From assembly GCA_029866005.1 (NCBI GenBank), contig JARXAE010000004.1, positions 62,001-126,000 of the forward strand: a stretch of 64,000 bases of DNA, in the 5' to 3' direction. This document shows, one piece after another, positions 1 to 64,000 of this stretch. Positions within the stretch are counted from its first letter, which is position 1. Every line of letters begins with the position of its first letter. Under the pieces are notes generated by a model that made no database searches, had not been told where the DNA came from, and worked only from the letters and a program-made list of their open reading frames with translations. Source of the stretch: Fimbriimonas sp. (GTDB lineage: Bacteria > Armatimonadota > Fimbriimonadia > Fimbriimonadales > Fimbriimonadaceae). The position numbers and the translations under genes are program-made.

Positions 1-484
1 TGGCTCCGTCCCAGTTGTATTGGGCACCGGTCAATCCGCCACCGGCCCAGATTCCAAATCCCCAGTTGTAGCCGAACGAGACACATCGAGTTTGGTCTTC
101 ACCGGAAGGAACGTAGTAGCCTGGAATCGTGTTAGAGGCTCTGTTATCGCAGCTCGCCGTACTGGTGCCACCAACCGATGCACCGTTCTGTAGACGCCAT
201 TCATCCGAGAAGAAGATGGTCATGTTCTTCACGTAGGGCTGCATCAGCTGGTAGACGTCTGCGCTTCGGCCGTTAACCGAGTAGACGGATGGTGTGGTGT
301 CGTCGGCATCTGCTAGGTAGAGGTGCATCGCAGTACCGATGTTCTTTGAATTGCTGAGAGCCGCGGTCTTCTTTGCGGCAAGTTTGGCCTGAGCAAAAAC
401 CGGGAAAAGAATCGCGGCAAGAATTGCGATGATGGCGATGACGACAAGGAGTTCGATGAGCGTAAAGGCGCGGCGACTATTCAT
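1..484 (-). CDS. Prepilin-type N-terminal cleavage/methylation domain protein (3' end beyond window)
   Basis: The protein starts at the ATG complementary to 482-484 and runs off the left edge, so only about 161 residues are visible. The first residues read [20 protein letters not shown], a type IV pilin/type II pseudopilin signal with the prepilin peptidase site before FTLIE and a long hydrophobic helix that forms the filament core. The N-terminus is almost identical to that of the prepilin at 9482-10282, so the two belong to one amplified family. The remainder (LYLADADD, then a Gly/Trp-rich part) resembles the major pilin-like proteins abundant in Fimbriimonadia and Planctomycetes. Function as a surface filament or secretion subunit is inferred from the N-terminus only. 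Confidence 0.85.
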
Positions 485-742
485 GATTTCAACTTGACCA
501 GGGCAGACGCCCGGACTCACACATAATAACTGGCGAACATTAAGAGGCTGTTTTGAAAGGGATGACTTAACCAATTGTTAAACTAAGTACCACCCAAGTG
601 ACAAGGCAGAAAGGTGACTCTTACTGGGCCAGGATTCCAGCACCTCCGGATCCAGGATGCTTGTATGGAGTTTGGGCTCCCGGGGGTCTGTGAGGCTCAA
701 TCTTCGAAATCCGCCGTCACTTGGTATCAGAGCGCCGGTGGT

Positions 743-1414
743 TTAAGAGTAGCTGGCTTCGGCAAGGGTGGTGATTCCGGAGTCGGTTTCGCTCATCCAG
801 AACAGGTGGCCTTCTTCGGTGATGTGTTGGGCGACCACTGTTCGACCGTCGGGTAGGGAGTAGGTTTTCCCTCTGGTAGCGTCGCGGTTCTGCCACTCAG
901 GTGCGAGGTTGGTCCAGGTATCGACGCAGAGAAGTGAACTTGAGAGAGCGACAAGAATGCGTTTGAGGGCGATCTGGGGGGCAACGATTTCGCCTTTCGC
1001 GAGGTGCAAACTGGTTGCACGGTGGCGAATTTCGGGGGGAAACTCGCCGGTGGTTAGGTTCAGCCCGAGGCCGACGATGGGAACTCCGTCGGTGACTTCG
1101 GTAAGGATGCCACCGATCTTTCGGCCGTCGGAGACGATATCGTTTGGCCACTGGACGTTGAGGTCGAACTCGTTTGCGACGATGACGGCTAGGCCCATTC
1201 CGACGAGATAGGGACTTTGGTGGTGGGTGAACTCGTCGAATCGGAAGGAGGCGGCAAGGGCGGTCCCGGGCGCGCAGTACCAAATCCGATCGTGACGGCC
1301 CCGACCCGCAGTTTGGTTATCGGTCCACACAACGCCAGCCTCAGAGGACTTGATAAGGTCTTGGGTTGACGAGACTTCGCGCAGGTAGATGGTCGGTCCG
1401 GCTGGTGGCTTCAT
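743..1414 (-). CDS. birA: Biotin--[acetyl-CoA-carboxylase] ligase
   Basis: This enzyme activates biotin with ATP and attaches it to the carrier lysine of acetyl-CoA carboxylase. The 223 residues hold the catalytic core: the biotinoyl-AMP loop AGRGR at about 36-40, QWPND at 88-92 and KIGGILTE at 99-106. There is no N-terminal helix-turn-helix, so it is the monofunctional type rather than an E. coli-like BirA repressor. The C-terminal part (GKTYSLPDGR) matches the small beta domain. The start overlaps the end of nadC by 4 bases, which suggests translational coupling in a nadC-birA operon on the minus strand. Confidence 0.93.
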   Translation of the reverse strand: MKPPAGPTIYLREVSSTQDLIKSSEAGVVWTDNQTAGRGRHDRIWYCAPGTALAASFRFDEFTHHQSPYLVGMGLAVIVANEFDLNVQWPNDIVSDGRKIGGILTEVTDGVPIVGLGLNLTTGEFPPEIRHRATSLHLAKGEIVAPQIALKRILVALSSSLLCVDTWTNLAPEWQNRDATRGKTYSLPDGRTVVAQHITEEGHLFWMSETDSGITTLAEASYS

Positions 1415-2250
1415 CCTTGGTTGAGTTCCAAATGGAAGGCAAGGGATGGTGCGGAGTGGGTAAGGGCTCCGACGGAGATGACGTTGACGCCGGACTCAGC
1501 GATGGCTCGGACCGTAGAAAGGGCGACCCCGCCGCTGGCTTCGAATACGGCTTTGCCATGGAATTCTTGGATGACTTCGGCCATGACAGCAGGGAGCATA
1601 TTGTCGAGGAGGATGACATCGGCACCGGCGTTGACGGCTTCGGCGACTTGCTCGGGATGATCGCACTCTATTTCGATTTTGTAGAGGTGCGAGATTTTGT
1701 GACGGGTTGCCTCGACGGCGGCGGTGATTGAACCGTGAGCGCGGATGTGGTTGTCCTTGATCATCACGGCATCGTAGAGGCCCATTCGGTGGTTGTGACC
1801 GCCTCCGCAGCGCACAGCGTACTTTTGGAGGTGGCGCATGAGGGGGACAGTTTTGCGGGTGTCAACGATCTTGGCCCCGGTGGCTTCGACGGTTTTGACG
1901 AAGCTGTTTGTGAGGGTGCTGACGCCGCTGAGCATCATCAGGTAGTTCAGAGCGGTTCGCTCAACTTGGAGGGCATGGTTGCCTTCGAGGGAGCCTTTAG
2001 CGACGACGGTGCCAGGGGTAACTTGGGCTCCGTCGGACACAAGACATTCGGTTTCTTGGCCGAACAGGTAGGCAACGATTCCGACCCCGCAGACGATGCC
2101 AGTGGCTTGGGCTTCGATGTACCAATTGACGAGTCGACCAGGGGGAATGGCGGAGGAAGTGATGTCACCGGAGTAGACATCCTCGGAAAGTGCGGCTCGG
2201 ACGTGGTCTTCCCAACCAAATGGTTGCGGTTCTTGCCACACATTTCTCAT
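1411..2250 (-). CDS. nadC: Nicotinate-nucleotide pyrophosphorylase (quinolinate phosphoribosyltransferase)
   Basis: NadC converts quinolinate and PRPP to nicotinate mononucleotide in de novo NAD synthesis. The 279 residues are of family length. Visible signatures are TRKT at 131-134, GGGHNHR at 149-155 and KDNH at 165-168, which bind substrate and phosphate, followed by the alpha/beta barrel (VILLDNM, FEASGGV, GVNVISVGALTHS). It is the first gene of a minus-strand pair with birA, overlapping by 4 bases. No nadA or nadB lies nearby. The upstream region is shared with the divergent gene starting near 2307. Confidence 0.95.
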   Translation of the reverse strand: MRNVWQEPQPFGWEDHVRAALSEDVYSGDITSSAIPPGRLVNWYIEAQATGIVCGVGIVAYLFGQETECLVSDGAQVTPGTVVAKGSLEGNHALQVERTALNYLMMLSGVSTLTNSFVKTVEATGAKIVDTRKTVPLMRHLQKYAVRCGGGHNHRMGLYDAVMIKDNHIRAHGSITAAVEATRHKISHLYKIEIECDHPEQVAEAVNAGADVILLDNMLPAVMAEVIQEFHGKAVFEASGGVALSTVRAIAESGVNVISVGALTHSAPSLAFHLELNQG

Positions 2251-2306
2251 CCCTGGTGCTAATTTACCAGAGTTTAAGAGAATCGGCTGGGTATCTGGCG
2301 CGTCCG

Positions 2307-3401
2307 ATGATTATGGTTTCAACACTGCTGGCTTCGATGTTGTTTAAGGAGGCAAAGCCTGCGGATTTGTCCCAGATCGCGACAATGCTGGCGGAAAAGT
2401 CAAAACGTCCGAGCATGGTGATTTCGGCAGGCAAGACTGAATTTGACGTTGATGCTGGCGTGACTGATCCGGATTCGTTTTGTGATCCGATGATTCGGTT
2501 AGGTTCGATTTTGTTGCGGAGCGATCTTTCAGTTCTTCGACCAACGATCTTGCCGGAGGCTAACTGGGGGATTCTCAAATCTCTTGTTGGTGGCTCGGCA
2601 GGACCGAAGGTGACTGAGGAGAGCATTCCGGGTGATTCGATGAAGGGAGGAAAGCTCAAGTTCACCTCAGCAAAGGGGACAGTTGTGAATTTGCGGTCGA
2701 TTGCGGCTCTCAAATTTGACAAAAAGGTTCAACTTGCTGGGTACTTCGAGGGGAGCCAGAGTTCTCCGTTCAAGGTTGCACTTTGCGTTCCGGGCGAGGT
2801 GGACGGAGTCGTTTTTGCTCAAGCGCTGGCGACTGGTTTGGGAGGTAAGTACCGGGTGACAGAGAAGGTTTGGTATGTGGACTTTGATTCAGCGACGTGG
2901 AGACGCGGCTTTGCGTCGCTACTTGCTAAGTCGCGGGATGCGGTTCAAAAAGGGGGCGTGATCAGCACCCAGCCGCAGTATGATCCTTCGAACCCGGGTG
3001 GCGACTTCCAAAGGCAGATGCCAAGTCAGTCCCAAACATCTTTAAGTCGATCAGCGGCGCTCAACTTGCTGAACCAGGTGGTGGTTGCAATGTCGGATTC
3101 CTTGGTCGAGCAGACTTTTGCTTTTCCCAACACAACCACGCGGCTGAACTTGAACAACTATCCGGGCCTGAAACGGTTTATTGGTGACTACATCCGTACA
3201 GTCCTGCCTAAAGAAAGTAAAGGCGCTACGGTTTCGAGAGGTGGCGGTCAGGGTCTGCCAAGCAATCTTCTGGAACGCATTGATCCGAATCGGCCCGGTG
3301 AACTTGTGATTGAGTCCAACTTTCGACTCTCGGTTGAACTCAATCTTGGGAGATCGAGTGGCGGGGAAGAAGGACGACAGCAGCGAATTCAGATTTTGTG
3401 A
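2307..3401 (+). CDS. Hypothetical protein, possibly exported
   Basis: I do not recognise this 364-residue protein. The frame is open upstream to 2190, but that stretch lies antisense inside nadC, so the ATG at 2307 (or 2313) is preferred. It begins with a short hydrophobic stretch (MIMVSTLLASMLF) that could be a weak signal peptide. A mixed alpha/beta middle is followed by a Gln/Ser/Pro-rich linker (about residues 215-250) and a C-terminal region ending in a hydrophilic GEEGRQQRIQIL tail. The 3' end overlaps the convergent mutY by 13 bases. It is divergent from nadC with about 56 bases between the starts. Confidence 0.7.
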   Translation: MIMVSTLLASMLFKEAKPADLSQIATMLAEKSKRPSMVISAGKTEFDVDAGVTDPDSFCDPMIRLGSILLRSDLSVLRPTILPEANWGILKSLVGGSAGPKVTEESIPGDSMKGGKLKFTSAKGTVVNLRSIAALKFDKKVQLAGYFEGSQSSPFKVALCVPGEVDGVVFAQALATGLGGKYRVTEKVWYVDFDSATWRRGFASLLAKSRDAVQKGGVISTQPQYDPSNPGGDFQRQMPSQSQTSLSRSAALNLLNQVVVAMSDSLVEQTFAFPNTTTRLNLNNYPGLKRFIGDYIRTVLPKESKGATVSRGGGQGLPSNLLERIDPNRPGELVIESNFRLSVELNLGRSSGGEEGRQQRIQIL

Positions 3402-4360
3402 AGTAGCTTAAGCGCCTTGCGGTGAGGTGCCGGAATCGGTACCTCGGTGATTTGATTGAGTGGGATTAAGGAGAAGCCTTCGAGTGGGGATTCAGGTCTC
3501 AATAGTTTCACTTCGGCCGTGATCCGATGATTAGTCACGGTGAACTTGAACCTGCCGAGGTCTTCTGCCCACCCGTCGCTTGGCGGGATCTCGGAGACGG
3601 GCAGGACTTGCATGTCGCTCCACCATTCGTTTTTGGCAGATCGGGTGAGATGAATCGAGTCGTCGAAAAGGATGATCCAGAAGGTTTGTCGGAGAGCTTT
3701 GACTTCTGGCTTTGGAGAAGCTACGGGGAGCTCGGAGACGAGACCGCGTAGGAAGGCTCGGCACTCGAGCTGGAGCGGACACCCTGAGCAGTTGGGGTCT
3801 CGGGGAGTGCAGATGGTTGCGCCAAGCTCCATGAGACCTTGGTTCCAATCGCCGGGTGAGGCTGCTGAGATGTTTTCATCAGCCCATTTCCACGCATTTT
3901 TGCTGAGTTCGGTTCCGTTTGATCGATCTCCGGTTAGCCGTGCGAAGACTCTCTCGACGTTTCCGTCGACGAGGCTTGCGGGGTGAGATAGGGCAATGGA
4001 GGCGATGGCTCCGGCGGTGTAGTCTCCGACTCCAGGAACCTTCTTCCAGCCGTTTGCGTCGGACGGAAAGCCGTTCTCGACGATAAATTTCGCCCCGGCA
4101 AGGAGACTTTTGGCGCGTCTGTAGTAGCCGAGTCCTTGCCAGACTTGCAGGACGTCCTCTTCAGTTGATTGCGCGAGGGATCCGACGGTAGGGAAGCGGG
4201 ACATCCAGCGCTCGTAGTACGGTATCACGACGCTTACCTGGGTCTGTTGAAGCATGACTTCGCTGACCCAGATTGAGTAGGCGTCTTTTGTCCGACGCCA
4301 AGGCATCGGGCGCTGATTTGCCCTGAACCAGGGGATCAGTTTCTCGTGGAGGCTATTCAA
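3389..4360 (-). CDS. mutY: A/G-specific adenine glycosylase
   Basis: MutY removes adenine mispaired with 8-oxoguanine. In this 323-residue protein the catalytic Glu34 lies in EVMLQQTQ, the helix-hairpin-helix is VPGVGDYTAG at about 108-116, and the catalytic Asp131 is in LVDGNVERV. Four cysteines (183, 190, 193, 199) with C-x6-C-x2-C-x5-C spacing form the 4Fe-4S cluster. The C-terminal about 110 residues correspond to the NUDIX-like 8-oxoG recognition domain. The start overlaps the end of pyrF by 8 bases, so the two are probably cotranscribed. Confidence 0.95.
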   Translation of the reverse strand: MNSLHEKLIPWFRANQRPMPWRRTKDAYSIWVSEVMLQQTQVSVVIPYYERWMSRFPTVGSLAQSTEEDVLQVWQGLGYYRRAKSLLAGAKFIVENGFPSDANGWKKVPGVGDYTAGAIASIALSHPASLVDGNVERVFARLTGDRSNGTELSKNAWKWADENISAASPGDWNQGLMELGATICTPRDPNCSGCPLQLECRAFLRGLVSELPVASPKPEVKALRQTFWIILFDDSIHLTRSAKNEWWSDMQVLPVSEIPPSDGWAEDLGRFKFTVTNHRITAEVKLLRPESPLEGFSLIPLNQITEVPIPAPHRKALKLLHKI

Positions 4361-5045
4361 GCCCTATCTCGGCGAGGACGGCTTCGGGTTCTTGGGCGTC
4401 GGTCAGGGCTCGGCCAATGACGAGGTAGTCGGCACCGTCGGCGATGGCTTGTTGAGGGGTTCCGACTCGTTTTTGGTCATGGGTGGGTCCGCTAAGCCGG
4501 ATGCCGGGTGTGACGATAATTCCGTGCTTGCCGATGGCGTTTCGGATTGGTTTGATTTCGTATGCCGAGCAAACAACGCCATCGAGTTGCAGGTCGATCG
4601 CATCCTTCGAGAGCTTGACCATGTGCTCTTCGATGGTGCGGTTGACACCGAGGTGCTCCGTGAGTGTGGCTTGGTCGAGCGAAGTAAGAACTGAGACTCC
4701 AACGAGGAGGGGGCGCTTTTCCGCTGAATAGGCGTTGGCCTCTTCGACGGCGGCACTCAACATGGCGGGACCACCAGTAAGGTGGAGGGTCATCATCCAC
4801 ACGTGGTGCTTGGCGGCTTCGCGAACCGCAAGTCCGACTGAGTTCGGAATGTCGTGGAACTTTAGATCCAGGAAGACCCGTTCGGCTCCGGCGTCCTGCA
4901 GTTTGTCGATGCACGACAGTCCGTTGGGCAGGGTGAGTCCGTGACCAATCTTGAAGGTGTTGACCCAAGGGCTCAGTCGGCGAACAGTGGCAATTGCCTC
5001 ATCGAGGTTGCCAGTGTCGAGGGCGCAGATAACCTGTCTTACCAT
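4353..5045 (-). CDS. pyrF: Orotidine 5'-phosphate decarboxylase
   Basis: PyrF catalyses the last step of UMP synthesis. At 230 residues it has the usual length of the bacterial group. The active-site motif LDLKFHDIP at about 59-67 supplies Asp60, Lys62 and Asp65, and the phosphate-binding end TPGIRL ... ADYLVIGRALTDA is intact. The ATG gives a good N-terminus (VICALDTGNLDEA). It lies between the flagellar trio, 20 bases upstream, and mutY, which it overlaps. All share the minus strand and may form one long transcript. No other pyr gene is present. Confidence 0.95.
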   Translation of the reverse strand: MVRQVICALDTGNLDEAIATVRRLSPWVNTFKIGHGLTLPNGLSCIDKLQDAGAERVFLDLKFHDIPNSVGLAVREAAKHHVWMMTLHLTGGPAMLSAAVEEANAYSAEKRPLLVGVSVLTSLDQATLTEHLGVNRTIEEHMVKLSKDAIDLQLDGVVCSAYEIKPIRNAIGKHGIIVTPGIRLSGPTHDQKRVGTPQQAIADGADYLVIGRALTDAQEPEAVLAEIGLE

Positions 5046-5065
5046 CGAAAGTTGAGCGTACCCGG

Positions 5066-5536
5066 TTATTCGGTTGCGGTTACTTTGGAAGCCACACGCT
5101 TTAACTCTCGGCTGACGACAGTTGCGGTTTTTGCGTCCATTGCGGCAAGTAGCGCGGCCGATTTTTCGGAGTCCATTTCCATCAGGACAGGAGCGAGTTC
5201 GGTTGGGGTCATCGCTTTAGTGATTTTAACGAGGCCCTCGGTTGGAATCTCATTCCAGACGGTTGCGAGCTTGATTGCTCCCTCTTTATCATTCGGAGGA
5301 GTTTCGGCAACGACCGGTGTTTTGGGTTCTTCGACCTTCTTCTTGGGTGGCTTTTTGGGCTTCTCTTCAGGTTTCTTGGCGGCTACGGCAGGCTTTTTGG
5401 GGGTGAGACCAGGAATATTGATCTTGCCCATTTTGGCAAGTACGACGACGGCTACGGCCGCAAGGACAATCACCACGACGAGGATGATGACGATCATCAA
5501 CCCCTTCTTCTTTGGTTTCTTACCCTCTTTAGCCAT
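5066..5536 (-). CDS. MotE-like flagellar protein (MgtE N-domain fold)
   Basis: This 156-residue protein has a Lys-rich cytoplasmic start (KEGKKPKKKG), one transmembrane helix at about residues 13-35, a Lys/Pro-rich linker (about 45-80), and a C-terminal helical domain at about 83-150 with TPTELAPVLMEMDSEKSAALLAAMD. That pattern matches the magnesium-transporter MgtE N-terminal helical repeat found in MotE, the periplasmic chaperone of the MotC stator protein. The gene follows a lytic transglycosylase and a FliJ-like gene with end-to-start overlaps. The flagellar assignment rests on that order and on the domain. I cannot tell whether the cell is motile. Confidence 0.65.
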   Translation of the reverse strand: MAKEGKKPKKKGLMIVIILVVVIVLAAVAVVVLAKMGKINIPGLTPKKPAVAAKKPEEKPKKPPKKKVEEPKTPVVAETPPNDKEGAIKLATVWNEIPTEGLVKITKAMTPTELAPVLMEMDSEKSAALLAAMDAKTATVVSRELKRVASKVTATE

Positions 5537-6138
5537 TATCGTTCGTTAAGTCTCGTCATGATTTTCTTGACGTAGTTTCTAGTTTCGGCAATTTCTGGAA
5601 TTCCTCCAGCCCGTTCGACCTTTCCGGGTCCGGCATTATAGGCGGCGAGAGCCAAGTCCATACGTCCGGGGAACCTCGCCATCATCTGTTTGAGATACTT
5701 GGTTCCACCAGTGAGGTTCTCGTAAGGGTCAAATGGATTGTTGACTCCCATCTCTTTTGCGGTGTCTGGCATCAGCTGCATGAGACCCTTTGCGTTGGAC
5801 TTCGAGACATCGTATGGGTTGTAACTGCTTTCTGCTTCAACCACGGCTCGGATGATTTTTGAATCAAAGTCTTGTTCTTTGGCGACCCGGGCGATCAGCG
5901 CTTGGACTTCAACCTTGGTGGTCGGCTTACCGGGATCAAAGGGGGCAAGTCCATCTTCGATATGGAGGTTTGCGCTTCCGGTACCAATGTTGCCCTGCAG
6001 AGGCATCGGAGCTTTTGCGGCTTCCATGGCTGCCTTAAACTCATTGGGATCTTTGATTCCGAGGCGATCTCGCAATTCAGCGATCCGCTGTTGGACTGCC
6101 TCGGGACCTTTCGGTTGGAAGTCAATATCGAAGCTCAT
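5536..6138 (-). CDS. Lytic transglycosylase, SLT domain
   Basis: The C-terminal half, about residues 80-198, is a soluble-lytic-transglycosylase domain that cleaves peptidoglycan. AVVEAESSYNP carries the catalytic Glu103, followed by SNAKGLMQLMP, NPFDPYENLTGGTKYL and LALAAYNAGPGKV, the standard motif series. The N-terminal 75 residues look like a linker without a clear signal peptide, as in some flagellar transglycosylases that are exported by the flagellar system. The start overlaps the FliJ-like gene and the stop overlaps the MotE-like gene, so it is translationally coupled within this trio. Confidence 0.88.
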   Translation of the reverse strand: MSFDIDFQPKGPEAVQQRIAELRDRLGIKDPNEFKAAMEAAKAPMPLQGNIGTGSANLHIEDGLAPFDPGKPTTKVEVQALIARVAKEQDFDSKIIRAVVEAESSYNPYDVSKSNAKGLMQLMPDTAKEMGVNNPFDPYENLTGGTKYLKQMMARFPGRMDLALAAYNAGPGKVERAGGIPEIAETRNYVKKIMTRLNER

Positions 6139-6563
6139 GCAGCAATTCTCCGTTGGGTGGCGAATTCGTCGAGAGCATTTTGTTCACGCTTTTCGAGGAT
6201 GGCCTTGAATTCTTCGTGGGCGCGCTCACGGAGCTTCTCCATGATCGACTTGTCTTGGCGCTTGTCGAGCCAGATCGCTCGGGCGTCTTCCTCCTCCTCT
6301 TGGAGGGTGTAAATGAGAAGGCGTTGGGCTCGCTCGTTGTCATCGAGCTTTTGAAGTCGGAGTTCGAGTTCGCGTCGTTGGGTGAGGTCGGCTGCGCCCA
6401 TGACGAGGTAGGTTCGGCGGGCCTTGTCGATCTCGTTGAGCTCGGATTCGGCTTCGAAACGGGCAGCTTGCTTTTCGAGGAAGTGGTCCTTTGCCCACTT
6501 TTCCTCCATTTCTCGATATTCAAGCACGCGTTGGAGCCTGAACTGGAACGCCATTTCTGCCAT
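6135..6563 (-). CDS. fliJ: FliJ-like flagellar export coiled-coil protein
   Basis: This 142-residue protein is almost wholly charged alpha-helical coiled coil with no membrane segment. It opens with FQFRLQRVLEYREMEE, the conserved beginning of FliJ, the stalk-like chaperone of the flagellar type III export ATPase. The ATG at 6563 (MAEMAFQ) is used; the second ATG at 6554 would also give a normal FliJ N-terminus. Its last codons overlap the transglycosylase. No fliI or fliH is visible in the window, so the trio is detached from the export ATPase. The FliJ call is moderate because coiled coils align loosely. Confidence 0.65.
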   Translation of the reverse strand: MAEMAFQFRLQRVLEYREMEEKWAKDHFLEKQAARFEAESELNEIDKARRTYLVMGAADLTQRRELELRLQKLDDNERAQRLLIYTLQEEEEDARAIWLDKRQDKSIMEKLRERAHEEFKAILEKREQNALDEFATQRRIAA

Positions 6564-6607
6564 ACATGGTTGTTATTGGCGGATTTGCGTAATCCTTGAG
6601 GGGATTG

Positions 6608-7087
6608 TTAGGGTTTGGCGAGATCTAGGAGCTCTTGACCATCGACGCGGCAGATTTTCCATTCGTGCATGAGTTTGGCGCCGACTGATTTGTAGAAGTC
6701 GATGCTTGGCTGGTTCCAGTCGAGCACGCTCCATTCGAAGCGGGCGTAGCCGTTGTCGACGGCTTCTTTTGCAAGGTACTTGAGGAGGGCTTTGCCATAT
6801 CCCTTTCCTCGATGCTCGGGCTTCACGAAGAGGTCCTCGAGATAGATTCCGGGCTTGCCTTTGAAGGTGCTGAAGTTGTTGAAGTAGAGGGCGAATCCGA
6901 CGGGCTCACCTTGTTGCCAGCAGACGACGGCCTTGGCTTTTGGAGTTTTGAAGAGCCAGTTGTTGAGGTCTTCGTCGGTGATGATGCATTCTTCGCGGAG
7001 CTTTTCATAGTCGGCGAGGGCCTCGATAAGGCGGCGGATGATGGGGATGTCTTTTGGCTCGGCGGGGAGGATTTGCATTTTTATCAT
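6608..7087 (-). CDS. GNAT family N-acetyltransferase, diamine-acetyltransferase type
   Basis: The 159 residues cover one GNAT fold. The acetyl-CoA pyrophosphate loop is PEHRGKGYGKALL at about 93-105, and ARFEWSVLDWNQPSIDFYKSVGA is the motif B region. The overall pattern (IRRLIEALADYEKL, GFALYFNNFSTFKGKPGIYLEDLFV) closely follows spermidine/spermine or thialysine N-acetyltransferases. The substrate is therefore likely a small amine, but this is an inference from family resemblance. It lies 44 bases upstream of the FliJ-like gene on the same strand. Confidence 0.88.
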   Translation of the reverse strand: MIKMQILPAEPKDIPIIRRLIEALADYEKLREECIITDEDLNNWLFKTPKAKAVVCWQQGEPVGFALYFNNFSTFKGKPGIYLEDLFVKPEHRGKGYGKALLKYLAKEAVDNGYARFEWSVLDWNQPSIDFYKSVGAKLMHEWKICRVDGQELLDLAKP

Positions 7088-7231
7088 CTCTAGTTTCGCA
7101 CGAAATTGAAGGTGCGGGTCTTTTGATTGATGTCGAGCAGCTAACGATCCATCCCCCGCTTGGGGAGGAGAGCATTAGTCCATAGCTTGAAGTTTGAACC
7201 CGGGCGGGTAACCTTTAGGGGTTACCTCCGA

Positions 7232-7307
7232 GGGCCTGTAGCTCAGGGGTTAGAGCGGACGGCTCATAACCGTTTGGTCGCGGGTTCGATCCCCGCCGGG
7301 CCCACCA
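7232..7307 (+). tRNA. tRNA with CAT anticodon (tRNA-Ile2 or elongator tRNA-Met)
   Basis: A complete cloverleaf can be drawn. The acceptor is GGGCCTG/CGGGCCC with one G-T pair, the D stem GCTC/GAGC, the anticodon stem GACGG/CCGTT around loop CTCATAA, and the T stem GCGGG/CCCGC around TTCGATC. A73 and an encoded CCA follow (7305-7307). The G1-C72 pair and the lack of a GGG/CCC anticodon stem exclude the initiator. The TTTGGTCGC stretch after the anticodon stem resembles bacterial tRNA-Ile(CAT), whose C34 is modified to lysidine, but elongator Met cannot be excluded. A 7-bp hairpin (GGTAACC/GGTTACC, 7207-7226) lies just upstream. Confidence 0.93.
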
Positions 7308-7313
7308 GCTTTC

Positions 7314-7380
7314 GGTTCTCGGCGAGCAGTTATCGGTTTTCGGTGAGACGACAGAGAACCGATAACTGAGAACTGAAAAC
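7314..7380. repeat. REP-like palindromic element built of degenerate short repeats
   Basis: Between the tRNA and the convergent lepB lies a perfect 12-bp inverted repeat, CAGTTATCGGTT (7327-7338) and AACCGATAACTG (7357-7368). Outer arms GTTCTC and GAGAAC extend it. The arms consist of degenerate repeats of the type GGTTCTC, TATCGGTT and CGGTTTTC. There is no T-tract on either strand, so it does not look like a plain terminator. The structure resembles REP-type intergenic palindromes. No second copy was found in the window. Confidence 0.6.
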
Positions 7381-7383
7381 CGC

Positions 7384-8367
7384 CTATCTCATTCCTTCGG
7401 CCACGATTGCTTCCGGCGCTTTGGGCGAATCGTTGTTGAAGTAGCGGATTCCGCCGAAGCGGTTGAAGGGGAGCCAGACGAATTCGGCGCGGCCGATGAT
7501 GCTGTCGCGGTCGATGAGTCCCCAGGCGCGGCCATCAAAGGAGTTGTTGCGGTTGTCGCCAATGAAGAGGAACTTGCCTTCGGGGATCTTCTGCGCGGGC
7601 AGGTTTCGGACTTCCGGGGAGCTTGCCTCGACGGGATCTCGGATGACAAACGGGTCGGCCACGTAGTACGGCTGACGACCAAAGTTCTCCATGTGCGGCG
7701 AGACGGAGTTGGCGTCGTGGGCGGTGTAGTTGAGCGGAATCAGTTTGCCCTTGTAGTTCACGAGCTTCCAGCTTTGCTTCTCGTACGCGGCAGTTTCGGC
7801 TTGCGTGAAGAGGCGGAAATCACCTTGGCTGACCTGCTCGGAGAAGTGCCAGTAAGGTTCCCAGAGGAGCTTGCCGTTGACGTACACGACGCCGTTCTTC
7901 ATCTCCAGCAGGTCGCCAGGAAGACCAACAAGGCGCTTGACGAAGTCCACTTTGGGATCGTTTGTGCCAGGACGTAGCTGATCAGGGGTGCAGGCGTAGG
8001 CGGGAGGGTGGAAGACCACGATGTCGCCGCGCTTTGGCTCAGAGTAGCGATAGATCGCTTTGTTGAGGCCGATGAAATCTCCGACCTTCAATGTTGGGTT
8101 CAATGAACCCGTTGGAATCTGGAAAGTCTGGAAAAAGTAGGGGCGGATCACCATGAAGATGAAGACCGCGGCGTAGATAAGCGAATCGAAGAGATCGCTG
8201 ACTCCAGTTAAAATCTTAACCCCAAAGCCTTGTTTGTGCCTTGGGGTTTTTGCGGTTACGAAATGGGAGACGATTCTAACCGCCGTCAGAGAAGCTGAAA
8301 AGATAAGGATTTGGCTGAGCGGGGTCCGCGCAACCATATCCACATATTCAAGCGTTGACGACGGCAT
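7384..8367 (-). CDS. lepB: Signal peptidase I
   Basis: LepB cleaves signal peptides from exported proteins at the outer face of the inner membrane. The 327-residue protein has hydrophobic segments at about 15-38 and 62-80 and then the catalytic Ser88 in PTGSLNPTL, where the usual Met after Ser is Leu. The general base Lys144 lies in DFVKRLVGLPGD. The C-terminal box GDNRNNSFDGRAWG is intact. An insertion lies between the first two boxes (residues 123-138). The stop is convergent with the tRNA. The gene lies 3 bases downstream of rplS, so cotranscription is likely. Confidence 0.94.
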   Translation of the reverse strand: MPSSTLEYVDMVARTPLSQILIFSASLTAVRIVSHFVTAKTPRHKQGFGVKILTGVSDLFDSLIYAAVFIFMVIRPYFFQTFQIPTGSLNPTLKVGDFIGLNKAIYRYSEPKRGDIVVFHPPAYACTPDQLRPGTNDPKVDFVKRLVGLPGDLLEMKNGVVYVNGKLLWEPYWHFSEQVSQGDFRLFTQAETAAYEKQSWKLVNYKGKLIPLNYTAHDANSVSPHMENFGRQPYYVADPFVIRDPVEASSPEVRNLPAQKIPEGKFLFIGDNRNNSFDGRAWGLIDRDSIIGRAEFVWLPFNRFGGIRYFNNDSPKAPEAIVAEGMR

Positions 8368-8370
8368 GGA

Positions 8371-8721
8371 TTAGCGTCGCTCTTTGATTCGGGCTTCCTT
8401 ACCGACCTTGCCTCGAAGGTAGTAAAGCTTGGCTCGGCGAACCTTACCGCGACGAGTGACTTCGAATCGGGCTACGTTAGGCGAGTGGATAGGGAAGGTT
8501 CGCTCGACTCCGACGCCGCTGGTGATCTTGCGGAGCGTGATTGTCTTTGCGATGCCACCGTGCTTGACGGCGATGCAGGTTCCCTCAAAAAGCTGAATTC
8601 GCTCTTTGTTCCCTTCGCGGACCTTTACGTGAACCTTGACGGTGTCACCAGGCCAGATGTCTGGAACGTCGGTCTTGATGTTAGCCGCGACCACGCTCTC
8701 CAAAATTGCTTGTTTCGACAT
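8371..8721 (-). CDS. rplS: 50S ribosomal protein L19
   Basis: L19 sits at the interface of the ribosomal subunits. The 116 residues have the expected length and show the family signatures [48 protein letters not shown] and [26 protein letters not shown]. In many bacteria rplS follows rpsP, rimM and trmD. Here none of these is adjacent and lepB follows instead, an order also common elsewhere (rplS-lepB). Confidence 0.97.
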
Positions 8722-8868
8722 GTTTTGTTTTACTTCTGTATCCGTTTTGTTCCTTCGAGAGGAACGATGCCGAGTTCGATGAACCTGGCAGTTTTAACGT
8801 CAAGAGGCGCGACAGAAGTTCCACGCTTAGACGGAATTTATAGTATGGCACGTTTTCGGGCTCGTCGG

Positions 8869-9450
8869 CTAGCTCTGGATACGGCTTTGGAGTCTGCTCT
8901 TGATTTCCGGCCAGTCTTCGGCCATGATTGCGAACCACGCGGTATCGCGGAATTCGGCCCAGGGGGTGAGGCGGTGCTTCTTGAAAACGCCCTCGGGCTT
9001 GGCGCCGAGCTTGAGTATCGCGGCTTTGCTGTGTTCGTTGCGGTCGTCGGCTTTAAGGGTGACTTTGACGCAGCCGAGGGTTTCGAAGGCGTGGGTAAGG
9101 ACGAGGAGTTTTGCTTCGGGGTTCAGCTTGGTTCCTCGTTTGGATTCGATATACCAGGTCATCCCGACTTCGACTTGGAGGTCAACTTCGCGGATGTCGA
9201 GGTAGTTGGACATCCCCAGGATCTGACCGGTTTGGAGGTCTTCGATGACTTGACCGTGGATGCTCGGGGTGTTGAGGATGTAGTCGACGAACGGCTGCCA
9301 GCCTTCGGGGTCTTGGCTGGTCGGGACGCTGGTGACGTAGTATTTGAAGGTTTCGAGGCTGGTGAGGCCGGCGAGGTTTGCAGCGTCCTCCGCTAGGAGG
9401 GGGCGGATGCGGATGGACGGTCCGGTGAGAGTGGGGAAGTGGAATGGCAC
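8869..9450 (-). CDS. GNAT N-acetyltransferase, RimJ/RimL type
   Basis: The product of about 193 residues opens with the RimJ/RimL pattern TGPSIRIRPLLAEDAANLAGL and continues with GQILGMSNYLDI, QVEVGMTWYI and KLLVLTHAFETLGCVKVTLKADDRNEHSKAAILKLGAKPEGVFKKH, typical of acetyltransferases acting on protein N-termini or aminoglycoside-like amines. The frame is open up to 9543, inside the 3' end of the upstream prepilin. A GTG at 9450 removes a poorly conserved 31-residue extension, so it is preferred, though no strong ribosome binding site supports it. The acceptor substrate is unknown. Confidence 0.82.
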   Translation of the reverse strand: MPFHFPTLTGPSIRIRPLLAEDAANLAGLTSLETFKYYVTSVPTSQDPEGWQPFVDYILNTPSIHGQVIEDLQTGQILGMSNYLDIREVDLQVEVGMTWYIESKRGTKLNPEAKLLVLTHAFETLGCVKVTLKADDRNEHSKAAILKLGAKPEGVFKKHRLTPWAEFRDTAWFAIMAEDWPEIKSRLQSRIQS

Positions 9451-9473
9451 CAGGCAAAGTTTTACCTGGTGCC
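9446..9473 (-). terminator. Hairpin after the prepilin gene (possible terminator)
   Basis: A perfect 9-bp inverted repeat, GGCACCAGG (9446-9454) and CCTGGTGCC (9465-9473), begins nine bases after the prepilin stop on the minus strand. It has a 10-base loop. It lacks a clear T-tract, so it may protect the mRNA 3' end instead of terminating. It also covers the proposed GTG start of the next gene. Confidence 0.5.
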
Positions 9474-9481
9474 GTTTGGGT

Positions 9482-10282
9482 TTACGGGAGTTTGTTTGGA
9501 TCGAAGCACTTGCCTGGACCGACAAGGGCGGTTTCTTGGGCAAGTGGTCGGCAGTCGCCGGTGCAGTCGGCCCAGTCCATGCTCCAAGGAGCGACGTTGT
9601 CGCCCTTGCGCTCGAGGACTTTGCTCCAAGCGGTCGGCTTGACGTGTCCGTCGACGAAGGTCATGATGGTCATCTTGCGGTAGCGGAAGGCGTTCTCTCG
9701 GGTGTAGCCGCCGGTCCATTGGTTTGCCCCACAACTCAGGTTGATGTCCAGCGACTCAAGAAGGTTGGTGAAGTTATTGGTTCCTGGAACGAGGTCAGGG
9801 TCGCCGCCGGTGAAGAAAGCGAAGGTCTCGGCAGGAAGCTCGAGCGCGGTTGCTACTTGGGCGGGGACGTTGGTCGCTTTGGTCAGGCCGTCGTAGTTGT
9901 AGCTGTAGTTTCCGTCGTTGGTCCAGTTGGTTCTAGTGAGCTGGGTGACGTCATCTGGGCTAAGAGGGCAGTCAAAGATTTGGACGTTCTTGGCATAGGG
10001 GCCGTAGAACCATGGCCAGTTTGTCCAGGCGCGCATGTTGGTGTTTGCGCCGAAGCCATTGCTGGCGGGGACGTTTTCGCCGGCGAGATTCTTGTGGAAG
10101 ACGTCTTCGTAGTCGCCCAGATAGAGCACCATCGCGGTCGAGATGTTCCGCATATTGCTCAGCGACTGGGTTCCTTTTGCGGACTCCTTTGCTTGAGCGA
10201 AAACTGGGAAAAGGATCGCGGCGAGGATAGCGATAATTGCGATGACGACCAGAAGTTCGATAAGGGTGAACGCTCGTTTCAT
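9482..10282 (-). CDS. Prepilin-type N-terminal cleavage/methylation domain protein
   Basis: The 266-residue protein begins [20 protein letters not shown], with the prepilin peptidase site before FTLIE and the usual Glu at position 5 of the mature chain. The long hydrophobic helix runs to about residue 28, followed by [36 protein letters not shown], the hallmark of the Fimbriimonadia/Planctomycetes pilin-like family. The C-terminal part contains a FVDGHVKP box near residue 225, resembling the H-X9-DG region of these proteins. It likely forms a surface or secretion pseudopilus. It is a paralogue of the protein at 1-484. Confidence 0.9.
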
Positions 10283-10400
10283 GATGGCTTCGGTCGCATG
10301 ATGCGACCGACGGAAACGATACTTGGGGCTTGTTAAGCTGGTAGTATTAACAGGGTTAAGGGTTTGCCCTCTTGGAGTGTCCAGATAGAATCGGAATAAC

Positions 10401-10820
10401 TCATTGCCAAGTTGGTTCTATCGCTTGGTTGGTGCTTTCGGCAGTCGGACGTACGACTAACTTGGCAGTCAAAAACGTTGCCGCGAGCCAAAGCGCCTCA
10501 GATGGCACGGTTACGAAGGCAGACTCGCCTTTGACGTAAACGGCGTAGGCCGAATGGGTGAAACCCATCACGATGGCGATTGCGATGTAAAGAGCGAATT
10601 CACCGCCAGGAAGTAATTTGAAGGTGCTTCGCTTCTTACGAATCTCGTACTGTTCGAAACAAAGCATGATGACAAGAGTTCCAGCAAAGAGCGTTGTGCT
10701 GTAACCCGGCTGTTGAACACCGTACTTGAGAATTGTAGATATCGTGCTGGCGCAAGGAACCATCAGCCTAAAAAGCCATCTCGCCAACTCAGTTTGCGGA
10801 TCTCTATGAATGATTGACAT
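10401..10820 (-). CDS. Hypothetical small membrane protein
   Basis: I do not recognise this 139-residue protein. It has about three hydrophobic segments (near residues 15-33, 40-55 and 75-95), with a charged loop [13 protein letters not shown] between the second and third and a polar C-terminal tail. It lies 7 bases downstream of another unrecognised membrane protein, so the two are likely an operon. Its base composition looks less GC-rich than the flanking pilin and dnaN genes, which could mean recent acquisition. Confidence 0.6.
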
Positions 10821-10827
10821 TCTGGTC

Positions 10828-11331
10828 CTAAACTCGCCTCAACTTGGGAACCGACTTCCAAACGTAGAACCTTAAATGCCGGAAATTTGCTCCGAGGACG
10901 CTTGCCACCCAAGTCCCGCAGCCGGTGGTAAAAAGGACTGATTCAACTATTGTCGAACCGGAGATGGCTTGATTACTTCGCACCGACTTGAACACTGCCT
11001 TTTCGAATCCATAAATGAAGCCTGAAACAGCAATGCAGCACAAAAATAGGATGGTATAGAACCACTGCTCTTTCCTTTCGGGCCAAACTCTATATCGGTG
11101 TTTTTGAATTCGCCTAGCGTAAAGAGCGAGCAGCGGGATAAACCACGCACCGACGAGCAAGAAACCCAGGAAGTCCTTCGGTAGGTGCCCATCGGAATTT
11201 AACTGAACTGCGGTTCCGAAGCACAACGGACCGGTTAGGTAATAAAGACACAGTCCAGCTAAGTTGCCAGAGATCTGTGCCTGTCCGTTATGCCGCTGAG
11301 ACATTGGTACTTGACCAATTATACACACCAT
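10828..11331 (-). CDS. Hypothetical membrane protein
   Basis: This 167-residue protein is unrecognised. It shows four predicted membrane segments, at about residues 24-42, 53-72, 88-108 and 125-145, with basic loops (ARRIQKHRYR). The ATG at 11331 is used; a second ATG at 11304 (MSQRHNG) is equally possible. It is the upstream member of a minus-strand pair with the gene ending at 10401 and is separated from dnaN by about 30 bases. No domain or catalytic motif is seen. Confidence 0.6.
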   Translation of the reverse strand: MVCIIGQVPMSQRHNGQAQISGNLAGLCLYYLTGPLCFGTAVQLNSDGHLPKDFLGFLLVGAWFIPLLALYARRIQKHRYRVWPERKEQWFYTILFLCCIAVSGFIYGFEKAVFKSVRSNQAISGSTIVESVLFTTGCGTWVASVLGANFRHLRFYVWKSVPKLRRV

Positions 11332-11360
11332 GGCTGACGACGGCGTCAGCGCGCCAGTTT

Positions 11361-12464
11361 TTACATCAACGACATCGGCATGATGACGCAGAAGTAGCTG
11401 GACTCTTCATCGCCTGACTTGAACACTGCGGGGCGGGAAGGCTCGGTCATTTCGACTTTGACACCAGGGCCGCTGATTGGTTCTAGGGCGTCGAGGACGT
11501 ACTTACCGTTGAAAGCGATTTCGATCTCGCCGTTGGACGAGATGATTGGCAGCTCTTCCTTCGCGTCGCCTTTCTCTTCGGAGCGGGCGACGATGGTGAG
11601 GGTTTCTTCACCGCCTTTGAATCGGATTCGGTTGGCGCTGTCACGGGCGACGATCATGGCGCGCTTGACTTTGCTACCGAGCTGATCGGCTTCGATGGAC
11701 CAAGTTCGGGTGGTCTCGGCAGGGACGACCCTCTCCCAGTTGGGATAGGTGCCTTGAAGAAGCTGGGTGACGACCTTGGCTGAGCCAGCATCGACGCCGA
11801 CGCGTCCGGCGCCGAACTCGAGTTTGACTTCGACATCATCGGCAACTGGAAGAGCCTTGATCGCCTTGAGGGCTTTCTCAGGAACGACGGCGTTGACTTC
11901 GCCACCAAGACCGGGCTTGGTGATCTGTCTCACCGCAAGTCGGTGGGTGTCGGTTGCGACGAGGAGTAGTCGATCGCCCGTGTAGTTGAGCATCACGCCG
12001 GTCAGAAGCTGTCGGTGAGGGTCGGTGGAGACTGCGAAGATGACCGAATCAACCGCTGAGCGAAGCTCGCCAGCGGGAATCTTGAAGTCGCTTTCGCCGC
12101 CAAAGGTTGGGGCGTCGGGGAAGTCAACTGGGTCGAGGGAGTGAAGTCGGTACTCCGACGCTCCGTGGGTGAGCAAAACGTTGGTGCCGTCCGAGGTGGA
12201 GAGGCTGATGTCTCCCTCGGGGAGAGAGGAAACGATGTCCACGAGAAGTCGGGCAGGAACGCAGATTGCGCCTGGCTCTTCGACAACGCTTGGAAGCGAG
12301 CGCTCAACCCACATTTCTCCATCGCATCCGACGACGCGAATGGTGGTCTCGGTCGCCTCGACCTTGAGGGTCTGGAGGATGTTGACCGAGGTGCGGGTCG
12401 AAGCGGCCTGGCCAGCGGCGCTGACGGCTTCGAAGAACTCTTTTCGTGGACAGGTGATTTTCAT
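11361..12464 (-). CDS. dnaN: DNA polymerase III subunit beta (sliding clamp)
   Basis: The 367-residue protein has the normal clamp length and three repeats. Signatures include MKITCPRKEFFEAVSAAGQAAS, the dimer-interface and loop regions LLTGVMLNYTGDRLLLVATDTHRLAVR, and the C-terminal end YFCVIMPMSL, matching the family VMPMRL that forms part of the peptide-binding groove. It tethers polymerase III and repair enzymes to DNA. Unlike the classical dnaA-dnaN-recF order, no dnaA, recF or origin-like DnaA-box cluster is visible next to it. Confidence 0.96.
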   Translation of the reverse strand: MKITCPRKEFFEAVSAAGQAASTRTSVNILQTLKVEATETTIRVVGCDGEMWVERSLPSVVEEPGAICVPARLLVDIVSSLPEGDISLSTSDGTNVLLTHGASEYRLHSLDPVDFPDAPTFGGESDFKIPAGELRSAVDSVIFAVSTDPHRQLLTGVMLNYTGDRLLLVATDTHRLAVRQITKPGLGGEVNAVVPEKALKAIKALPVADDVEVKLEFGAGRVGVDAGSAKVVTQLLQGTYPNWERVVPAETTRTWSIEADQLGSKVKRAMIVARDSANRIRFKGGEETLTIVARSEEKGDAKEELPIISSNGEIEIAFNGKYVLDALEPISGPGVKVEMTEPSRPAVFKSGDEESSYFCVIMPMSLM

Positions 12465-12497
12465 CTCAGGTTGGGGTGCCTTATGGAATGCAGTTTA

Positions 12498-12782
12498 CTA
12501 GCCAGACATTGGCAGTTGGTATTGAAGGTAAATCGGTTCGGGCGCGCCTTGCTGCATCTCCCCAGCTCGAGCGTAGATTTTCATCAGGATTCGAGCGTGG
12601 GTTTCTTCGGTGTAGGCTCCGTCGTCGCTATTTTGCAATTGGCTAACGGTCGCGCGAAGGGAAGTCATGTCTGACTTAAGAGTGGGGTTGGTCGCCGCTA
12701 ACTCTTCGAGTTCAGCGTTCAGGTCTTCGGCAAGCTCTTCGCCTGCGTACATATCGACGAGTTTTTCGTAGATGGTATTCAT
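12498..12782 (-). CDS. Small acidic protein cotranscribed with ECF sigma factor (possible anti-sigma)
   Basis: The 94-residue product overlaps the end of the ECF sigma gene by 4 bases. Its N-terminal half (YEKLVDMYAGEELAEDLNAELEELAATNP) is an acidic helical region that resembles the ordering of an anti-sigma domain. It has no cysteines, so it cannot be a zinc-type anti-sigma factor, and no transmembrane helix. The position and coupling suggest a cytoplasmic regulator of the sigma factor. That role is an inference from context only. Confidence 0.65.
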   Translation of the reverse strand: MNTIYEKLVDMYAGEELAEDLNAELEELAATNPTLKSDMTSLRATVSQLQNSDDGAYTEETHARILMKIYARAGEMQQGAPEPIYLQYQLPMSG

Positions 12783-13315
12783 TCTTGTGTGCCTCCTAGC
12801 TTGTCACGGAGCGCCCTACGTCCTCTGTATAGGCGAGATTTCAGTGCCGGAACACTGATTTTCAGAACCTCCGCTGCTTCCCGGGCGGCCATCTCTTCGA
12901 GATCACAAAGCACTAATGGCTCCCGGTATTCGGCGGGAAGTTCAGAGAGAGCCTGCTGGACTGTGATGCGCAGCGTTGACTTCTCTTCGGTTCCCGCAAT
13001 TGATGCGTCTGGGGGCAGCTCCATGAGTTTGTGCTGCCGCATTTTGTCGATGCAAAGGTTCCTGGCGATGCGGAAGAGCCAAGTCCGGAACGCTCCATCT
13101 GCGCGGAGTTCGCCGGATCGGCGAAGGACGCGAAGGAAGGTTTCGGCAGTGATGTCTTCGGCATCGGAACGATTGCCCAGCATTCTGAACGTGTAGCGGA
13201 AAATCCTTTCTCCGTACAGTTCATAGATTCCACCCAAAGCTTTGGTATCGCCCTCGTTGAGGGCGGTGAGCCAGCGCTTTTCCTGGAGGGAATCGTGATT
13301 CGTTTCACCGGGCAT
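12779..13315 (-). CDS. RNA polymerase ECF-type sigma factor
   Basis: The 178-residue protein has the two ECF domains only. Region 2 covers ALGGIYELYGERIFRYTFRMLGNRSDAEDITAETFLRV at about 25-65. Region 4 covers ALSELPAEYREPLVLCDLEEMAAREAAEVLKISVPALKSRLYRGRRALRDKL at about 118-172, with a helix-turn-helix for the -35 element. The coupled small gene downstream is probably its regulator. A 6-bp hairpin (GCGACC 13328-13333, GGTCGC 13342-13347) lies in its leader. The regulon is unknown. Confidence 0.92.
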   Translation of the reverse strand: MPGETNHDSLQEKRWLTALNEGDTKALGGIYELYGERIFRYTFRMLGNRSDAEDITAETFLRVLRRSGELRADGAFRTWLFRIARNLCIDKMRQHKLMELPPDASIAGTEEKSTLRITVQQALSELPAEYREPLVLCDLEEMAAREAAEVLKISVPALKSRLYRGRRALRDKLGGTQE

Positions 13316-13587
13316 GGTATAGACGGAGCGACCCCAGAGAAGGTCGCAGAAGAACTTCCTATTGTATCACTTCTGGTGAGGTTGCGGGGAAGTTGTTAAG
13401 CGATCTACTATTCGATGACTATGGAGCCGGTGGCCGAGGCGACATCACTCGCTGATGTGCGTAAGCTCATCCATGAAGCGGTCAAGCCAATTTGCTACTC
13501 GATGTAACTGCTCCATTGATCACAGTGGTCACGACCCTTACTCTCCACCAAGCTACTCCCTCTATTCACTAGAGATTTTGACCGAGC

Positions 13588-14667
13588 TCAGATGAGCTCG
13601 TAGCGAGTATTTCTTCGCTTGGCAGCGTAGCCTGCGTCATTGATCAGTCGCTCAAACTCTGTTGCGTTCAGAATGAACTTGTTGCCGGCCGCCGAGACGA
13701 CGTTTTCTTCGATCATGACCGAGCCGAAGTCGTTGGCGCCGTAGCCGAGGCCCATTTGGGCAATTTTGGGGCCCTGGGTGAGGATGGAGAGTTGGATGTT
13801 GTCGAAGTTATCGAGGAAGATTCGGGATACGGCGAGGGTTCGCAGGTAGTCGGCGGCGGTTGACTTTGCCGGAATCTGGAGCATGGTGTCTTCGGGTTGG
13901 AACGACCAAGTGACAAACGCTCGGAAGGGCTGGCACTCGTCTTGGAGGTCACGGATTCGGCCGAGGTGTTCGACACGATCTTCGAGGGTCTCGACGTGAC
14001 CAAACATCATGGAAGCGGTGCTGCGGATTCCCATTGCGGAGGCGGCGCGCATGCAAGCGAGCCACTCATCGGTGGTGTCCTTATAGGGCGCGATGATTTT
14101 GCGGACACGGTCGACTAAGATCTCTCCGCCTGCGCCGGGGATTGAGTGGAGACCGCTGGCTTTGAGGCGAGTAAGGCACTCTTCGAGGGTGATCTTGCTG
14201 ATGTGCGCGATGTAGATGATCTCGGCGGGGCTGAGAGCGTGGAGGATGATTTCGGGGTACTCGCGCTTAATGAGCGAGAAAATGTGCTCGAAGTATTCGA
14301 TTTTGAGCTTGGGGTTCAGGCCGCCTTGGAAGAGTATTTCGACGCCGCCTTTGTCGACAGTGTCCTTGACTTTAGCGAGGATATCTTCGTCGCTGTGGAG
14401 GTAGCCCTCTTCGTGACCTGGAGTGCGATAGAATGCGCAGAACTTGCAGCGAACCCAGCAGACGTTTGTGTAATTGAGGATTCGCCCGACGATATAGGTG
14501 ACGACCTTTGGATCTGTTCGCTGTTGGCGGCGGTAATTTGCGAGTGCGGCTAGTTCGAGCGGATTGTTGTGGTGGAAGAGGAACAGGGCTTCCTCGGCGT
14601 TGATGCGCTCGTTTGCATAGACCTTCTCGGAGATCGAGTCGATAGAAATTGTTTCGAGAAGTGCCAT
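13588..14667 (-). CDS. mqnC: Cyclic dehypoxanthinyl futalosine synthase (radical SAM)
   Basis: MqnC cyclises dehypoxanthine futalosine in the futalosine route to menaquinone. In this 359-residue protein the radical-SAM cluster ligands Cys70, Cys74 and Cys77 form NYTNVCWVRCKFCAFYR, the MqnC-type signature with CxxxCxxC. Downstream motifs ILFQGGLNP, LHALSPAEI, SIPGAGGEILVDRVR, FGHVETLEDR and GANDFGSVMIEENVV are also typical. It implies that the organism makes menaquinone for respiration. No other mqn gene is in the window. Confidence 0.95.
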   Translation of the reverse strand: MALLETISIDSISEKVYANERINAEEALFLFHHNNPLELAALANYRRQQRTDPKVVTYIVGRILNYTNVCWVRCKFCAFYRTPGHEEGYLHSDEDILAKVKDTVDKGGVEILFQGGLNPKLKIEYFEHIFSLIKREYPEIILHALSPAEIIYIAHISKITLEECLTRLKASGLHSIPGAGGEILVDRVRKIIAPYKDTTDEWLACMRAASAMGIRSTASMMFGHVETLEDRVEHLGRIRDLQDECQPFRAFVTWSFQPEDTMLQIPAKSTAADYLRTLAVSRIFLDNFDNIQLSILTQGPKIAQMGLGYGANDFGSVMIEENVVSAAGNKFILNATEFERLINDAGYAAKRRNTRYELI

Positions 14668-14714
14668 ACCAACATATTCTACTCCTTGGGTTTCAGAGAA
14701 GTTTGAAAGTTGGT

Positions 14715-15452
14715 TTAGGCGAGAAGTGCCCGGGCAGGTTCTGCTGGGTGATTCTCGATGAGTTCGAGTCTCTGAACGGGCTTCTTTCGACGATCTTGCT
14801 TTGGCCAGAGGGTTGGGAGCGAGAAGGCAAGGGCGTGGTCGTCGCCGAAGATTCCGAGAACAACTTGGCGGTACTGCACGGCCCGGTCGATCAGCGTTTG
14901 GTGGAGTCGTCTGCGCTCAGCTCGAATCTGACGCTCTTGGGCGAAGGCTTTGTCGCGGGCCTTGAATGCTTGTCGAAGCACTTGGATTCCTGCGGCGAAC
15001 ATCTCGATTGTTGTTCCGTCAGGGAGGATGAGCGGTCGCACCGAGTTGGCATGTCGCCAAATCATCAACGTTCGCTCTACCGGTGCCATGTAGCGGGCTT
15101 CGTTGGAGCGGGTATCGGGCAGAGCGGGCAGACCTTTTGCGAATTCAGAATCGGGATAGAGACCTCGAACGAGATAAGCGAAGCGTTGCATCGTCGAGCG
15201 CATGTTCTCTTTGTAGAGAGTCAGCTGGGCACTGGCCTTGTCGCGGGTCAGAGTAATTGTTTCGATTTCTGCGGTGAAATGGTCGAACTCGACGGCTTTG
15301 TTGAGGAATGCGTTGCGATCAAAGTCGCCTTTGAGGACGATTCCGGGAGTGGTGAGACCTTGGTTTGCGGTGTTCCAGTGGCTAAGTATGCGGTCGAAAA
15401 TGCCCTTGGCGTCGCTCAAATCCAGAATTGTTTGTCTCATCCTTGTGGTCAA
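14715..15452 (-). CDS. Hypothetical helical protein
   Basis: I do not recognise this 245-residue protein. It has no signal peptide or membrane segment and is predicted to be mostly alpha-helical, with a basic helical stretch (residues about 170-200, QAFKARDKAFAQERQIRAERRRL). The N-terminal MTTRM leaves two possible starts, at 15452 and 15440. It lies 47 bases upstream of mqnC on the same strand, which suggests cotranscription but gives no function. Confidence 0.65.
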   Translation of the reverse strand: MTTRMRQTILDLSDAKGIFDRILSHWNTANQGLTTPGIVLKGDFDRNAFLNKAVEFDHFTAEIETITLTRDKASAQLTLYKENMRSTMQRFAYLVRGLYPDSEFAKGLPALPDTRSNEARYMAPVERTLMIWRHANSVRPLILPDGTTIEMFAAGIQVLRQAFKARDKAFAQERQIRAERRRLHQTLIDRAVQYRQVVLGIFGDDHALAFSLPTLWPKQDRRKKPVQRLELIENHPAEPARALLA

Positions 15453-15555
15453 TACGATACCCGTCGGTAAGGGTCAGGTTCGTGTTGTTTTTAGCGCAAC
15501 TCAGGGTGTTTCGATAGCGATTCGTGCTTGTCGAACTGCGTAGACTCTGGTTCAA

Positions 15556-16017
15556 ATGCGCTACTGGTTAATGAAGTCCGAACCTGACACCTACTCGGTA
15601 GATGACCTTGCGAAAGCGGCTGCACCGGCAATGTGGGAAGGGTGCCGAAACTATACCGTTCGCAACTTTTTTCGCGATTCGATGACTGATGGTGACCTCG
15701 CGTTCTTTCATCATTCGAACGCCACGCCGAGCGGGATTGTCGGGACGATGCGGATCTGTGGAGATGCGTTTCCCGATCCGACGCAATTTGATCCTAAGAG
15801 CGAATATTTTGATCCCAAGGCTCCGGCGGATGGATCGCGGTGGATTTGCCGCAACGTCCAGCTGATTCGGAAGTTCAAGCGGATGATTCCTCTCGGGGAG
15901 TTGAGGGAAACTCCTGGGCTTGAGGGCATGCTTCTGCTGGCTCGAGGTCAGCGGCTCTCCGTGATGCCGGTCACCCCGGAAGAGTGGGAAGTTATCAACG
16001 GTTTAAGCGGTCTTTGA
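15556..16017 (+). CDS. EVE domain-containing protein
   Basis: The 153 residues make up a single EVE domain of the thymocyte nuclear protein 1 type: MRYWLMKSEPDTYSVDDL, WEGCRNYTVRNFFRDSMTDGDLAFFHHSN, GIVGTMRICGDAFPDPTQFD and GMLLLARGQRLSVMPVTPEEW. The domain is PUA-like and binds modified bases in RNA or DNA. In bacteria such proteins occur beside restriction or tRNA-modification genes, but none is seen here. It is divergent from the 14715-15452 gene and convergent with the secreted propeller, with a hairpin pair between them. Confidence 0.93.
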   Translation: MRYWLMKSEPDTYSVDDLAKAAAPAMWEGCRNYTVRNFFRDSMTDGDLAFFHHSNATPSGIVGTMRICGDAFPDPTQFDPKSEYFDPKAPADGSRWICRNVQLIRKFKRMIPLGELRETPGLEGMLLLARGQRLSVMPVTPEEWEVINGLSGL

Positions 16018-16047
16018 GATTCTGCGAACTTCCAGGTGAAAACAATA

Positions 16048-16094
16048 ACAGCTCGGCAGTTGCCGAGCTGTGAAAGCCCCGAATATATCGGGGC
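16048..16094. terminator. Double hairpin between convergent genes
   Basis: Two adjacent perfect hairpins fill the gap between the EVE gene and the convergent propeller gene. The first has an 11-bp stem (ACAGCTCGGCA 16048-16058, TGCCGAGCTGT 16061-16071). The second has a 7-bp stem (GCCCCGA 16076-16082, TCGGGGC 16088-16094). The position suggests a bidirectional terminator, although the T-tracts are weak. Confidence 0.65.
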
Positions 16095-16110
16095 ACTCCG
16101 GATGGAATCC

Positions 16111-18975
16111 TTAGTAGGACTTCGGAGCGATGATCTCCGTCTTAGTCTTGAGGATCGTTCCGTTGACGTTGACCCGGACTGTGTACTCTCCCGGTTGTGG
16201 GCGAGTGAATCCTCGGGCTTGCCAGGTGATCACTCCTACTCCGCGCTTCTTGAGCGTAGTGAGTTGAGCCTCGCTAATCTGGATCGATTGCTCGTCTCCG
16301 GTTGCGCCCTGATAAGTGGCGGTAACGGTGCCGTTCGCAGGCAGGTCCTTCGGAATCCACACATACACCCTGATTGCCGATCCGTTATTGTTTGAGCCAC
16401 CAAATGTGTCTCCGTCCAGCGGAGAACCAGATTCCCAAGCTGTGTACACGGCTGGGGTGGCGCCCAAGATGACGGGTTCTTTTGGAGCTCGATCTGAGGA
16501 ATCTGCAACGAAGTTCTTTGGCATACCCTCAAGGGCGGCGATGTCGATGGTCCAAATTGATCGACCATGGGTGCCAATCACAAGATCCTTCATGCGAGGA
16601 TGAACCTTGAGATCGTGCACGGCGACCGTGGGGAAGTTTCCACGAATGCGGCTCCAGCTGGCACCTCGATCGGTTGAGAACCGGAGTGACATCTCTGAAC
16701 CCAAGAAGAGCAAATCGGGGTTGGTTTCTCCTTCCTTGATCACGTAGACGCTGTCATAGTCGGGTAGCGAACCAGCCAAAGATTTGAACGTCTTTCCGGC
16801 ATCTTCGCTGACGTAAGCGTAAGAGCGGAAGTCGTTGTTACGGTGCCCATCGGCGGTCACGTAAAGGCGATCCTTTTCCCACTTTGACCACAAAACTCGG
16901 CTGATCCACGTGTTAGCCGCCAATCCGGGGAGCTTGGCAGTGACGTCGGTCCAAGTTGCTCCATTGTCCAGCGAGACGTTGACTTGGCCGTCATCCGAGC
17001 CAGTGACATATCGACCCGGGACGAGGCGAGACTCGTCGAGGGTGACAATCGTACAGTGGTTCTCGGCTCCGGTCGATTCAATATTGATGCTCAGCCGCTT
17101 GCTCAGTTCACCAGACTTGATCTTGCGCGGACTCATGGTGGTGAGATCCGGCGAGATGGGATTCCAGGTATCGCCCCGGTCGGTTGACTTCATCAGTCGG
17201 TTTGACCCGATGTAGACCGTCTTTTGGTCGTGCGGAGAGAGCATGAAAGGGGTGCTCCAGTTGAACCGAAGTGTTTCGCCTTGGATTGTCGGACGAATGC
17301 TCTTTCTTGCTCCAGTTTTCCGGTTGAGACGAGCGGTCGCGCCGCCTTGGCTTTCGCTGAAGACCCACTCTGACTCGGCCTTGTCGACCGCGACATGGAA
17401 GCCATCTCCGCCGTTGAGATTGGTGGCGTTCCATGGTCCTACCGGTCCGTTGGTAGTTTGGGTTGGCAGAGCCCAGCTTCCGTTATCCTGCAGTCCTCCG
17501 TAGACCCAATAAGGGAATTGACCGTCATAGTCAACCGCGTAGAACTGACCGAGGGCGAGCTGGTTGTGGTGCCGCCAGGTGATTCCTTTGTCCTTTGAAG
17601 AGTAGATTCCGCCATCACATCCGGTAAGGAGGTGGTTGGTGTTCTTTGGATCAACCCAGAAGGTATGGTGGTCTGCGTGGGTATTTTGCCCAATAAGTTT
17701 CCAGTCCTTGCCCTGGTTATCAGTGACGAGAAGGTTTAGTCCTCCGATGTAGATTCGGTTCGGATTGACCGGATCGATGGTTGGGTTACTGAAGTAGAAG
17801 GGACGAGGGTTGAGCATGCGAAGGAGGGACCAGGACTCTCCTCCGTTTCGGCTGATATAGATCCCGCCGCCGTTCATCTGGCTTCCTGCAGGGACGGTTT
17901 TCCGCCAGGCATCCGGGTCTTCACGCTTCTTAGGAGCTGGCTTTGCGGGCGTCTTTTGTTCTGGCTTTTGAGCCGTGGCGGGAACTTGGGCACCCTGTTC
18001 GGCGAACAGGCCAAGTTCACTTCCGTCAATATCTCGGCCAGTTAAGCGGTCGTGCTCGCGCTCTGGTTCTTCTTCGTTGTTCGTGCCAGCGGAGAACGGG
18101 TTGTTTGGATCCTTGGGAGGAACAAACTCGACGGTCGCGATCATGATATTGGGATCCTTTGCGTGAATGCTGATCGCGGTTCGTCCGAGAACGGTGTTTG
18201 GTAGCCCTTTTTTGATGGGCTTCCAAGTTTCGCCTCCGTCGGTGCTCTTGAAGATTCCACTTTCGAGACCGCCACTTGCCATCACATATGGTTTGCGAAG
18301 GCGATCCCAGGCACAGGCGAACATGACGCGGGGATTCTTTGGATCGACATCAAGGTCGATGATTCCCGCTCGGTCTCCTTTAGTCAGAACCATTCGCCAC
18401 GTCTTTCCTCCATCGGTTGACTTGTACAGTCCTCGCTCCTCGCTGCGTCCCCACAGTCGGCCGATTGCGGCGACAAAAACGATGTCTGGGTTCTTTGGGT
18501 CAACATAGATTTCTGAGATGTGGCGGGTTTCTCGCAGACCGATGTGAGCCCATGTTTTTCCGCCATCGACGGACTTGTAGACACCGTCACCCCAGGCTAC
18601 AGAGTTGCGGCTGGACTGCTCCCCTGTGCCGACGTAGACCACGTTTGGTTTGGATTGACAGATTGCAACCGCGCCCATACTCACTGAGTTGCCATAGTCG
18701 AAAACGGCATCAAACGTGTCGCCACCATTTTGGGTTTTGAACAATCCGCCGCTGGCGGTTGCGACATAAAAGAGGTCGGGATTGGATTCAGACACGCTGA
18801 AATCCATGATTCTGCCACCCATGTTGGTTGGTCCGAGTTCTCGAGGTCGGAGAGCGTCAAGGATCATCGCGAGACTTCCTTCGCTCTTTGGACGCGGAAT
18901 CGGAGTTTGTGCGACCGATACTGCGGGAATCGAACAGAGTACGGCAGAGAGGGCAAGAAGTTGCCGATATTGCAT
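16111..18975 (-). CDS. Secreted VPS10/sortilin-type beta-propeller protein
   Basis: The product is about 954 residues. The ATG at 18975 is chosen because it gives a clean signal peptide (MQYRQLLALSAVLCSIPAVSVAQ); the frame is open to 19005. The body holds many BNR/sortilin-like blades of the type LFKTQNGGDTFDAVF, VYKSVDGGKTWAHI, IYSSKDKGITWRHH and LMKSTDRGDTWNPI, so it forms one or two large beta-propellers, followed by a C-terminal Ig-like region. Such proteins are annotated as exo-alpha-sialidase-like or glycosyl-hydrolase-like, but I see no catalytic signature. Secretion to the periplasm or surface is inferred; the role is unknown. Confidence 0.85.
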   Translation of the reverse strand: MQYRQLLALSAVLCSIPAVSVAQTPIPRPKSEGSLAMILDALRPRELGPTNMGGRIMDFSVSESNPDLFYVATASGGLFKTQNGGDTFDAVFDYGNSVSMGAVAICQSKPNVVYVGTGEQSSRNSVAWGDGVYKSVDGGKTWAHIGLRETRHISEIYVDPKNPDIVFVAAIGRLWGRSEERGLYKSTDGGKTWRMVLTKGDRAGIIDLDVDPKNPRVMFACAWDRLRKPYVMASGGLESGIFKSTDGGETWKPIKKGLPNTVLGRTAISIHAKDPNIMIATVEFVPPKDPNNPFSAGTNNEEEPEREHDRLTGRDIDGSELGLFAEQGAQVPATAQKPEQKTPAKPAPKKREDPDAWRKTVPAGSQMNGGGIYISRNGGESWSLLRMLNPRPFYFSNPTIDPVNPNRIYIGGLNLLVTDNQGKDWKLIGQNTHADHHTFWVDPKNTNHLLTGCDGGIYSSKDKGITWRHHNQLALGQFYAVDYDGQFPYWVYGGLQDNGSWALPTQTTNGPVGPWNATNLNGGDGFHVAVDKAESEWVFSESQGGATARLNRKTGARKSIRPTIQGETLRFNWSTPFMLSPHDQKTVYIGSNRLMKSTDRGDTWNPISPDLTTMSPRKIKSGELSKRLSINIESTGAENHCTIVTLDESRLVPGRYVTGSDDGQVNVSLDNGATWTDVTAKLPGLAANTWISRVLWSKWEKDRLYVTADGHRNNDFRSYAYVSEDAGKTFKSLAGSLPDYDSVYVIKEGETNPDLLFLGSEMSLRFSTDRGASWSRIRGNFPTVAVHDLKVHPRMKDLVIGTHGRSIWTIDIAALEGMPKNFVADSSDRAPKEPVILGATPAVYTAWESGSPLDGDTFGGSNNNGSAIRVYVWIPKDLPANGTVTATYQGATGDEQSIQISEAQLTTLKKRGVGVITWQARGFTRPQPGEYTVRVNVNGTILKTKTEIIAPKSY

Positions 18976-19103
18976 AGCAAGGCTTTTACCTCTTTCGAGG
19001 GTCAAATGAGTTCCAGTACCGGAAACATTTTCTCTTAAGACCTAATGTTTCATGCGAAGTTGCACGAAAATGATTACGGAGCTTTAAGGAAGCGTCTCTC
19101 GTT

Positions 19104-20108
19104 ATGGAAATGTTCAGCAACTTCTTCAACAATCTCGCATCGCAGCCGTTCGGAATCGCGGTGGGCGCTGGGATTGTCTGTATTCTTTGGGGACTCTTGG
19201 GTAAAGACAACTGTGGAAAGGCCACTGCGCAAGCCTCTTTGGGTGAATCATCTGAGGAGTTTGCAAAGTTGCAGGCAGAGCTTGCAACGGCAAAGGAAGA
19301 AATTGACAAGGTTGCTGACATGCACTCATACATTCGTCAGTTGGAGACCAAACTGCAAGTTTTTGAGGCCGCTACCGCAGAACCTGGCAGCGAAGAGCAC
19401 GAAATGCGGGTGCGAGTGCTTGAACAGCAGCTCGGTGAAAAGGCCGCCATCGAGGCAAAGCTTGCAATTACTCAGCAAGAACTGTCCGACTTGAAAGCAA
19501 AATTTGAAATGCACCAGGCTGTCGCCACAGCCACTTCCGGTTCAGCTCCTGTTGCAGAAGCCGCTCCAGCACCTGCCCCTGTTGTAGAGACGCCAATTTC
19601 CGAGGCGGCTCCTGAGCCGATCACCCCGGCACCAATTGTTGAAAAAGTTTCTGAGCCAACTCTTGAAGAGGTCTTCAAAGTCGAAAAGCAGTCTGCGCCT
19701 ACGATTGCCGCCGAAAAGGTAGAGCAACCTGTGGTTGCTCCGTCAGTTGAAATCGAAGTTTTGCATAATGAAAATCCGGTTTCTCCAACTGTCCAGCCTA
19801 TGGTTGCGTCTGGCGGAGTCGCCGTGGCGGCTAAGCTTGAAGCTGTTGAAGAGCGACCTGCGCTACGAGTAGAAGTGCCGACTCCGGTCACGATCGCGGA
19901 TAATCGAGATCCGCTCGAGGACATTGATGGAATTGGTCCCGTGTATCAGCAAAAGTTGTACGAGGCAGGAATCAAGACATTTGCCCAGCTGGCGGCTGCT
20001 TCACCAAGTCGAATCACGGAAGTGATTGAGCCGCAAAACTGGCAACACATCGACGTCATGAAGTGGCGCCGAGAATCAGCCTTGTACGCGGCAGGTGAAA
20101 AGTCGTGA
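19104..20108 (+). CDS. Membrane-anchored coiled-coil protein with C-terminal helix-hairpin-helix
   Basis: The 334-residue protein has an N-terminal membrane helix (about residues 16-32, GIAVGAGIVCILWGLLG), a coiled coil at about 45-140, a Pro/Ala/Val/Glu-rich linker at about 145-265, and a C-terminal domain (DPLEDIDGIGPVYQQKLYEAGIKTFAQLAAA) of the helix-hairpin-helix type found in DNA-binding and some ribosome- or complex-I-associated proteins. It could tether DNA or nucleic acid to the membrane, but that is an inference. Its stop overlaps the GTG start of the next gene, so the two are coupled. Confidence 0.75.
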   Translation: MEMFSNFFNNLASQPFGIAVGAGIVCILWGLLGKDNCGKATAQASLGESSEEFAKLQAELATAKEEIDKVADMHSYIRQLETKLQVFEAATAEPGSEEHEMRVRVLEQQLGEKAAIEAKLAITQQELSDLKAKFEMHQAVATATSGSAPVAEAAPAPAPVVETPISEAAPEPITPAPIVEKVSEPTLEEVFKVEKQSAPTIAAEKVEQPVVAPSVEIEVLHNENPVSPTVQPMVASGGVAVAAKLEAVEERPALRVEVPTPVTIADNRDPLEDIDGIGPVYQQKLYEAGIKTFAQLAAASPSRITEVIEPQNWQHIDVMKWRRESALYAAGEKS

Positions 20109-21097
20109 AAATGAATGCTAAATCCATCAAGGTGATTGCAGGCGTTGCCCTGATTGGTAGCGCTTTCGCGTTTAGCGGAGGCTCTGTCTCATCGAAGGTG
20201 GAGCCAGTGAAGGCAAAGAGCGGTGCGAAGACTCCCGAAACGGTTGGACTACTGGCCATGACTCATCCAACGGATGAGAAGCATTACAAAGAAGGAACGT
20301 ACGTCTTCGAAGGGCAGATTGGGAGAGGCAAAAAGGTTGAGGTCCTATTCGATGACCGGGATCCAGTACGGATGGACGCTGACTCAGATGGTGCTTATCG
20401 TTTCGAAGCGCCGAAGGTGAAGGCAGGGGATCACAAAATTGAGGTCAAGGTAACCGACGCCAAGAATAAGGGAGCCAAACCTGAATCAGAAGTTTTGGAG
20501 TTTGAGGTCAAGGCAGGAGCACAAAAATCCACCAGCGGCAAGGAGATCATCACCAAAGCTACCGCGAAAGACAAGCCTCGAACGGCCAAGGTAAGCGATG
20601 ACGAACTACCGACCGACCTTCTTCCCGAAGATGACGGATCTGATGTTGTCTATTCGAAGGGATCTGACCTTGGCGTAGACGACGTGGCGAAGAAGGATAC
20701 AGTTGTTGAGGATGAAGCTCACGGTAAGCCAGCAAAGCCGACGGCAACGAAGGGTGGAGCGACAGCAAAGCCCGCAGGCAAGCCGGTGAAACCTGCTGGG
20801 AAGCCAGTTAAACCCGTGGGTAAGCCGGTCGCGAAGAATCCGGCTGGTAAGTTCGTGATCAGTTCACACTCCAATTTCAACGTCGTTCCTCACGGAATCA
20901 TTAAAGTGGGCGGTAAAGGAAATCCTGGCGAAAAGATCATGCTTCTGGTGGATGGAAAGCCTTCCATGCGCGGCACGGTTAAGCCCAACGGCCGCTGGTC
21001 GTTCCCGGTCAAGGTTTCGAAGGCGGGATTCCGAAAGATTACTGCTCAGAACCTGAAGACACGTCAGCTTGTTTGGGTTAAGCTCAAGATTAAGTAA
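20105..21097 (+). CDS. Exported Lys/Pro-rich protein with Ig-like domains
   Basis: The GTG at 20105 overlaps the stop of the upstream gene and yields 330 residues. A signal peptide (KSIKVIAGVALIGSAFAFSGG) is followed by a beta-rich domain at about 48-138 (HPTDEKHYKEGTYVFEGQIG ... AGDHKIEVKVTDA), resembling Ig-like surface-adhesion modules. An acidic linker follows, then a low-complexity PAGKPVKP/VGKPV repeat at about 222-248 and a second beta-rich domain to the end. It may be a cell-envelope protein working with the membrane HhH protein, but the function is unknown. Confidence 0.72.
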   Translation: MKMNAKSIKVIAGVALIGSAFAFSGGSVSSKVEPVKAKSGAKTPETVGLLAMTHPTDEKHYKEGTYVFEGQIGRGKKVEVLFDDRDPVRMDADSDGAYRFEAPKVKAGDHKIEVKVTDAKNKGAKPESEVLEFEVKAGAQKSTSGKEIITKATAKDKPRTAKVSDDELPTDLLPEDDGSDVVYSKGSDLGVDDVAKKDTVVEDEAHGKPAKPTATKGGATAKPAGKPVKPAGKPVKPVGKPVAKNPAGKFVISSHSNFNVVPHGIIKVGGKGNPGEKIMLLVDGKPSMRGTVKPNGRWSFPVKVSKAGFRKITAQNLKTRQLVWVKLKIK

Positions 21098-21111
21098 GTT
21101 GCCGAAGATTC

Positions 21112-21141
21112 AACACCCCTCGTGAACCGAGGGGTGTTTTT
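21112..21141 (+). terminator. Intrinsic terminator
   Basis: AACACCCCTCG (21112-21122) pairs with CGAGGGGTGTT (21128-21138) around a short loop and is followed by a run of T. It ends the two-gene unit at 19104-21097. Confidence 0.9.
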
Positions 21142-21168
21142 CGTTATGGGGTCGGTAAACTCTAGGCC

Positions 21169-22359
21169 ATGGACTTTGCCCTGACGCAAGAGCACGAGTT
21201 GATTCGTGAGATGGCCTATAAGTTCGGACAAAACGAGGTTCTTCCCGGCCTCGCCGAGCGCGACCGCGAGCACCGAAGCGATGCTTCGATGCTGGAGAAA
21301 ATGTCGGAAGGCGGCATTATGGGTATCTCGATTCCGGCGAAGTACGGCGGATCGGACACGGATTACGTCTCGCTCGGAATCGTTTGCGAAGAACTCGAGA
21401 GGGCGGATTCAACGGCGCGAGTCGTCATGTCGGTTCATAGCGGACTCCACTCGTTGACTTTGTTGCAATGGGGAACTGAGGAGCAAAAAGACCGCTGGCT
21501 CCCTGACCTGGCCAAAGGGAACCGATGGGGGGCGTTTGGGCTCACCGAGCCGAACGCGGGATCGGATGCGGCAAATTTGCGGACTACAGCGACCCGCGAC
21601 GGCGACTCCTACATTTTGAATGGTGAGAAGACTTGGATTTCGTTGGCGGACTATGCGCACCAGTTCTTGGTCATTACTCGGTTGACGAACACGGACGCCA
21701 AGGCACCTTATGCGGCGTTTATCGTTGATCGAAACACTCCGGGATTCTCATCGAAGGCCCTGAAAGGGAAGTTGGGAGTTCGGGCAGGGAATACTGGACA
21801 GATCTTCTTTGAGAACATGCGGGTCGATAAGTCGTGCATGCTCGGCGAGGAAGGCGATGGGTTTAAGGTCGCGATGTCGGCTTTGGATCATGGCCGTTAT
21901 ACGGTTGCAGCAGGCGCAGTTGGAATCATTACGGCCTGCCTTGATGCTTCAGTGAAGTACGCGAACGAGCGTTCGGTCGGCGGTGAAGTCATTGGTAAGA
22001 AGCAGTTGGTTCAGCAGATGATCGCTTCAATGGTTCGTGGGCGAGATGTCGGTCGGCTACTGTACTACCAAGTTGGTTGGATGAAGAACCAGGGTCTTCG
22101 GCACACGCGAGAGTGCTCGATGGCGAAGTGGGTGAACTGTGAGGCGGCGTTTGATTCGGCGAACAAGGCGGTCGAGATTCACGGCGCCTATGGTTTCTCA
22201 GACGAATTCCCGGTTGAGCGGTACTTCCGAAACTCGCGCGGCGCGATGATTTATGAGGGAACTCACGAGATTCACACGCTGATGCAGGCGGAATATGAGC
22301 TCGGCTACCGGGTAGATCGTCCGATTGCCCGGGTACTTCCGACTTGGCCGGTTCAGTGA
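21169..22359 (+). CDS. Acyl-CoA dehydrogenase
   Basis: The 396-residue FAD enzyme oxidises an acyl-CoA to the trans-2-enoyl-CoA. Family features are ERADSTARVVMSVHSGL, FGLTEPNAGSDAANLRT and EKTWISLADYAHQFLVI for FAD and substrate binding, and YEGTHEIHTLMQ, where Glu363 is the catalytic base in the position used by short-/branched-chain and glutaryl-type enzymes. Substrate chain length cannot be read from sequence alone. It is followed 12 bases later by a small membrane protein gene. No ETF genes lie nearby. Confidence 0.95.
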   Translation: MDFALTQEHELIREMAYKFGQNEVLPGLAERDREHRSDASMLEKMSEGGIMGISIPAKYGGSDTDYVSLGIVCEELERADSTARVVMSVHSGLHSLTLLQWGTEEQKDRWLPDLAKGNRWGAFGLTEPNAGSDAANLRTTATRDGDSYILNGEKTWISLADYAHQFLVITRLTNTDAKAPYAAFIVDRNTPGFSSKALKGKLGVRAGNTGQIFFENMRVDKSCMLGEEGDGFKVAMSALDHGRYTVAAGAVGIITACLDASVKYANERSVGGEVIGKKQLVQQMIASMVRGRDVGRLLYYQVGWMKNQGLRHTRECSMAKWVNCEAAFDSANKAVEIHGAYGFSDEFPVERYFRNSRGAMIYEGTHEIHTLMQAEYELGYRVDRPIARVLPTWPVQ

Positions 22360-22371
22360 TAGAATAGTCCT

Positions 22372-22797
22372 GTGAAGGCTTGGTGGCTGGGGAAATGGGG
22401 GCAGATGACCGCGTTCAAGCGCATCGTTTTCTGCCTCCTGTTTATTGGGTCGTTCAGCTTTTTGTTTGTCAAAGTTGATGCAGGTCACAGCCAGTGGAAC
22501 GTTTTGGGACCGATGGTTATCATGTGGCTCCTGTCATCGCTTGCTGTCCCTGGATGGCATGTCCCGATCCTCGCACGAGTCTTTGCTTTACCTGTTGTGG
22601 TTCTAGTTCTGAAGGGCATTTTTGAAGAGGCAGCCCTCATCTACGTGGGTCAAGCGTCGATTTCAACCTGGGATGATCTTTGGAACTGGATATCCGCGGT
22701 ATTCAAGCTCGGCGTTTTCACAACAGTATTGATAAAGGGTCGGATGCCACAATGTGTGGTAAATCCGTTCGGTTTGGCGCAATCATCGAAACTCTAG
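22372..22797 (+). CDS. Hypothetical membrane protein
   Basis: The start is a GTG 12 bases after the acyl-CoA dehydrogenase stop. The 141-residue product has about three to four hydrophobic segments, near residues 15-32, 42-58, 62-82 and 105-125. Its N-terminal stretch is basic (GKWGQMTAFKR), which fits a cytoplasmic start. No family is recognised. It is convergent with the SRPBCC gene with 4 bases between their ends. Confidence 0.6.
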   Translation: MKAWWLGKWGQMTAFKRIVFCLLFIGSFSFLFVKVDAGHSQWNVLGPMVIMWLLSSLAVPGWHVPILARVFALPVVVLVLKGIFEEAALIYVGQASISTWDDLWNWISAVFKLGVFTTVLIKGRMPQCVVNPFGLAQSSKL

Positions 22798-22801
22798 GTT
22801 G

Positions 22802-23317
22802 CTACTCCACCAACTGAGCAATTCGCTCGAGCCCGCGGTCAAACGACTTTGAAATCATCTTTTCCGAGTTGAACACGACTCCGAAGAACTTGGCGATGAA
22901 GTTGTTCGAGCCCGACATGATCCAGGAAACGCGGGTTGCGGCGCCTTCGGGAACGAGTTTGAAGTCGGCTCGGGCGGAGGACTTCATAGGTTTTTCAAAC
23001 TCTAGCGCGACATCGACAGCGAGGCTTGGAGCGGAGCGAAGGATGGTGCAGGAGCCGGAGCCGGTCTTCTTGCCGTCCCAGCGGTAGAAAGCCCCCTCAC
23101 CTTCGGTCTTGTCGCCGTAAGTCAAAACTGCGGTCGGCTCCATCTCGATCCAGGGCGACCACTTTTCCCAGTTCCGGAATTCGTTGACTTGCTCAAACAC
23201 CTTTTCGGGCGACGCGTTGATCAATCTTGATCGCTCATACCGGAAGTCATTTGGGCGGGACTGGACATAGATCAGGAACAGAACAAGAACGAAGACCAGG
23301 ACTTGGAGAATGAGCAT
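22802..23317 (-). CDS. SRPBCC family (START-like) protein with N-terminal membrane anchor
   Basis: The 171-residue protein has a hydrophobic segment at residues 2-18, then a polyketide-cyclase/START-like domain: SRLINASPEKVFEQVNEFRNWEKWSPWIEMEP, TYGDKTEGEGAFYRWDGKKTGSGSC and RVSWIMSGSNNFIAKFFGVVF. The fold binds hydrophobic ligands. A close bacterial pattern is the stress-linked SRPBCC protein annotated as polyketide cyclase. The ligand is unknown. The gene is a single unit, convergent with the gene at 22372-22797. Confidence 0.85.
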   Translation of the reverse strand: MLILQVLVFVLVLFLIYVQSRPNDFRYERSRLINASPEKVFEQVNEFRNWEKWSPWIEMEPTAVLTYGDKTEGEGAFYRWDGKKTGSGSCTILRSAPSLAVDVALEFEKPMKSSARADFKLVPEGAATRVSWIMSGSNNFIAKFFGVVFNSEKMISKSFDRGLERIAQLVE

Positions 23318-23345
23318 GGAGGGTTATCTTAACAGATGTCCAGAC

Positions 23346-23380
23346 AAAATAAAACTCTCCTTGGTGAACCAAGGAGAGTT
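23346..23380 (-). terminator. Intrinsic terminator of rpsD
   Basis: A 12-bp stem, AACTCTCCTTGG (23353-23364) and CCAAGGAGAGTT (23369-23380), closes a 4-base loop. On the minus strand it is followed by TTATTTTG, so it ends the rpsD transcript. Confidence 0.9.
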
Positions 23381-23403
23381 GCGACTTGTATGGACGCTCG
23401 AAA

Positions 23404-24012
23404 TTAACGAGCGTAGAATTCGACGACCTGTTGCTCTTGGAAGAACTTAGGGAAATCTTCTCGCTCTGGCATGGCGATGATCTTTCCGTTCATTCCTTGA
23501 ACGTTGGCTTCGATGTACGCAGGAACCGGGGCGCCTTCGTAGTTATTGTTTCGAGCGATGTCTCGGCTGGACTTTCGGTCTCGGACCTCGACGACATCGC
23601 CGACCTTCAGTTGGAAGGATGCAATGTTGACAACCTTTCCGTTGACCATGATGTGGCAGTGGCTGACCATCTGTCGAGCTTGGAAGATCGTCTTTGCGTA
23701 TCCGAGTCGCCAGACTGCAGTTGCAAGTCGGAGCTCAAGGAGGCGAAGGAAGTTAAGCGAGGTGTTGCCGCTCATTCGCTGCGCTTTCTTAAACGTGTTC
23801 GAGAACTGCTTCTCAAGCATGTTGTAGTAGCGACGGATGACCTGCTTCGCCAAAAGCTGCTCGCCGTATTCGGACTGCCGTCGATCCTTGAGGTTTGGAC
23901 CATGCTGACCGAGCGGGTATGGGCGCTTGGTTACAGGGCTGTTCGGTCGACCCCAAATGTCGTAGCCGACAGTGCGGCAGATGTCTGTCTTTCTTCCTCG
24001 ATAAGTTGCCAT
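23404..24012 (-). CDS. rpsD: 30S ribosomal protein S4
   Basis: S4 starts 30S assembly and in many bacteria represses its own operon. The frame is open to 24111, but the ATG at 24012 gives the conserved N-terminus MATYRGRKTDICRTVG and a normal length of 202 residues. The S4 RNA-binding region LELRLATAVWRLGYAKTIFQARQMVSHCHIMVNGKVVNIAS is intact. The N-terminus has only one cysteine, so it is the zinc-free form. Here it stands alone on the minus strand, not in the rpsM-rpsK-rpsD-rpoA cluster, and is divergent from hisB. Confidence 0.96.
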   Translation of the reverse strand: MATYRGRKTDICRTVGYDIWGRPNSPVTKRPYPLGQHGPNLKDRRQSEYGEQLLAKQVIRRYYNMLEKQFSNTFKKAQRMSGNTSLNFLRLLELRLATAVWRLGYAKTIFQARQMVSHCHIMVNGKVVNIASFQLKVGDVVEVRDRKSSRDIARNNNYEGAPVPAYIEANVQGMNGKIIAMPEREDFPKFFQEQQVVEFYAR

Positions 24013-24160
24013 TTCTAAGTCGCTAATGCGCGAGAGAACCCGCGAACATGGAAATATACCCCATCTTGTTGGCAGTTTGCAGAGATAAGTTTGGAGTTTT
24101 TGCAACTCCAAACTCCAAACACCCCACTCCCATCCCGGAACCGTGTAATCTTAGCCTGAA

Positions 24161-24766
24161 ATGAGCAAGTCGGCACCGGGAGTGAGGTTCGCAGAGGTAG
24201 ATCGTGAAACGAAGGAAACACGGATCCATGTGGTGTTAGACCTGGACGGCGGTACGAAGCAAGACATCACAACTGGGATCGGATTCTTCGATCACATGCT
24301 TCAGCAGCTTGCGTTTCATGGTCAGTTCGATGTTGGAATCGAGGCGGAGGGTGATCTTTTCATCGATGATCACCACACGGTCGAAGACGTTGGAATCGTT
24401 TTGGGTCAGGCAGTTCGCCAGGCGTTGGAGTCGAATACAGGCATTGAGCGGTATGGCGTTGCGGCAGTCCCGATGGATGAAGCCTTGATTCAGGCCGTTG
24501 TGGATATCAGCGGAAGGGGTGGCTTTTATACCGACGTTGAGTTTAAGCGGGAACAAGTCGGTGAGCTGTCTACCGAGTGCGTTTGCGAGTTCTGGAAGTC
24601 GTTTGCCGTGAATGCTGGCTTGACGTTGCACATTAGGAAGTTAGCAGGCGAAAACGATCACCACATCATTGAAGGAATGTTCAAATCGGTGGGTAGAGCG
24701 CTTCGAGCGGCGACGACCCGTGTTGAGCGGCAAGGAAGTACGTCGACGAAAGGCCGAATTGGCTAA
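24161..24766 (+). CDS. hisB: Imidazoleglycerol-phosphate dehydratase
   Basis: HisB converts imidazole glycerol phosphate to imidazole acetol phosphate in histidine synthesis. The 201 residues are a monofunctional enzyme. The metal-binding histidine motifs FFDHMLQQLAFHGQFD, DDHHTVEDVGIVLGQA and NDHHIIEGMFKSVGRAL are present. No other his gene is adjacent, so the pathway is scattered in this genome. A TAATCT element at 24146-24151 lies just 9 bases before the ATG, with no ribosome binding site, which is compatible with a very short leader. Confidence 0.96.
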   Translation: MSKSAPGVRFAEVDRETKETRIHVVLDLDGGTKQDITTGIGFFDHMLQQLAFHGQFDVGIEAEGDLFIDDHHTVEDVGIVLGQAVRQALESNTGIERYGVAAVPMDEALIQAVVDISGRGGFYTDVEFKREQVGELSTECVCEFWKSFAVNAGLTLHIRKLAGENDHHIIEGMFKSVGRALRAATTRVERQGSTSTKGRIG

Positions 24767-24810
24767 GTCTTTGAAACCTGCCAAAGCCCCAACGAGTAAG
24801 AGAGAAGAAA

Positions 24811-25083
24811 ATGGACGGACCTGAAGTATTGATCCCGTTGGCCGGAATTTTGTTGGTGTTTGGTACTCCGATCATCATCATCTTGACCAATCACCAACGC
24901 AAGATGGCGGAGCTGATCCACGGACGGCAGGGTCAAACTGCTGGCCAGGATTTGGCTCCGATCTATCACGAACTGAAGAATCTGCGGGATTCTATGAATT
25001 CGTTGTCACTGAATGTTGATTCATTGCGACACGAAGTCAAGGCTCAAGGTGAACTGAGAGATCGCCTTAACATTGGAGAATGA
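24811..25083 (+). CDS. Small membrane protein with coiled coil (PspB-like architecture)
   Basis: The 90-residue protein has one membrane helix at about residues 5-27 (VLIPLAGILLVFGTPIIIIL), then NHQRKMAELI and a helical C-terminus (about 50-88) likely to form a coiled coil. This layout resembles phage-shock protein B, but the match is to architecture only. It is the first of two tandem relatives, with 6 bases between the genes, and both lie between hisB and rpoB. Confidence 0.65.
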   Translation: MDGPEVLIPLAGILLVFGTPIIIILTNHQRKMAELIHGRQGQTAGQDLAPIYHELKNLRDSMNSLSLNVDSLRHEVKAQGELRDRLNIGE

Positions 25084-25089
25084 CCACTC

Positions 25090-25359
25090 GTGGAAACTCC
25101 GCTGGCAATAATGATCACGCTAGTTTCGGTTGCCGCCCTGGGCATTCCGATCGTCGCACTCTTGACGAAGCATCAGAAAGAAATGGCACAGATGTTTGCG
25201 CAGCAGCACCATGTGCAATCTGCTAACAATCCTGAAACCGCGCAGATGCGCGAGGAAGTTCGCCTACTTCGGGAGCAGTTGAACCAACAGTCGATCATTT
25301 TGGACGATATTTGGTCTCACAGTAAGAATTTGCAAGAAAGAGTGAGCGAAAACGGTTAG
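25090..25359 (+). CDS. Small membrane protein with coiled coil, paralogue of the preceding gene
   Basis: The GTG at 25090 begins an 89-residue protein with one membrane helix at about residues 5-26 (AIMITLVSVAALGIPIVALL), then TKHQKEMAQMFAQQ and a coiled-coil region (about 48-85). It shares with its neighbour the order membrane helix, HQ-K-MA-basic box, coiled coil, so the pair probably arose by tandem duplication. The 3' end is 88 bases upstream of rpoB. Function is unknown; a membrane-bound PspB-like partner is one possibility. Confidence 0.65.
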   Translation: METPLAIMITLVSVAALGIPIVALLTKHQKEMAQMFAQQHHVQSANNPETAQMREEVRLLREQLNQQSIILDDIWSHSKNLQERVSENG

Positions 25360-25390
25360 ATTGCGATACAATTTTAAGGTTAGCGTTGAA

Positions 25391-25442
25391 CTCCGGAGGG
25401 TTCAGGGGATAGACTGTATGTTCCTCGGTTTTTGCCCCGGAG
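25391..25442 (+). promoter_or_regulatory. rpoB leader with hairpin over the ribosome binding site
   Basis: CTCCGG (25391-25396) can pair with CCGGAG (25437-25442). The 3' arm holds the GGAG Shine-Dalgarno of rpoB, whose ATG is at 25448. A TACAAT element at 25367-25372 could be a -10 box, but no good -35 is seen. Formation of the hairpin would hide the ribosome binding site. Confidence 0.45.
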
Positions 25443-25447
25443 TGTGA

Positions 25448-28400
25448 ATGAGAGTTATCCAAGCTGCTTCCAAACGAATTGACCGCCACATCGAAGTCCC
25501 CAACTTGATCGAGCTCCAGCTAAATTCCTACCGCTGGTTTGTCGAAGAAGGACTCTCAGAACTCTTCAAGACGTTCTCTCCAATCTACGACTTTACGCAG
25601 TCGAACTTCATCGAACTCGTTTCGTTCTCTCTCGGCGAGCCGAAGTACTCCATCCAAGATTGCCGCGATCGCGACATCACCTTCGAAGCTCCAATCAAAG
25701 CAATCGTTCGGTTTGGTGGAAAGGAACGCGAGGTTATTGAGTCCGAGGTTTATCTCGGCGACCTGCCTTTGATGACCGACCGTGGGACATTCATCATCAA
25801 TGGTCGAGAGCGAGTGATCGTTTCTCAGTTGTCCCGTTCACCAGGTCTTTACTTTGAAGAGGGTGTTGACTCTGCGATGCAGGTTATCATTTCGGCTCGC
25901 GTCATTCCTAATGAAGGACCTTGGCTCGAAGTCGAATCCGACGGCAACTTTGTTGTCCGAACCCAGATTTCTCAAACCAAAAAGCTTCCGATCACACAGC
26001 TTGTGAAGGCCCTCTACGGCTTCTATATGGTTGATGATCAGGGCAAGATGAAGACCGACGGTCGCGGTGCTCGAAAGCGCGCGCTGAAGGATTCAATCGG
26101 CAAGCGAACTGTGGAGAAGGCAGTTGATCCTTCGACCGGTGAAGTCATTCTTGACATCAACACCAACATCACGGCTGAGACGCTCAAGGCGCTTGACAAA
26201 GATCAGCTGGAGATCGAAGTCTTCTCCGCAACTCCGCTTGGCACCAACGAGGAGATCATGGCTGCAATGTCCAAGATCGTTACTCTCGAAAAGCCTTCGG
26301 AAGAAGATCTGGTCGGCAAGCGAGTTCTGGCAGACATTATTGATGCCGGCGAGCTCGTCATCGCAACTGGTGGGAAGATTGACTCCGCGGTTGCGAAGCG
26401 AATTGTTGCTATGGATTTGCCGACGCTTGACGTTCGACACGTTCCAGTGCTCGTTGACGCAACTCTTGAAGCTGACCCAACCAACAACTCGCGAGATGCG
26501 TTGCTTGATATCTACAAGCGAATGCGTCCAGGCGAGGCGGCCAACGAGGATGCGGCGAAGCAACTCGTTTACGGATTGTTCTTCGATGTTCGTCGCTACG
26601 ACCTCGGTCGTGTCGGTCGGCGATTCCTGAACCAGAAGCTTGGTCTCGACATTCCGCTGAACGTTCGAAACCTTACGGCAGAAGACCTTGCGAACATCAT
26701 GATCGCGATGACTCCGTACGTCAACCGCGAAAAGGATCGAGATGATATCGACGACCTTAAGAACAAGCGAGTCCGTTCGGTTGGAGAGCTGCTCCAGTCG
26801 CAGCTTCGACTTGGTTTCGTCCGAATGGAGAAGGTTGCCCGCGAGCGAATGACCTCGCAGGATCAAGAGAACCTATTGCCAGGAATTATTCTCTCGGTGA
26901 AGCCGATCTCGGCTTCGATCAAGAGCTTCTTCAGTTCGAACCAGCTTTCGACGTTCATGGATCAGACGAACCCGCTGTCGGAAATCACCAACAAGCGACG
27001 TTTGTCCTCGCTTGGACCTGGTGGACTTCAGCGATCCAGTGCAAAGCTGGAAGTTCGCGACGTTCACCGTTCGCACTACGGTCGGATCTGCCCAATCGAG
27101 ACCCCAGAAGGTCCGAACATTGGTCTGATCTCGCAGCTCACTTCGCACGCTCGTGTGGACGAGTTTGGCTTCATCATGACGCCTTACCGAAAGGTTACCG
27201 AAGGGCACATCACTGATCAGGTGGTCTACCTAACGGCTCAGCAAGAAGACGGAATTTTGGTCGCTCCTGCGGACATCAAGACCGACGAGAACGGACTGTT
27301 CCTTGACGAGCGGATTCAGGTTCGTTGCGCCGGTGGTGTTCTGCAAGGTGCTTCCTACCCGACCGTTCCTCGCGAAAAGATCGATTACATCGACGTCTCG
27401 CCCGCTCAGATCATCTCGGTTGCAACCGCGCTCATTCCGTTCCTTGAGAACGATGACGCGAACCGCGCTCTTATGGGTGCGAACATGCAGCGCCAAGCTG
27501 TTCCTTGCCTCCGTGCTGACAAGCCGCTGGTTGGAACCGGGTACGAGAGCGTTGCTGCTGTTGACTCCGGTGCCGCGGTTGTTGCTCACAATCCTGGAAA
27601 GGTTGAATATGTATCTGCAACCGAGATTCGCATCCGAAAGGATGATGGTCAGGTGGACAACTATAGCTTGATGCACATGGTGCAGTCGAACAAGTCGACT
27701 TGTTTTACCCAGCGCCCGGTCGTTGGACTTGGCCAGTATGTTCTCAAGGGCGATGCCCTTGCTGACGGACCTTGCGTTGATAACGGCGAACTTGCTCTTG
27801 GTAAGAACATCGTGGTCGCGTTCATGCCGTGGAACGGTTACAACTATGAGGACGCGATCCTCATCAGCGACCGAGTTGTTAAGGACGATGTCTACACCTC
27901 CATCCACATCGAGCGATACGAAACCGAAGCCGTTGACACCAAGCTTGGACCAGAGGAAATTACCCGCGACATTCCAAACGTCGGCGAAGATGCTCTGAAG
28001 GATCTCGACGAAAACGGAATTATCCGAATCGGAGCTGAGGTTCGACCTGAAGACATTCTCGTCGGAAAGGTTGCACCGAAGGGTCAGGTTGAGATGACCG
28101 CTGAAGAGCGACTTATCATCGCAATCTTCGGTAAGAAGGCCGAAGAAACTCGAGACGTTTCGCTTCGAGTTCCTCACGGTGAAAAGGGAACGGTTATTGA
28201 CGTTAAGGTCTTCAGCCGATACAAGTACCTTTCACCTTCGATCAACTACATCTATAAAGAGTCCAAGAAGCGCGATCGTCTGATCTGCGACCGAACGGAA
28301 GAGCCACTGCTCCAGATCCCAGGAGACGAGTTGCCAGCCGGTACCAACATGACCGTCCAGGTGTTCATCGCCCAGAAGCGAAAGCTGATGGTTGGTGACA

Positions 28401-29494
28401 AGATGGCAGGCCGACACGGTAACAAGGGAGTTGTGTCCCGAGTTATGTCGGCAGAGGACATGCCGTTCCTTGCCGACGGAACTCCGGTTGATGTTGTCCT
28501 CAACCCGCTCGGCGTTCCTTCGCGAATGAACATTGGTCAGATTCTTGAGACTCACCTCGGCTACGTTGGAAAGCACCTCGGAATCGAGTACAAGTGCCCA
28601 GCGTTCCAGGGAGCGACGGAGCACGAAGTTCTTGAGGAAATGGAGCGTCTTGCTGAGCACTTCCGACAGCGTGTGCTCGACAGCTACATCAAGTCTGAGT
28701 TGCAGCTGGACATCGACTTCGGTAAAGGTGACGGAATTGAGGCGATGATGGCAAAGGTTGAGGCAAAGTTCCGAACCCTGGGCGTCAATGGTCTTGAGCG
28801 AGTGTCCCGAATCCTCGCAGCACCTCCGGTTAAGCCAGTTGCTGAGCTGATGGAAGTTGATGCTGAGAACTTTGAGTTCGAAGATCTTGAACTCGAAAAG
28901 GACGAAAAGCCGCACAAGGTTAAGGATGATGTCTACACGAATCTAGTCACCAAGCTCAAGAACAACGTGTTTGAGCGAGCTGGTCTCGATCCGCACACCT
29001 GTAAGTCAACCGTCCGCGACGGTCTCACCGGAGATACGTTGCCGAACAAGATTACAGTCGGTGTCATCTACATCCTGAAACTTGAGCACTTGGTTGACGA
29101 AAAGATCCACGCTCGATCAATCGGGCCGTACTCGCTCGTTACTCAGCAGCCGTTGGGTGGTAAGGCGCAGTTCGGTGGACAGCGATTCGGAGAAATGGAA
29201 GTGTGGGCGCTTGAGGCTTATGGTGCGGCGTACACCCTCCAAGAGCTTCTCACGATCAAGTCAGACGACGTCGTTGGTCGAGTTCGCGCTTACGAAAGCA
29301 TCGTTAAGGGTGAAAGCATCGCTGAACCCGGCATTCCGGAGTCCTTTAAGATTCTGGTGAACGAGCTTCGGTCGCTTGGTCTAAAGGTAAGTGTAGAGGA
29401 TTCCAACAACAAGGAACTTCCGCTCAAGGATCTCGACGAACTCAGCGGTGGCGACGATATGCGCCTCGCCCGTTCAGTCGGATTCTTTAACTAA
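25448..29494 (+). CDS. rpoB: DNA-directed RNA polymerase subunit beta
   Basis: The 1348-residue subunit carries the beta motifs in order: the protrusion and lobe (EVYLGDLPLMTDRGTFIINGRERVIVSQLSRSPG), the rifampicin region FFSSNQLSTFMDQTNPLSEITNKRRLSSLGPGG, the clamp and Mg-adjacent region (NGYNYEDAILISDRVV), the GDKMAGRHGNKGVVS box, and the C-terminal PLGGKAQFGGQRFGEMEVWALEAYGAAYTLQELLT. A ribosome binding site GGAG lies 5 bases before the ATG. In most bacteria rplJ and rplL precede rpoB; here hisB and two small membrane proteins do. Confidence 0.98.
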   Translation: MRVIQAASKRIDRHIEVPNLIELQLNSYRWFVEEGLSELFKTFSPIYDFTQSNFIELVSFSLGEPKYSIQDCRDRDITFEAPIKAIVRFGGKEREVIESEVYLGDLPLMTDRGTFIINGRERVIVSQLSRSPGLYFEEGVDSAMQVIISARVIPNEGPWLEVESDGNFVVRTQISQTKKLPITQLVKALYGFYMVDDQGKMKTDGRGARKRALKDSIGKRTVEKAVDPSTGEVILDINTNITAETLKALDKDQLEIEVFSATPLGTNEEIMAAMSKIVTLEKPSEEDLVGKRVLADIIDAGELVIATGGKIDSAVAKRIVAMDLPTLDVRHVPVLVDATLEADPTNNSRDALLDIYKRMRPGEAANEDAAKQLVYGLFFDVRRYDLGRVGRRFLNQKLGLDIPLNVRNLTAEDLANIMIAMTPYVNREKDRDDIDDLKNKRVRSVGELLQSQLRLGFVRMEKVARERMTSQDQENLLPGIILSVKPISASIKSFFSSNQLSTFMDQTNPLSEITNKRRLSSLGPGGLQRSSAKLEVRDVHRSHYGRICPIETPEGPNIGLISQLTSHARVDEFGFIMTPYRKVTEGHITDQVVYLTAQQEDGILVAPADIKTDENGLFLDERIQVRCAGGVLQGASYPTVPREKIDYIDVSPAQIISVATALIPFLENDDANRALMGANMQRQAVPCLRADKPLVGTGYESVAAVDSGAAVVAHNPGKVEYVSATEIRIRKDDGQVDNYSLMHMVQSNKSTCFTQRPVVGLGQYVLKGDALADGPCVDNGELALGKNIVVAFMPWNGYNYEDAILISDRVVKDDVYTSIHIERYETEAVDTKLGPEEITRDIPNVGEDALKDLDENGIIRIGAEVRPEDILVGKVAPKGQVEMTAEERLIIAIFGKKAEETRDVSLRVPHGEKGTVIDVKVFSRYKYLSPSINYIYKESKKRDRLICDRTEEPLLQIPGDELPAGTNMTVQVFIAQKRKLMVGDKMAGRHGNKGVVSRVMSAEDMPFLADGTPVDVVLNPLGVPSRMNIGQILETHLGYVGKHLGIEYKCPAFQGATEHEVLEEMERLAEHFRQRVLDSYIKSELQLDIDFGKGDGIEAMMAKVEAKFRTLGVNGLERVSRILAAPPVKPVAELMEVDAENFEFEDLELEKDEKPHKVKDDVYTNLVTKLKNNVFERAGLDPHTCKSTVRDGLTGDTLPNKITVGVIYILKLEHLVDEKIHARSIGPYSLVTQQPLGGKAQFGGQRFGEMEVWALEAYGAAYTLQELLTIKSDDVVGRVRAYESIVKGESIAEPGIPESFKILVNELRSLGLKVSVEDSNNKELPLKDLDELSGGDDMRLARSVGFFN

Positions 29495-29574
29495 TTCATA
29501 TTCCGCTCCGGTTGCAAACGGAGCGGAACGATCACTCGCAGCTTTATTAATACAAGGAACACGAAAAGGAAATC

Positions 29575-32500
29575 ATGGCAGCCGTTAGTCTGTTCGACAA
29601 AATCAAAATTGGAATCGCAAGTCCGGAAGACATCCTCTCATGGACGCATGGAGAAGTCAAGAAGCCGGAGACCATCAACTACCGGACCTTTAAGCCAGAG
29701 CGCGATGGGCTGTTCTGTGAGAAGATCTTTGGTCCAGTCAAGGACTGGGAGTGCTCCTGTGGTCGCTATAAGAAGATCAAGTACAAAGGCATCGTGTGCG
29801 AACGCTGTGGCGTTGAAGTCACGCGAAGCAAGGTCCGCCGTGAGCGAATGGGTCACGTGGAGCTTGCCGCTCCGATCTGCCACATTTGGTATCTCAAGGG
29901 CGTTCCATCTCCTCTCTCGTTGATCCTCGATATCTCTCCGAGGTTGCTTGAGAAGGTTATCTACTTCGCCAGCTTTATCATCATCGACATCGAGTCCGAA
30001 CAGATTCAGGAGCTTCTTCCTGAGGTGCGAAAGGCCGTTGAAATCGAAAAGATGCATATGCAGCTCGGTATGCGCGAACTCGAGGAAGAATCTCTGAGCC
30101 GCCTGGCAGAGGACATGAAGAACAATGGAGACGAGTACGACGAAGTTTATGTTCGTGAGCGCTCCAAGGCTGTTAACGACCGAATCAAGGCTGAATACCG
30201 CGACTGCGATGACCGGATCAAGGATCTCGACATTGCTGTCGAAATCCTCGGCAAGCTCGAGCGAAATCAGCTGATTGACGAAGATAAGTATCGTGCAGTT
30301 TCGAAGCTCCTCGACGGAGTTGGAATGCGCATGGAGCGAGACCTTCGCCCGCTCGTTCGAGCCAACATTGGCGCGGATGCAGTCAAGGAGCTTCTGCACA
30401 AGGTTGACCTCGAATCGCTCGCTCGAAAGCTGCGACAGGAGATCGTCATGACCACGTCTCAGCGACGTGCTCGTGCAATCAAACGACTTGAAGTTGTCGA
30501 AGCCCTCATCGGTTCCAAGAGCCGACCCGAGTGGATGATCCAGGATGTTGTCCCGGTCATTTCCCCGGAGCTTCGCCCGATGGTTCAGCTCGATGGTGGT
30601 CGATTTGCAACCTCCGACCTTAACGACCTATACCGACGAATCATCAACCGAAACAACCGGTTGAAAAAGATTATCGAGATTCACGCACCGGAATCGATTA
30701 TCAACCACGAAAAGCGACTTCTGCAGGAAGCCGTCGATGCGTTGATCGATAACGGCCGCCGAGCTCGGCCGGTCGTTGGTTCCAACGCCCGCCCGCTCAA
30801 GTCTCTTAGCGACATGCTCAAGGGTAAGGAAGGACGATTCCGAAAGAACCTTCTCGGTAAGCGCGTTGACTACTCCGGTCGATCCGTTATCGTTGTCGGT
30901 CCACACCTTAAGCTGCACCAATGCGGACTTCCTAAGGAAATGGCGCTTGAGTTGTTCAAGCCGTTCGTAATGAAGACTCTGGTCGAGAAGCGAATTACGC
31001 AGAACATCAAGACTGCGAAGCGCATGATCGATCGAATGCACCCAGCGGTTTGGGATGGTCTTGAAGAGGTTATTAAGGAGCACCCAGTTCTTCTGAACCG
31101 CGCTCCGACGCTTCACCGACTCGGTATTCAGGCGTTCGAGCCAATCCTCGTTGACGGAAAGGCGATCCAGCTTCACCCGCTGGTTTGTAACATGTACAAC
31201 GCGGACTTTGACGGTGACCAGATGGCTGTTCACGTCCCGCTCTCCTCTGAGGCGCAGGCCGAGGCTCGAGTGCTTATGCTCTCGACGCAGAACCTGTTCA
31301 CCCCTTCTGACGGACGTGCAACTTGTGCGCCTGTTCAGGACATCGTTCTGGGCAACTACGCTCTGACATTCATGTCCATCGAGGGCAAAGCGAAGCTCGA
31401 GAAGCAGATTGCAGATCACAAGTCGAAGCCAGAGAAGCATCCGGCTCCGTACATTTATGCTAATCCGAACGAAGTTACGTTCAACCTGGAGTCACCTTCG
31501 GTTGAGAAGAGGCTTCAGCTCAACGAGCCGATCTTGGTGCAGCTGAACCGACCAGTCTTCCGACCTGACGACGAAGTCGCGTTCCGCGATGGAGTTACCG
31601 GTCAGGAGTACCAGAACGTCACCTCGCTCGACGAAGATGGAAAGGAGATTACAGAAATGGAAGCTCTGGACATGGAGTACGAGAATGTCATCCGAATGAT
31701 GACGGCAGGTCAGGTGATCTTCCACTCTGCACTTCCTTGGCCGCTTCGATTCTCCGAACCTCTCCTGAACGTTGAGTTGTCGAAGAAGGCACTCGCGGAC
31801 ATCATTCTTGTCATCCACAAGCGCGCCGGTGTTGGTGCAACCATCAAGTTCCTTGACGACATGAAGGATATGGGCTTCAAATGGGCGACCAAGTATGGTC
31901 TTACCGTTGCCATTACCGATATGGATCCTCCTGCTCGCCGAGATGAAATCATCAAGGATGCAGACGATCGCTCGAACAAGGTTCTGGCCCAGTTCCGAAG
32001 AGGAATGCTCGCGTTTAACGAGATGCAGGGCACGTTGGTTAAGCTGTGGCAGGAAACCTATGACGTCATCGGTAAAGAGATCGTCCAAGGTCTGACCCAG
32101 TTCAACCCGCTCAGCATCGTCACCGTTTCTGGTGCTCGTGGTTCGATCAAGCAGCTTGCGCAGCTCTCCGGAATGCGTGGTCTGATGTTGAACCAGTTCA
32201 ACGAAACGATTTACGAGCTTCCGGTTAAGAACTCGTTCCACCGAGGACTGTCGATGCTCGAGTACTTCGTCACCACCCACGGTGCACGAAAGGGACTTGC
32301 TGACACTGCACTCCGAACTGCTGACGCTGGTTACCTCACGCGACGCCTTTGCGACGTCGCTCAGGACGTCATCATCAAATCACTTGATTGCGGAACTGCC
32401 GAAGGCATGACTGCACACCGAATCGTCTCGATGGGTGAGCAGATTGAGTCAATCGGCGATCGAATGGTCGCTCGTCTTGCTCTTTCGGTGATTAACGACC

Positions 32501-34299
32501 CAGAAACTGGTGAATCCCTGACTCAGTATCAGGCACCTATCTCGGTCGAAACAAGTAAGAGGCTGAACGCCATCGAGAAGAAGTTCTACGCAGCTGTCGA
32601 GGCCGCGAAGGATGAAAAGGCTCGAGACAAGATCGTTAAGAAGTACGTCGAAGCTGGCTTCGAAATGACCGACCACGGTCTGCTCGCCGCCAAGGTTCGA
32701 TCGCCTTTGTATTGCGATCTCATCCAGGGTGTTTGCTCCAAGTGTTACGGCATCGACCTCTCGACCAACAAGTTGGTTGAAGTTGGTGTCTCAGTCGGAA
32801 TCATCGCTGCTCAGTCGATTGGTGAGCCTGGTACCCAGCTTACGATGCGTACGTTCCACACGGGTGGTGTTGCGGGATCGGCAACCATTGCAAGAACGAA
32901 CCAGTACAAGACTGGTAAGTTCATCCGCCAGTTCATGGAGGACTTTGCGATGGCGACCGACAACGACATGAAGGTCTTTGACCCAACGAAGCTACTTGCG
33001 ACGCAAGAAGGCATCGTCAAGTCGTTGTTCCAGAACCCAGAAGTCGCTCCTTTGACAATCAACAATGACATTTCAATCGAAGAGATTGAAGATCCGAAGG
33101 CGAAGCGAAAGGCCGAGCGACTCAGCAAAGCAGCTGCCAAGGCTGCCGATAAGAGCGATAGCGATAGCCGAAAGCTTTGGGAGAAGTCACGAAAGACGTT
33201 CTTCTACTCTTGGACGGGTGAATCGTCCGGTATCGTCCGCGTTGAGGAAATTTTCGAAGCGCGACGACAGCCTCGAGGTAAAGCGATCATCTGCCCGGTT
33301 TCGGGTGTGGTCGAAGATATCCGTGAGTCCTCGTTCGGTCGATTTGTGGTCATCAAAGCAACGGTTCCGGTGACGGGTCCGCTGAAGGATGCCTACGTTG
33401 GAGACGTTCAAAACTGGCCAACAGACAGCAATGGTAGCTACGCTGGCGGTCTCCATAAAGCTATTGGACAGAAGCTCACCACTGCGATTCTTGCGATTCT
33501 GCGAAAGGCTGAAGTAACCGAAGTGAACGTGATCTACGCGATCCTTGTTCCACCGCTCGGTAAGCTTCCGGTTGAAAAGGGAACCCGAATCATTAAGGGC
33601 GACCCGCTTACCGAAGGTCCTCGCGATCCACACGAGGTTCTGGAACTTGCCGGCGCCGCTGCTGTTCACGAGTACTTCGTTGAGAACTTGCAGAGCGTTT
33701 ACAAGAGCCAAGGTGTTGACGTCAACGACAAGCACGTTGAAGTCATCATCCGCCAGATGATGAGAAAGCGACAGGTTAAGGAGCCAGGCGATACGCCTTA
33801 CCTCCCAGGCCAGATCGTTGACCGATTCGCGTTTGCCAAGGCAAACGATACGGTCAAGGAAGCCGCTCGATCCGGAAAGAAGATCAAGTACGTTGATCCA
33901 ATCTCGGGCGAGAATATTGAGCGAGATCCTAAGGAAGCAACAGCAACCTGGATTCTGCTCGGTATCACCGAAGCTTCGTTGGCTACAGACTCGTTCCTCT
34001 CTGCTGCCTCGTTCCAAAAGACGACCCGGGTTCTTACCGAAGCCGCCGTCCGAGGAAAGAAGGACTACCTGGTTGGTCTGAAAGAGAACGTCATTCTTGG
34101 TCGCCTCATTCCTTCGGGAACGGGCGTCAAAGAGTATCGAGAGATCGATGTCAACGTCCAGCGCGGATCATGGGCGGAGCAATCGCTACAAGCCCTCGTC
34201 GAATCCGACGACATGGAGTTCGACGACGAGTTCGAGAGCCTTAACTTCCCATCGCTTTCCGATATGGCAAGCGAGGAAATTAGTCTCGAAGAGATTTAA
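29575..34299 (+). CDS. rpoC: DNA-directed RNA polymerase subunit beta'
   Basis: The 1574-residue subunit begins 80 bases after rpoB with a strong AAAGGA site. The N-terminal zinc ribbon uses Cys60, Cys62, Cys75 and Cys78. The active-site NADFDGD holds Asp544, Asp546 and Asp548 that bind catalytic Mg. The bridge helix and trigger loop follow ([35 protein letters not shown]). A second zinc site is formed by residues in CGTAEG and [14 protein letters not shown]. It is somewhat longer than E. coli RpoC, with an extra segment of sandwich-barrel type near residues 1210-1310. The operon ends in the terminator at 34318-34356. Confidence 0.98.
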
Positions 34300-34317
34300 C
34301 CGATCTCCCAAAGAAGC

Positions 34318-34356
34318 AAAACACCCCGTTGAAGTTCAACGGGGTGTTTTCATTTT
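34318..34356 (+). terminator. Intrinsic terminator after rpoC
   Basis: ACACCCCGTTGAA (34321-34333) and TTCAACGGGGTGT (34335-34347) form a long stem followed by TTTTCATTTT. It starts 22 bases after the rpoC stop and ends the rpoBC transcript. Confidence 0.92.
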
Positions 34357-34405
34357 AACAACTTCAAACAATTTCCAAATGTTCGCATGATATTGTTTAG
34401 TTGAG

Positions 34406-35884
34406 ATGATGACAATGTTCTCCACAGTCGCGTTCCTCTTGGTGGGTTCGAACAACCTGATTCGAAATCCCGATTTTGAGCTGGTTGACGCAAAGTCAAA
34501 GGGGCCTGAGGGCTTCGTTTTAGCCGGGTCGGCAACGCGCGATTATGTGGGTTACACCGATGAGAACGCCAGCTACGGCGTCCACCTCACAGCGGCAAAA
34601 GGAAACGCAGGCTCGGTTAGCCAGCTTGTTACTGGAATTGACCAGAAGCAAGGGAAGTGGATCAAGCTCACCTTTCGAGGTCGGCCAGAGGATGGATTCT
34701 TGGTTGAGGATGACAAGCTGTTTATCAAAATGGAGTTCTTCAGCAAGGCGGGGAAAACCCCGATGGACTCGGCCGAGCGTCTGATTTATCGCGAGGTGCT
34801 CAGAGACCGCGCTGATTTTGCGATCAACGGAAACAATTTATCAAACGGGGCGAGTGTTTGGCGCACTTATGAATTCGAAGAGCTGTTGCCCTTCGCGGAA
34901 GTTGACTCAGTTAAAGTCACTGTTGGGTTTGCCAAAGGAGCCGCAAAAGCTGAGAAGTTCACATCGTTCTTTGTCGATGACTTCGAACTGATCCAGAACG
35001 ACTCGTCGACGGATGGCCGAGTTGAGCCTAGCTCGGAGCCGAGTGAACCCGCAGTCAAGGGTCGGGAAGTCAAGCTCGGCGGATACTGGAGCTACCTTGC
35101 GACACCGAATGAGAAGGTTGCATTCCCCCTGGTCGTCAAACAGGCAAATTCGAAGCAGTTACTGTACCGAGGATCATCCATATTCGCGGGAACGATGAGC
35201 TCGGTCATGAAGGAGGGATTCATGAGTTACGAGGGTCAGATTGCAACCAAGTCAACACCGCTACCGGACAATCTTGTGATCACCTTCACCGGAAACGGCA
35301 CGATTCAGGTGGACTCAAAGAACATTCCCAACCACCCGACGGCACGGTTCCCGGATAACTACGGAACGCAAGGCTACAATCCTGGCTACATCGGCGAACA
35401 GAGGATGCGGATGGTGTTTCCGGTTGAACCCAAGAAGAGCGATTCGGCGATTGCGATGACACAGGGGAACGCCAATCGGGCTTTGAACATGGGACCGACG
35501 GGTTTTGCGGTCAACGGCGTTGTTTTCTACAATCCGTTTGATGCGGGCAGGAGTGATGCTTCCAGGATTATGGATCGATGCTGTGGGCACCCGAGTCCTG
35601 ACTATATGTATCACTATCACAAGTATCCGATTTGTGTGAACACTCCGTTTGCGGATAAGGGGCAAGGGCACTCGCCCGTGATTGGGTTTGGAAAGGACGG
35701 CTTCCCGGTTTATGGACCTTACGAGACTAACGGAGTGATGGCAAAGGATGTGACCAGCAACAAGCTCAACGACTTTAACGCACATTTTGATGAGCAGCGA
35801 GGATGGCACTACCACGCCACGCCAGGAAAGTTTCCTTACATGATTGGCGGGTACATGGGCACGGTCTCGAACCGCCGCCGCTAA
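34406..35884 (+). CDS. YHYH domain-containing secreted protein
   Basis: The 492-residue protein has a short hydrophobic start that may be a signal peptide (MMTMFSTVAFLLVGSN). The N-terminal about 200 residues form a carbohydrate-binding-like beta domain (NLIRNPDFELVDAKSKG, a FVDDFEL end). The C-terminal half is the YHYH domain with Y402-H403-Y404-H405 in MYHYHKYP, plus RCCGHPSPD, GFGKDGFPVYG and RGWHYHATPGKFPYMIGGYMG. YHYH proteins are secreted and of uncertain role. It is a single-gene unit downstream of rpoC and convergent with hspR. Confidence 0.88.
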   Translation: MMTMFSTVAFLLVGSNNLIRNPDFELVDAKSKGPEGFVLAGSATRDYVGYTDENASYGVHLTAAKGNAGSVSQLVTGIDQKQGKWIKLTFRGRPEDGFLVEDDKLFIKMEFFSKAGKTPMDSAERLIYREVLRDRADFAINGNNLSNGASVWRTYEFEELLPFAEVDSVKVTVGFAKGAAKAEKFTSFFVDDFELIQNDSSTDGRVEPSSEPSEPAVKGREVKLGGYWSYLATPNEKVAFPLVVKQANSKQLLYRGSSIFAGTMSSVMKEGFMSYEGQIATKSTPLPDNLVITFTGNGTIQVDSKNIPNHPTARFPDNYGTQGYNPGYIGEQRMRMVFPVEPKKSDSAIAMTQGNANRALNMGPTGFAVNGVVFYNPFDAGRSDASRIMDRCCGHPSPDYMYHYHKYPICVNTPFADKGQGHSPVIGFGKDGFPVYGPYETNGVMAKDVTSNKLNDFNAHFDEQRGWHYHATPGKFPYMIGGYMGTVSNRRR

Positions 35885-35911
35885 CACGGCGTCAGCGATC
35901 TCGTTTGGTTC

Positions 35912-36316
35912 TTACAATTCGCTACGTTTACGAATGACGACATTCGGAACCGGTAGGAGGGATTCGTCTTTTCGGATCGGCATGTTCGAGTTCGTAAACA
36001 TTGCGGTGATGCGCCGTTCGGCTTCGGCGGCATATTCATTCATTTGCTGTTCCATATCGGTTCGCATCTCTTCCATATCGTCCAGCAGCCTCAGAATGAT
36101 TTCAACTCCGGCGAGATTTACGCCAAGTTCCTGAGTCAGGCGCTGTATGCGTCGTACCCGCATGATATCGGATTCAGAGTACAAGCGGTTCTTCGCTCCG
36201 GCTCTTGACGGTATGATGAGCCCCAACCGTTCGTATTGGCGGAGTGTTTGAGGATGGACGCTGCAAAGCTGGGCTGCGACGCCGATCATGTACACAGGCT
36301 GATTCTCGTGCCTCAT
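35912..36316 (-). CDS. hspR: Heat-shock repressor of the MerR family (HspR)
   Basis: The 134-residue protein has a MerR-type DNA-binding domain, [70 protein letters not shown], that follows HspR ([25 protein letters not shown]). HspR represses chaperone operons by binding HAIR sites with DnaK as corepressor. The gene overlaps the end of the J-protein gene by 4 bases and is its second member. A HAIR-like site lies in front of that operon, so it probably represses itself. No dnaK is nearby. Confidence 0.9.
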
Positions 36317-37224
36317 TTTGAGTTCTCCAGAGTCTGCAGTTCACTTAGCAATGTTCGTTCGTGTTCCGAAAGGAGTTTGGGTACAGTGACCTTAATTCTG
36401 GCCATCAGATCCGTTCGTCCACCGGACATTCGAGAAATGCCTTGACCGGAGAGGCGAAACGCCTGTCCACTCTGAGTACCGGCCGGGATCTTCATTGAGA
36501 CGACGCCACGCAGAGTCGGGATCTTTATCTCACCTCCCAGGGCGGCGATGGTGTAGGACACCGGAACATCCGTTTCGAGATGTTCGCCAACCATGCGGAA
36601 CTTGTCGTTCCGCGCCCAACGAATCACAACGTAGAGATCGCCAGCACGGCCGTTCACTCCTGCGTGTCCTTTTGAAGGAACTCGTAACTTTTTCCCATCC
36701 GGAATTCCCGCTGGGATCTTTACTTCGACTTTCTTCGTGGTTGGTACCGTGGCAATGTCGCCCCTTGTACGCTGGGCATCCATCGTCTGGTATGTCAAGG
36801 TTCTGGAAGTGCCCGAGTCGATGTCTTCGAGAGTGATTTCAACTTCACGCTCAACATCTCGGGGTTGACCAACTTCAAAATCTTGGGTCCGAAAGCCACC
36901 TCCCCCATTCTGGGCACCAAAGAACTGTTCAAATATTGAACCAAAGCCACCCATCCCTCCGAAGTCGCCGCCACTAAAATCCGCACCGCCTGGATTGTTC
37001 TTTACGGCCTCCCAGTTCGATCCATACTGATCATAGAGTGCTTTCTTTTCTGGGTCGGACAGAACCTCGTAGGCCTCGCTGGCTTCTTTAAATCGAGTTT
37101 CAGCCGACTTGTCACCGGGGTTCACATCAGGGTGATACTTCCGTGCGAGTTTGCGGTATGCCGACTTGATGTCTTTCTCATCCGCCCCTCTTGGAATCCC
37201 TAGAACTTTATAGTAATCAGCCAT
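36313..37224 (-). CDS. cbpA: DnaJ-class molecular chaperone, CbpA type
   Basis: The 303-residue protein is a J-protein of the CbpA/DnaJ type B class. The J domain (residues 1-68) has the HPD tripeptide at 31-33, then comes a Gly/Phe-rich linker (about 80-120, [17 protein letters not shown]), then the C-terminal peptide-binding beta domains ([50 protein letters not shown]). There is no cysteine-rich zinc finger, so it is not canonical DnaJ. It recruits and stimulates DnaK. It is the first gene of the operon with hspR. Confidence 0.93.
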
Positions 37225-37244
37225 GATTGCAATGCCTTCAATTA

Positions 37245-37265
37245 TATGAGTATATGACGCTCAAG
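37245..37265 (-). promoter_or_regulatory. HAIR-like HspR operator
   Basis: Read on the minus strand this is CTTGAGC-GTCATAT-ACTCATA. It matches the HspR inverted repeat CTTGAGT-N7-ACTCAAG at 11 of 14 arm positions with the exact 7-base spacer. It lies 20 bases upstream of the cbpA start. Binding of HspR here would close a feedback loop. The remainder of the 37225-37489 gap shows nothing else I can identify. Confidence 0.7.
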
Positions 37266-37489
37266 TCACTAGAGTCGTTGCGCAAAGTTCTCTAATCTTT
37301 CATGAACGCCAGCCAAGACAGAGTCAACTCACTTACCCCTTGGTGGCTGCGTCTGTACCAAGATTTTCGGGCAACGAGCAGCACCTTTGATGCCGTGCGG
37401 AAACGTGTTATGAGTAGGAGATCGGGTTGAGGAGCCAGAGGTTTATCCGCTCAACCTAGAGTTCTGAAGTTGTAGATTTTTAATCAGAT

Positions 37490-38383
37490 TTGAGACTAGA
37501 CCTGCCGATGATTATAGAGATCGTGGACATACAGCTCTTAGCTCTTAAGATTTCCCGCAGCGAGAACCTACCGGTTCTTCCTACTGTGGTGGTTCAAATC
37601 TTAAAGCTATACGAAGATCCGAACATTTCCGCGCGAAGCCTTGAGCACATCATTGAACAAGACCCGGCGATGTCGGCAAAGGTCTTGAGAGTTGCCGGAT
37701 CTTCGATGTACGGACTCCGTTCGGTCAACACGGTTAAACTGGCTCTGAGTGTGATGGGGATGAATACTCTCCGTTCGATTGCGATCTCGCTTGCCTATCA
37801 ACAAATCCTGAGTGGGAAAGGGCTGCGACCAGCTTTCGATCATCTAGCATTTTGGCGACACTCGTTGGCTGTTGGCATTGGTGCAAGGGGACTCATGCGA
37901 CATATCAACGTGGGGTTAGATGAGGAGATGTACGTCGCCGGCTTGATGCATGGTATCGGAATTCTCACGATGGATCGATTTGCCCAGCCCGAACTGATCA
38001 ATGCGGTGAGGGCGGCGAATATCAATCGGATTCCGCTTCGCCAGGCCGAGCTGACAATCAACGGTTTTGACCACTGCCAAGTCGGTGGAATCCTTGCGGA
38101 GAAATGGAAGTTGACGCCGATGATGACCAACGTGATTAAGTATTACGACAACCCTGAAGAGGATTTGGTTACCTATGAGACAACGATTGTTGCAGCTGCG
38201 GCCAACCATCTTGCATACCATTGTGGCTTTCCCGCAATGCCAGGTGTACCAGGGAATGAAAATGGACCAGCATATTTAGCAAGCCTGGGGCTTGAGCAGG
38301 ACAAGATTGACGCAATTTCAACACAGATAATGGTTGAGGTTGATGTAGCAGACGAAACCATGGGTTCTGCCCGAGCCGCGTGA
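37490..38383 (+). CDS. HDOD domain protein (upstream copy of a tandem duplicate)
   Basis: HDOD proteins are output domains of bacterial signal pathways, related to HD-GYP phosphodiesterases but without the HD dyad. This copy has SENLPVLPTVVVQILKLYEDPN, IIEQDPAMSAKVLRVA, LGVMHGIG-like GLMHGIGIL (Gly in place of the catalytic Asp) and DHCQVGGILAEKW. The open frame begins with a TTG at 37490; the ATG at 37508 and the GTG at 37523 are alternatives, the last giving exactly the 286-residue length of the paralogue. A second copy follows with 272 bases between. No receiver domain or GGDEF partner is adjacent. Confidence 0.85.
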   Translation: MRLDLPMIIEIVDIQLLALKISRSENLPVLPTVVVQILKLYEDPNISARSLEHIIEQDPAMSAKVLRVAGSSMYGLRSVNTVKLALSVMGMNTLRSIAISLAYQQILSGKGLRPAFDHLAFWRHSLAVGIGARGLMRHINVGLDEEMYVAGLMHGIGILTMDRFAQPELINAVRAANINRIPLRQAELTINGFDHCQVGGILAEKWKLTPMMTNVIKYYDNPEEDLVTYETTIVAAAANHLAYHCGFPAMPGVPGNENGPAYLASLGLEQDKIDAISTQIMVEVDVADETMGSARAA

Positions 38384-38570
38384 GCGCCGAGGTTCGCTTC
38401 TTACTTTGGCAGGACGAATAAATAAAATCTTGTCTTGTGATAAGCAGAAAAAGCGCGAGTATGAAGACCGTTCCGGCCGTCGGGAGTATGGTCGGCAGTT
38501 TGTAACTCACTCGTCTTCTCCAGTTACAAAGTTCAATGATCGCCAGCAGAATCTGTCCAATATTGAGCAT
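37503..38570. repeat. Tandem duplication, unit 1 (HDOD gene plus rseP tail)
   Basis: This unit is homologous over its length to 38636-39706. It covers the start of the HDOD gene, the whole gene, the intergenic GAGCGCC region, and the 3' end of an rseP copy on the minus strand. The left border lies near TGCCGA (37503-37508) and the right border near GAGCAT (38565-38570). Confidence 0.85.
38401..38570 (-). pseudogene. Truncated rseP 3' fragment
   Basis: Read on the minus strand this stretch translates to a relative of the RseP C-terminus: MLNIGQILLAIIELCNWRRRVSYKL then LALFLLITRQD, against MLDGGQILLAVIELFNRGKRLSYKL and LVLFLLITRQD in the intact gene at 39536-40654. It lacks all of the protease upstream of the LDG motif, and a 1-base deletion near the end shifts the frame past the normal stop. 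It is a leftover of the tandem duplication and cannot make an active protease. Confidence 0.88.
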
Positions 38571-38635
38571 CTTAACTCCAGAATGCTTTTGCTTGTCAGG
38601 AACTCGGCGTTCGGGCTCTTGTTCAATCATTAAAT

Positions 38636-39706
38636 TGCCGACTATTATAAGTAACTTTGGACCTACAACTCTTAACCCTCAAGATTTCTCGAAGTGAGAA
38701 TGTGCCGGTCCTCCCCACAGTAGTGGTTCAGATTCTCAGGCTGTTTGATGATCCAAATGTCTCGGCACGCAGTTTAGTGCGCATTATCGAGCAAGATGCC
38801 GGCATGTCCGCGAAGGTTTTGAGAGTCTCGGGATCACCAATGTACAGACTTCGCTCTGTCAATACGGTCGACCGGGCCATAAGCATTCTTGGAATGAGTA
38901 CGCTCAGATCGATTGCGATCTCTTTGGCTTACCAACAGATTCTGAATCGCAGGGGTCCGAAGCCTGCATTCGATCAGTTGGCGTTCTGGAGGAACTCACT
39001 GGCTGTTGGGATCGGAGCAAGGGAACTGATGCGCTCTGTCAACGCTGGGCTGGCTGAGGAAATGTACGTTGCCGGCCTGATGCACGGCGTCGGAATTCTT
39101 GCGTTGGATCGGTTTGCTCAGCCCGAACTAAGAAGAGCTATGAAGTCAGCCACTGTAAAGCGGATTCCTCTTCGTGAAGCTGAGATGATGGTGAACGGCT
39201 TTGACCACTGTCAGGTGGGCGGAATCCTTGCGGATAAATGGAATCTTTCTCCGATCGTCGGCAATATCATCAAGTATTACGACACTCCAGACGCGGATAC
39301 CGAAACTCATCAATCGACTCTGGTGGCGGCTGCAGCGAGTTATCTGGCGTACCATTGCGGTTTCCCCCTCGTGCCTGGGCTACCTGGATCAGAGGACGGC
39401 CTTGAACACCTATCAAAACTTGAGCTTGGGCAGGACAAAATTGATTTTGTCGCAACCAAAATCATGGCTGAAGTTGACGCAGCGGACGAAGCCATGGGTT
39501 CCGCCCGAGCCGCTTGAGCGCCCGGGGTTCGCCTCTCACTTTGGTAGGACAAACCGAATGATATCCTGTCTTGTGATGAGCAAGAAGAGCACGAGCATGA
39601 ACGCCATTCCGGCTGTGAGGAATGTGGTCTGCAGCTTGTAGCTCAGCCGTTTACCTCGGTTGAACAGCTCAATTACCGCCAACAGGATCTGGCCGCCGTC
39701 GAGCAT
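38636..39706. repeat. Tandem duplication, unit 2 (HDOD gene plus rseP tail)
   Basis: The downstream unit matches 37503-38570. Its right end lies inside the intact rseP, at GAGCAT 39701-39706, which indicates that this unit has the original rseP context and the other is the inserted copy. Confidence 0.85.
38657..39517 (+). CDS. HDOD domain protein (downstream copy of a tandem duplicate)
   Basis: The TTG at 38657 starts a 286-residue HDOD protein that aligns to the upstream copy without gaps and with most residues identical (SENVPVLPTVVVQILRLFDDPN, GLMHGVGILALDRFAQPEL, DHCQVGGILADKW, same EVDAADEAMGSARAA end). The motif GLMHGVG again lacks the HD Asp. Both copies stay open and have diverged mainly at residues facing outward, so both may be functional. 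It is convergent with rseP, whose stop is 18 bases away. Confidence 0.85.
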   Translation: MDLQLLTLKISRSENVPVLPTVVVQILRLFDDPNVSARSLVRIIEQDAGMSAKVLRVSGSPMYRLRSVNTVDRAISILGMSTLRSIAISLAYQQILNRRGPKPAFDQLAFWRNSLAVGIGARELMRSVNAGLAEEMYVAGLMHGVGILALDRFAQPELRRAMKSATVKRIPLREAEMMVNGFDHCQVGGILADKWNLSPIVGNIIKYYDTPDADTETHQSTLVAAAASYLAYHCGFPLVPGLPGSEDGLEHLSKLELGQDKIDFVATKIMAEVDAADEAMGSARAA

Positions 39707-40654
39707 TCCGATTGGGAGAAGATTGGTGATGCCCAGCGAGATTGAGATCATTCCGCAGATCGTCAGAACGCTGGATAGACCAGCTTCGACTGCCTTGTTG
39801 GTGACCGCCGCCATTCCGACAACCCCCGTCGTTTCTTCAATGATTTTCGCGGGTTGGGTCAATCGATACAGAAGTCGTTGAACGGAGATGATCGGAATCT
39901 CAACCGCTGTGCTAAATGCTTCTCCAATCGGCATTCGCACTTTTTCAGCGCCGAACACGATTCCTAGCATGGGCACCTTCGCCTTTTGCCCTGTAGGGAG
40001 GCCATCACTGTCGAGCAAATCCTGGGGCTCGTCGCTGAGTCTGGTTTTGATGGTGAACTGCAAAGGCGTTCCTAAGCGATCGACTTCGAGGCTGACTGTG
40101 CCACCGGTTGACTTCCGGATTGCCATGGTCGCGGAGAATGGTTCGGTTGTTGGCTCGCCGTTTACCTTAAGAATTCGGTCACCAGGCTTGATTCCAGCTT
40201 CTACTGCCGGATACTTGAGCTTGAGTTGCTCAACCATGTTCGAGGGCTTATCAATTCCAAAGGACGCGACGGTCAAAAAGATCACCAGTACACCGAAGAC
40301 AATGCTGAATAGGGGGCCGGCAAAGAGAACGGCGATTCGTTGAATTGGAGGCTTGCTGTAGAAACCGTGGATGATTTTGGTTTCGCTTCCATCCGGCTGC
40401 GGCTCCATTCCCTCGATTTTGACAAACCCTCCTAAAGGCACCGATCGGACGTTGAAGTCTGTTGTGACCCTATCATCATTGGGCATTGTGGTGAGCTTTC
40501 GCCTCCAAGTTTTCATCTTGGGTCCAAAACCAATCGAGAACTCCGAAACCGCCATTTTGAAATAGCGCGCGGCGAGGTAGTGTCCCCATTCATGCACCGC
40601 GACGAGAATCGCGAACATGACGATAAAAGTGATGATGGAGAGGATGATGGTCAT
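39536..40654 (-). CDS. rseP: RIP metalloprotease RseP (site-2 protease)
   Basis: RseP cleaves membrane-embedded anti-sigma factors and other substrates. The 372-residue protein shows the zinc site H21-E22-x-x-H25 (HEWGH) in the first membrane helix, a PDZ domain at about 120-210 (PAVEAGIKPGDRILKVNGEP), and the second zinc-binding region NLLPIGMLDGGQ in a later membrane helix. The last 60 residues form a membrane segment with LVLFLLITRQD, the part that is duplicated as a fragment at 38401-38570. The start overlaps the end of dxr by 4 bases, so the two are cotranscribed, as in many bacteria. Confidence 0.95.
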   Translation of the reverse strand: MTIILSIITFIVMFAILVAVHEWGHYLAARYFKMAVSEFSIGFGPKMKTWRRKLTTMPNDDRVTTDFNVRSVPLGGFVKIEGMEPQPDGSETKIIHGFYSKPPIQRIAVLFAGPLFSIVFGVLVIFLTVASFGIDKPSNMVEQLKLKYPAVEAGIKPGDRILKVNGEPTTEPFSATMAIRKSTGGTVSLEVDRLGTPLQFTIKTRLSDEPQDLLDSDGLPTGQKAKVPMLGIVFGAEKVRMPIGEAFSTAVEIPIISVQRLLYRLTQPAKIIEETTGVVGMAAVTNKAVEAGLSSVLTICGMISISLGITNLLPIGMLDGGQILLAVIELFNRGKRLSYKLQTTFLTAGMAFMLVLFLLITRQDIIRFVLPK

Positions 40655-41745
40655 GAGTTCAGTCGATTGCTAATAAATCGTCGGGCGAAGGTATCCGCTT
40701 CCAATATATCTTCTAACGTCGCGGGCACGCTCTGATGTTCCTGCATTGCGGCTTCAACGTGGTCTGCGATTTGGAGGAATCCACACTTTCCGTCGAGGAA
40801 GGCGGCAACGACGGCTTCATTAGCGGCATTCATTGCTGCGGGCATCGTGCCTCCGATGCGGGCGGCCTCGCGGGCGAGTGCGAGAGAGCGGAAGGTGTCT
40901 TCATCAGGTTTTTCGAAAGTGAGCTGGGGTGAGTCGGTCGGATCCCAGTTTTTGAGGTCGTTGGCCGGACGCTCAGGATAGAGAAGTGCGTAGGCGATGG
41001 GGAGCCTCATGTTGGGCCAACCGAGCTGACCAAGAACGGAGCCGTCGGTGAACTTGACCATGCTGTGAATGATCGATTGCGGGTGAACGCACACCTTGAC
41101 CTGATCGATACCGACTCCGAAGAGCCATTTTGCCTCGATCATTTCGAGTCCCTTATTCATGAGGGTCGCGGAGTCAATCGTAATCTTGCCACCCATATTC
41201 CAAGTGGGGTGATTGAGGGCCTGCTCAACGGTGATGTTCTGTAGCTCTTCACGCGTACGACCACGGAACGGTCCACCGCTGGCGGTGAGAATGAGTTCGC
41301 TAACCTGATCCGGGCGATAGCCTTGGAGGCATTGGAAGATCGCACTGTGTTCGCTGTCGATTGGCGTCATCGTCACACCGTGCTTGTGGCAAAGTGGCAT
41401 GACGATTTCGCCGGCGGCGACGAGGACCTCTTTGGAGGCGAGGGCAATCTGCTTGCCCGCCTTAATCGCTTCAAAGGTGGGCAAGAGGCCAATCACTCCC
41501 GCGACGCTGACGACAACGACATCAGCTTCCGGAAGAGTGGCAAGACGGACCAAGGCATCCATACCATCGCGTTCGTAGAGAACCGTTTCGGTAACTCCGA
41601 AAGAAGCCGCTTGCTCGGACAGAAGGGAAGAATTACGGGCGGCCGCCAGACCAACGACTTTGAGCTCGCTGGGGAACTGGCGGATGATGTCGAGGGTTTG
41701 GGTGCCGATACTGCCGGTAGAACCTAAGACAACAACACGCTTCAT
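40651..41745 (-). CDS. dxr: 1-deoxy-D-xylulose 5-phosphate reductoisomerase
   Basis: Dxr makes methylerythritol 4-phosphate in the non-mevalonate isoprenoid pathway. The 364 residues begin with the NADPH-binding VVLGSTGSIGTQTLDIIRQF, and then VVVVSVAGVIGLLPTFEAIKAGKQIALASKEVLVAAG and PIDSEHSAIFQCLQG (metal and substrate binding), ILTASGGPFRGRT and TWNMGGKITIDSATLMNKGLEMIEAKWLF. It is the upstream partner of rseP and is divergent from rpmB. The length is slightly below that of E. coli Dxr because of a shortened C-terminus. Confidence 0.96.
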   Translation of the reverse strand: MKRVVVLGSTGSIGTQTLDIIRQFPSELKVVGLAAARNSSLLSEQAASFGVTETVLYERDGMDALVRLATLPEADVVVVSVAGVIGLLPTFEAIKAGKQIALASKEVLVAAGEIVMPLCHKHGVTMTPIDSEHSAIFQCLQGYRPDQVSELILTASGGPFRGRTREELQNITVEQALNHPTWNMGGKITIDSATLMNKGLEMIEAKWLFGVGIDQVKVCVHPQSIIHSMVKFTDGSVLGQLGWPNMRLPIAYALLYPERPANDLKNWDPTDSPQLTFEKPDEDTFRSLALAREAARIGGTMPAAMNAANEAVVAAFLDGKCGFLQIADHVEAAMQEHQSVPATLEDILEADTFARRFISNRLNS

Positions 41746-41764
41746 TCGAATTGATTGTGACAGG

Positions 41765-41794
41765 TTTACATAGACCTGGTTGCTCAGGTATATT
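41765..41794 (+). promoter_or_regulatory. Probable promoter of rpmB
   Basis: TTTACA (41765-41770) and TATATT (41789-41794) are spaced by 18 bases, a good sigma-70-type match. The rpmB ATG lies 38 bases downstream with an AAAGGA site before it. Confidence 0.6.
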
Positions 41795-41832
41795 CTCTAT
41801 TCGCGTCTTTGTGACGCCAAAGGATTTGAGCA

Positions 41833-42105
41833 ATGGCCAAGATTTGTCAGGTAAGCGGTAAGAAAGGAAACACGACTGCGAAATTTATCCGCAATACTCA
41901 CTCGCAGGGTTGGAAGTATAAGGCACCGCACAAGCAGCGCACCCAGCACCCAAACCTTCAGGTTGTGCACCTGAAGAATGGTGGAAGCATGGTTAAGCTC
42001 GTGGTTGCAACCGACGTGCTGAAATCGCCAATGTTTGCTGAAGTCGCATGCGGCCTCAAGCCAATTCCAAAGGCTTGGCTCAAGAAGCCTTCCTACAACG
42101 TCTAA
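41833..42105 (+). CDS. rpmB: 50S ribosomal protein L28
   Basis: The 90-residue protein matches L28: MAKICQVSGKKGNTT in the place of the family MARVCEVTGKR, and QRTQHPNLQVVHLKNGG. The C-terminal half extends with KLVVATDVLKSPMFAEVACG. The two Cys are not arranged in the CxxC pair of zinc-bearing L28, so it is the zinc-free form. An AAAGGA ribosome binding site lies 7 bases before the ATG. The gene stands alone with its own promoter and terminator. Confidence 0.9.
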   Translation: MAKICQVSGKKGNTTAKFIRNTHSQGWKYKAPHKQRTQHPNLQVVHLKNGGSMVKLVVATDVLKSPMFAEVACGLKPIPKAWLKKPSYNV

Positions 42106-42126
42106 GAACAGACATTCATAAACAAG

Positions 42127-42163
42127 AACGAGCAGGGCGCCATTGCCTCTGCTCGTTTTTTGT
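42127..42163 (+). terminator. Intrinsic terminator of rpmB
   Basis: AACGAGCAG (42127-42135) pairs with CTGCTCGTT (42149-42157) and a T run follows. A second G/C-rich hairpin (GCCCCC 42167-42172, GGGGGC 42186-42191) comes just after it. Confidence 0.88.
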
Positions 42164-42240
42164 TCTGCCCCCCTCTTGAGGAGAAGGGGGCGGTCGTTCG
42201 CAATTCCTACCTACTTGCCAATCCCAAAGGTTTGAAGTAG

Positions 42241-42420
42241 TTAGGCGCTGATATCCAGGGTTCCGCCCTTGCCGTTTCCGCTCTTGCCAATGGGCTGCGT
42301 TCCCGCAGTCGGCGGCTTCGAACCAATCGGCTGAGTCCCGGCTTCTGGAGGAGGGGTCGAACCAATTGGCTGGCTGGCTCCCCGTGTTGTATAGAGGCTC
42401 GTGCTACTCGTTACCTTCAC
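42241..42420 (-). CDS. Small hypothetical QPIG-repeat peptide
   Basis: I propose a 59-residue peptide starting at the GTG at 42420, with AAGGA 11 bases upstream. The frame stays open further upstream, but that part lies antisense to the purF start. The peptide has three QPIG repeats (ASQPIGSTPP, GTQPIGSKPP, GTQPIGKSGN) and a Gly-rich end GKGGTLDISA. The repeats differ mostly at third codon positions (CAA/CAG, CCA/CCG/CCC, GGT/GGC), which suggests selection on the protein. No family is known and no signal peptide is seen. Confidence 0.45.
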   Translation of the reverse strand: MKVTSSTSLYTTRGASQPIGSTPPPEAGTQPIGSKPPTAGTQPIGKSGNGKGGTLDISA

Positions 42421-42466
42421 GCTTACCAAATTCCTTACTACAAGGTAAGCACTCCTAGTAAGCGTG
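42418..42466 (-). promoter_or_regulatory. Inverted repeats around the start of the QPIG gene
   Basis: On the minus strand the GTG start lies in GGTAAGCGTG (42418-42427 complement). This can pair with either GCTTACC (complement of 42444-42450) or CACGCTTAC (complement of 42458-42466). The two pairings exclude each other, as in attenuators or RNA switches. Confidence 0.4.
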
Positions 42467-42528
42467 TCAGAAAACTGTTCTTCCAGACAATGCCGGTAAT
42501 CTTCTTGTCTCCGGTAACATCTAGGTCC

Positions 42529-44010
42529 ATGCCGAATCCCCACTATAATCTCCATCTCGACGGTGAGACCATCAAAGAAGAGTGTGGGGTGATTGGGGTG
42601 TACCTGCCGGGTGAGGATGTGGCGAGCACTTGCTTCTTCGGTCTGTTTGCACTCCAGCATCGGGGGCAGGAATCGGCGGGGATGGCGGTTTCGGATGGTT
42701 CCAAGGTGCGGATGCACAAAGGCATGGGGTTGGTCAACCAAGTTTTTGGGGCAGAGACTCTCGCGACGCTTCCCGGTGAGATGGCGGTAGGCCATACACG
42801 CTACTCAACAACCGGCGCGAGTGCCCTTCGAAATGCTCAGCCTATCTTCTGCCAAACCCAGATCGGCGAGGTTGCGGTTGCCCACAACGGAAACCTGATT
42901 AATGCCGTCCAGCTCCGCACTGAGCTTGAGGCAGATGGGGAAGTTTTTGGTTCCACTTCCGATACGGAAGTGATGGCTCGGATCATCGTACGTAACCTCC
43001 GAAATGGCGTAGAAGAGGCGGTTCGTGAGGTGATGCGGCTCTGTAAAGGCGCCTTCTCCGTGGTGGTGCAAACTCCGACCACAATCGTTGGTTTCCGTGA
43101 TCCTTACGGAATCCGTCCCTTGTCGGTCGGACGGTTGGGCGAAAACGGTCACATGATGGCCTCAGAAAGTTGTGCATTTGGTCCCATCGGCGGAGTTGTT
43201 GAGCGCGAGCTCAAACCGGGCGAGATCGCCGTCATCGACCACAATGGGCTCCGAATTGTCCAAGGTATCGAATCTCCAAAGGAGGCGATGTGCCTTTTCG
43301 AGTTCATTTACTTCGCTCGGCCCGACTCGCGAATGTTTGGCACGGGGCTTTACTCCGCCCGGGTACGGATGGGCGAGCGACTCAACGAGGAACATCCGGT
43401 AGACGCAGACATTATTGTCCCGGTTCCCGATAGTGGAATCCCGGCTGCTCTCGGCTTCAGTAAGGCATGCGGAATCCCTTTCCGAGAAGGCATGATGAAG
43501 AGTCGATACATTCATCGAACTTTCATCCAACCCGATCAGCGTATGCGCGAGATTGGAGTGCGTATGAAGCTCACTCCTCTTGAGGATCACATTCGGGGCA
43601 AGAGAGTTGTGTTGGTGGATGACTCTATTGTTCGGGGAACCACAACCAAGCAGATCGTCAAGATGATGTTCGACTCGGGAGCGACCGAGGTCCACGTTCG
43701 AATCACCGCTCCTCCGATCAAGCATCCCTGTTTCTACGGCATCGACATGGCGAGCAAGAACGAGCTTGCGGCGGCAGTCATGACGCTAGAAGAGTTGACC
43801 GCGCACATCGGGGCAACCTCCCTCGGGTTCTTGAGCGTGGATGGGGCGAGGTTAGCTGTCAACGATTCCACCGAAGGTTTTTGCACTGCCTGCTTCACGG
43901 GGGAGTACCCGCTGGAGATTCCGGATGGTCTTCAGAAGAACGCCTTCGGTGACCCTGTCGGAGAGCTTGAGACAGTGTCATCTGGTCAAGGCGTTCTGAT
44001 ATCCGAATAG
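42529..44010 (+). CDS. purF: Amidophosphoribosyltransferase
   Basis: PurF commits PRPP to purine synthesis by transferring glutamine amide nitrogen. The ATG at 42529 gives 493 residues with an 18-residue propeptide; cleavage would expose the catalytic Cys19 (EECGVIGVY). The frame is open further upstream, but the homologous start fits here. The glutaminase domain (TRYSTTGASALRNAQPI, AHNGNLINA) is followed by the phosphoribosyltransferase loop VVLVDDSIVRGTT. Four cysteines at the FeS positions (EAMCLFEF, HPCFYG, FCTACF) indicate the iron-sulfur, B. subtilis-like form. It is followed by a phosphoglycerate-mutase-like gene. Confidence 0.96.
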   Translation: MPNPHYNLHLDGETIKEECGVIGVYLPGEDVASTCFFGLFALQHRGQESAGMAVSDGSKVRMHKGMGLVNQVFGAETLATLPGEMAVGHTRYSTTGASALRNAQPIFCQTQIGEVAVAHNGNLINAVQLRTELEADGEVFGSTSDTEVMARIIVRNLRNGVEEAVREVMRLCKGAFSVVVQTPTTIVGFRDPYGIRPLSVGRLGENGHMMASESCAFGPIGGVVERELKPGEIAVIDHNGLRIVQGIESPKEAMCLFEFIYFARPDSRMFGTGLYSARVRMGERLNEEHPVDADIIVPVPDSGIPAALGFSKACGIPFREGMMKSRYIHRTFIQPDQRMREIGVRMKLTPLEDHIRGKRVVLVDDSIVRGTTTKQIVKMMFDSGATEVHVRITAPPIKHPCFYGIDMASKNELAAAVMTLEELTAHIGATSLGFLSVDGARLAVNDSTEGFCTACFTGEYPLEIPDGLQKNAFGDPVGELETVSSGQGVLISE

Positions 44011-44013
44011 AAA

Positions 44014-45072
44014 ATGTTGATCATCCTTGATGGGATTCTCGGTTCTCCTGAATCAGATTCCTTGATTCGGCGAGTCGAGGGCTTTCAGCGGCTCGGCGAA
44101 GTTTCCACGCTTTGCCGTTTAACCGTGCCCGAGTGCGAAACTCCAGAAGCCATGTGGCTCGGACTTGCCCCGGAAGAGGGCCAGCTTCGGCAAGGGCCGC
44201 TGACCGTGTCGGCGCTAGGCTGGGATCCTCCAGAGCGTTCGCTGCACTTCCACCTTTCTTTGCTATCTTGCGGTGAGTCAATCAAGGCGCCTAACGAACT
44301 GCTATCACCCGAAGAGTTTGCGGTGATCAAATCAAAGCTCGACGTTTTGAAGACCAAAAAGTTGACAACGCTGGTCGGGCAGCAGTTCGATCATGGCCTG
44401 GTCTGGGAGCGAATGGGTGAACTCAGGACCTGCGATCCGTCCGAGATCATTTCCTTCGATGCGAGTCTTCCTGAAGGAGATTGTGACGCCGAGCTAAGGC
44501 GGTTTATTGATGACTCGGTGAACATCCTCCACGAAGAGGAGTTCAATCTGAGGCGTATCGATAAAGGTATCGATCCAGTAAATCTTGCGTGGCCGTGGGG
44601 GCACGGCTACCGACTGCCCGTAACAAACTTGGCCCTCCGTTACGGATTTCCGTACCGATACGAATCTTCTTCGTTTCGCCTTGCTGGTTTGGTACGGCTT
44701 GCCGGCTTCCGTCACGGTGAAATGGGACGATTCAAATCGGGGCTGCAAACTGAATTTCAAGCGATTCAGTACGATCCCGGCACGATAGTTCACCTTGACC
44801 CATGGCTAAAAATGCGCGAAAGGGAAGAGTTTGAAGAGATGGAGTACATCGCCGACAAGTGCGGGGCAAATCTTGTCGGTCGCCTGTTGGACCATGTTTT
44901 GGAGAATAGGCTGGAACTTCGACTCATTCTGCTCGGTGGTGCGCGGGGCCTAGGGACGACCTTTTCAGCTATCCCATCCAGTTCCGCACTTCCCTTAGAT
45001 GAGCGATCACTATTCGAGACCCGAATACCCGGCGAACAGCTCCACGAGTTTGTTCGCCGGGCTCTTGCGTAG
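44014..45072 (+). CDS. ApgM-like phosphoglycerate mutase homologue, probably inactive
   Basis: The 352-residue protein is 3 bases after purF. I read it as a distant relative of cofactor-independent phosphoglycerate mutase of the archaeal (ApgM) type. MLIILDGIL matches the first strand, APEEGQLRQGPLTVSALGWDPPERSLHFHLSLLS matches the GRGPLEALG ... FRCN region, and NLAWPWGHGYRLP matches the WLWGQG motif. The metal ligands expected in this superfamily are missing: no DGxGD after the first strand, and no DH(S/P)TP box near the end, where LGGARGLGTTF stands instead. If the homology holds, it is a pseudoenzyme. Function is unknown. Confidence 0.5.
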   Translation: MLIILDGILGSPESDSLIRRVEGFQRLGEVSTLCRLTVPECETPEAMWLGLAPEEGQLRQGPLTVSALGWDPPERSLHFHLSLLSCGESIKAPNELLSPEEFAVIKSKLDVLKTKKLTTLVGQQFDHGLVWERMGELRTCDPSEIISFDASLPEGDCDAELRRFIDDSVNILHEEEFNLRRIDKGIDPVNLAWPWGHGYRLPVTNLALRYGFPYRYESSSFRLAGLVRLAGFRHGEMGRFKSGLQTEFQAIQYDPGTIVHLDPWLKMREREEFEEMEYIADKCGANLVGRLLDHVLENRLELRLILLGGARGLGTTFSAIPSSSALPLDERSLFETRIPGEQLHEFVRRALA

Positions 45073-45079
45073 CACTCTA

Positions 45080-45709
45080 TTAGAAGCGTTTTGTAATGCC
45101 AAAGAACGAGGTTGTGAAATCAAGAGTCGATCCTGATTCGGAACTCATCAGTGATCTCGTGGTGAGGTCCAAAAAGAGCCCATCGTTCAAACGGAAAGAG
45201 ATTCGCGAAGTCGCCACGCTTCCGCGGTCGCCTGAACCTGAATAGCTACCGAAACCGATTTGAGTGCTCCAATTATTGTCACCTCTTGGCCAAAGATCGG
45301 CGAAGAGAGTGAAGTAGGTGGCTCGATCACCAGTCACGTTGAGTTCGCCAACACTGGCACCCCAGATGCTGGAGAAGTAGCCCTTCGCGTAGAGGTCGAG
45401 CATGTTGTAGCTGTTCAAGTTGCTACTCTCTTGGAATTGAAACGTCCCGTATCCAATAGCGATTGGATTTTGCGAGCCTCGGTTGAGGACGAACTCTGCT
45501 CCAAATCCGTATGTTGGCTGACTACTAGTTGAGGTCACCCCAAGGTTGGTCTCAGAATACGAGCTTGAACCAAAGTAGAGGCTTAGGAAGAGTCCGCGCT
45601 CGTTATCATTCTTGGACATCATTTCCAAGCGAGACGGTGCACCGAACTGGGCGACGGCGCATGTGGACAGGAGGGTCAAGGCGGCTGGGGTGATGAACCT
45701 GAGCGTCAT
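45080..45709 (-). CDS. Hypothetical exported protein, outer-membrane-barrel-like
   Basis: The 209-residue protein has a clear signal peptide (MTLRFITPAALTLLSTCAVAQ). The rest is beta-rich with alternating polar and hydrophobic residues and aromatic turns (GLFLSLYFGSSSYS, AIGYGTFQFQESS, LDLYAKGYFS, TYFTLFADLW), and it ends with a Phe after a final strand. These are features of outer-membrane beta-barrels, though the family is unrecognised. It lies between purF/ApgM-like and pdhA, on the opposite strand to both, as an isolated unit. Confidence 0.65.
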   Translation of the reverse strand: MTLRFITPAALTLLSTCAVAQFGAPSRLEMMSKNDNERGLFLSLYFGSSSYSETNLGVTSTSSQPTYGFGAEFVLNRGSQNPIAIGYGTFQFQESSNLNSYNMLDLYAKGYFSSIWGASVGELNVTGDRATYFTLFADLWPRGDNNWSTQIGFGSYSGSGDRGSVATSRISFRLNDGLFLDLTTRSLMSSESGSTLDFTTSFFGITKRF

Positions 45710-45897
45710 TTCATTGCAATATACGGAGGCTTTATTGGGTGTCGTTGGTACATTCAGCGATAAACGTGATTAAGTTCCATCTCGTCTTTCCCAGCGAGAT
45801 CGGTATAGTCGCCTTCTGGTATTCTCTTGCCGGTCGCGGACGCCGATGTCCGATCATGCTCCTGCGTAGTAATACTGGGACAAAAAGAGGATCAACA

Positions 45898-46914
45898 GTG
45901 GCAAAACAGGCCGAATACAAGATCACCGAAAGCGCAGCGGAGCTCGAAGAGCACCTGCGTGATATGCTTTTCATCAGGCTCTTCGAAGAGAAGTGCAACC
46001 GTGTTTACCGAGAGGGCAAAGCGGGTGGCTACATGCACGTTTATATCGGCATGGAGGCCCTCGCGGTCGGATGGATGAAAGCCATTCGCAAGGGTGAGGA
46101 CTACGTCATCACTGCCTATCGAGATCACGCCCACGCACTCCTATTGGGGACCCCGCCTGAGGCTGTCCTCGGCGAAGTCATGGGACGTAAGTGCGGAACT
46201 GCCGGAGGAAAGGGCGGTTCGATGCACATCTACGATCCCAAGAACGGTTTTTACGGTGGCTGGGGAATCGTTGGTGGTCACATCCCTCTCGGAGCAGGCT
46301 TGGCTTTCGCCGCTCGTTACCGAGGCGAAGACAAGGTTTGTATCAACTTTATGGGCGATGGCGCGGCCAACCAGGGTGTCGTCTTCGAGACCTTGAACAT
46401 GGCTTCGCTGTACGACCTCCCCTGCGTATTCGTCATCGAGAATAACGAGTTCGCGATGGGTACCCGGCTTGAGTACCACGCTGCCGATAAAGAGCTTTGG
46501 AAGCGCGGTCTGCCGTTCGACATCCGATCCGAAAGGCTTGACGGGATGGACGTTATCCAAATGAAGCGACAGGCGACCGAGATTGTAGAGTGGTGCCGCA
46601 AGGAGCAACGCCCAGCATGGATCGAGATCATGACGTATCGCTACTCTGGTCACGGAGCGGCCGACAACGACCGGCAGCTTTACCGAACCAAGGAAGAGGA
46701 AGAACTGGCTTGGACCCGTGATCCGATTGCTCGTCTGAAGAAGCAGATGATCTCCCTTGGCTACATGACGGACGAGAAGTACGAAGCAATTGAAGAGGAA
46801 CTGAACAACGAAGTCGAGCGCATCTACGAGATCTGCGACGCATCGCCGTTCCCCGATCCTGATGAGGTTTACGACAACATTTACAGCGATATGACGCCGG
46901 AGAAGGGACACTAA
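45898..46914 (+). CDS. pdhA: Pyruvate dehydrogenase E1 component subunit alpha
   Basis: E1 alpha with E1 beta decarboxylates pyruvate by thiamine diphosphate. The frame is open from 45739, but the GTG at 45898 fits the family N-terminus and gives 338 residues. The thiamine-diphosphate motif GDGAANQGVVFETLNMASLYDLPCVFVIENN, the TAYRDHAHALLLGT region and the phosphorylation-loop-like YRYSGHGAADN are present. The stop overlaps the start of pdhB by one base. The E2 and E3 genes are not in the window. Substrate (pyruvate or a branched-chain or acetoin analogue) cannot be fixed from sequence alone. Confidence 0.92.
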   Translation: MAKQAEYKITESAAELEEHLRDMLFIRLFEEKCNRVYREGKAGGYMHVYIGMEALAVGWMKAIRKGEDYVITAYRDHAHALLLGTPPEAVLGEVMGRKCGTAGGKGGSMHIYDPKNGFYGGWGIVGGHIPLGAGLAFAARYRGEDKVCINFMGDGAANQGVVFETLNMASLYDLPCVFVIENNEFAMGTRLEYHAADKELWKRGLPFDIRSERLDGMDVIQMKRQATEIVEWCRKEQRPAWIEIMTYRYSGHGAADNDRQLYRTKEEEELAWTRDPIARLKKQMISLGYMTDEKYEAIEEELNNEVERIYEICDASPFPDPDEVYDNIYSDMTPEKGH

Positions 46915-47909
46915 TGGCACTTGAAATGACCTACCGAGAGGCTCTTGCCAAGAGCATCGAAGAGGAAATGCAGAAAAACTCTGAGGTTTTCATCATGGGT
47001 GAAGACATCGGGCGATACCAGGGAACCTTCAAGGTCACTCGGGGATTCGTCGAGAAGTTCGGTTCGCGCTCCGCGAACTACAACTATCGAATACTCGATA
47101 CCCCGATCACTGAGTGCGGTTTCACCGGAATCGGAATCGGTGCGGCCATGGCAGGACTTCGACCGATCGTTGAGTTTATGACCATGTCGTTCTCGATTTT
47201 GGCCCTTGATCAGATCATCAACCATGCGGCAAAGGTGCATTACATGACCAACGGCGAAGTAAAGTGCCCGATCGTGTTCCGAGGGCCAGGCGGGGCTGCC
47301 AAGCAGCTTTCGGCTCAGCACTCGCACAGCATGGACGGCTGGTACGCCCACGTTCCTGGCCTGAAGGTCGTTTGCCCGGCGACGGTTGCGGATGCTTACG
47401 GCATGATGAAATCGGCCATCGCCGACGACAACCCGGTCATCTTCTACGAGAACCCAGGTCTCTACACTGTCAAGGGCGAGATTCCTGACGACATCAACTA
47501 CTCTGTGCCGATCGGCAAAGGGCAGATTCTTCGAGAAGGGAAAGACATTTCGCTTATCGGCTACTCGCGCATGACCCAGGTTCACTTGGCGGCGGCGGAG
47601 ATGCTGGCGAAAGACGGAATCGACTGCGAAGTCGTCGACGTTCGCTCCCTGCTTCCTTTGGATACCGAGACCATCTACAACTCAGTTCGCAAGACGCACC
47701 GAGCAGTGGTGACTTACGAAGACTGGCGAAGCGGTGGCTTCGGCGGCGAGATTGTCTCACGAATTCAAGAGGATTGCTTCGACGATCTGGACGCTCCAGT
47801 CATCCGCGTCGGCGGCCTCAACGTCCCGATGCCCTACGCTCGAAACCTTGAGCTGCTTTGCATCCCGTCCGAAGAAGACGTGATTGCGGCGGTTCATAAG
47901 ATTCGTTAA
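46914..47909 (+). CDS. pdhB: Pyruvate dehydrogenase E1 component subunit beta
   Basis: The 331-residue E1 beta has the typical series MTYREALAKSIEEEM, VFIMGEDIGRYQGTFKVT, DTPITECGFTGIGIGAAMAGLRPIVEFM, RGPGGAAKQLSAQHSHSMDGWYAHVPGLKVV and the C-terminal transketolase domain DVRSLLPLDTETIYNSVRKTHRAVVTYED. It binds the thiamine pyrimidine with E1 alpha at the subunit interface. The ATG overlaps the pdhA stop, so expression is coupled. A terminator follows at 47929-47964, and glnA after it is a separate unit. Confidence 0.94.
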   Translation: MALEMTYREALAKSIEEEMQKNSEVFIMGEDIGRYQGTFKVTRGFVEKFGSRSANYNYRILDTPITECGFTGIGIGAAMAGLRPIVEFMTMSFSILALDQIINHAAKVHYMTNGEVKCPIVFRGPGGAAKQLSAQHSHSMDGWYAHVPGLKVVCPATVADAYGMMKSAIADDNPVIFYENPGLYTVKGEIPDDINYSVPIGKGQILREGKDISLIGYSRMTQVHLAAAEMLAKDGIDCEVVDVRSLLPLDTETIYNSVRKTHRAVVTYEDWRSGGFGGEIVSRIQEDCFDDLDAPVIRVGGLNVPMPYARNLELLCIPSEEDVIAAVHKIR

Positions 47910-47928
47910 TCTAGCCGATCAACTCAAA

Positions 47929-47964
47929 AAACCCGCATATAGTTGGTATGCGGGTTTATTGTTT
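47929..47964 (+). terminator. Intrinsic terminator of pdhAB
   Basis: AAACCCGCATA (47929-47939) and TATGCGGGTTT (47947-47957) form an 11-bp stem with ATTGTTT behind it. Confidence 0.9.
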
Positions 47965-47979
47965 ATCTCTACCAAATTA

Positions 47980-48009
47980 TTGTTAAATGTGATCCATTAA
48001 CGCTAAAAT
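47980..48009 (+). promoter_or_regulatory. Probable promoter of glnA with near-leaderless start
   Basis: TTGTTA (47980-47985) and TAAAAT (48004-48009) have an 18-base spacer. The ATG of glnA at 48019 is only 9 bases after the -10 box, so transcription would begin at or just before the start codon. No Shine-Dalgarno is present in GAAAGTGCA. Confidence 0.6.
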
Positions 48010-48018
48010 GAAAGTGCA

Positions 48019-49458
48019 ATGGCGGAACTCCGAACATTTCTTGAAATTCCCTACGACCAGCTCGAAGAGCTCAACCTCGAGGCAAAGAAGAAGCAGCTTG
48101 ACCGAGTGCCGGTCACTGAACTCGAGAAGCATTACCTCGCCTACCTCGCAAAGGAGAAGGCAATCAAGGCTGTCACTGTGTGCTTTAGCGACCTTGAGGG
48201 CCGATTCCACATGCTTGATTACGACAAGAAGTTCCTCCTTTCAAGCTACGACAACCTCACCTTCGACGGGTCGTCCATTAGAGGTTTCAGCGTCGTCAGT
48301 GAGTCCGATCTCCGCCTTGCCATCGATTGGGGCTCTTTCCGATGGCTTCCTTCCGACGTTTTTGGGCCTGGAAAGGTTATCGTTTTTGGATTGATCCAAG
48401 ACCGAGAAGGGAAGCCGTACGGCTCCGACTTCCGAGGTCTACTCAAGGAGTACGCCGATGAGCAGGTCGCAAAGAAGGGTTGGCACTTCAACCTCGCAGT
48501 CGAAGTCGAAGGTTTTCTCTTCGAAGGTCTGAACGCCGAGCAGAACTTCGCATCCTCAGAAGGTTTCAAGGTCGTATCTAGCGGCGGCTACTACCACTCG
48601 CTCCCGAACGACAAGCTTCGAACATTTATCGACCGCCTCGCCGAAGCCCAGCGAGCGCTTGGATTCGAAAACGAAAAGGACCACCCTGAAGTTGCTCCAA
48701 GCCAATTCGAACTGAACTACAAGTACAGCGACGCGGTTATTGCGGCAGACCAAATTCAGCTCTACAAACTCACGGCAAGGCAGATTGCCAGCACCATGGG
48801 CTTGACCGCTAGCTTCCTTCCCAAGCCAATGGTCGGAATCAACGGTAGCGGAATGCACACCAACATGTCGATCTCGGATAAGAGCGGGAAGAACCTGTTT
48901 CACGATCCTACGGGAGAGGACGGCCTTAGCCCGATGGCGATCGAATTCGTCGACCGAATCCTAAACAGTGCGAACGATATCTGCTTGATCCTCAACGCGA
49001 GCGTCAACTCATACCGACGGTTGGACCCTCACTACGAGGCTCCTAACCAGATTAAGTCGAGTGCGGTTGACCGAACGTCCATGATCCGAATTCCTCTTGG
49101 CAACGCCAAGTCGGCTCGTGTCGAGTGCCGAACTGTCGCCCCTGATGCCAACGCGTACCTCGCGTTCTACACCCTTCTCCGAACCGGACTGGAGGGTCCA
49201 ATGACCGAGAAGATCACGAGCGAGACTCGACGAACCCGAACCCGCTTCCTACCCGACAATATCTACGATGCAATTCGGCACATGAAGTCCTCGGTGTTTA
49301 TGTCCGAACTTCTTGGTGAGGACAACAAGGAGAAGTACATTGACCGAAAGCTCGCTGCCGCTGAACGAAGCCCGAAGGAACTCGGAACTCGAGTCAAGAC
49401 AGGTGAGATCATCTATCACCACGAAGTCACCAACCAGTTCCTCTGGGGCAAGTTCTAA
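48019..49458 (+). CDS. glnA: Glutamine synthetase
   Basis: GlnA makes glutamine from glutamate and ammonia with ATP. The 479-residue protein carries the beta-grasp signature FDGSSIRGF, EVEGFLF (metal), APSQFELNY, the ATP-binding NGSGMHTNMS and the glutamate region NSYRRLDPHYEAPN. It has a long N-terminal extension (about 40 residues, ELEKHYLAYLAKEKAIKAV) before the usual start. The adenylylation Tyr region of type I-beta enzymes is not clearly seen. It has its own promoter and terminator. Confidence 0.95.
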   Translation: MAELRTFLEIPYDQLEELNLEAKKKQLDRVPVTELEKHYLAYLAKEKAIKAVTVCFSDLEGRFHMLDYDKKFLLSSYDNLTFDGSSIRGFSVVSESDLRLAIDWGSFRWLPSDVFGPGKVIVFGLIQDREGKPYGSDFRGLLKEYADEQVAKKGWHFNLAVEVEGFLFEGLNAEQNFASSEGFKVVSSGGYYHSLPNDKLRTFIDRLAEAQRALGFENEKDHPEVAPSQFELNYKYSDAVIAADQIQLYKLTARQIASTMGLTASFLPKPMVGINGSGMHTNMSISDKSGKNLFHDPTGEDGLSPMAIEFVDRILNSANDICLILNASVNSYRRLDPHYEAPNQIKSSAVDRTSMIRIPLGNAKSARVECRTVAPDANAYLAFYTLLRTGLEGPMTEKITSETRRTRTRFLPDNIYDAIRHMKSSVFMSELLGEDNKEKYIDRKLAAAERSPKELGTRVKTGEIIYHHEVTNQFLWGKF

Positions 49459-49492
49459 AGAAGAGGTAGGGGAGTCCCCGTCCACTTCCGAA

Positions 49493-49528
49493 GAGCCTCG
49501 TACGCTTCGTACGAGGCTCTCTTGTTTT
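49493..49528 (+). terminator. Intrinsic terminator of glnA
   Basis: GAGCCTCGTACG (49493-49504) and CGTACGAGGCTC (49508-49519) form a 12-bp stem with a 3-base loop, followed by TCTTGTTTTG. Confidence 0.9.
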
Positions 49529-49537
49529 GATTCGAAC

Positions 49538-51284
<1,747 letters not shown>

Positions 51285-51292
51285 GTATCGTC

Positions 51293-51703
51293 ATGGCAAG
51301 CACATTTGAACTGTCAGTCGTTGCTCCCGACCGCGAGGTCGTCGCGGCAAACTCCACCTCGGTCATCGCGCCCGGGGTGGATGGATACTTTGGCGTCTGG
51401 GCTGGCCACGTTCCTGTGGTCTCTGCTCTGAAGCCGGGAATTCTCGAATTTCTTGACGAAAACGGAAATCGTAACCACGTTTATGTCGGTGGCGGCTTCG
51501 TTCAGGTTGATTCTTCGAAAGTCACCGTTCTTGCCGATGAAGCCCGACTTGCTTCTGACCTAGATGTCAGCGAGGCCGAGAAGGTTCTCGAGGAAGCTAG
51601 AAAGGCTCTCCGTGGCGAAGATTCAACGGTTCCTTCCGAAGACGCCGTCATGGAAATCGAGCGAGCAACTGCTCGTATTCGAGCAGCGAAAGCTGGAAAG
51701 TAA
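51293..51703 (+). CDS. atpC: ATP synthase F1 subunit epsilon
   Basis: The 136-residue epsilon subunit shows the beta-barrel start FELSVVAPDREVVAANSTSVIAPGVDGYFGVWAGHVPVVSALKPG and the C-terminal helical hairpin (SEAEKVLEEARKALRG ... MEIERATARIRAAKAG). It connects the rotor and can inhibit hydrolysis. It lies 8 bases after atpD, so the two form a dicistron ended by the terminator at 51726-51752. Confidence 0.95.
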   Translation: MASTFELSVVAPDREVVAANSTSVIAPGVDGYFGVWAGHVPVVSALKPGILEFLDENGNRNHVYVGGGFVQVDSSKVTVLADEARLASDLDVSEAEKVLEEARKALRGEDSTVPSEDAVMEIERATARIRAAKAGK

Positions 51704-51725
51704 ACATCTTCTCCAACATAAACAG

Positions 51726-51752
51726 AAAAGCGAGCAGTTGCTCGCTTTTTTG
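51726..51752 (+). terminator. Intrinsic terminator of atpDC
   Basis: AAAAGCGAGCA (51726-51736) and TGCTCGCTTTT (51739-51749) form a stem followed by TTG. It ends the atpDC transcript. Confidence 0.9.
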
Positions 51753-51770
51753 TTGTGAGCAGTAAGTGCC

Positions 51771-52652
51771 TTATCGCTTGCGTCGTCTTAGTAACGCGGC
51801 GACTCCCAATCCAACCACTGCCATCGTGCCTGGTTCCGGAACGACTTCAAACGAATACGTCCTAAACTGACCAGCTGCAATCGTCCCGCTTCCAGCACTC
51901 AATCCATTGAGGTTCAGATTATAGGCACCATAGTTCAGCGAGTCGACCCCCGGCAGAGCGAAGCCATCGCCAAAGGTGCTTTGGAAACTCCCAATCACCA
52001 AGACGTATTTGTTATGTGCGAGCCCCGCGGCTGTGATCGAGCTCAGCAAATCGGTGCCGCTATCGTCGTCCTCAAAGAGTTTTGTTCCTGAAGCCGTGTA
52101 GAGCGCTATGTGCGTATCACTGATCCCAGTGCTTCCGTTGGTGTCAAACGTCAACGAGTTTGGGTTGAAGAACTGACCCAAATCAGCAACGTGAGAAATC
52201 GAGTTGCTGTAGTTGAACGAAACGTTACTCCAGCTGGCCTGAATCGTACTTGGAACAAAGCCGTGCTGGAACGCTTCGAAATTCACAGATGCCCCACCTT
52301 GGAACCAGAACAGCCCGTTTGTCGAGGAATTCACATCGACGGGTGCCGTGTAGGAACCATTCCCGGATGGGGTGAGAGAATAGCCAGATCCGACGCCGGT
52401 TCCGGTCACATTCCACAATGAATCACTTTCCCAGGTATCGCCTGCAACGCTCGTCAATCTACCGCTAAAATCGAGTGATGTGAAAATGGTGCTCGGACCC
52501 GAGTATGTGCGAGTGAAGTCACCATTGGTGGGATTCCCCAAGTTTCCGAACGAGTTAAGGGGACCGGTTGCCGCAGCATTAAATTGGGCATTTGCCGCAG
52601 AGGAGAGTAAAGCCACCGTGGCGGCCGAAATAGGTAAGTTGAGCCTCTTCAT
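51771..52652 (-). CDS. PEP-CTERM sorting domain protein
   Basis: The 293-residue protein has a signal peptide (MKRLNLPISAATVALLSSAANAQ), a Ser/Gly/Asn-rich beta body with a DVARS-like bacterial pre-peptidase C-like or lectin-like character, and a C-terminal tripartite sorting signal: PEPGTM, a hydrophobic helix AVVGLGVAALL and a basic tail RRRKR. Such proteins are cleaved and anchored by an exosortase. No exosortase gene is in the window. It is a single-gene unit. Confidence 0.9.
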   Translation of the reverse strand: MKRLNLPISAATVALLSSAANAQFNAAATGPLNSFGNLGNPTNGDFTRTYSGPSTIFTSLDFSGRLTSVAGDTWESDSLWNVTGTGVGSGYSLTPSGNGSYTAPVDVNSSTNGLFWFQGGASVNFEAFQHGFVPSTIQASWSNVSFNYSNSISHVADLGQFFNPNSLTFDTNGSTGISDTHIALYTASGTKLFEDDDSGTDLLSSITAAGLAHNKYVLVIGSFQSTFGDGFALPGVDSLNYGAYNLNLNGLSAGSGTIAAGQFRTYSFEVVPEPGTMAVVGLGVAALLRRRKR

Positions 52653-52694
52653 TGAAAACCTTTCAAACGACTTGAAGTTTCAGTTTAGCACAGG

Positions 52695-53495
52695 CTACTT
52701 GGGTTGCCGGCGTAGCAATCGCGCCGACTCGCTACCAGGTTTCTGCGCGGCTCGAAGAAGGATGAACTCATCTCCATATTCAACTATCGGCTCCGTCATC
52801 GGAGACATCGAATCCCACGACGCCGCAGCGTACCGATCAATGACTGTGCGAGCCAGCAAAAGCTTGTCCCTCTCGACCGGCAGGGTTGAAAGGTCGGGGA
52901 CTCCTACCTTCTGCAGGCCACGCACGACAAAGGTCAGATCATCTTGCTGGGTCACGATGACATGATCATCGAACGCGGTTGCCTGGTGCTTGCGGTTCAG
53001 AAACTCTTGAAACTCGGTTACTGACCATAGGCGGTCCGCCACCATATCCAGAATTCCCACCGCTCCAACCTGATGCGCCAGTGCACCAGCCACATGAACA
53101 CAGAACTGAAGATGCTTCTTGGAGTCGAGCTTCGATTCGCTTGAATATTGCACTCGAATGGCGCTTCCGGATAGTTCAAATGCATCTCGGTATTCGCTGC
53201 GATTGACAATCTCCGCATTCTTGTTCTTACTCGATAGAATCAGACCGATCTTGAACCGAATATCGGAGAAAAGAAGCCCTTCGGTGGGTCCGATGCCAGG
53301 GCTCTGCATCACCGCCGCCATCGTCTCGGTCAGGTCAGGGAGTTTGGTGTCAGGACTGAGCACCCAATACTCGACGTGAGCCAGGTACTTGCCTTTTTGA
53401 TTATTGAGGTAACGGGCAAGGACAATTCCGAGTGCAACAAAAACTGCGGTGATAAAGAAGCCTGCTGGAGTCAAGGCCCGACACCACTCGTCCAC
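52695..53495 (-). CDS. Hypothetical membrane-anchored protein
   Basis: The 266-residue protein has one N-terminal membrane segment at about residues 10-28 (AGFFITAVFVALGIVLARYL) and a soluble part that I do not recognise. A stretch HLQFCVHVAGALAHQVGAVGILDM (about 130-153) recalls proteins with the DUF4261 fold, but too weakly to assign. The start overlaps the small zinc-ribbon gene by 25 bases, so both are probably in one transcript. Confidence 0.65.
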   Translation of the reverse strand: MDEWCRALTPAGFFITAVFVALGIVLARYLNNQKGKYLAHVEYWVLSPDTKLPDLTETMAAVMQSPGIGPTEGLLFSDIRFKIGLILSSKNKNAEIVNRSEYRDAFELSGSAIRVQYSSESKLDSKKHLQFCVHVAGALAHQVGAVGILDMVADRLWSVTEFQEFLNRKHQATAFDDHVIVTQQDDLTFVVRGLQKVGVPDLSTLPVERDKLLLARTVIDRYAAASWDSMSPMTEPIVEYGDEFILLRAAQKPGSESARLLRRQPK

Positions 53496-53689
53496 CGCAC
53501 CGCCGCCTGAATCTCCGGAGTATCCAGTGCCGAGTAGCAGTACCGGCAGATTCCTGCCTCATTCACATCCGGCCGGCAACAAAGGAAGCAAGAATCCATC
53601 TTGCGCCGAAACATCACCATCTCCCGGTTGCCCAGCGCGTACAGCAACTGATTCCGCGGAATTCCTTCTGGGTTCAGTCGTGTCATCAC
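53471..53689 (-). CDS. Small zinc-ribbon protein
   Basis: The 72-residue protein carries four cysteines as CFLCC and CRYCY, spaced 12 residues apart, which fits a single treble-clef or zinc-ribbon module (residues about 34-52). The rest is not recognisable. It overlaps the start of the following membrane protein gene by 25 bases. Function is unknown; the zinc site is inferred from the cysteine pattern. Confidence 0.6.
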   Translation of the reverse strand: MMTRLNPEGIPRNQLLYALGNREMVMFRRKMDSCFLCCRPDVNEAGICRYCYSALDTPEIQAAVRWTSGVGP

Positions 53690-53702
53690 AATAGTTTACT
53701 GT

Positions 53703-53742
53703 GCAAAAGAAAACGCCCTCGCATGAAATGCGAGGGCGTTTT
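53703..53742 (-). terminator. Intrinsic terminator of the atp operon
   Basis: A perfect 15-bp stem, AAAACGCCCTCGCAT (53710-53724) and ATGCGAGGGCGTTTT (53728-53742), with a 3-base loop. On the minus strand it is followed by CTTTTGCAC. It ends the atp operon. Confidence 0.92.
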
Positions 53743-53757
53743 GGAACGATGTTCAGA

Positions 53758-54615
53758 TTAACCGTTCAAAGCTTCGGCACCACCAACAACCTCCAAGATT
53801 TCCTTGGTGATCGTGGCTTGGCGCTCGCGGTTGGCTTTGAGCGTAAGAGTGTGGATCAACTTTCCGGCGGAGTCGGTCGCGGCGGTCATGGCACTCATTC
53901 GAGCTCCGAATTCCGAAGCGGTGGACTCCAACATCGACTGCCAAACCAGAGTTTGGAAGTAGCGGGGAAGGAGGATGTCGAGAACGACGTCGGCAGATGG
54001 CTCGAAAGCTACCTCGCCACCGGCTGCGTCTTCAGCAGCAGGAGCTTCGATGGGTAGCAATTGAACCGTCATCGGAATCTGTTTTACTGCGGAGATGAAC
54101 TTGGAGTAAATAACCCAAACTGCATCGACTTCACCCGATTCAAACATCGTTCGAGCCTTCTTGGTGATTGCAATGGCATCTTCAAGCCGTGCACCCGCCG
54201 ACGGAGCCGAGAAGGTCTCGACCATGTCGTATCCGCGCTTAGCAAAGAAGATGTTCGCCTTCTTTCCGTAACCAAGAATCTTGACGCCTTTGCCTTCGTT
54301 TTGCTTTGCAAACTCAGTTCCTTTTCGGAGAATCGAGGTGTTAAAGCCGCCAGCAAGACCTCGGTCGGAAGTCATCACGATCACAAGGATATTCTGAACT
54401 TCCCGGTTGGTCAACAAAGAGTGCGGTGGCAGGGTGCCCGACGCCGACATGCTGGTCATGATGTCCTTGAGCTTGTCGGCGTAAGGTCGAGCCTCGAGCA
54501 CGCGATCCGTCGCCTTCTTCAGGCGCGCGGCGGCAACCAGCTTCATCGCTTTCGTGATTTGCTGGATGTTCTTTGCGGCGCGGATGCGCTGACGAATCTG
54601 CTTGAGCGTTGCCAT
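53758..54615 (-). CDS. atpG: ATP synthase F1 subunit gamma
   Basis: Gamma is the central rotor shaft. The 285-residue protein has the family N-terminus MATLKQIRQRIRAAKNIQQITKAMKLVAAARLKKA and the C-terminus ARMSAMTAATDSAGKLIHTLTLKANRERQATITKEILEVVGGAEAL. The middle Rossmann-like region (VIVMTSDRGLAGGFNT) is intact. It is the last gene of the minus-strand atp operon and has no downstream atpD, which is on the other strand. Confidence 0.96.
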   Translation of the reverse strand: MATLKQIRQRIRAAKNIQQITKAMKLVAAARLKKATDRVLEARPYADKLKDIMTSMSASGTLPPHSLLTNREVQNILVIVMTSDRGLAGGFNTSILRKGTEFAKQNEGKGVKILGYGKKANIFFAKRGYDMVETFSAPSAGARLEDAIAITKKARTMFESGEVDAVWVIYSKFISAVKQIPMTVQLLPIEAPAAEDAAGGEVAFEPSADVVLDILLPRYFQTLVWQSMLESTASEFGARMSAMTAATDSAGKLIHTLTLKANRERQATITKEILEVVGGAEALNG

Positions 54616-56142
54616 TTATTTTCCGAAAGATGCTGCGAACTCGTGAATTCCAGCCTTGAGCTGTTCTTCAATTTCCTTCGAGATTGCCTTGGTGCTTCGA
54701 ATTGACTCAACGACCTGGCTGTACTTCTCGTGCATAAACTTGAGAAGACCGGCTTCGAAGGACTTAACCTGTTCGTTGGACAATTCGTCAAGAACTCCCT
54801 GCGAACCGGCAAAGATCGCAATCACCTGGTCAACAACGTTGACTGGCGAAACGAGATCCTGCTTCAAAAGCTCGGTGAGGCGCTGGCCTCGGATGAGCTG
54901 GAGCTGGGTCGATCGGTCAAGGTCAGAAGCGAACTGCGCGAAAGCAGCAACGTCACGGTACTGAGCCATTTCGAGCTTCAGCTTTCCGGCAACTGCCTTC
55001 ATGGCCTTAATCTGTGCGTTTCCACCAACACGGCTAACCGAGATACCAACGTTAATTGCCGGGCGAACGCCAGCAAAGAAGAGGTCGGGCTCAAGGTAGA
55101 TCTGACCGTCGGTAATCGAAATCACGTTGGTCGGAATGTACGCGGAAACGTCACCGGATTGGGTTTCGATGATCGGCAGTGCCGTCAGCGATCCGCCACC
55201 ACGGGCATCGGAAACCTTAGCAGCTCGCTCCAGAAGGCGTGAGTGAAGGTAGAAGACGTCTCCCGGATACGCTTCTCGTCCTGGCGGGCGTCGAAGAAGG
55301 AGCGAAACCGCACGATAAGCTTGAGCTTGCTTGGTGAGGTCATCGTAGATGACCAGAGCGTGCATGCCGTTGTCTCGGTAGAACTCACCGATTGCCGCAC
55401 CGGCGAACGGAGCGAGGTACTGCTCAGCGTTCGAGTCCGAAGCGGAAGCAAGAACGATGGTGGTGTATTCCAGAGCGCCGTTCTCTTCGAGGGTCTTTAC
55501 AACTCGGGCAACGTTGGAAGCCTTTTGGCCGCAAGCAACGTAGATGCAGTAAACCGGCGAACCGCCTGGCTCGTGGGTCGACTTCTGGTTGATAATCGTG
55601 TCGATACAGATCGCGGTCTTACCGGTCTGTCGGTCGCCGATAACGAGTTCTCGCTGTCCTCGTCCGACGGGAATCATGGCGTCGATAGCCTTGATACCGG
55701 TCTGAAGTGGTTCGGTAACTGGTTGTCGATCGACAACGCCAGGAGCCATGGTCTCGAGTCGCTGGAAGGTGTCGGTAACGATCGGACCCTTGTTATCGAT
55801 GGGCTGACCCAGCGCGTTGACAACGCGACCAAGAAGAGCCTTTCCGGTAGGAACCTGGATGATCTTTCCGGTTTCCTTAACGGGGTCGCCTTCCATGATC
55901 GAGGTGTCGTCGCCGATAAGAACGGCACCGACCGAATCCTCTTCGAGGTTGAGCGCAAGTCCAACGACGCCGTTAGGGAACTCAAGGAGCTCACCCATTT
56001 GGCAGTCAGGAAGTCCATGAACACGAGCGATACCGTCTCCAACTTGGATAACGGTACCAACGTGGTCGGTCTTCGCAGACTTGTCGAATGACTCAAGTTG
56101 CTTGCGGAGGATGTCTGTAATCTCTTCTGGTCGAATGGCCAT
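54616..56142 (-). CDS. atpA: ATP synthase F1 subunit alpha
   Basis: The 508-residue alpha subunit has the Walker A motif [13 protein letters not shown], the nucleotide-binding core ([20 protein letters not shown]) and the C-terminal [31 protein letters not shown]. Its sequence is colinear with bacterial homologues. It abuts atpG without a gap and follows atpH by 5 bases in one operon. Confidence 0.97.
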
Positions 56143-56147
56143 GTTCT

Positions 56148-56702
56148 TTATGCCTGTTTCAGGTTGTCCTGTCGGAGCGATTCTCGGATTCGCTTGAGCG
56201 AGCCCTTGACGCTACCGTCAATGACGAAATTGTCGTATGCCACTTTCACACCACCAACGAGGGTGGGATCAACGGCAAATTCTGGTTCGGACTTGCGTCC
56301 GAGTTTTGCGCTTACTTTCTCGACGATCTGCTTCTTCTCGCTATCGGTGAGTTCGATTGCACTGGTCACAATAATGTGAACAATGCCTTCGTCGGCCCGG
56401 CGGAGAGTTGTGAACTCGTCGCTGATCGTAAGAAGCTCTTCTTCGCGCCGCTTTTCGAGCATCAGCTTGACGAGGTTGCTTGTGAGAGCAGTTACCTTTT
56501 CGCCAAGTGCTTTTTCAAAAAGCGAGATCTTCTCATCTCGTCCCCGATTGGGGCTGAGAAGAAAAGCGCGGAGGTCACCGTTATCGGTGAGAGCGGACTG
56601 AATGCCCGCCAGATCTGCGCCGACGACATCGACGGATTTAGCGTTTTTCGCAGCTTCAAATACTGCTTGGGCGTACCGTTTTGCGACGCGATCTCCAGCC
56701 AC
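56148..56702 (-). CDS. atpH: ATP synthase F1 subunit delta
   Basis: Delta (OSCP) links F1 to the peripheral stalk. The 184-residue protein has the usual helical N-terminal domain ([19 protein letters not shown]) and C-terminal domain ([63 protein letters not shown]), with the conserved LVGGV pattern. It lies 1 base from atpF and 5 from atpA. Confidence 0.94.
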
Positions 56703-56703
56703 G

Positions 56704-57306
56704 TTAAGCCTTCACCTCAAGATCGGCGATGAAATCAGCGATCAGCTTTCGGTTAGCTGCGGTGTCCATATTTGCGCCAACGACTTTCTCGGCTGCGGTG
56801 AGCGAGAGGTCGGTAACGTGGGTTCGCAGTTCGCCGAGAACTTTTGCTTTCTCAGATGCGATCTCTTCTTGGGCTTGCTTGACAAGTGCATCGGACTTAG
56901 CCGCTGCCTCTGCCATGAGGCTCTGTCGAAGTGATTGTGCTTCCTTGATCTGAGCGTTGATTTTCTCGCGAGCTTCTGCCTCGGTACTAGCGATTCTTTT
57001 CTCGTAGTCACCCTTCATAGTCGTCATCTCATTTCGGAGAGTTTCGACTTCTGAAAAGGTCGTTTCAAGATTAGTGTTTCGCTCATCAATGGCGGCGGTG
57101 AGGGGCTTCACGAAGAAAGACTCAATGACCGGGAACAGCGCAATAAATACGCCGATCGAGCCAATCGTCTTTCCAAATTCAATCGTGATTGGTTGATGAA
57201 CCGTCAGATTTGCGTTGTTGGCAACGACGCCAAGAACCGCAATGACGAGACCACCAACAATCTTCACGATTGCTGGAATTCCCTTTGATTGAGTGTGTTC
57301 TGCCAT
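56704..57306 (-). CDS. atpF: ATP synthase Fo subunit b
   Basis: Subunit b forms the peripheral stalk. The 200-residue protein has a second hydrophobic segment near the N-terminus (about 12-30, IVGGLVIAVLGVVANNA), a membrane helix at about 47-68 (IGSIGVFIALFPVIESFFV), then a long charged helix with repeated Glu/Lys residues (about 75-190). The extra N-terminal segment may be a signal-like anchor; b subunits usually have one membrane helix. Confidence 0.92.
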   Translation of the reverse strand: MAEHTQSKGIPAIVKIVGGLVIAVLGVVANNANLTVHQPITIEFGKTIGSIGVFIALFPVIESFFVKPLTAAIDERNTNLETTFSEVETLRNEMTTMKGDYEKRIASTEAEAREKINAQIKEAQSLRQSLMAEAAAKSDALVKQAQEEIASEKAKVLGELRTHVTDLSLTAAEKVVGANMDTAANRKLIADFIADLEVKA

Positions 57307-57360
57307 GAGGTAGTTTTGCCCTTCGCTCAGCTTTGATGCTAAGCGAAGGGCTGCTGGTTG

Positions 57361-57564
57361 TTAACCGCCGATGAGGCTCTTGCCAAGGAACAAGGTCAAG
57401 AGGAAGATCAGCTCGACAAACGCCATAGCGATGAGCATAACTGTTTGTAGCTTGCCGATTGCTTCTGGTTGTCGGGACATGCCCTGCATCGCGCCGTAGC
57501 CGATGAGTCCAAGGCCAATGGCGACTCCGAGCATTGCAATTCCGTATCCAATGAAGTTGTACAT
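57361..57564 (-). CDS. atpE: ATP synthase Fo subunit c
   Basis: Subunit c makes the rotor ring. The short 67-residue protein has two membrane helices with the polar loop RQPEA (31-35) between them. The ion-carrying Glu51 lies in AFVELIFLLTLF. At the position of the Na+-type Gln on helix 1 there is Leu18, and no Ser-Thr follows the Glu, so it is of the proton type. It lies 35 bases after atpB and 54 before atpF. Confidence 0.95.
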   Translation of the reverse strand: MYNFIGYGIAMLGVAIGLGLIGYGAMQGMSRQPEAIGKLQTVMLIAMAFVELIFLLTLFLGKSLIGG

Positions 57565-57599
57565 GTGTTGTTTACCTTTCTTTCAGTGACAAAAAATCG

Positions 57600-58367
57600 T
57601 CAGTGTGCTCCAGCTGCCTCGTGACCATGGTCGTCATGTTCGTGGTGCGTTACAAGTGATATGTAAACGCACGTGAGGAGGCTGAAGATCATGGCTTGTA
57701 CTAAGCAGGTTAAGAGCTTAATGGGTACAAGAAGAGTTCCCGCAGGAACCCAGGACATGTGGAAGACACCACCAACAACCGTGGAAATTGCTTCGGCTGC
57801 TTGGTGACCACCATCAATGTTTCCGAAAACTCGGAGGCTAAGAGACAAATTCTTCATGATCTCGGAGACAAGCTCGATCATGAAGAGCATTCCTGAGATG
57901 AGAACGAGAACTCCGGTCATCTTCGGTCCGGCGAAGTGCTTGAAGTGCCCGAGAACTCCGTTAGACTTGATCCCCTGGTACTGAACGTATCCAATGGAGA
58001 TGAGTGCCATTCCCAAGTTGAAGCTCAGGTCAGCGGTCGGGGCGTGGGTGAAGAAAAGCGAGAAGATGTTGGAAACGAAAATGACCAGCCAGAACGTTGC
58101 AATGAACGGAATGAACTGCCGCCCCTTTGCTCCAATGGTTCCAACGACCATGTTCTCTAGGAAAAGATAAAGCTGCTCAGAGGCGCCGGCAAGATAGCCC
58201 TTAAAGACTCGACCCGTGAAACCTTTCTTCGCGATCGAAAGTAGTGTGAATAGGACAATGAGAACTAGAGCAAGGTAGCCGAAAACATTGACGAAATCTG
58301 CACCGTGGTGCGCTTCGCCACCCTCCGTAGAGGCTATCAGCGTGCTCGATAGATTAAGAATGTCCAT
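57600..58367 (-). CDS. atpB: ATP synthase Fo subunit a
   Basis: Subunit a forms the half-channels for protons. The ATG at 58367 gives a 255-residue protein with several membrane helices. The essential Arg179 is in LSLSLRVFGN, and the C-terminal helix is His-rich (HHEHDDHGHEAAGAH). The start overlaps the end of the upstream atpI-like gene by 14 bases. The longer frame from 58391 is less likely. Confidence 0.93.
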   Translation of the reverse strand: MDILNLSSTLIASTEGGEAHHGADFVNVFGYLALVLIVLFTLLSIAKKGFTGRVFKGYLAGASEQLYLFLENMVVGTIGAKGRQFIPFIATFWLVIFVSNIFSLFFTHAPTADLSFNLGMALISIGYVQYQGIKSNGVLGHFKHFAGPKMTGVLVLISGMLFMIELVSEIMKNLSLSLRVFGNIDGGHQAAEAISTVVGGVFHMSWVPAGTLLVPIKLLTCLVQAMIFSLLTCVYISLVTHHEHDDHGHEAAGAH

Positions 58368-58737
58368 TGTTCGGGTCAGCCGCATTGCCACGTGAAAGTG
58401 CCCACGCGACGACCCAGGAGTATACCAGCACCAATCCGATCAAAAAGCAACTCTGAGTTCTTAAATCTTCCTCTCTTAACCAAAGCCCTAACAGTAAGAA
58501 AAACGGAACTTTGAATCCAAGCACAATGAAAAATGAAGTCAGCGCAGGTAGCGTTTTTGCTTCATTCACGACCATGCTGGAGAGCATTTTGATCGCCATC
58601 CACGTTCCGTATAAGTAGATTCCCGTTAACAAAAAGCCGAGAATTGCCAGCAGAGCTCCGAGGGTCGGGAGAACCATCGTAGCAGCGACCAATCCCAATC
58701 CGCAAGCGACCTTAAACCACCACGGTGCGAACTTCAT
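58354..58737 (-). CDS. AtpI-like small membrane protein
   Basis: This gene lies between an AtpZ-like gene and atpB, the place of atpI in many atp operons. The ATG at 58737 gives 127 residues with about four membrane helices (FKVACGLGLVAATMVLPTLG, LLAILGFLLTGIYLYG, FFIVLGFKVPFFLLLGLWL, CFLIGLVLVYSWVVAWAL), matching the AtpI architecture. AtpI helps assemble the c-ring. Sequence identity to AtpI was not tested. Its start overlaps the upstream gene by 4 bases, and its end overlaps atpB. Confidence 0.75.
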   Translation of the reverse strand: MKFAPWWFKVACGLGLVAATMVLPTLGALLAILGFLLTGIYLYGTWMAIKMLSSMVVNEAKTLPALTSFFIVLGFKVPFFLLLGLWLREEDLRTQSCFLIGLVLVYSWVVAWALSRGNAADPNNGHS

Positions 58738-59183
58738 TGCCGGGTTCGAGTCGCAACAAAGTAGGCCCCAATGAGGCCCAGGATCATACCAACCAATCCA
58801 CATACGCTGACCCAGATCGGGTTTCCAGTCTGATTTTTCAGCACGACTCCGATGATGCCTCCGACGAGCGGCACCCCGAGAATGGTGTAAGCGATTGAGA
58901 TTCCCGCTCCGAGTCCCTGGTTGGAGTCTTGCGCGATCCGGTTCTCCCTGGCCGCTTCCGCTTGTTGGGCAGTGCGTTTGTTCTTCAAAGCATCGGCCTT
59001 GGCACTCAACTCAAGAAGCTTGGCATGGTCAGGGTCTTCTGGGATTGGGATCGTCGCCGAGTCCAGAATTTCGGCCAGTTTTTCGTCTGCGTCAGAGAGG
59101 TCAACTTTTAGCTTGTCTCGAACTGCTTCAAGCCGGCTGGCGACCTCATTATCAGACGGCAATCGTGTGTCTTCATCAGCCAT
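58734..59183 (-). CDS. AtpZ-like ATP synthase operon protein
   Basis: The 149-residue protein has a helical N-terminal half (about 1-85, with DSATIPIPEDPDHAKLLELSAKADALKNKR) and two C-terminal membrane segments at about 95-115 and 122-142 with GLGAGISIAYTILGVPLVGGIIG, typical of AtpZ (PF09527), a partner of AtpI. It is the second gene of the minus-strand atp operon, after a DUF5665 gene and overlapping the AtpI-like gene by 4 bases. Confidence 0.75.
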   Translation of the reverse strand: MADEDTRLPSDNEVASRLEAVRDKLKVDLSDADEKLAEILDSATIPIPEDPDHAKLLELSAKADALKNKRTAQQAEAARENRIAQDSNQGLGAGISIAYTILGVPLVGGIIGVVLKNQTGNPIWVSVCGLVGMILGLIGAYFVATRTRQ

Positions 59184-59204
59184 ATAGAAGAAGTGTAGCC
59201 CGTC

Positions 59205-59576
59205 CTAAGGATTCTGAACTGGAACCTGCTTGAGTTCTTGCTTTTGAACTGGGAACGGCTCGATGGCAGGGCGGCGTCGGTCTAATGAGTCGATGACTCG
59301 GTTGACGATGGGACCAACCCAGTCAACTTCGGCAAGCGGTTTCAGCACAACAATCAGCAGAGAAACAACAACGGTTGCCCCCAGGACGGTTCCGAGCCCT
59401 GTCCACAGACCCGCGACGAGTCGCTTGCCAAAATGGGTCTGGCTCTCGACGAACTCCCGAAGGAGTTTGTTCTGGGTCTCCACCTGCGTGGTGAGCCTTT
59501 CGATGGCATCTTGGAGTTCGGGCTTCTGCTCTTCCACGGTGATAGGGACGTTGAGGTCACGACTTTCGTTGCGCAT
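59205..59576 (-). CDS. DUF5665-like membrane protein at the head of the atp operon
   Basis: The 123-residue protein has a coiled-coil N-terminus (ELQDAIERLTTQVETQNKLLREFVESQ) and one membrane segment with GLWTGLGTVLGATVVVSLLIVVLKPLAEVDWVGPIVNRVIDSL, the pattern of DUF5665. It is 21 bases upstream of the AtpZ-like gene, so it likely heads the atp operon. Its function is unknown; the assignment is from pattern resemblance only. Confidence 0.7.
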   Translation of the reverse strand: MRNESRDLNVPITVEEQKPELQDAIERLTTQVETQNKLLREFVESQTHFGKRLVAGLWTGLGTVLGATVVVSLLIVVLKPLAEVDWVGPIVNRVIDSLDRRRPAIEPFPVQKQELKQVPVQNP

Positions 59577-59610
59577 TCGCGAACTAGGCGTGTCGGAGTA
59601 AGATCAACAA

Positions 59611-60426
59611 ATGATCACAGTGGCAATTTTGGCGATGACGATTCGGCTTTGGGAAGGCGATGCCCCATATGCGACGGGCAAGTGAGAAAACGATGTACCC
59701 ACTCTCACTGCGTTCCTGCCCGAGAAACCCTCGAAGTCTGCAATCGTTATTTGTCCAGGCGGTGCCTATTGGGTACTTGCCGACCACGAAGGGAAGGACT
59801 ATGCAGAGTATCTCGCCATGCATGGTATTGCCGCGTATGTACTTCGCTACCGGCTGGGGCAGTACGGTTACCGACATCCTTCGATGCTCGCTGATGCTCA
59901 ACGGGCGATCCGGAAGGTTCGGTCACTCGGCTACGCCAATGTCGGAATCATGGGTTCATCGGCGGGTGGACACTTGGCGGGCACTGCGAGCGTGCACTCT
60001 GGAGTCGAGGCTTACGCTCCGGGTGATGAGACCGACAACCTGAGCCGTCGTCCCGATTTCGGAATTCTGTGTTATCCGGTGACTTCTTTTGACAAGCCCT
60101 TCGGGCATGACTTTTCGGGCAAGCAACTTCTCGGTGAAAAGCCTGATCCTAAGTTGGTGGAAATGATGAACCTCCCCAAACAGGTCACTAAAGACACCCC
60201 GCCGTGTTTCCTCTGGCATACCCAAGAGGATGACGGAGTTCCACCTCAAAACTCCGAGCTGTTCGCGGCTGCGATGCGAAAGGTAGGCGTTGAGTGCGAG
60301 TACCACGTGTTCGCAAAAGGAAAACACGGAATCGGGCTGACCGATAAAGCTCCGTACAAAAACGCCCACCCGTGGGCGAGCAACCTGATCTTCTGGTTGC
60401 AACAGCACGGATGGGCTCCGAAGTAG
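59611..60426 (+). pseudogene. Alpha/beta-hydrolase (esterase/xylanase-type) interrupted by an in-frame TGA
   Basis: The frame from the ATG at 59611 reads IRLWEGDAPYATGK, then TGA at 59683-59685, then ENDVPTLTAFLPEKPSKS in the same frame to the stop at 60426. Apart from this codon, 271 residues match the esterase/lipase family (acetyl-xylan-esterase-like): oxyanion CPGGAY, nucleophile GSSAGG (S117, with the TGA counted as residue 25), acid HTQEDDGVPPQNS and His KGKHGIGL. The next downstream ATG, at 59818, omits the CPGGAY box. It is therefore a nonsense allele, readthrough gene or sequencing error. The acid/base triad is complete. Confidence 0.8.
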
Positions 60427-60439
60427 GTTCAGTGGCTAG

Positions 60440-60880
60440 TTACTTCTTAACCTTCGTAAAGGTCATGGTGACTGCCTCACCTTTGTGATCCTTTCCGATG
60501 AAGGTCGCGGTATCACCCTCGATCTTTACGGTTCCTGTTGTCGCCTTACCTTTTGCCTCTTCCATTGCTTTCTTTGCCGGCTCAACCATCGGTTTGAAAG
60601 CCGCAGGTATTTGGCTGTCATCAAAAGTCGAGTTCACTGTTGTCATCGAAAGCTCTTCGCCCTTCAGCGTGTAGTTGCCATCAGTTGTGATCGAAACATT
60701 AACTCCACCTTGACCGGCTTTGATGTCCATCTTGAAAGTGTTGGAAGTAAAGTTGGCAGTCGCAGTAGCACCGGGGGGCAGCTTATCATTGGTTACCGTC
60801 CAGTCGCCCGCAAGCGACGGACCGCCACAGCCAAGGAGAGCTAGGGCGAAAAGAGAAGAGGCGGCTAGGATAGGTCGCAT
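60440..60880 (-). CDS. Hypothetical lipoprotein
   Basis: The ATG at 60880 (or 60904) gives about 146 residues with a lipobox LALLGC near residue 18, so it is an anchored lipoprotein. The rest is beta-rich (WTVTNDKLPPGATATANFTSNTFKMDIKAG, GNYTLKGEELSMTTVNS, GTVKIEGDTATFIGKDHKGEAVTMTFTKVKK) and resembles small DUF-type outer lipoproteins with lipocalin-like strands. No exact family is assigned. It is followed by the HAF-repeat gene upstream on the same strand. Confidence 0.8.
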   Translation of the reverse strand: MRPILAASSLFALALLGCGGPSLAGDWTVTNDKLPPGATATANFTSNTFKMDIKAGQGGVNVSITTDGNYTLKGEELSMTTVNSTFDDSQIPAAFKPMVEPAKKAMEEAKGKATTGTVKIEGDTATFIGKDHKGEAVTMTFTKVKK

Positions 60881-60915
60881 GAAGAGGTTATACACGTTTT
60901 TCATTGTGCCGGTTG

Positions 60916-61860
60916 CTACTCGTTCATCACAAGGTAGTAGCCAACATCTTTGCCGTGATGATTTCCCCAGCCCGTAACGATCACCCTTTTGCCCACATGC
61001 GCAATACCGTTAACACTCTCAAAAGTCCACCCTCTTGCCACCGAGTCTAGCCGGATCACCTTTTTGCCGTGCCAGAGCACTGCATCATTCCCGCAGTAGC
61101 CCCCGATGTACACACCGTCCTCGGAAACACATTTTGCCACTGCCGTATCGCGTCCCAAGTTTGATAAATAGAAGATTTGTCCGTTCTTCCAATACACCGC
61201 ATTGCTCGAAGCTTCTCCGGATACGCTTCCCACGATCATCGATCCGTCACCACTGACATCATTGGCAGCCGAATCGGTGTGGTTCCGTCCCATGGGAAGG
61301 AGTTCCGACAAACGAAAATCTGTTCTGAATGCACGCGTCGTCGTGTCGGCCGTGCTGATCCCGCACGCCACTTTCCCGTTGGCACTCACCGCGAGGGCGA
61401 TGCTACTGGTGTTTTCAGCCGGCGTCGGGATTTCGGTCATGCCCTTCCCCTTTCGCCACACAAATGCTCGGTTGAAGGTATCCGCTTGACTGTATCCAAC
61501 AACGAGGCTCCCATCGGCACTCACGTCATAAGCGAACGAATCGATATCCCCTTCCAGTTTCCCCAGCAGTTGAAATCCCCCTGCCTTATTGTATCGATAA
61601 GCCTCTTTCGCCTTACCGACAACAATGCTTCCGTCCTGGCTAGTTGACTGAACGTAGACATCCAAAACAGACTGATCTGGGCTTGGCTTGAATTTTGAAA
61701 TCTCACTTCCGCGCCAGACAAATGCATTTCCTGGGGCGAACTGCCCGACGACAACCCGACCATCACCACTCAGAGCATAGGGATGAGGCTGCGGAGTCGC
61801 GGGATAGCTCGGAAGTTGCGTGACTCGCACGACTTTAAGAGCTAGGAGCGAAAGAATCAT
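60916..61860 (-). CDS. HAF-repeat extracellular beta-propeller protein
   Basis: The ATG at 61860 gives 314 residues with a hydrophobic start (MILSLLALKVVRV) that may be a signal peptide; the frame is open to 62049, antisense inside rsmG. The body has about six repeats with the pattern SxDGSxVVGYS...AFVWRKG, e.g. LSGDGRVVVGQFAPGNAFVWRG, VSADGSLVVGYSQADTFNRAFVWRKGKG and VSGDGSMIVGSVSGEASSNAVYWKNGQ, typical of HAF/extracellular repeat proteins. Its role is unknown. It is divergent from rsmG. Confidence 0.85.
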   Translation of the reverse strand: MILSLLALKVVRVTQLPSYPATPQPHPYALSGDGRVVVGQFAPGNAFVWRGSEISKFKPSPDQSVLDVYVQSTSQDGSIVVGKAKEAYRYNKAGGFQLLGKLEGDIDSFAYDVSADGSLVVGYSQADTFNRAFVWRKGKGMTEIPTPAENTSSIALAVSANGKVACGISTADTTTRAFRTDFRLSELLPMGRNHTDSAANDVSGDGSMIVGSVSGEASSNAVYWKNGQIFYLSNLGRDTAVAKCVSEDGVYIGGYCGNDAVLWHGKKVIRLDSVARGWTFESVNGIAHVGKRVIVTGWGNHHGKDVGYYLVMNE

Positions 61861-61875
61861 AAGAGTATTGTTGGC

Positions 61876-62547
61876 GTGAACCAAGCTAAACTTGTAACAG
61901 TGGATTGGATTTCGGCGGTTTCTGAGCTTGGTTTGAGTCTGTCGCCCGAACAAATCACCATGTTCTCGGTCTTTGAAGGTGACCTCTACGACCGAAATCA
62001 GGTGATGAATCTGACCAGGGTGCCGCAGTCCGAGTGCGGAATGAGGCACTTCCTTGATTCACTCCTTTTATCCCCGCTCATAGGAGACGGACAGCGAGTC
62101 GTGGACATTGGGTGCGGCCCTGGTTTTCCCTCATGGCCACTTGCATGTGCCCGTCCCGACCTGAATGTGACGGCCCTTGACTCGAGCGGGAAAATGCTCG
62201 GGTTTTTGGCGCGGCACCCTCTACCAAACCTAGAGATCGTCAACGACCGAGCCGAAAGTTGGGGGCGACGAGAGAAGTTTGATGTGGCAACCGGACGCGC
62301 AGTAGCTCCGCTCGGAATTCAACTGGAGTTATCCGCCACCGTCGTGAGGATCGGCGGTTTAGTGATTCCGATGCGGACACCAAACGAACACTTTGAACTC
62401 ACTTCACTTCAGGAGCTAGGGCTAGAACTGGTCAGTGTCGAAACCCAAAAACTCCCTGGCACCGACATTGAGCGAGTCTTTCCGATCTATAAAAAAAATC
62501 GCCGCCACACCGCGCAAGTTTCCGCGCGACTGGGCGACGATTCGTAA
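61876..62547 (+). CDS. rsmG: 16S rRNA (guanine(527)-N7)-methyltransferase RsmG
   Basis: RsmG methylates G527 of 16S rRNA with SAM. The GTG at 61876 gives 223 residues. The motifs QVMNLTRV (in place of NLTAI), VVDIGCGPGFPSWPLACARPDLNVTALDSSGKMLGFL for SAM binding, and FDVATGRAVAPL for the catalytic region are present. The usual GxGxGFPG is GCGPGFPS. The usual neighbours mnmG (gidA) and parAB are absent. It is divergent from the HAF gene with only 15 bases between the starts. Confidence 0.9.
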   Translation: MNQAKLVTVDWISAVSELGLSLSPEQITMFSVFEGDLYDRNQVMNLTRVPQSECGMRHFLDSLLLSPLIGDGQRVVDIGCGPGFPSWPLACARPDLNVTALDSSGKMLGFLARHPLPNLEIVNDRAESWGRREKFDVATGRAVAPLGIQLELSATVVRIGGLVIPMRTPNEHFELTSLQELGLELVSVETQKLPGTDIERVFPIYKKNRRHTAQVSARLGDDS

Positions 62548-62588
62548 AAAGCCGCTATCGTAACCCCCGCATCTAGCCGGGGTTACGC

Positions 62589-63800
62589 TTAGACTCTCCG
62601 CAATTGCAACTCAACGTTGCCGGTGACTGCGCTGACGTCAATCGTGCCGGTTCCATCGCCAAGCCGACCAGTCACCCGTTGATCGTTCTGCGCCCGATCA
62701 GTGAGTTCGATATCTGTCGAAGTGACCCCACGTAGGGTCGTCAGAGCAACGCGAGCATCAGATCCATCAGCCACTTGAACATGCGCGTTACCACTCACGG
62801 TTCGAACATTTACAGTTCCCGAGACTGGTTCGATTAGATCAACGGTGACGTTTCCGGAAACTGCCTCAGCCGCAATCGTTTTACCTTTGCTGCTCAAAAT
62901 CGCGATATTCCCACTGGAGCAACGCAAGTTCATGTTGGCGTCACACTCTCGAATACTGACGTCGCCCGACTTGTTCTCTATGTAGAGGTTCGGCGAAGTT
63001 GCGCTTTCCACGGAGACATTTCCCGCTGAAACGATGATCTCGACGACCCCGCTAACACCCCGAACGTCGACGCCTCCATCGGTACTCTTGATTCGGCACG
63101 AGTTCTTGGTATCCCGAACGACAACATCGCCTGTATCTGACTTAATATCTACCGCCGGCGTGGCCGCGACATGGATCTCAATGTCAACTTCAAGTCCGCT
63201 GACTTGGGGTTGTCGGATGACGACTCCGTGATCAGATCCCTCAACTACGAGCGTATATACATCAGCCTTCGCCTTTGCATCCTCAATCGTCGCCCCACGA
63301 ACCTTTGCTTTCGCGACGACATACGACTCAACCGAATCCGAGACAATTGTCACGTCTCCGCAACCATTTTCAACCGAAAGGCTTTGGCCATCGGTGATGG
63401 TAAAAGGAAGTCTCAGCTCGCGAGTGGCGGTACTGAAAAGCCATCCAACGTCGAATCGACCTTTACTAACATCTTTGAGACCCGCCTTCAGAGCATCTAG
63501 TCCCTTCTTTGCCGATGACCGAGCACCTTCCGAGACTTCGTTCCAGTCGATTTTCTCGGTGACTTCTTTGCCCAGTTTTTCGATCGAGTCAATGATGTTC
63601 TTGAATGGGTCTCTCGCCCGAGCATCCGTTGCGTACTCAGTAGCTCCGGCACTCTCGTATGCCTCCTGTGGCGGTGGAGGTGGAATCTCGCCACCCTGAG
63701 ACGCCGACGTATAGAAGGCGTCGATCAGGTCCGCGGCATCCTCGGGCGATAACTTGCCCTCGGCCACCAATTTGTTAATGCGCTTAATTTCCTCTTTCAA
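62589..63800 (-). CDS. DUF4097 (LiaX/YvlB-like) protein with SHOCT-like N-terminus
   Basis: The 403-residue protein starts with a SHOCT-like helical hairpin (KEEIKRINKLVAEGKLSPEDAADLIDAF), a Pro-rich linker (about 38-50) and a C-terminal beta-helix/beta-sandwich of about 260 residues with repeats like SGDVSIRE, SGNIAILS, SGNVTVDLI, SGTVNVRTVSGNAHVQV, TGNVELQL, typical of DUF4097 and the LiaX/YvlB family that responds to envelope stress in Firmicutes. No signal peptide is seen. It overlaps the upstream DUF2089 gene by 4 bases. Confidence 0.9.
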   Translation of the reverse strand: MKEEIKRINKLVAEGKLSPEDAADLIDAFYTSASQGGEIPPPPPQEAYESAGATEYATDARARDPFKNIIDSIEKLGKEVTEKIDWNEVSEGARSSAKKGLDALKAGLKDVSKGRFDVGWLFSTATRELRLPFTITDGQSLSVENGCGDVTIVSDSVESYVVAKAKVRGATIEDAKAKADVYTLVVEGSDHGVVIRQPQVSGLEVDIEIHVAATPAVDIKSDTGDVVVRDTKNSCRIKSTDGGVDVRGVSGVVEIIVSAGNVSVESATSPNLYIENKSGDVSIRECDANMNLRCSSGNIAILSSKGKTIAAEAVSGNVTVDLIEPVSGTVNVRTVSGNAHVQVADGSDARVALTTLRGVTSTDIELTDRAQNDQRVTGRLGDGTGTIDVSAVTGNVELQLRRV

Positions 63801-64000
63801 CTCAAAACCCCCAGTTTCTTTTTTGCTTCGTCGGCGGTGATTTCGCCTTTCTCAAGCTGTTCCAAAATCTTCTTACGCTTGTCGGCGTTCTTGTCGGTGC
63901 GCTCCCTTGCCTCAATAGGGCTTAAGTTCAGCGCACCAAGCAAAGTGTCGAGCCTTGCCCGGGCCGTGGGATAGCTGATTCCTAGTTCTCGCTCCACGCC
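63797..64000 (-). CDS. DUF2089 domain protein (5' end beyond window)
   Basis: Only the last about 67 residues are visible, since the gene continues past the right edge. It shows the DUF2089 helix-turn-helix pattern ELGISYPTARARLDTLLGAL and a C-terminal SHOCT-like helix hairpin (KKILEQLEKGEITADEAKKKL) resembling the one at the start of the next protein. DUF2089 proteins are putative transcription regulators often paired with DUF4097 genes. The stop overlaps the next start by 4 bases, so the two are coupled. Confidence 0.8.
   Translation of the reverse strand, partial: GVERELGISYPTARARLDTLLGALNLSPIEARERTDKNADKRKKILEQLEKGEITADEAKKKLGVLS

Follow-up and report, generated by a model that had tools for sequence, protein, structure and literature searches.

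The esterase gene at 59611-60426 of the window, the 64,000-nucleotide stretch of Fimbriimonas sp. DNA that was analyzed, is interrupted by an in-frame TGA and probably represents a very young nonsense allele, an ordinary event that would leave the gene either as an incipient pseudogene or as a strain-level polymorphism caught in the assembly. If the stop is real, it is another instance of gene loss caught at the first step, prior to decay. With one stop, intact orthologues and no further decay, the gene resembles recent single-lesion bacterial pseudogenes, among which it would be unremarkable.

The interrupted frame and its family

Exactly one stop, the TGA at 59683-59685, lies between the ATG at 59611 and the TAG at 60426, and the read-through product comprises 271 residues (Table 1). 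Neither translation nor codon alignment with orthologues revealed a frameshift or a second lesion in the frame 59611-60426. The description in the earlier note of a full alpha/beta-hydrolase esterase with a lone lesion, in which the motifs CPGGAY, GSSAGG, QEDDG and KGKHG are all recognizable once the TGA is read through, was thus borne out. Given that intact, collinear orthologues are 85% and 82% identical and that 246 codons 3' of the TGA are open (chance probability of about 6e-5 from those codons alone), the esterase frame is far beyond chance. The gene adjoins the ATP synthase operon, and a promoter scan yielded nothing near it; an alternative in-frame ATG is located at 59635, upstream of the TGA.

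Table 1. Coordinates of the interrupted esterase gene, its motifs and the tRNA-Trp gene of the same genome
Feature	Position	Strand	Evidence
Interrupted esterase frame, 271 codons plus stop	59611..60426	+	Translation with the TGA read through; Pfam BD-FAE and related abhydrolase profiles; intact collinear orthologues in G001 and G018
In-frame TGA, codon 25 (GGA in G001, GGC in G018; family-variable position)	59683..59685	+	Codon alignment, homologue table, protein alignment
Oxyanion motif CPGGAY, residues 48-53	59752..59769	+	Translation, homologue alignment
ORF of 202 aa, the longest from the first canonical start 3' of the TGA, with neither the first core strands nor the oxyanion loop	59818..60426	+	ORF list, predicted structure
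Nucleophile motif GSSAGG, Ser117	59953..59970	+	S117 invariant in alignment
Catalytic Asp207 in QEDDG	60229..60231	+	D207 invariant in alignment
Catalytic His239 in KGKHG	60325..60327	+	H239 nearly invariant in alignment
tRNA-Trp(CCA), the sole one recovered in the own genome (G000)	G000:C10:85851-85926	-	Sole exact match to the core of the tRNA-Trp anticodon arm

In the protein alignment of 23 homologues, P49, G50 and G51 of the oxyanion motif are invariant, as are S117 and D207, H239 is nearly invariant, and P30 is invariant as well. The read-through protein scores 54 bits against the Pfam BD-FAE model (PF20434; cut-off 26.8), so that the alignment and the model jointly place the Ser-Asp-His triad and the oxyanion glycines in a BD-FAE-type hydrolase. 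Alignments to the NCBIfam AxeA1 and PaeX models also span most of the esterase, but the scores fall far below the equivalog cut-offs (approximately 165 versus 550 bits and 162 versus 700 bits). By sequence, therefore, the product is an esterase, a BD-FAE or acetylxylan-esterase-like alpha/beta hydrolase below the AxeA1/PaeX equivalog level, to which no substrate is assigned because of these low scores.

The AlphaFold2 model built from the 23 homologues is confident (pLDDT 90.7, pTM 0.91). Within the PDB set, the top hit by sequence is 6a6o, the solved structure of an acetyl ester-xyloside bifunctional hydrolase from Caldicellulosiruptor lactoaceticus (phmmer E 7.7e-50, residues 12-264), which is also the best fold match (TM 0.86, 37% identity). 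Unlike the esterase gene of the window, the 6a6o gene is uninterrupted, and a likeness in substrate would be a prediction from sequence and model.

Ancestral codon and selection downstream of the stop

The own genome is a 2.8-Mb draft in 38 contigs, and the two nearest genomes compared, G001 (85% identity) and G018 (82%), both carry the collinear, uninterrupted esterase gene with a sense codon at the position of the TGA, as expected for a recent nonsense pseudogene. Given that these codons, GGA and GGC, both encode glycine, the ancestral residue 25 was very probably glycine, with the TGA one G>T change away. The precursors put forward in the earlier note, CGA or TCA, are contradicted by these codons, which point to a G>T transversion. 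Among clearly aligning homologues from farther out, the position is variable (G, T, S, E, A, P and similar), neither Trp nor Cys occurs there, and no relative with an orthologue shares the TGA. The stops in the homologues from G008 and G100 are the normal terminal stops of these genes. Two further, distant esterase homologues are encoded elsewhere in the own genome, one of them with 38% identity over residues 29-156; these may or may not compensate for loss of the esterase.

The test of dN/dS downstream of the TGA that had been suggested in the earlier note detected no relaxation. Pairwise values are 0.051 against G001 and 0.040 against G018, compared with 0.047 for the intact pair G001-G018. 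In a purpose-written branch codon model of six orthologues, the window lineage had an omega of 0.044, compared with 0.060 in the background, a non-significant difference (p = 0.50), and omega = 1 was rejected on the window lineage (p = 6e-4). The likelihood profile gives an upper bound of omega of approximately 0.10 on this lineage and hence, by a rough mixture estimate, an unconstrained share of at most about 5% of the branch; synonymous sites are saturated (dS of approximately 1.8 or more), which makes for a coarse clock and limits dating. These sequence comparisons show strong purifying selection downstream of the TGA. In the absence of relaxation, the stop would therefore have arisen very recently, be polymorphic among strains or reflect a consensus error. 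The lack of decay would be equally expected from a consensus error or from ongoing protein production by readthrough.

Under the favored reading of a recent nonsense mutation, a single G>T change would have turned codon 25 of a vertically inherited esterase gene from GGN into TGA, too recently for further decay to have accumulated. Ribosomes starting at 59611 or at the ATG at 59635 would most likely halt after 24 residues at most and, as no downstream start is expected to yield a complete enzyme, the allele would be functionally null or nearly so. We infer that the organism does carry the T and that useful readthrough is absent. The set of options listed in the earlier note (recent nonsense mutation, readthrough or sequencing error) was sound, with the first of these now favored and programmed readthrough argued against.

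Alternative explanations of the TGA

A consensus or sequencing error, with the organism itself carrying a sense codon and an intact gene, is less likely and ranks second: selection is unrelaxed, a second lesion is absent, one substitution suffices, and the assembly is a draft. Against such an error, the assembly does not appear to be error-ridden. The esterase gene is the one clear split gene in 34 comparable orthologue pairs with G001, covering 104 kb of own sequence, and for 14 of the 15 candidates from a codon-usage scan of approximately 504 kb of the own genome, a longer ORF, nearly always antisense, overlaps in another frame, which leaves the esterase alone and no second clean in-frame-stop gene in the scanned sequence. 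Moreover, bacteria commonly carry natural nonsense alleles.

Leaky decoding of UGA, in which an unpaired-top tRNA-Trp(CCA) lets some ribosomes insert Trp so that a reduced amount of esterase is made, is improbable, although several features of the genome would fit it. In the only tRNA-Trp recovered, the top pair of the anticodon stem (TCGGT/ACCGT), U27:U43, is unpaired, leaving four pairs, and A9 and G24 are kept, as in the 'Blastocrithidia-like' tRNA-Trp(CCA), a 4-bp-stem type reported to give approximately 2.5-fold higher UGA readthrough upon overexpression in E. coli (PMC13092985); unlike what is known under that name, the window genome shows no sign of UGA reassignment or depletion. The base following the TGA is G, which in E. 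coli increases readthrough, with TGA mostly read as Trp (PMC11126739). The variable site is predicted to lie in a loop that precedes the first core strand, where Trp may be tolerated. Against this explanation, G001, G018 and G003 carry an identical tRNA and have no TGA in their esterases, so that the pairing of tRNA and stop is not selected. TGA is not depleted as a stop in comparison with two relatives that have five-pair stems, which indicates that UGA is an ordinary stop here; there is no TGA-specific excess of split genes, and the RNA 3' of the stop folds no better than shuffled sequences (z = -0.49). By analogy, some background leakage to Trp is plausible, and the 4-bp-stem tRNA modestly raises the standing of readthrough. 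The broader proposal that a clade with this tRNA as its sole tRNA-Trp tolerates premature UGA through leaky Trp insertion, so that enzyme is still made from the esterase allele, which thereby avoids immediate decay, is even more doubtful. If the protein is still made, and only then, the finding would matter more, the unusual tRNA-Trp of the clade then providing a natural example of UGA leakiness in an organism that uses the standard code.

As to the distribution of this tRNA, the U27:U43 mismatch is also found in G009, and a five-pair anticodon stem is present in G002, G010 and the majority of the other relatives examined. The clade-specific 'unpinned' tRNA-Trp coexists with the standard code without UGA depletion.

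That the gene is an old pseudogene, or that a shorter enzyme is produced by restart at the ATG at 59818, is highly improbable. The 202-aa ORF that would serve for the restart is present, but it lacks residues 1-69, a segment that in the predicted structure holds the core strands 31-35 and 43-48 together with the oxyanion loop, and it would thus be deprived of the invariant P30, P49, G50 and G51. No working enzyme is expected from this restart because the product would be missing its initial core strands as well as the oxyanion loop; the predicted structure and the alignment agree with the earlier note on the loss of the oxyanion strand. An old pseudogene is rejected given the unrelaxed selection and the single lesion.

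For programmed recoding, be it selenocysteine insertion or conserved readthrough, and for a reassigned genetic code, the probability is next to nil: the sole supporting point, a frame that is open and conserved past the TGA, is set against glycine or other residues, never Cys or Trp, in the relatives, a stop that is not conserved among orthologues, no tRNA-Sec above the Rfam cut-off in the own genome (ordinary tRNAs account for the eight weak matches examined), no Rfam recoding RNA family at the TGA site, the lack of a special RNA fold, a prfB (RF2) gene that scores above its profile cut-off, and the use of TGA as terminator in 129 of 376 sampled own ORFs, approximately one third, with G as the commonest following base. 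The frequency of TGA as a terminator and the presence of prfB lead to rejection of a UGA-reassigned code, and a selenoprotein is disfavored by the lack of tRNA-Sec.

Other frames in and near the window

Several further stop-containing matches were rejected on inspection. Comparison with a 589-aa ORF of G001 placed two in-frame stops in 64008-65774, but the own 517-aa ORF starts at 64224 and the stops are upstream of it; the segment 64008-64223, just outside the window, is probably a differing 5' extension that reflects a misassigned or shifted start, and not a broken gene. The matches at 53260-53688 and 56383-56799 derive solely from G018 ORFs, with no own ORF in frame, and look like shadow frames, the former lying opposite the F-type ATPase-neighbour genes. 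The proteins encoded at 39539-40654, 51774-52652, 57621-58277 and 60443-60880 are just 51-55% identical to their G001 counterparts, compared with over 90% for their highly conserved neighbors.
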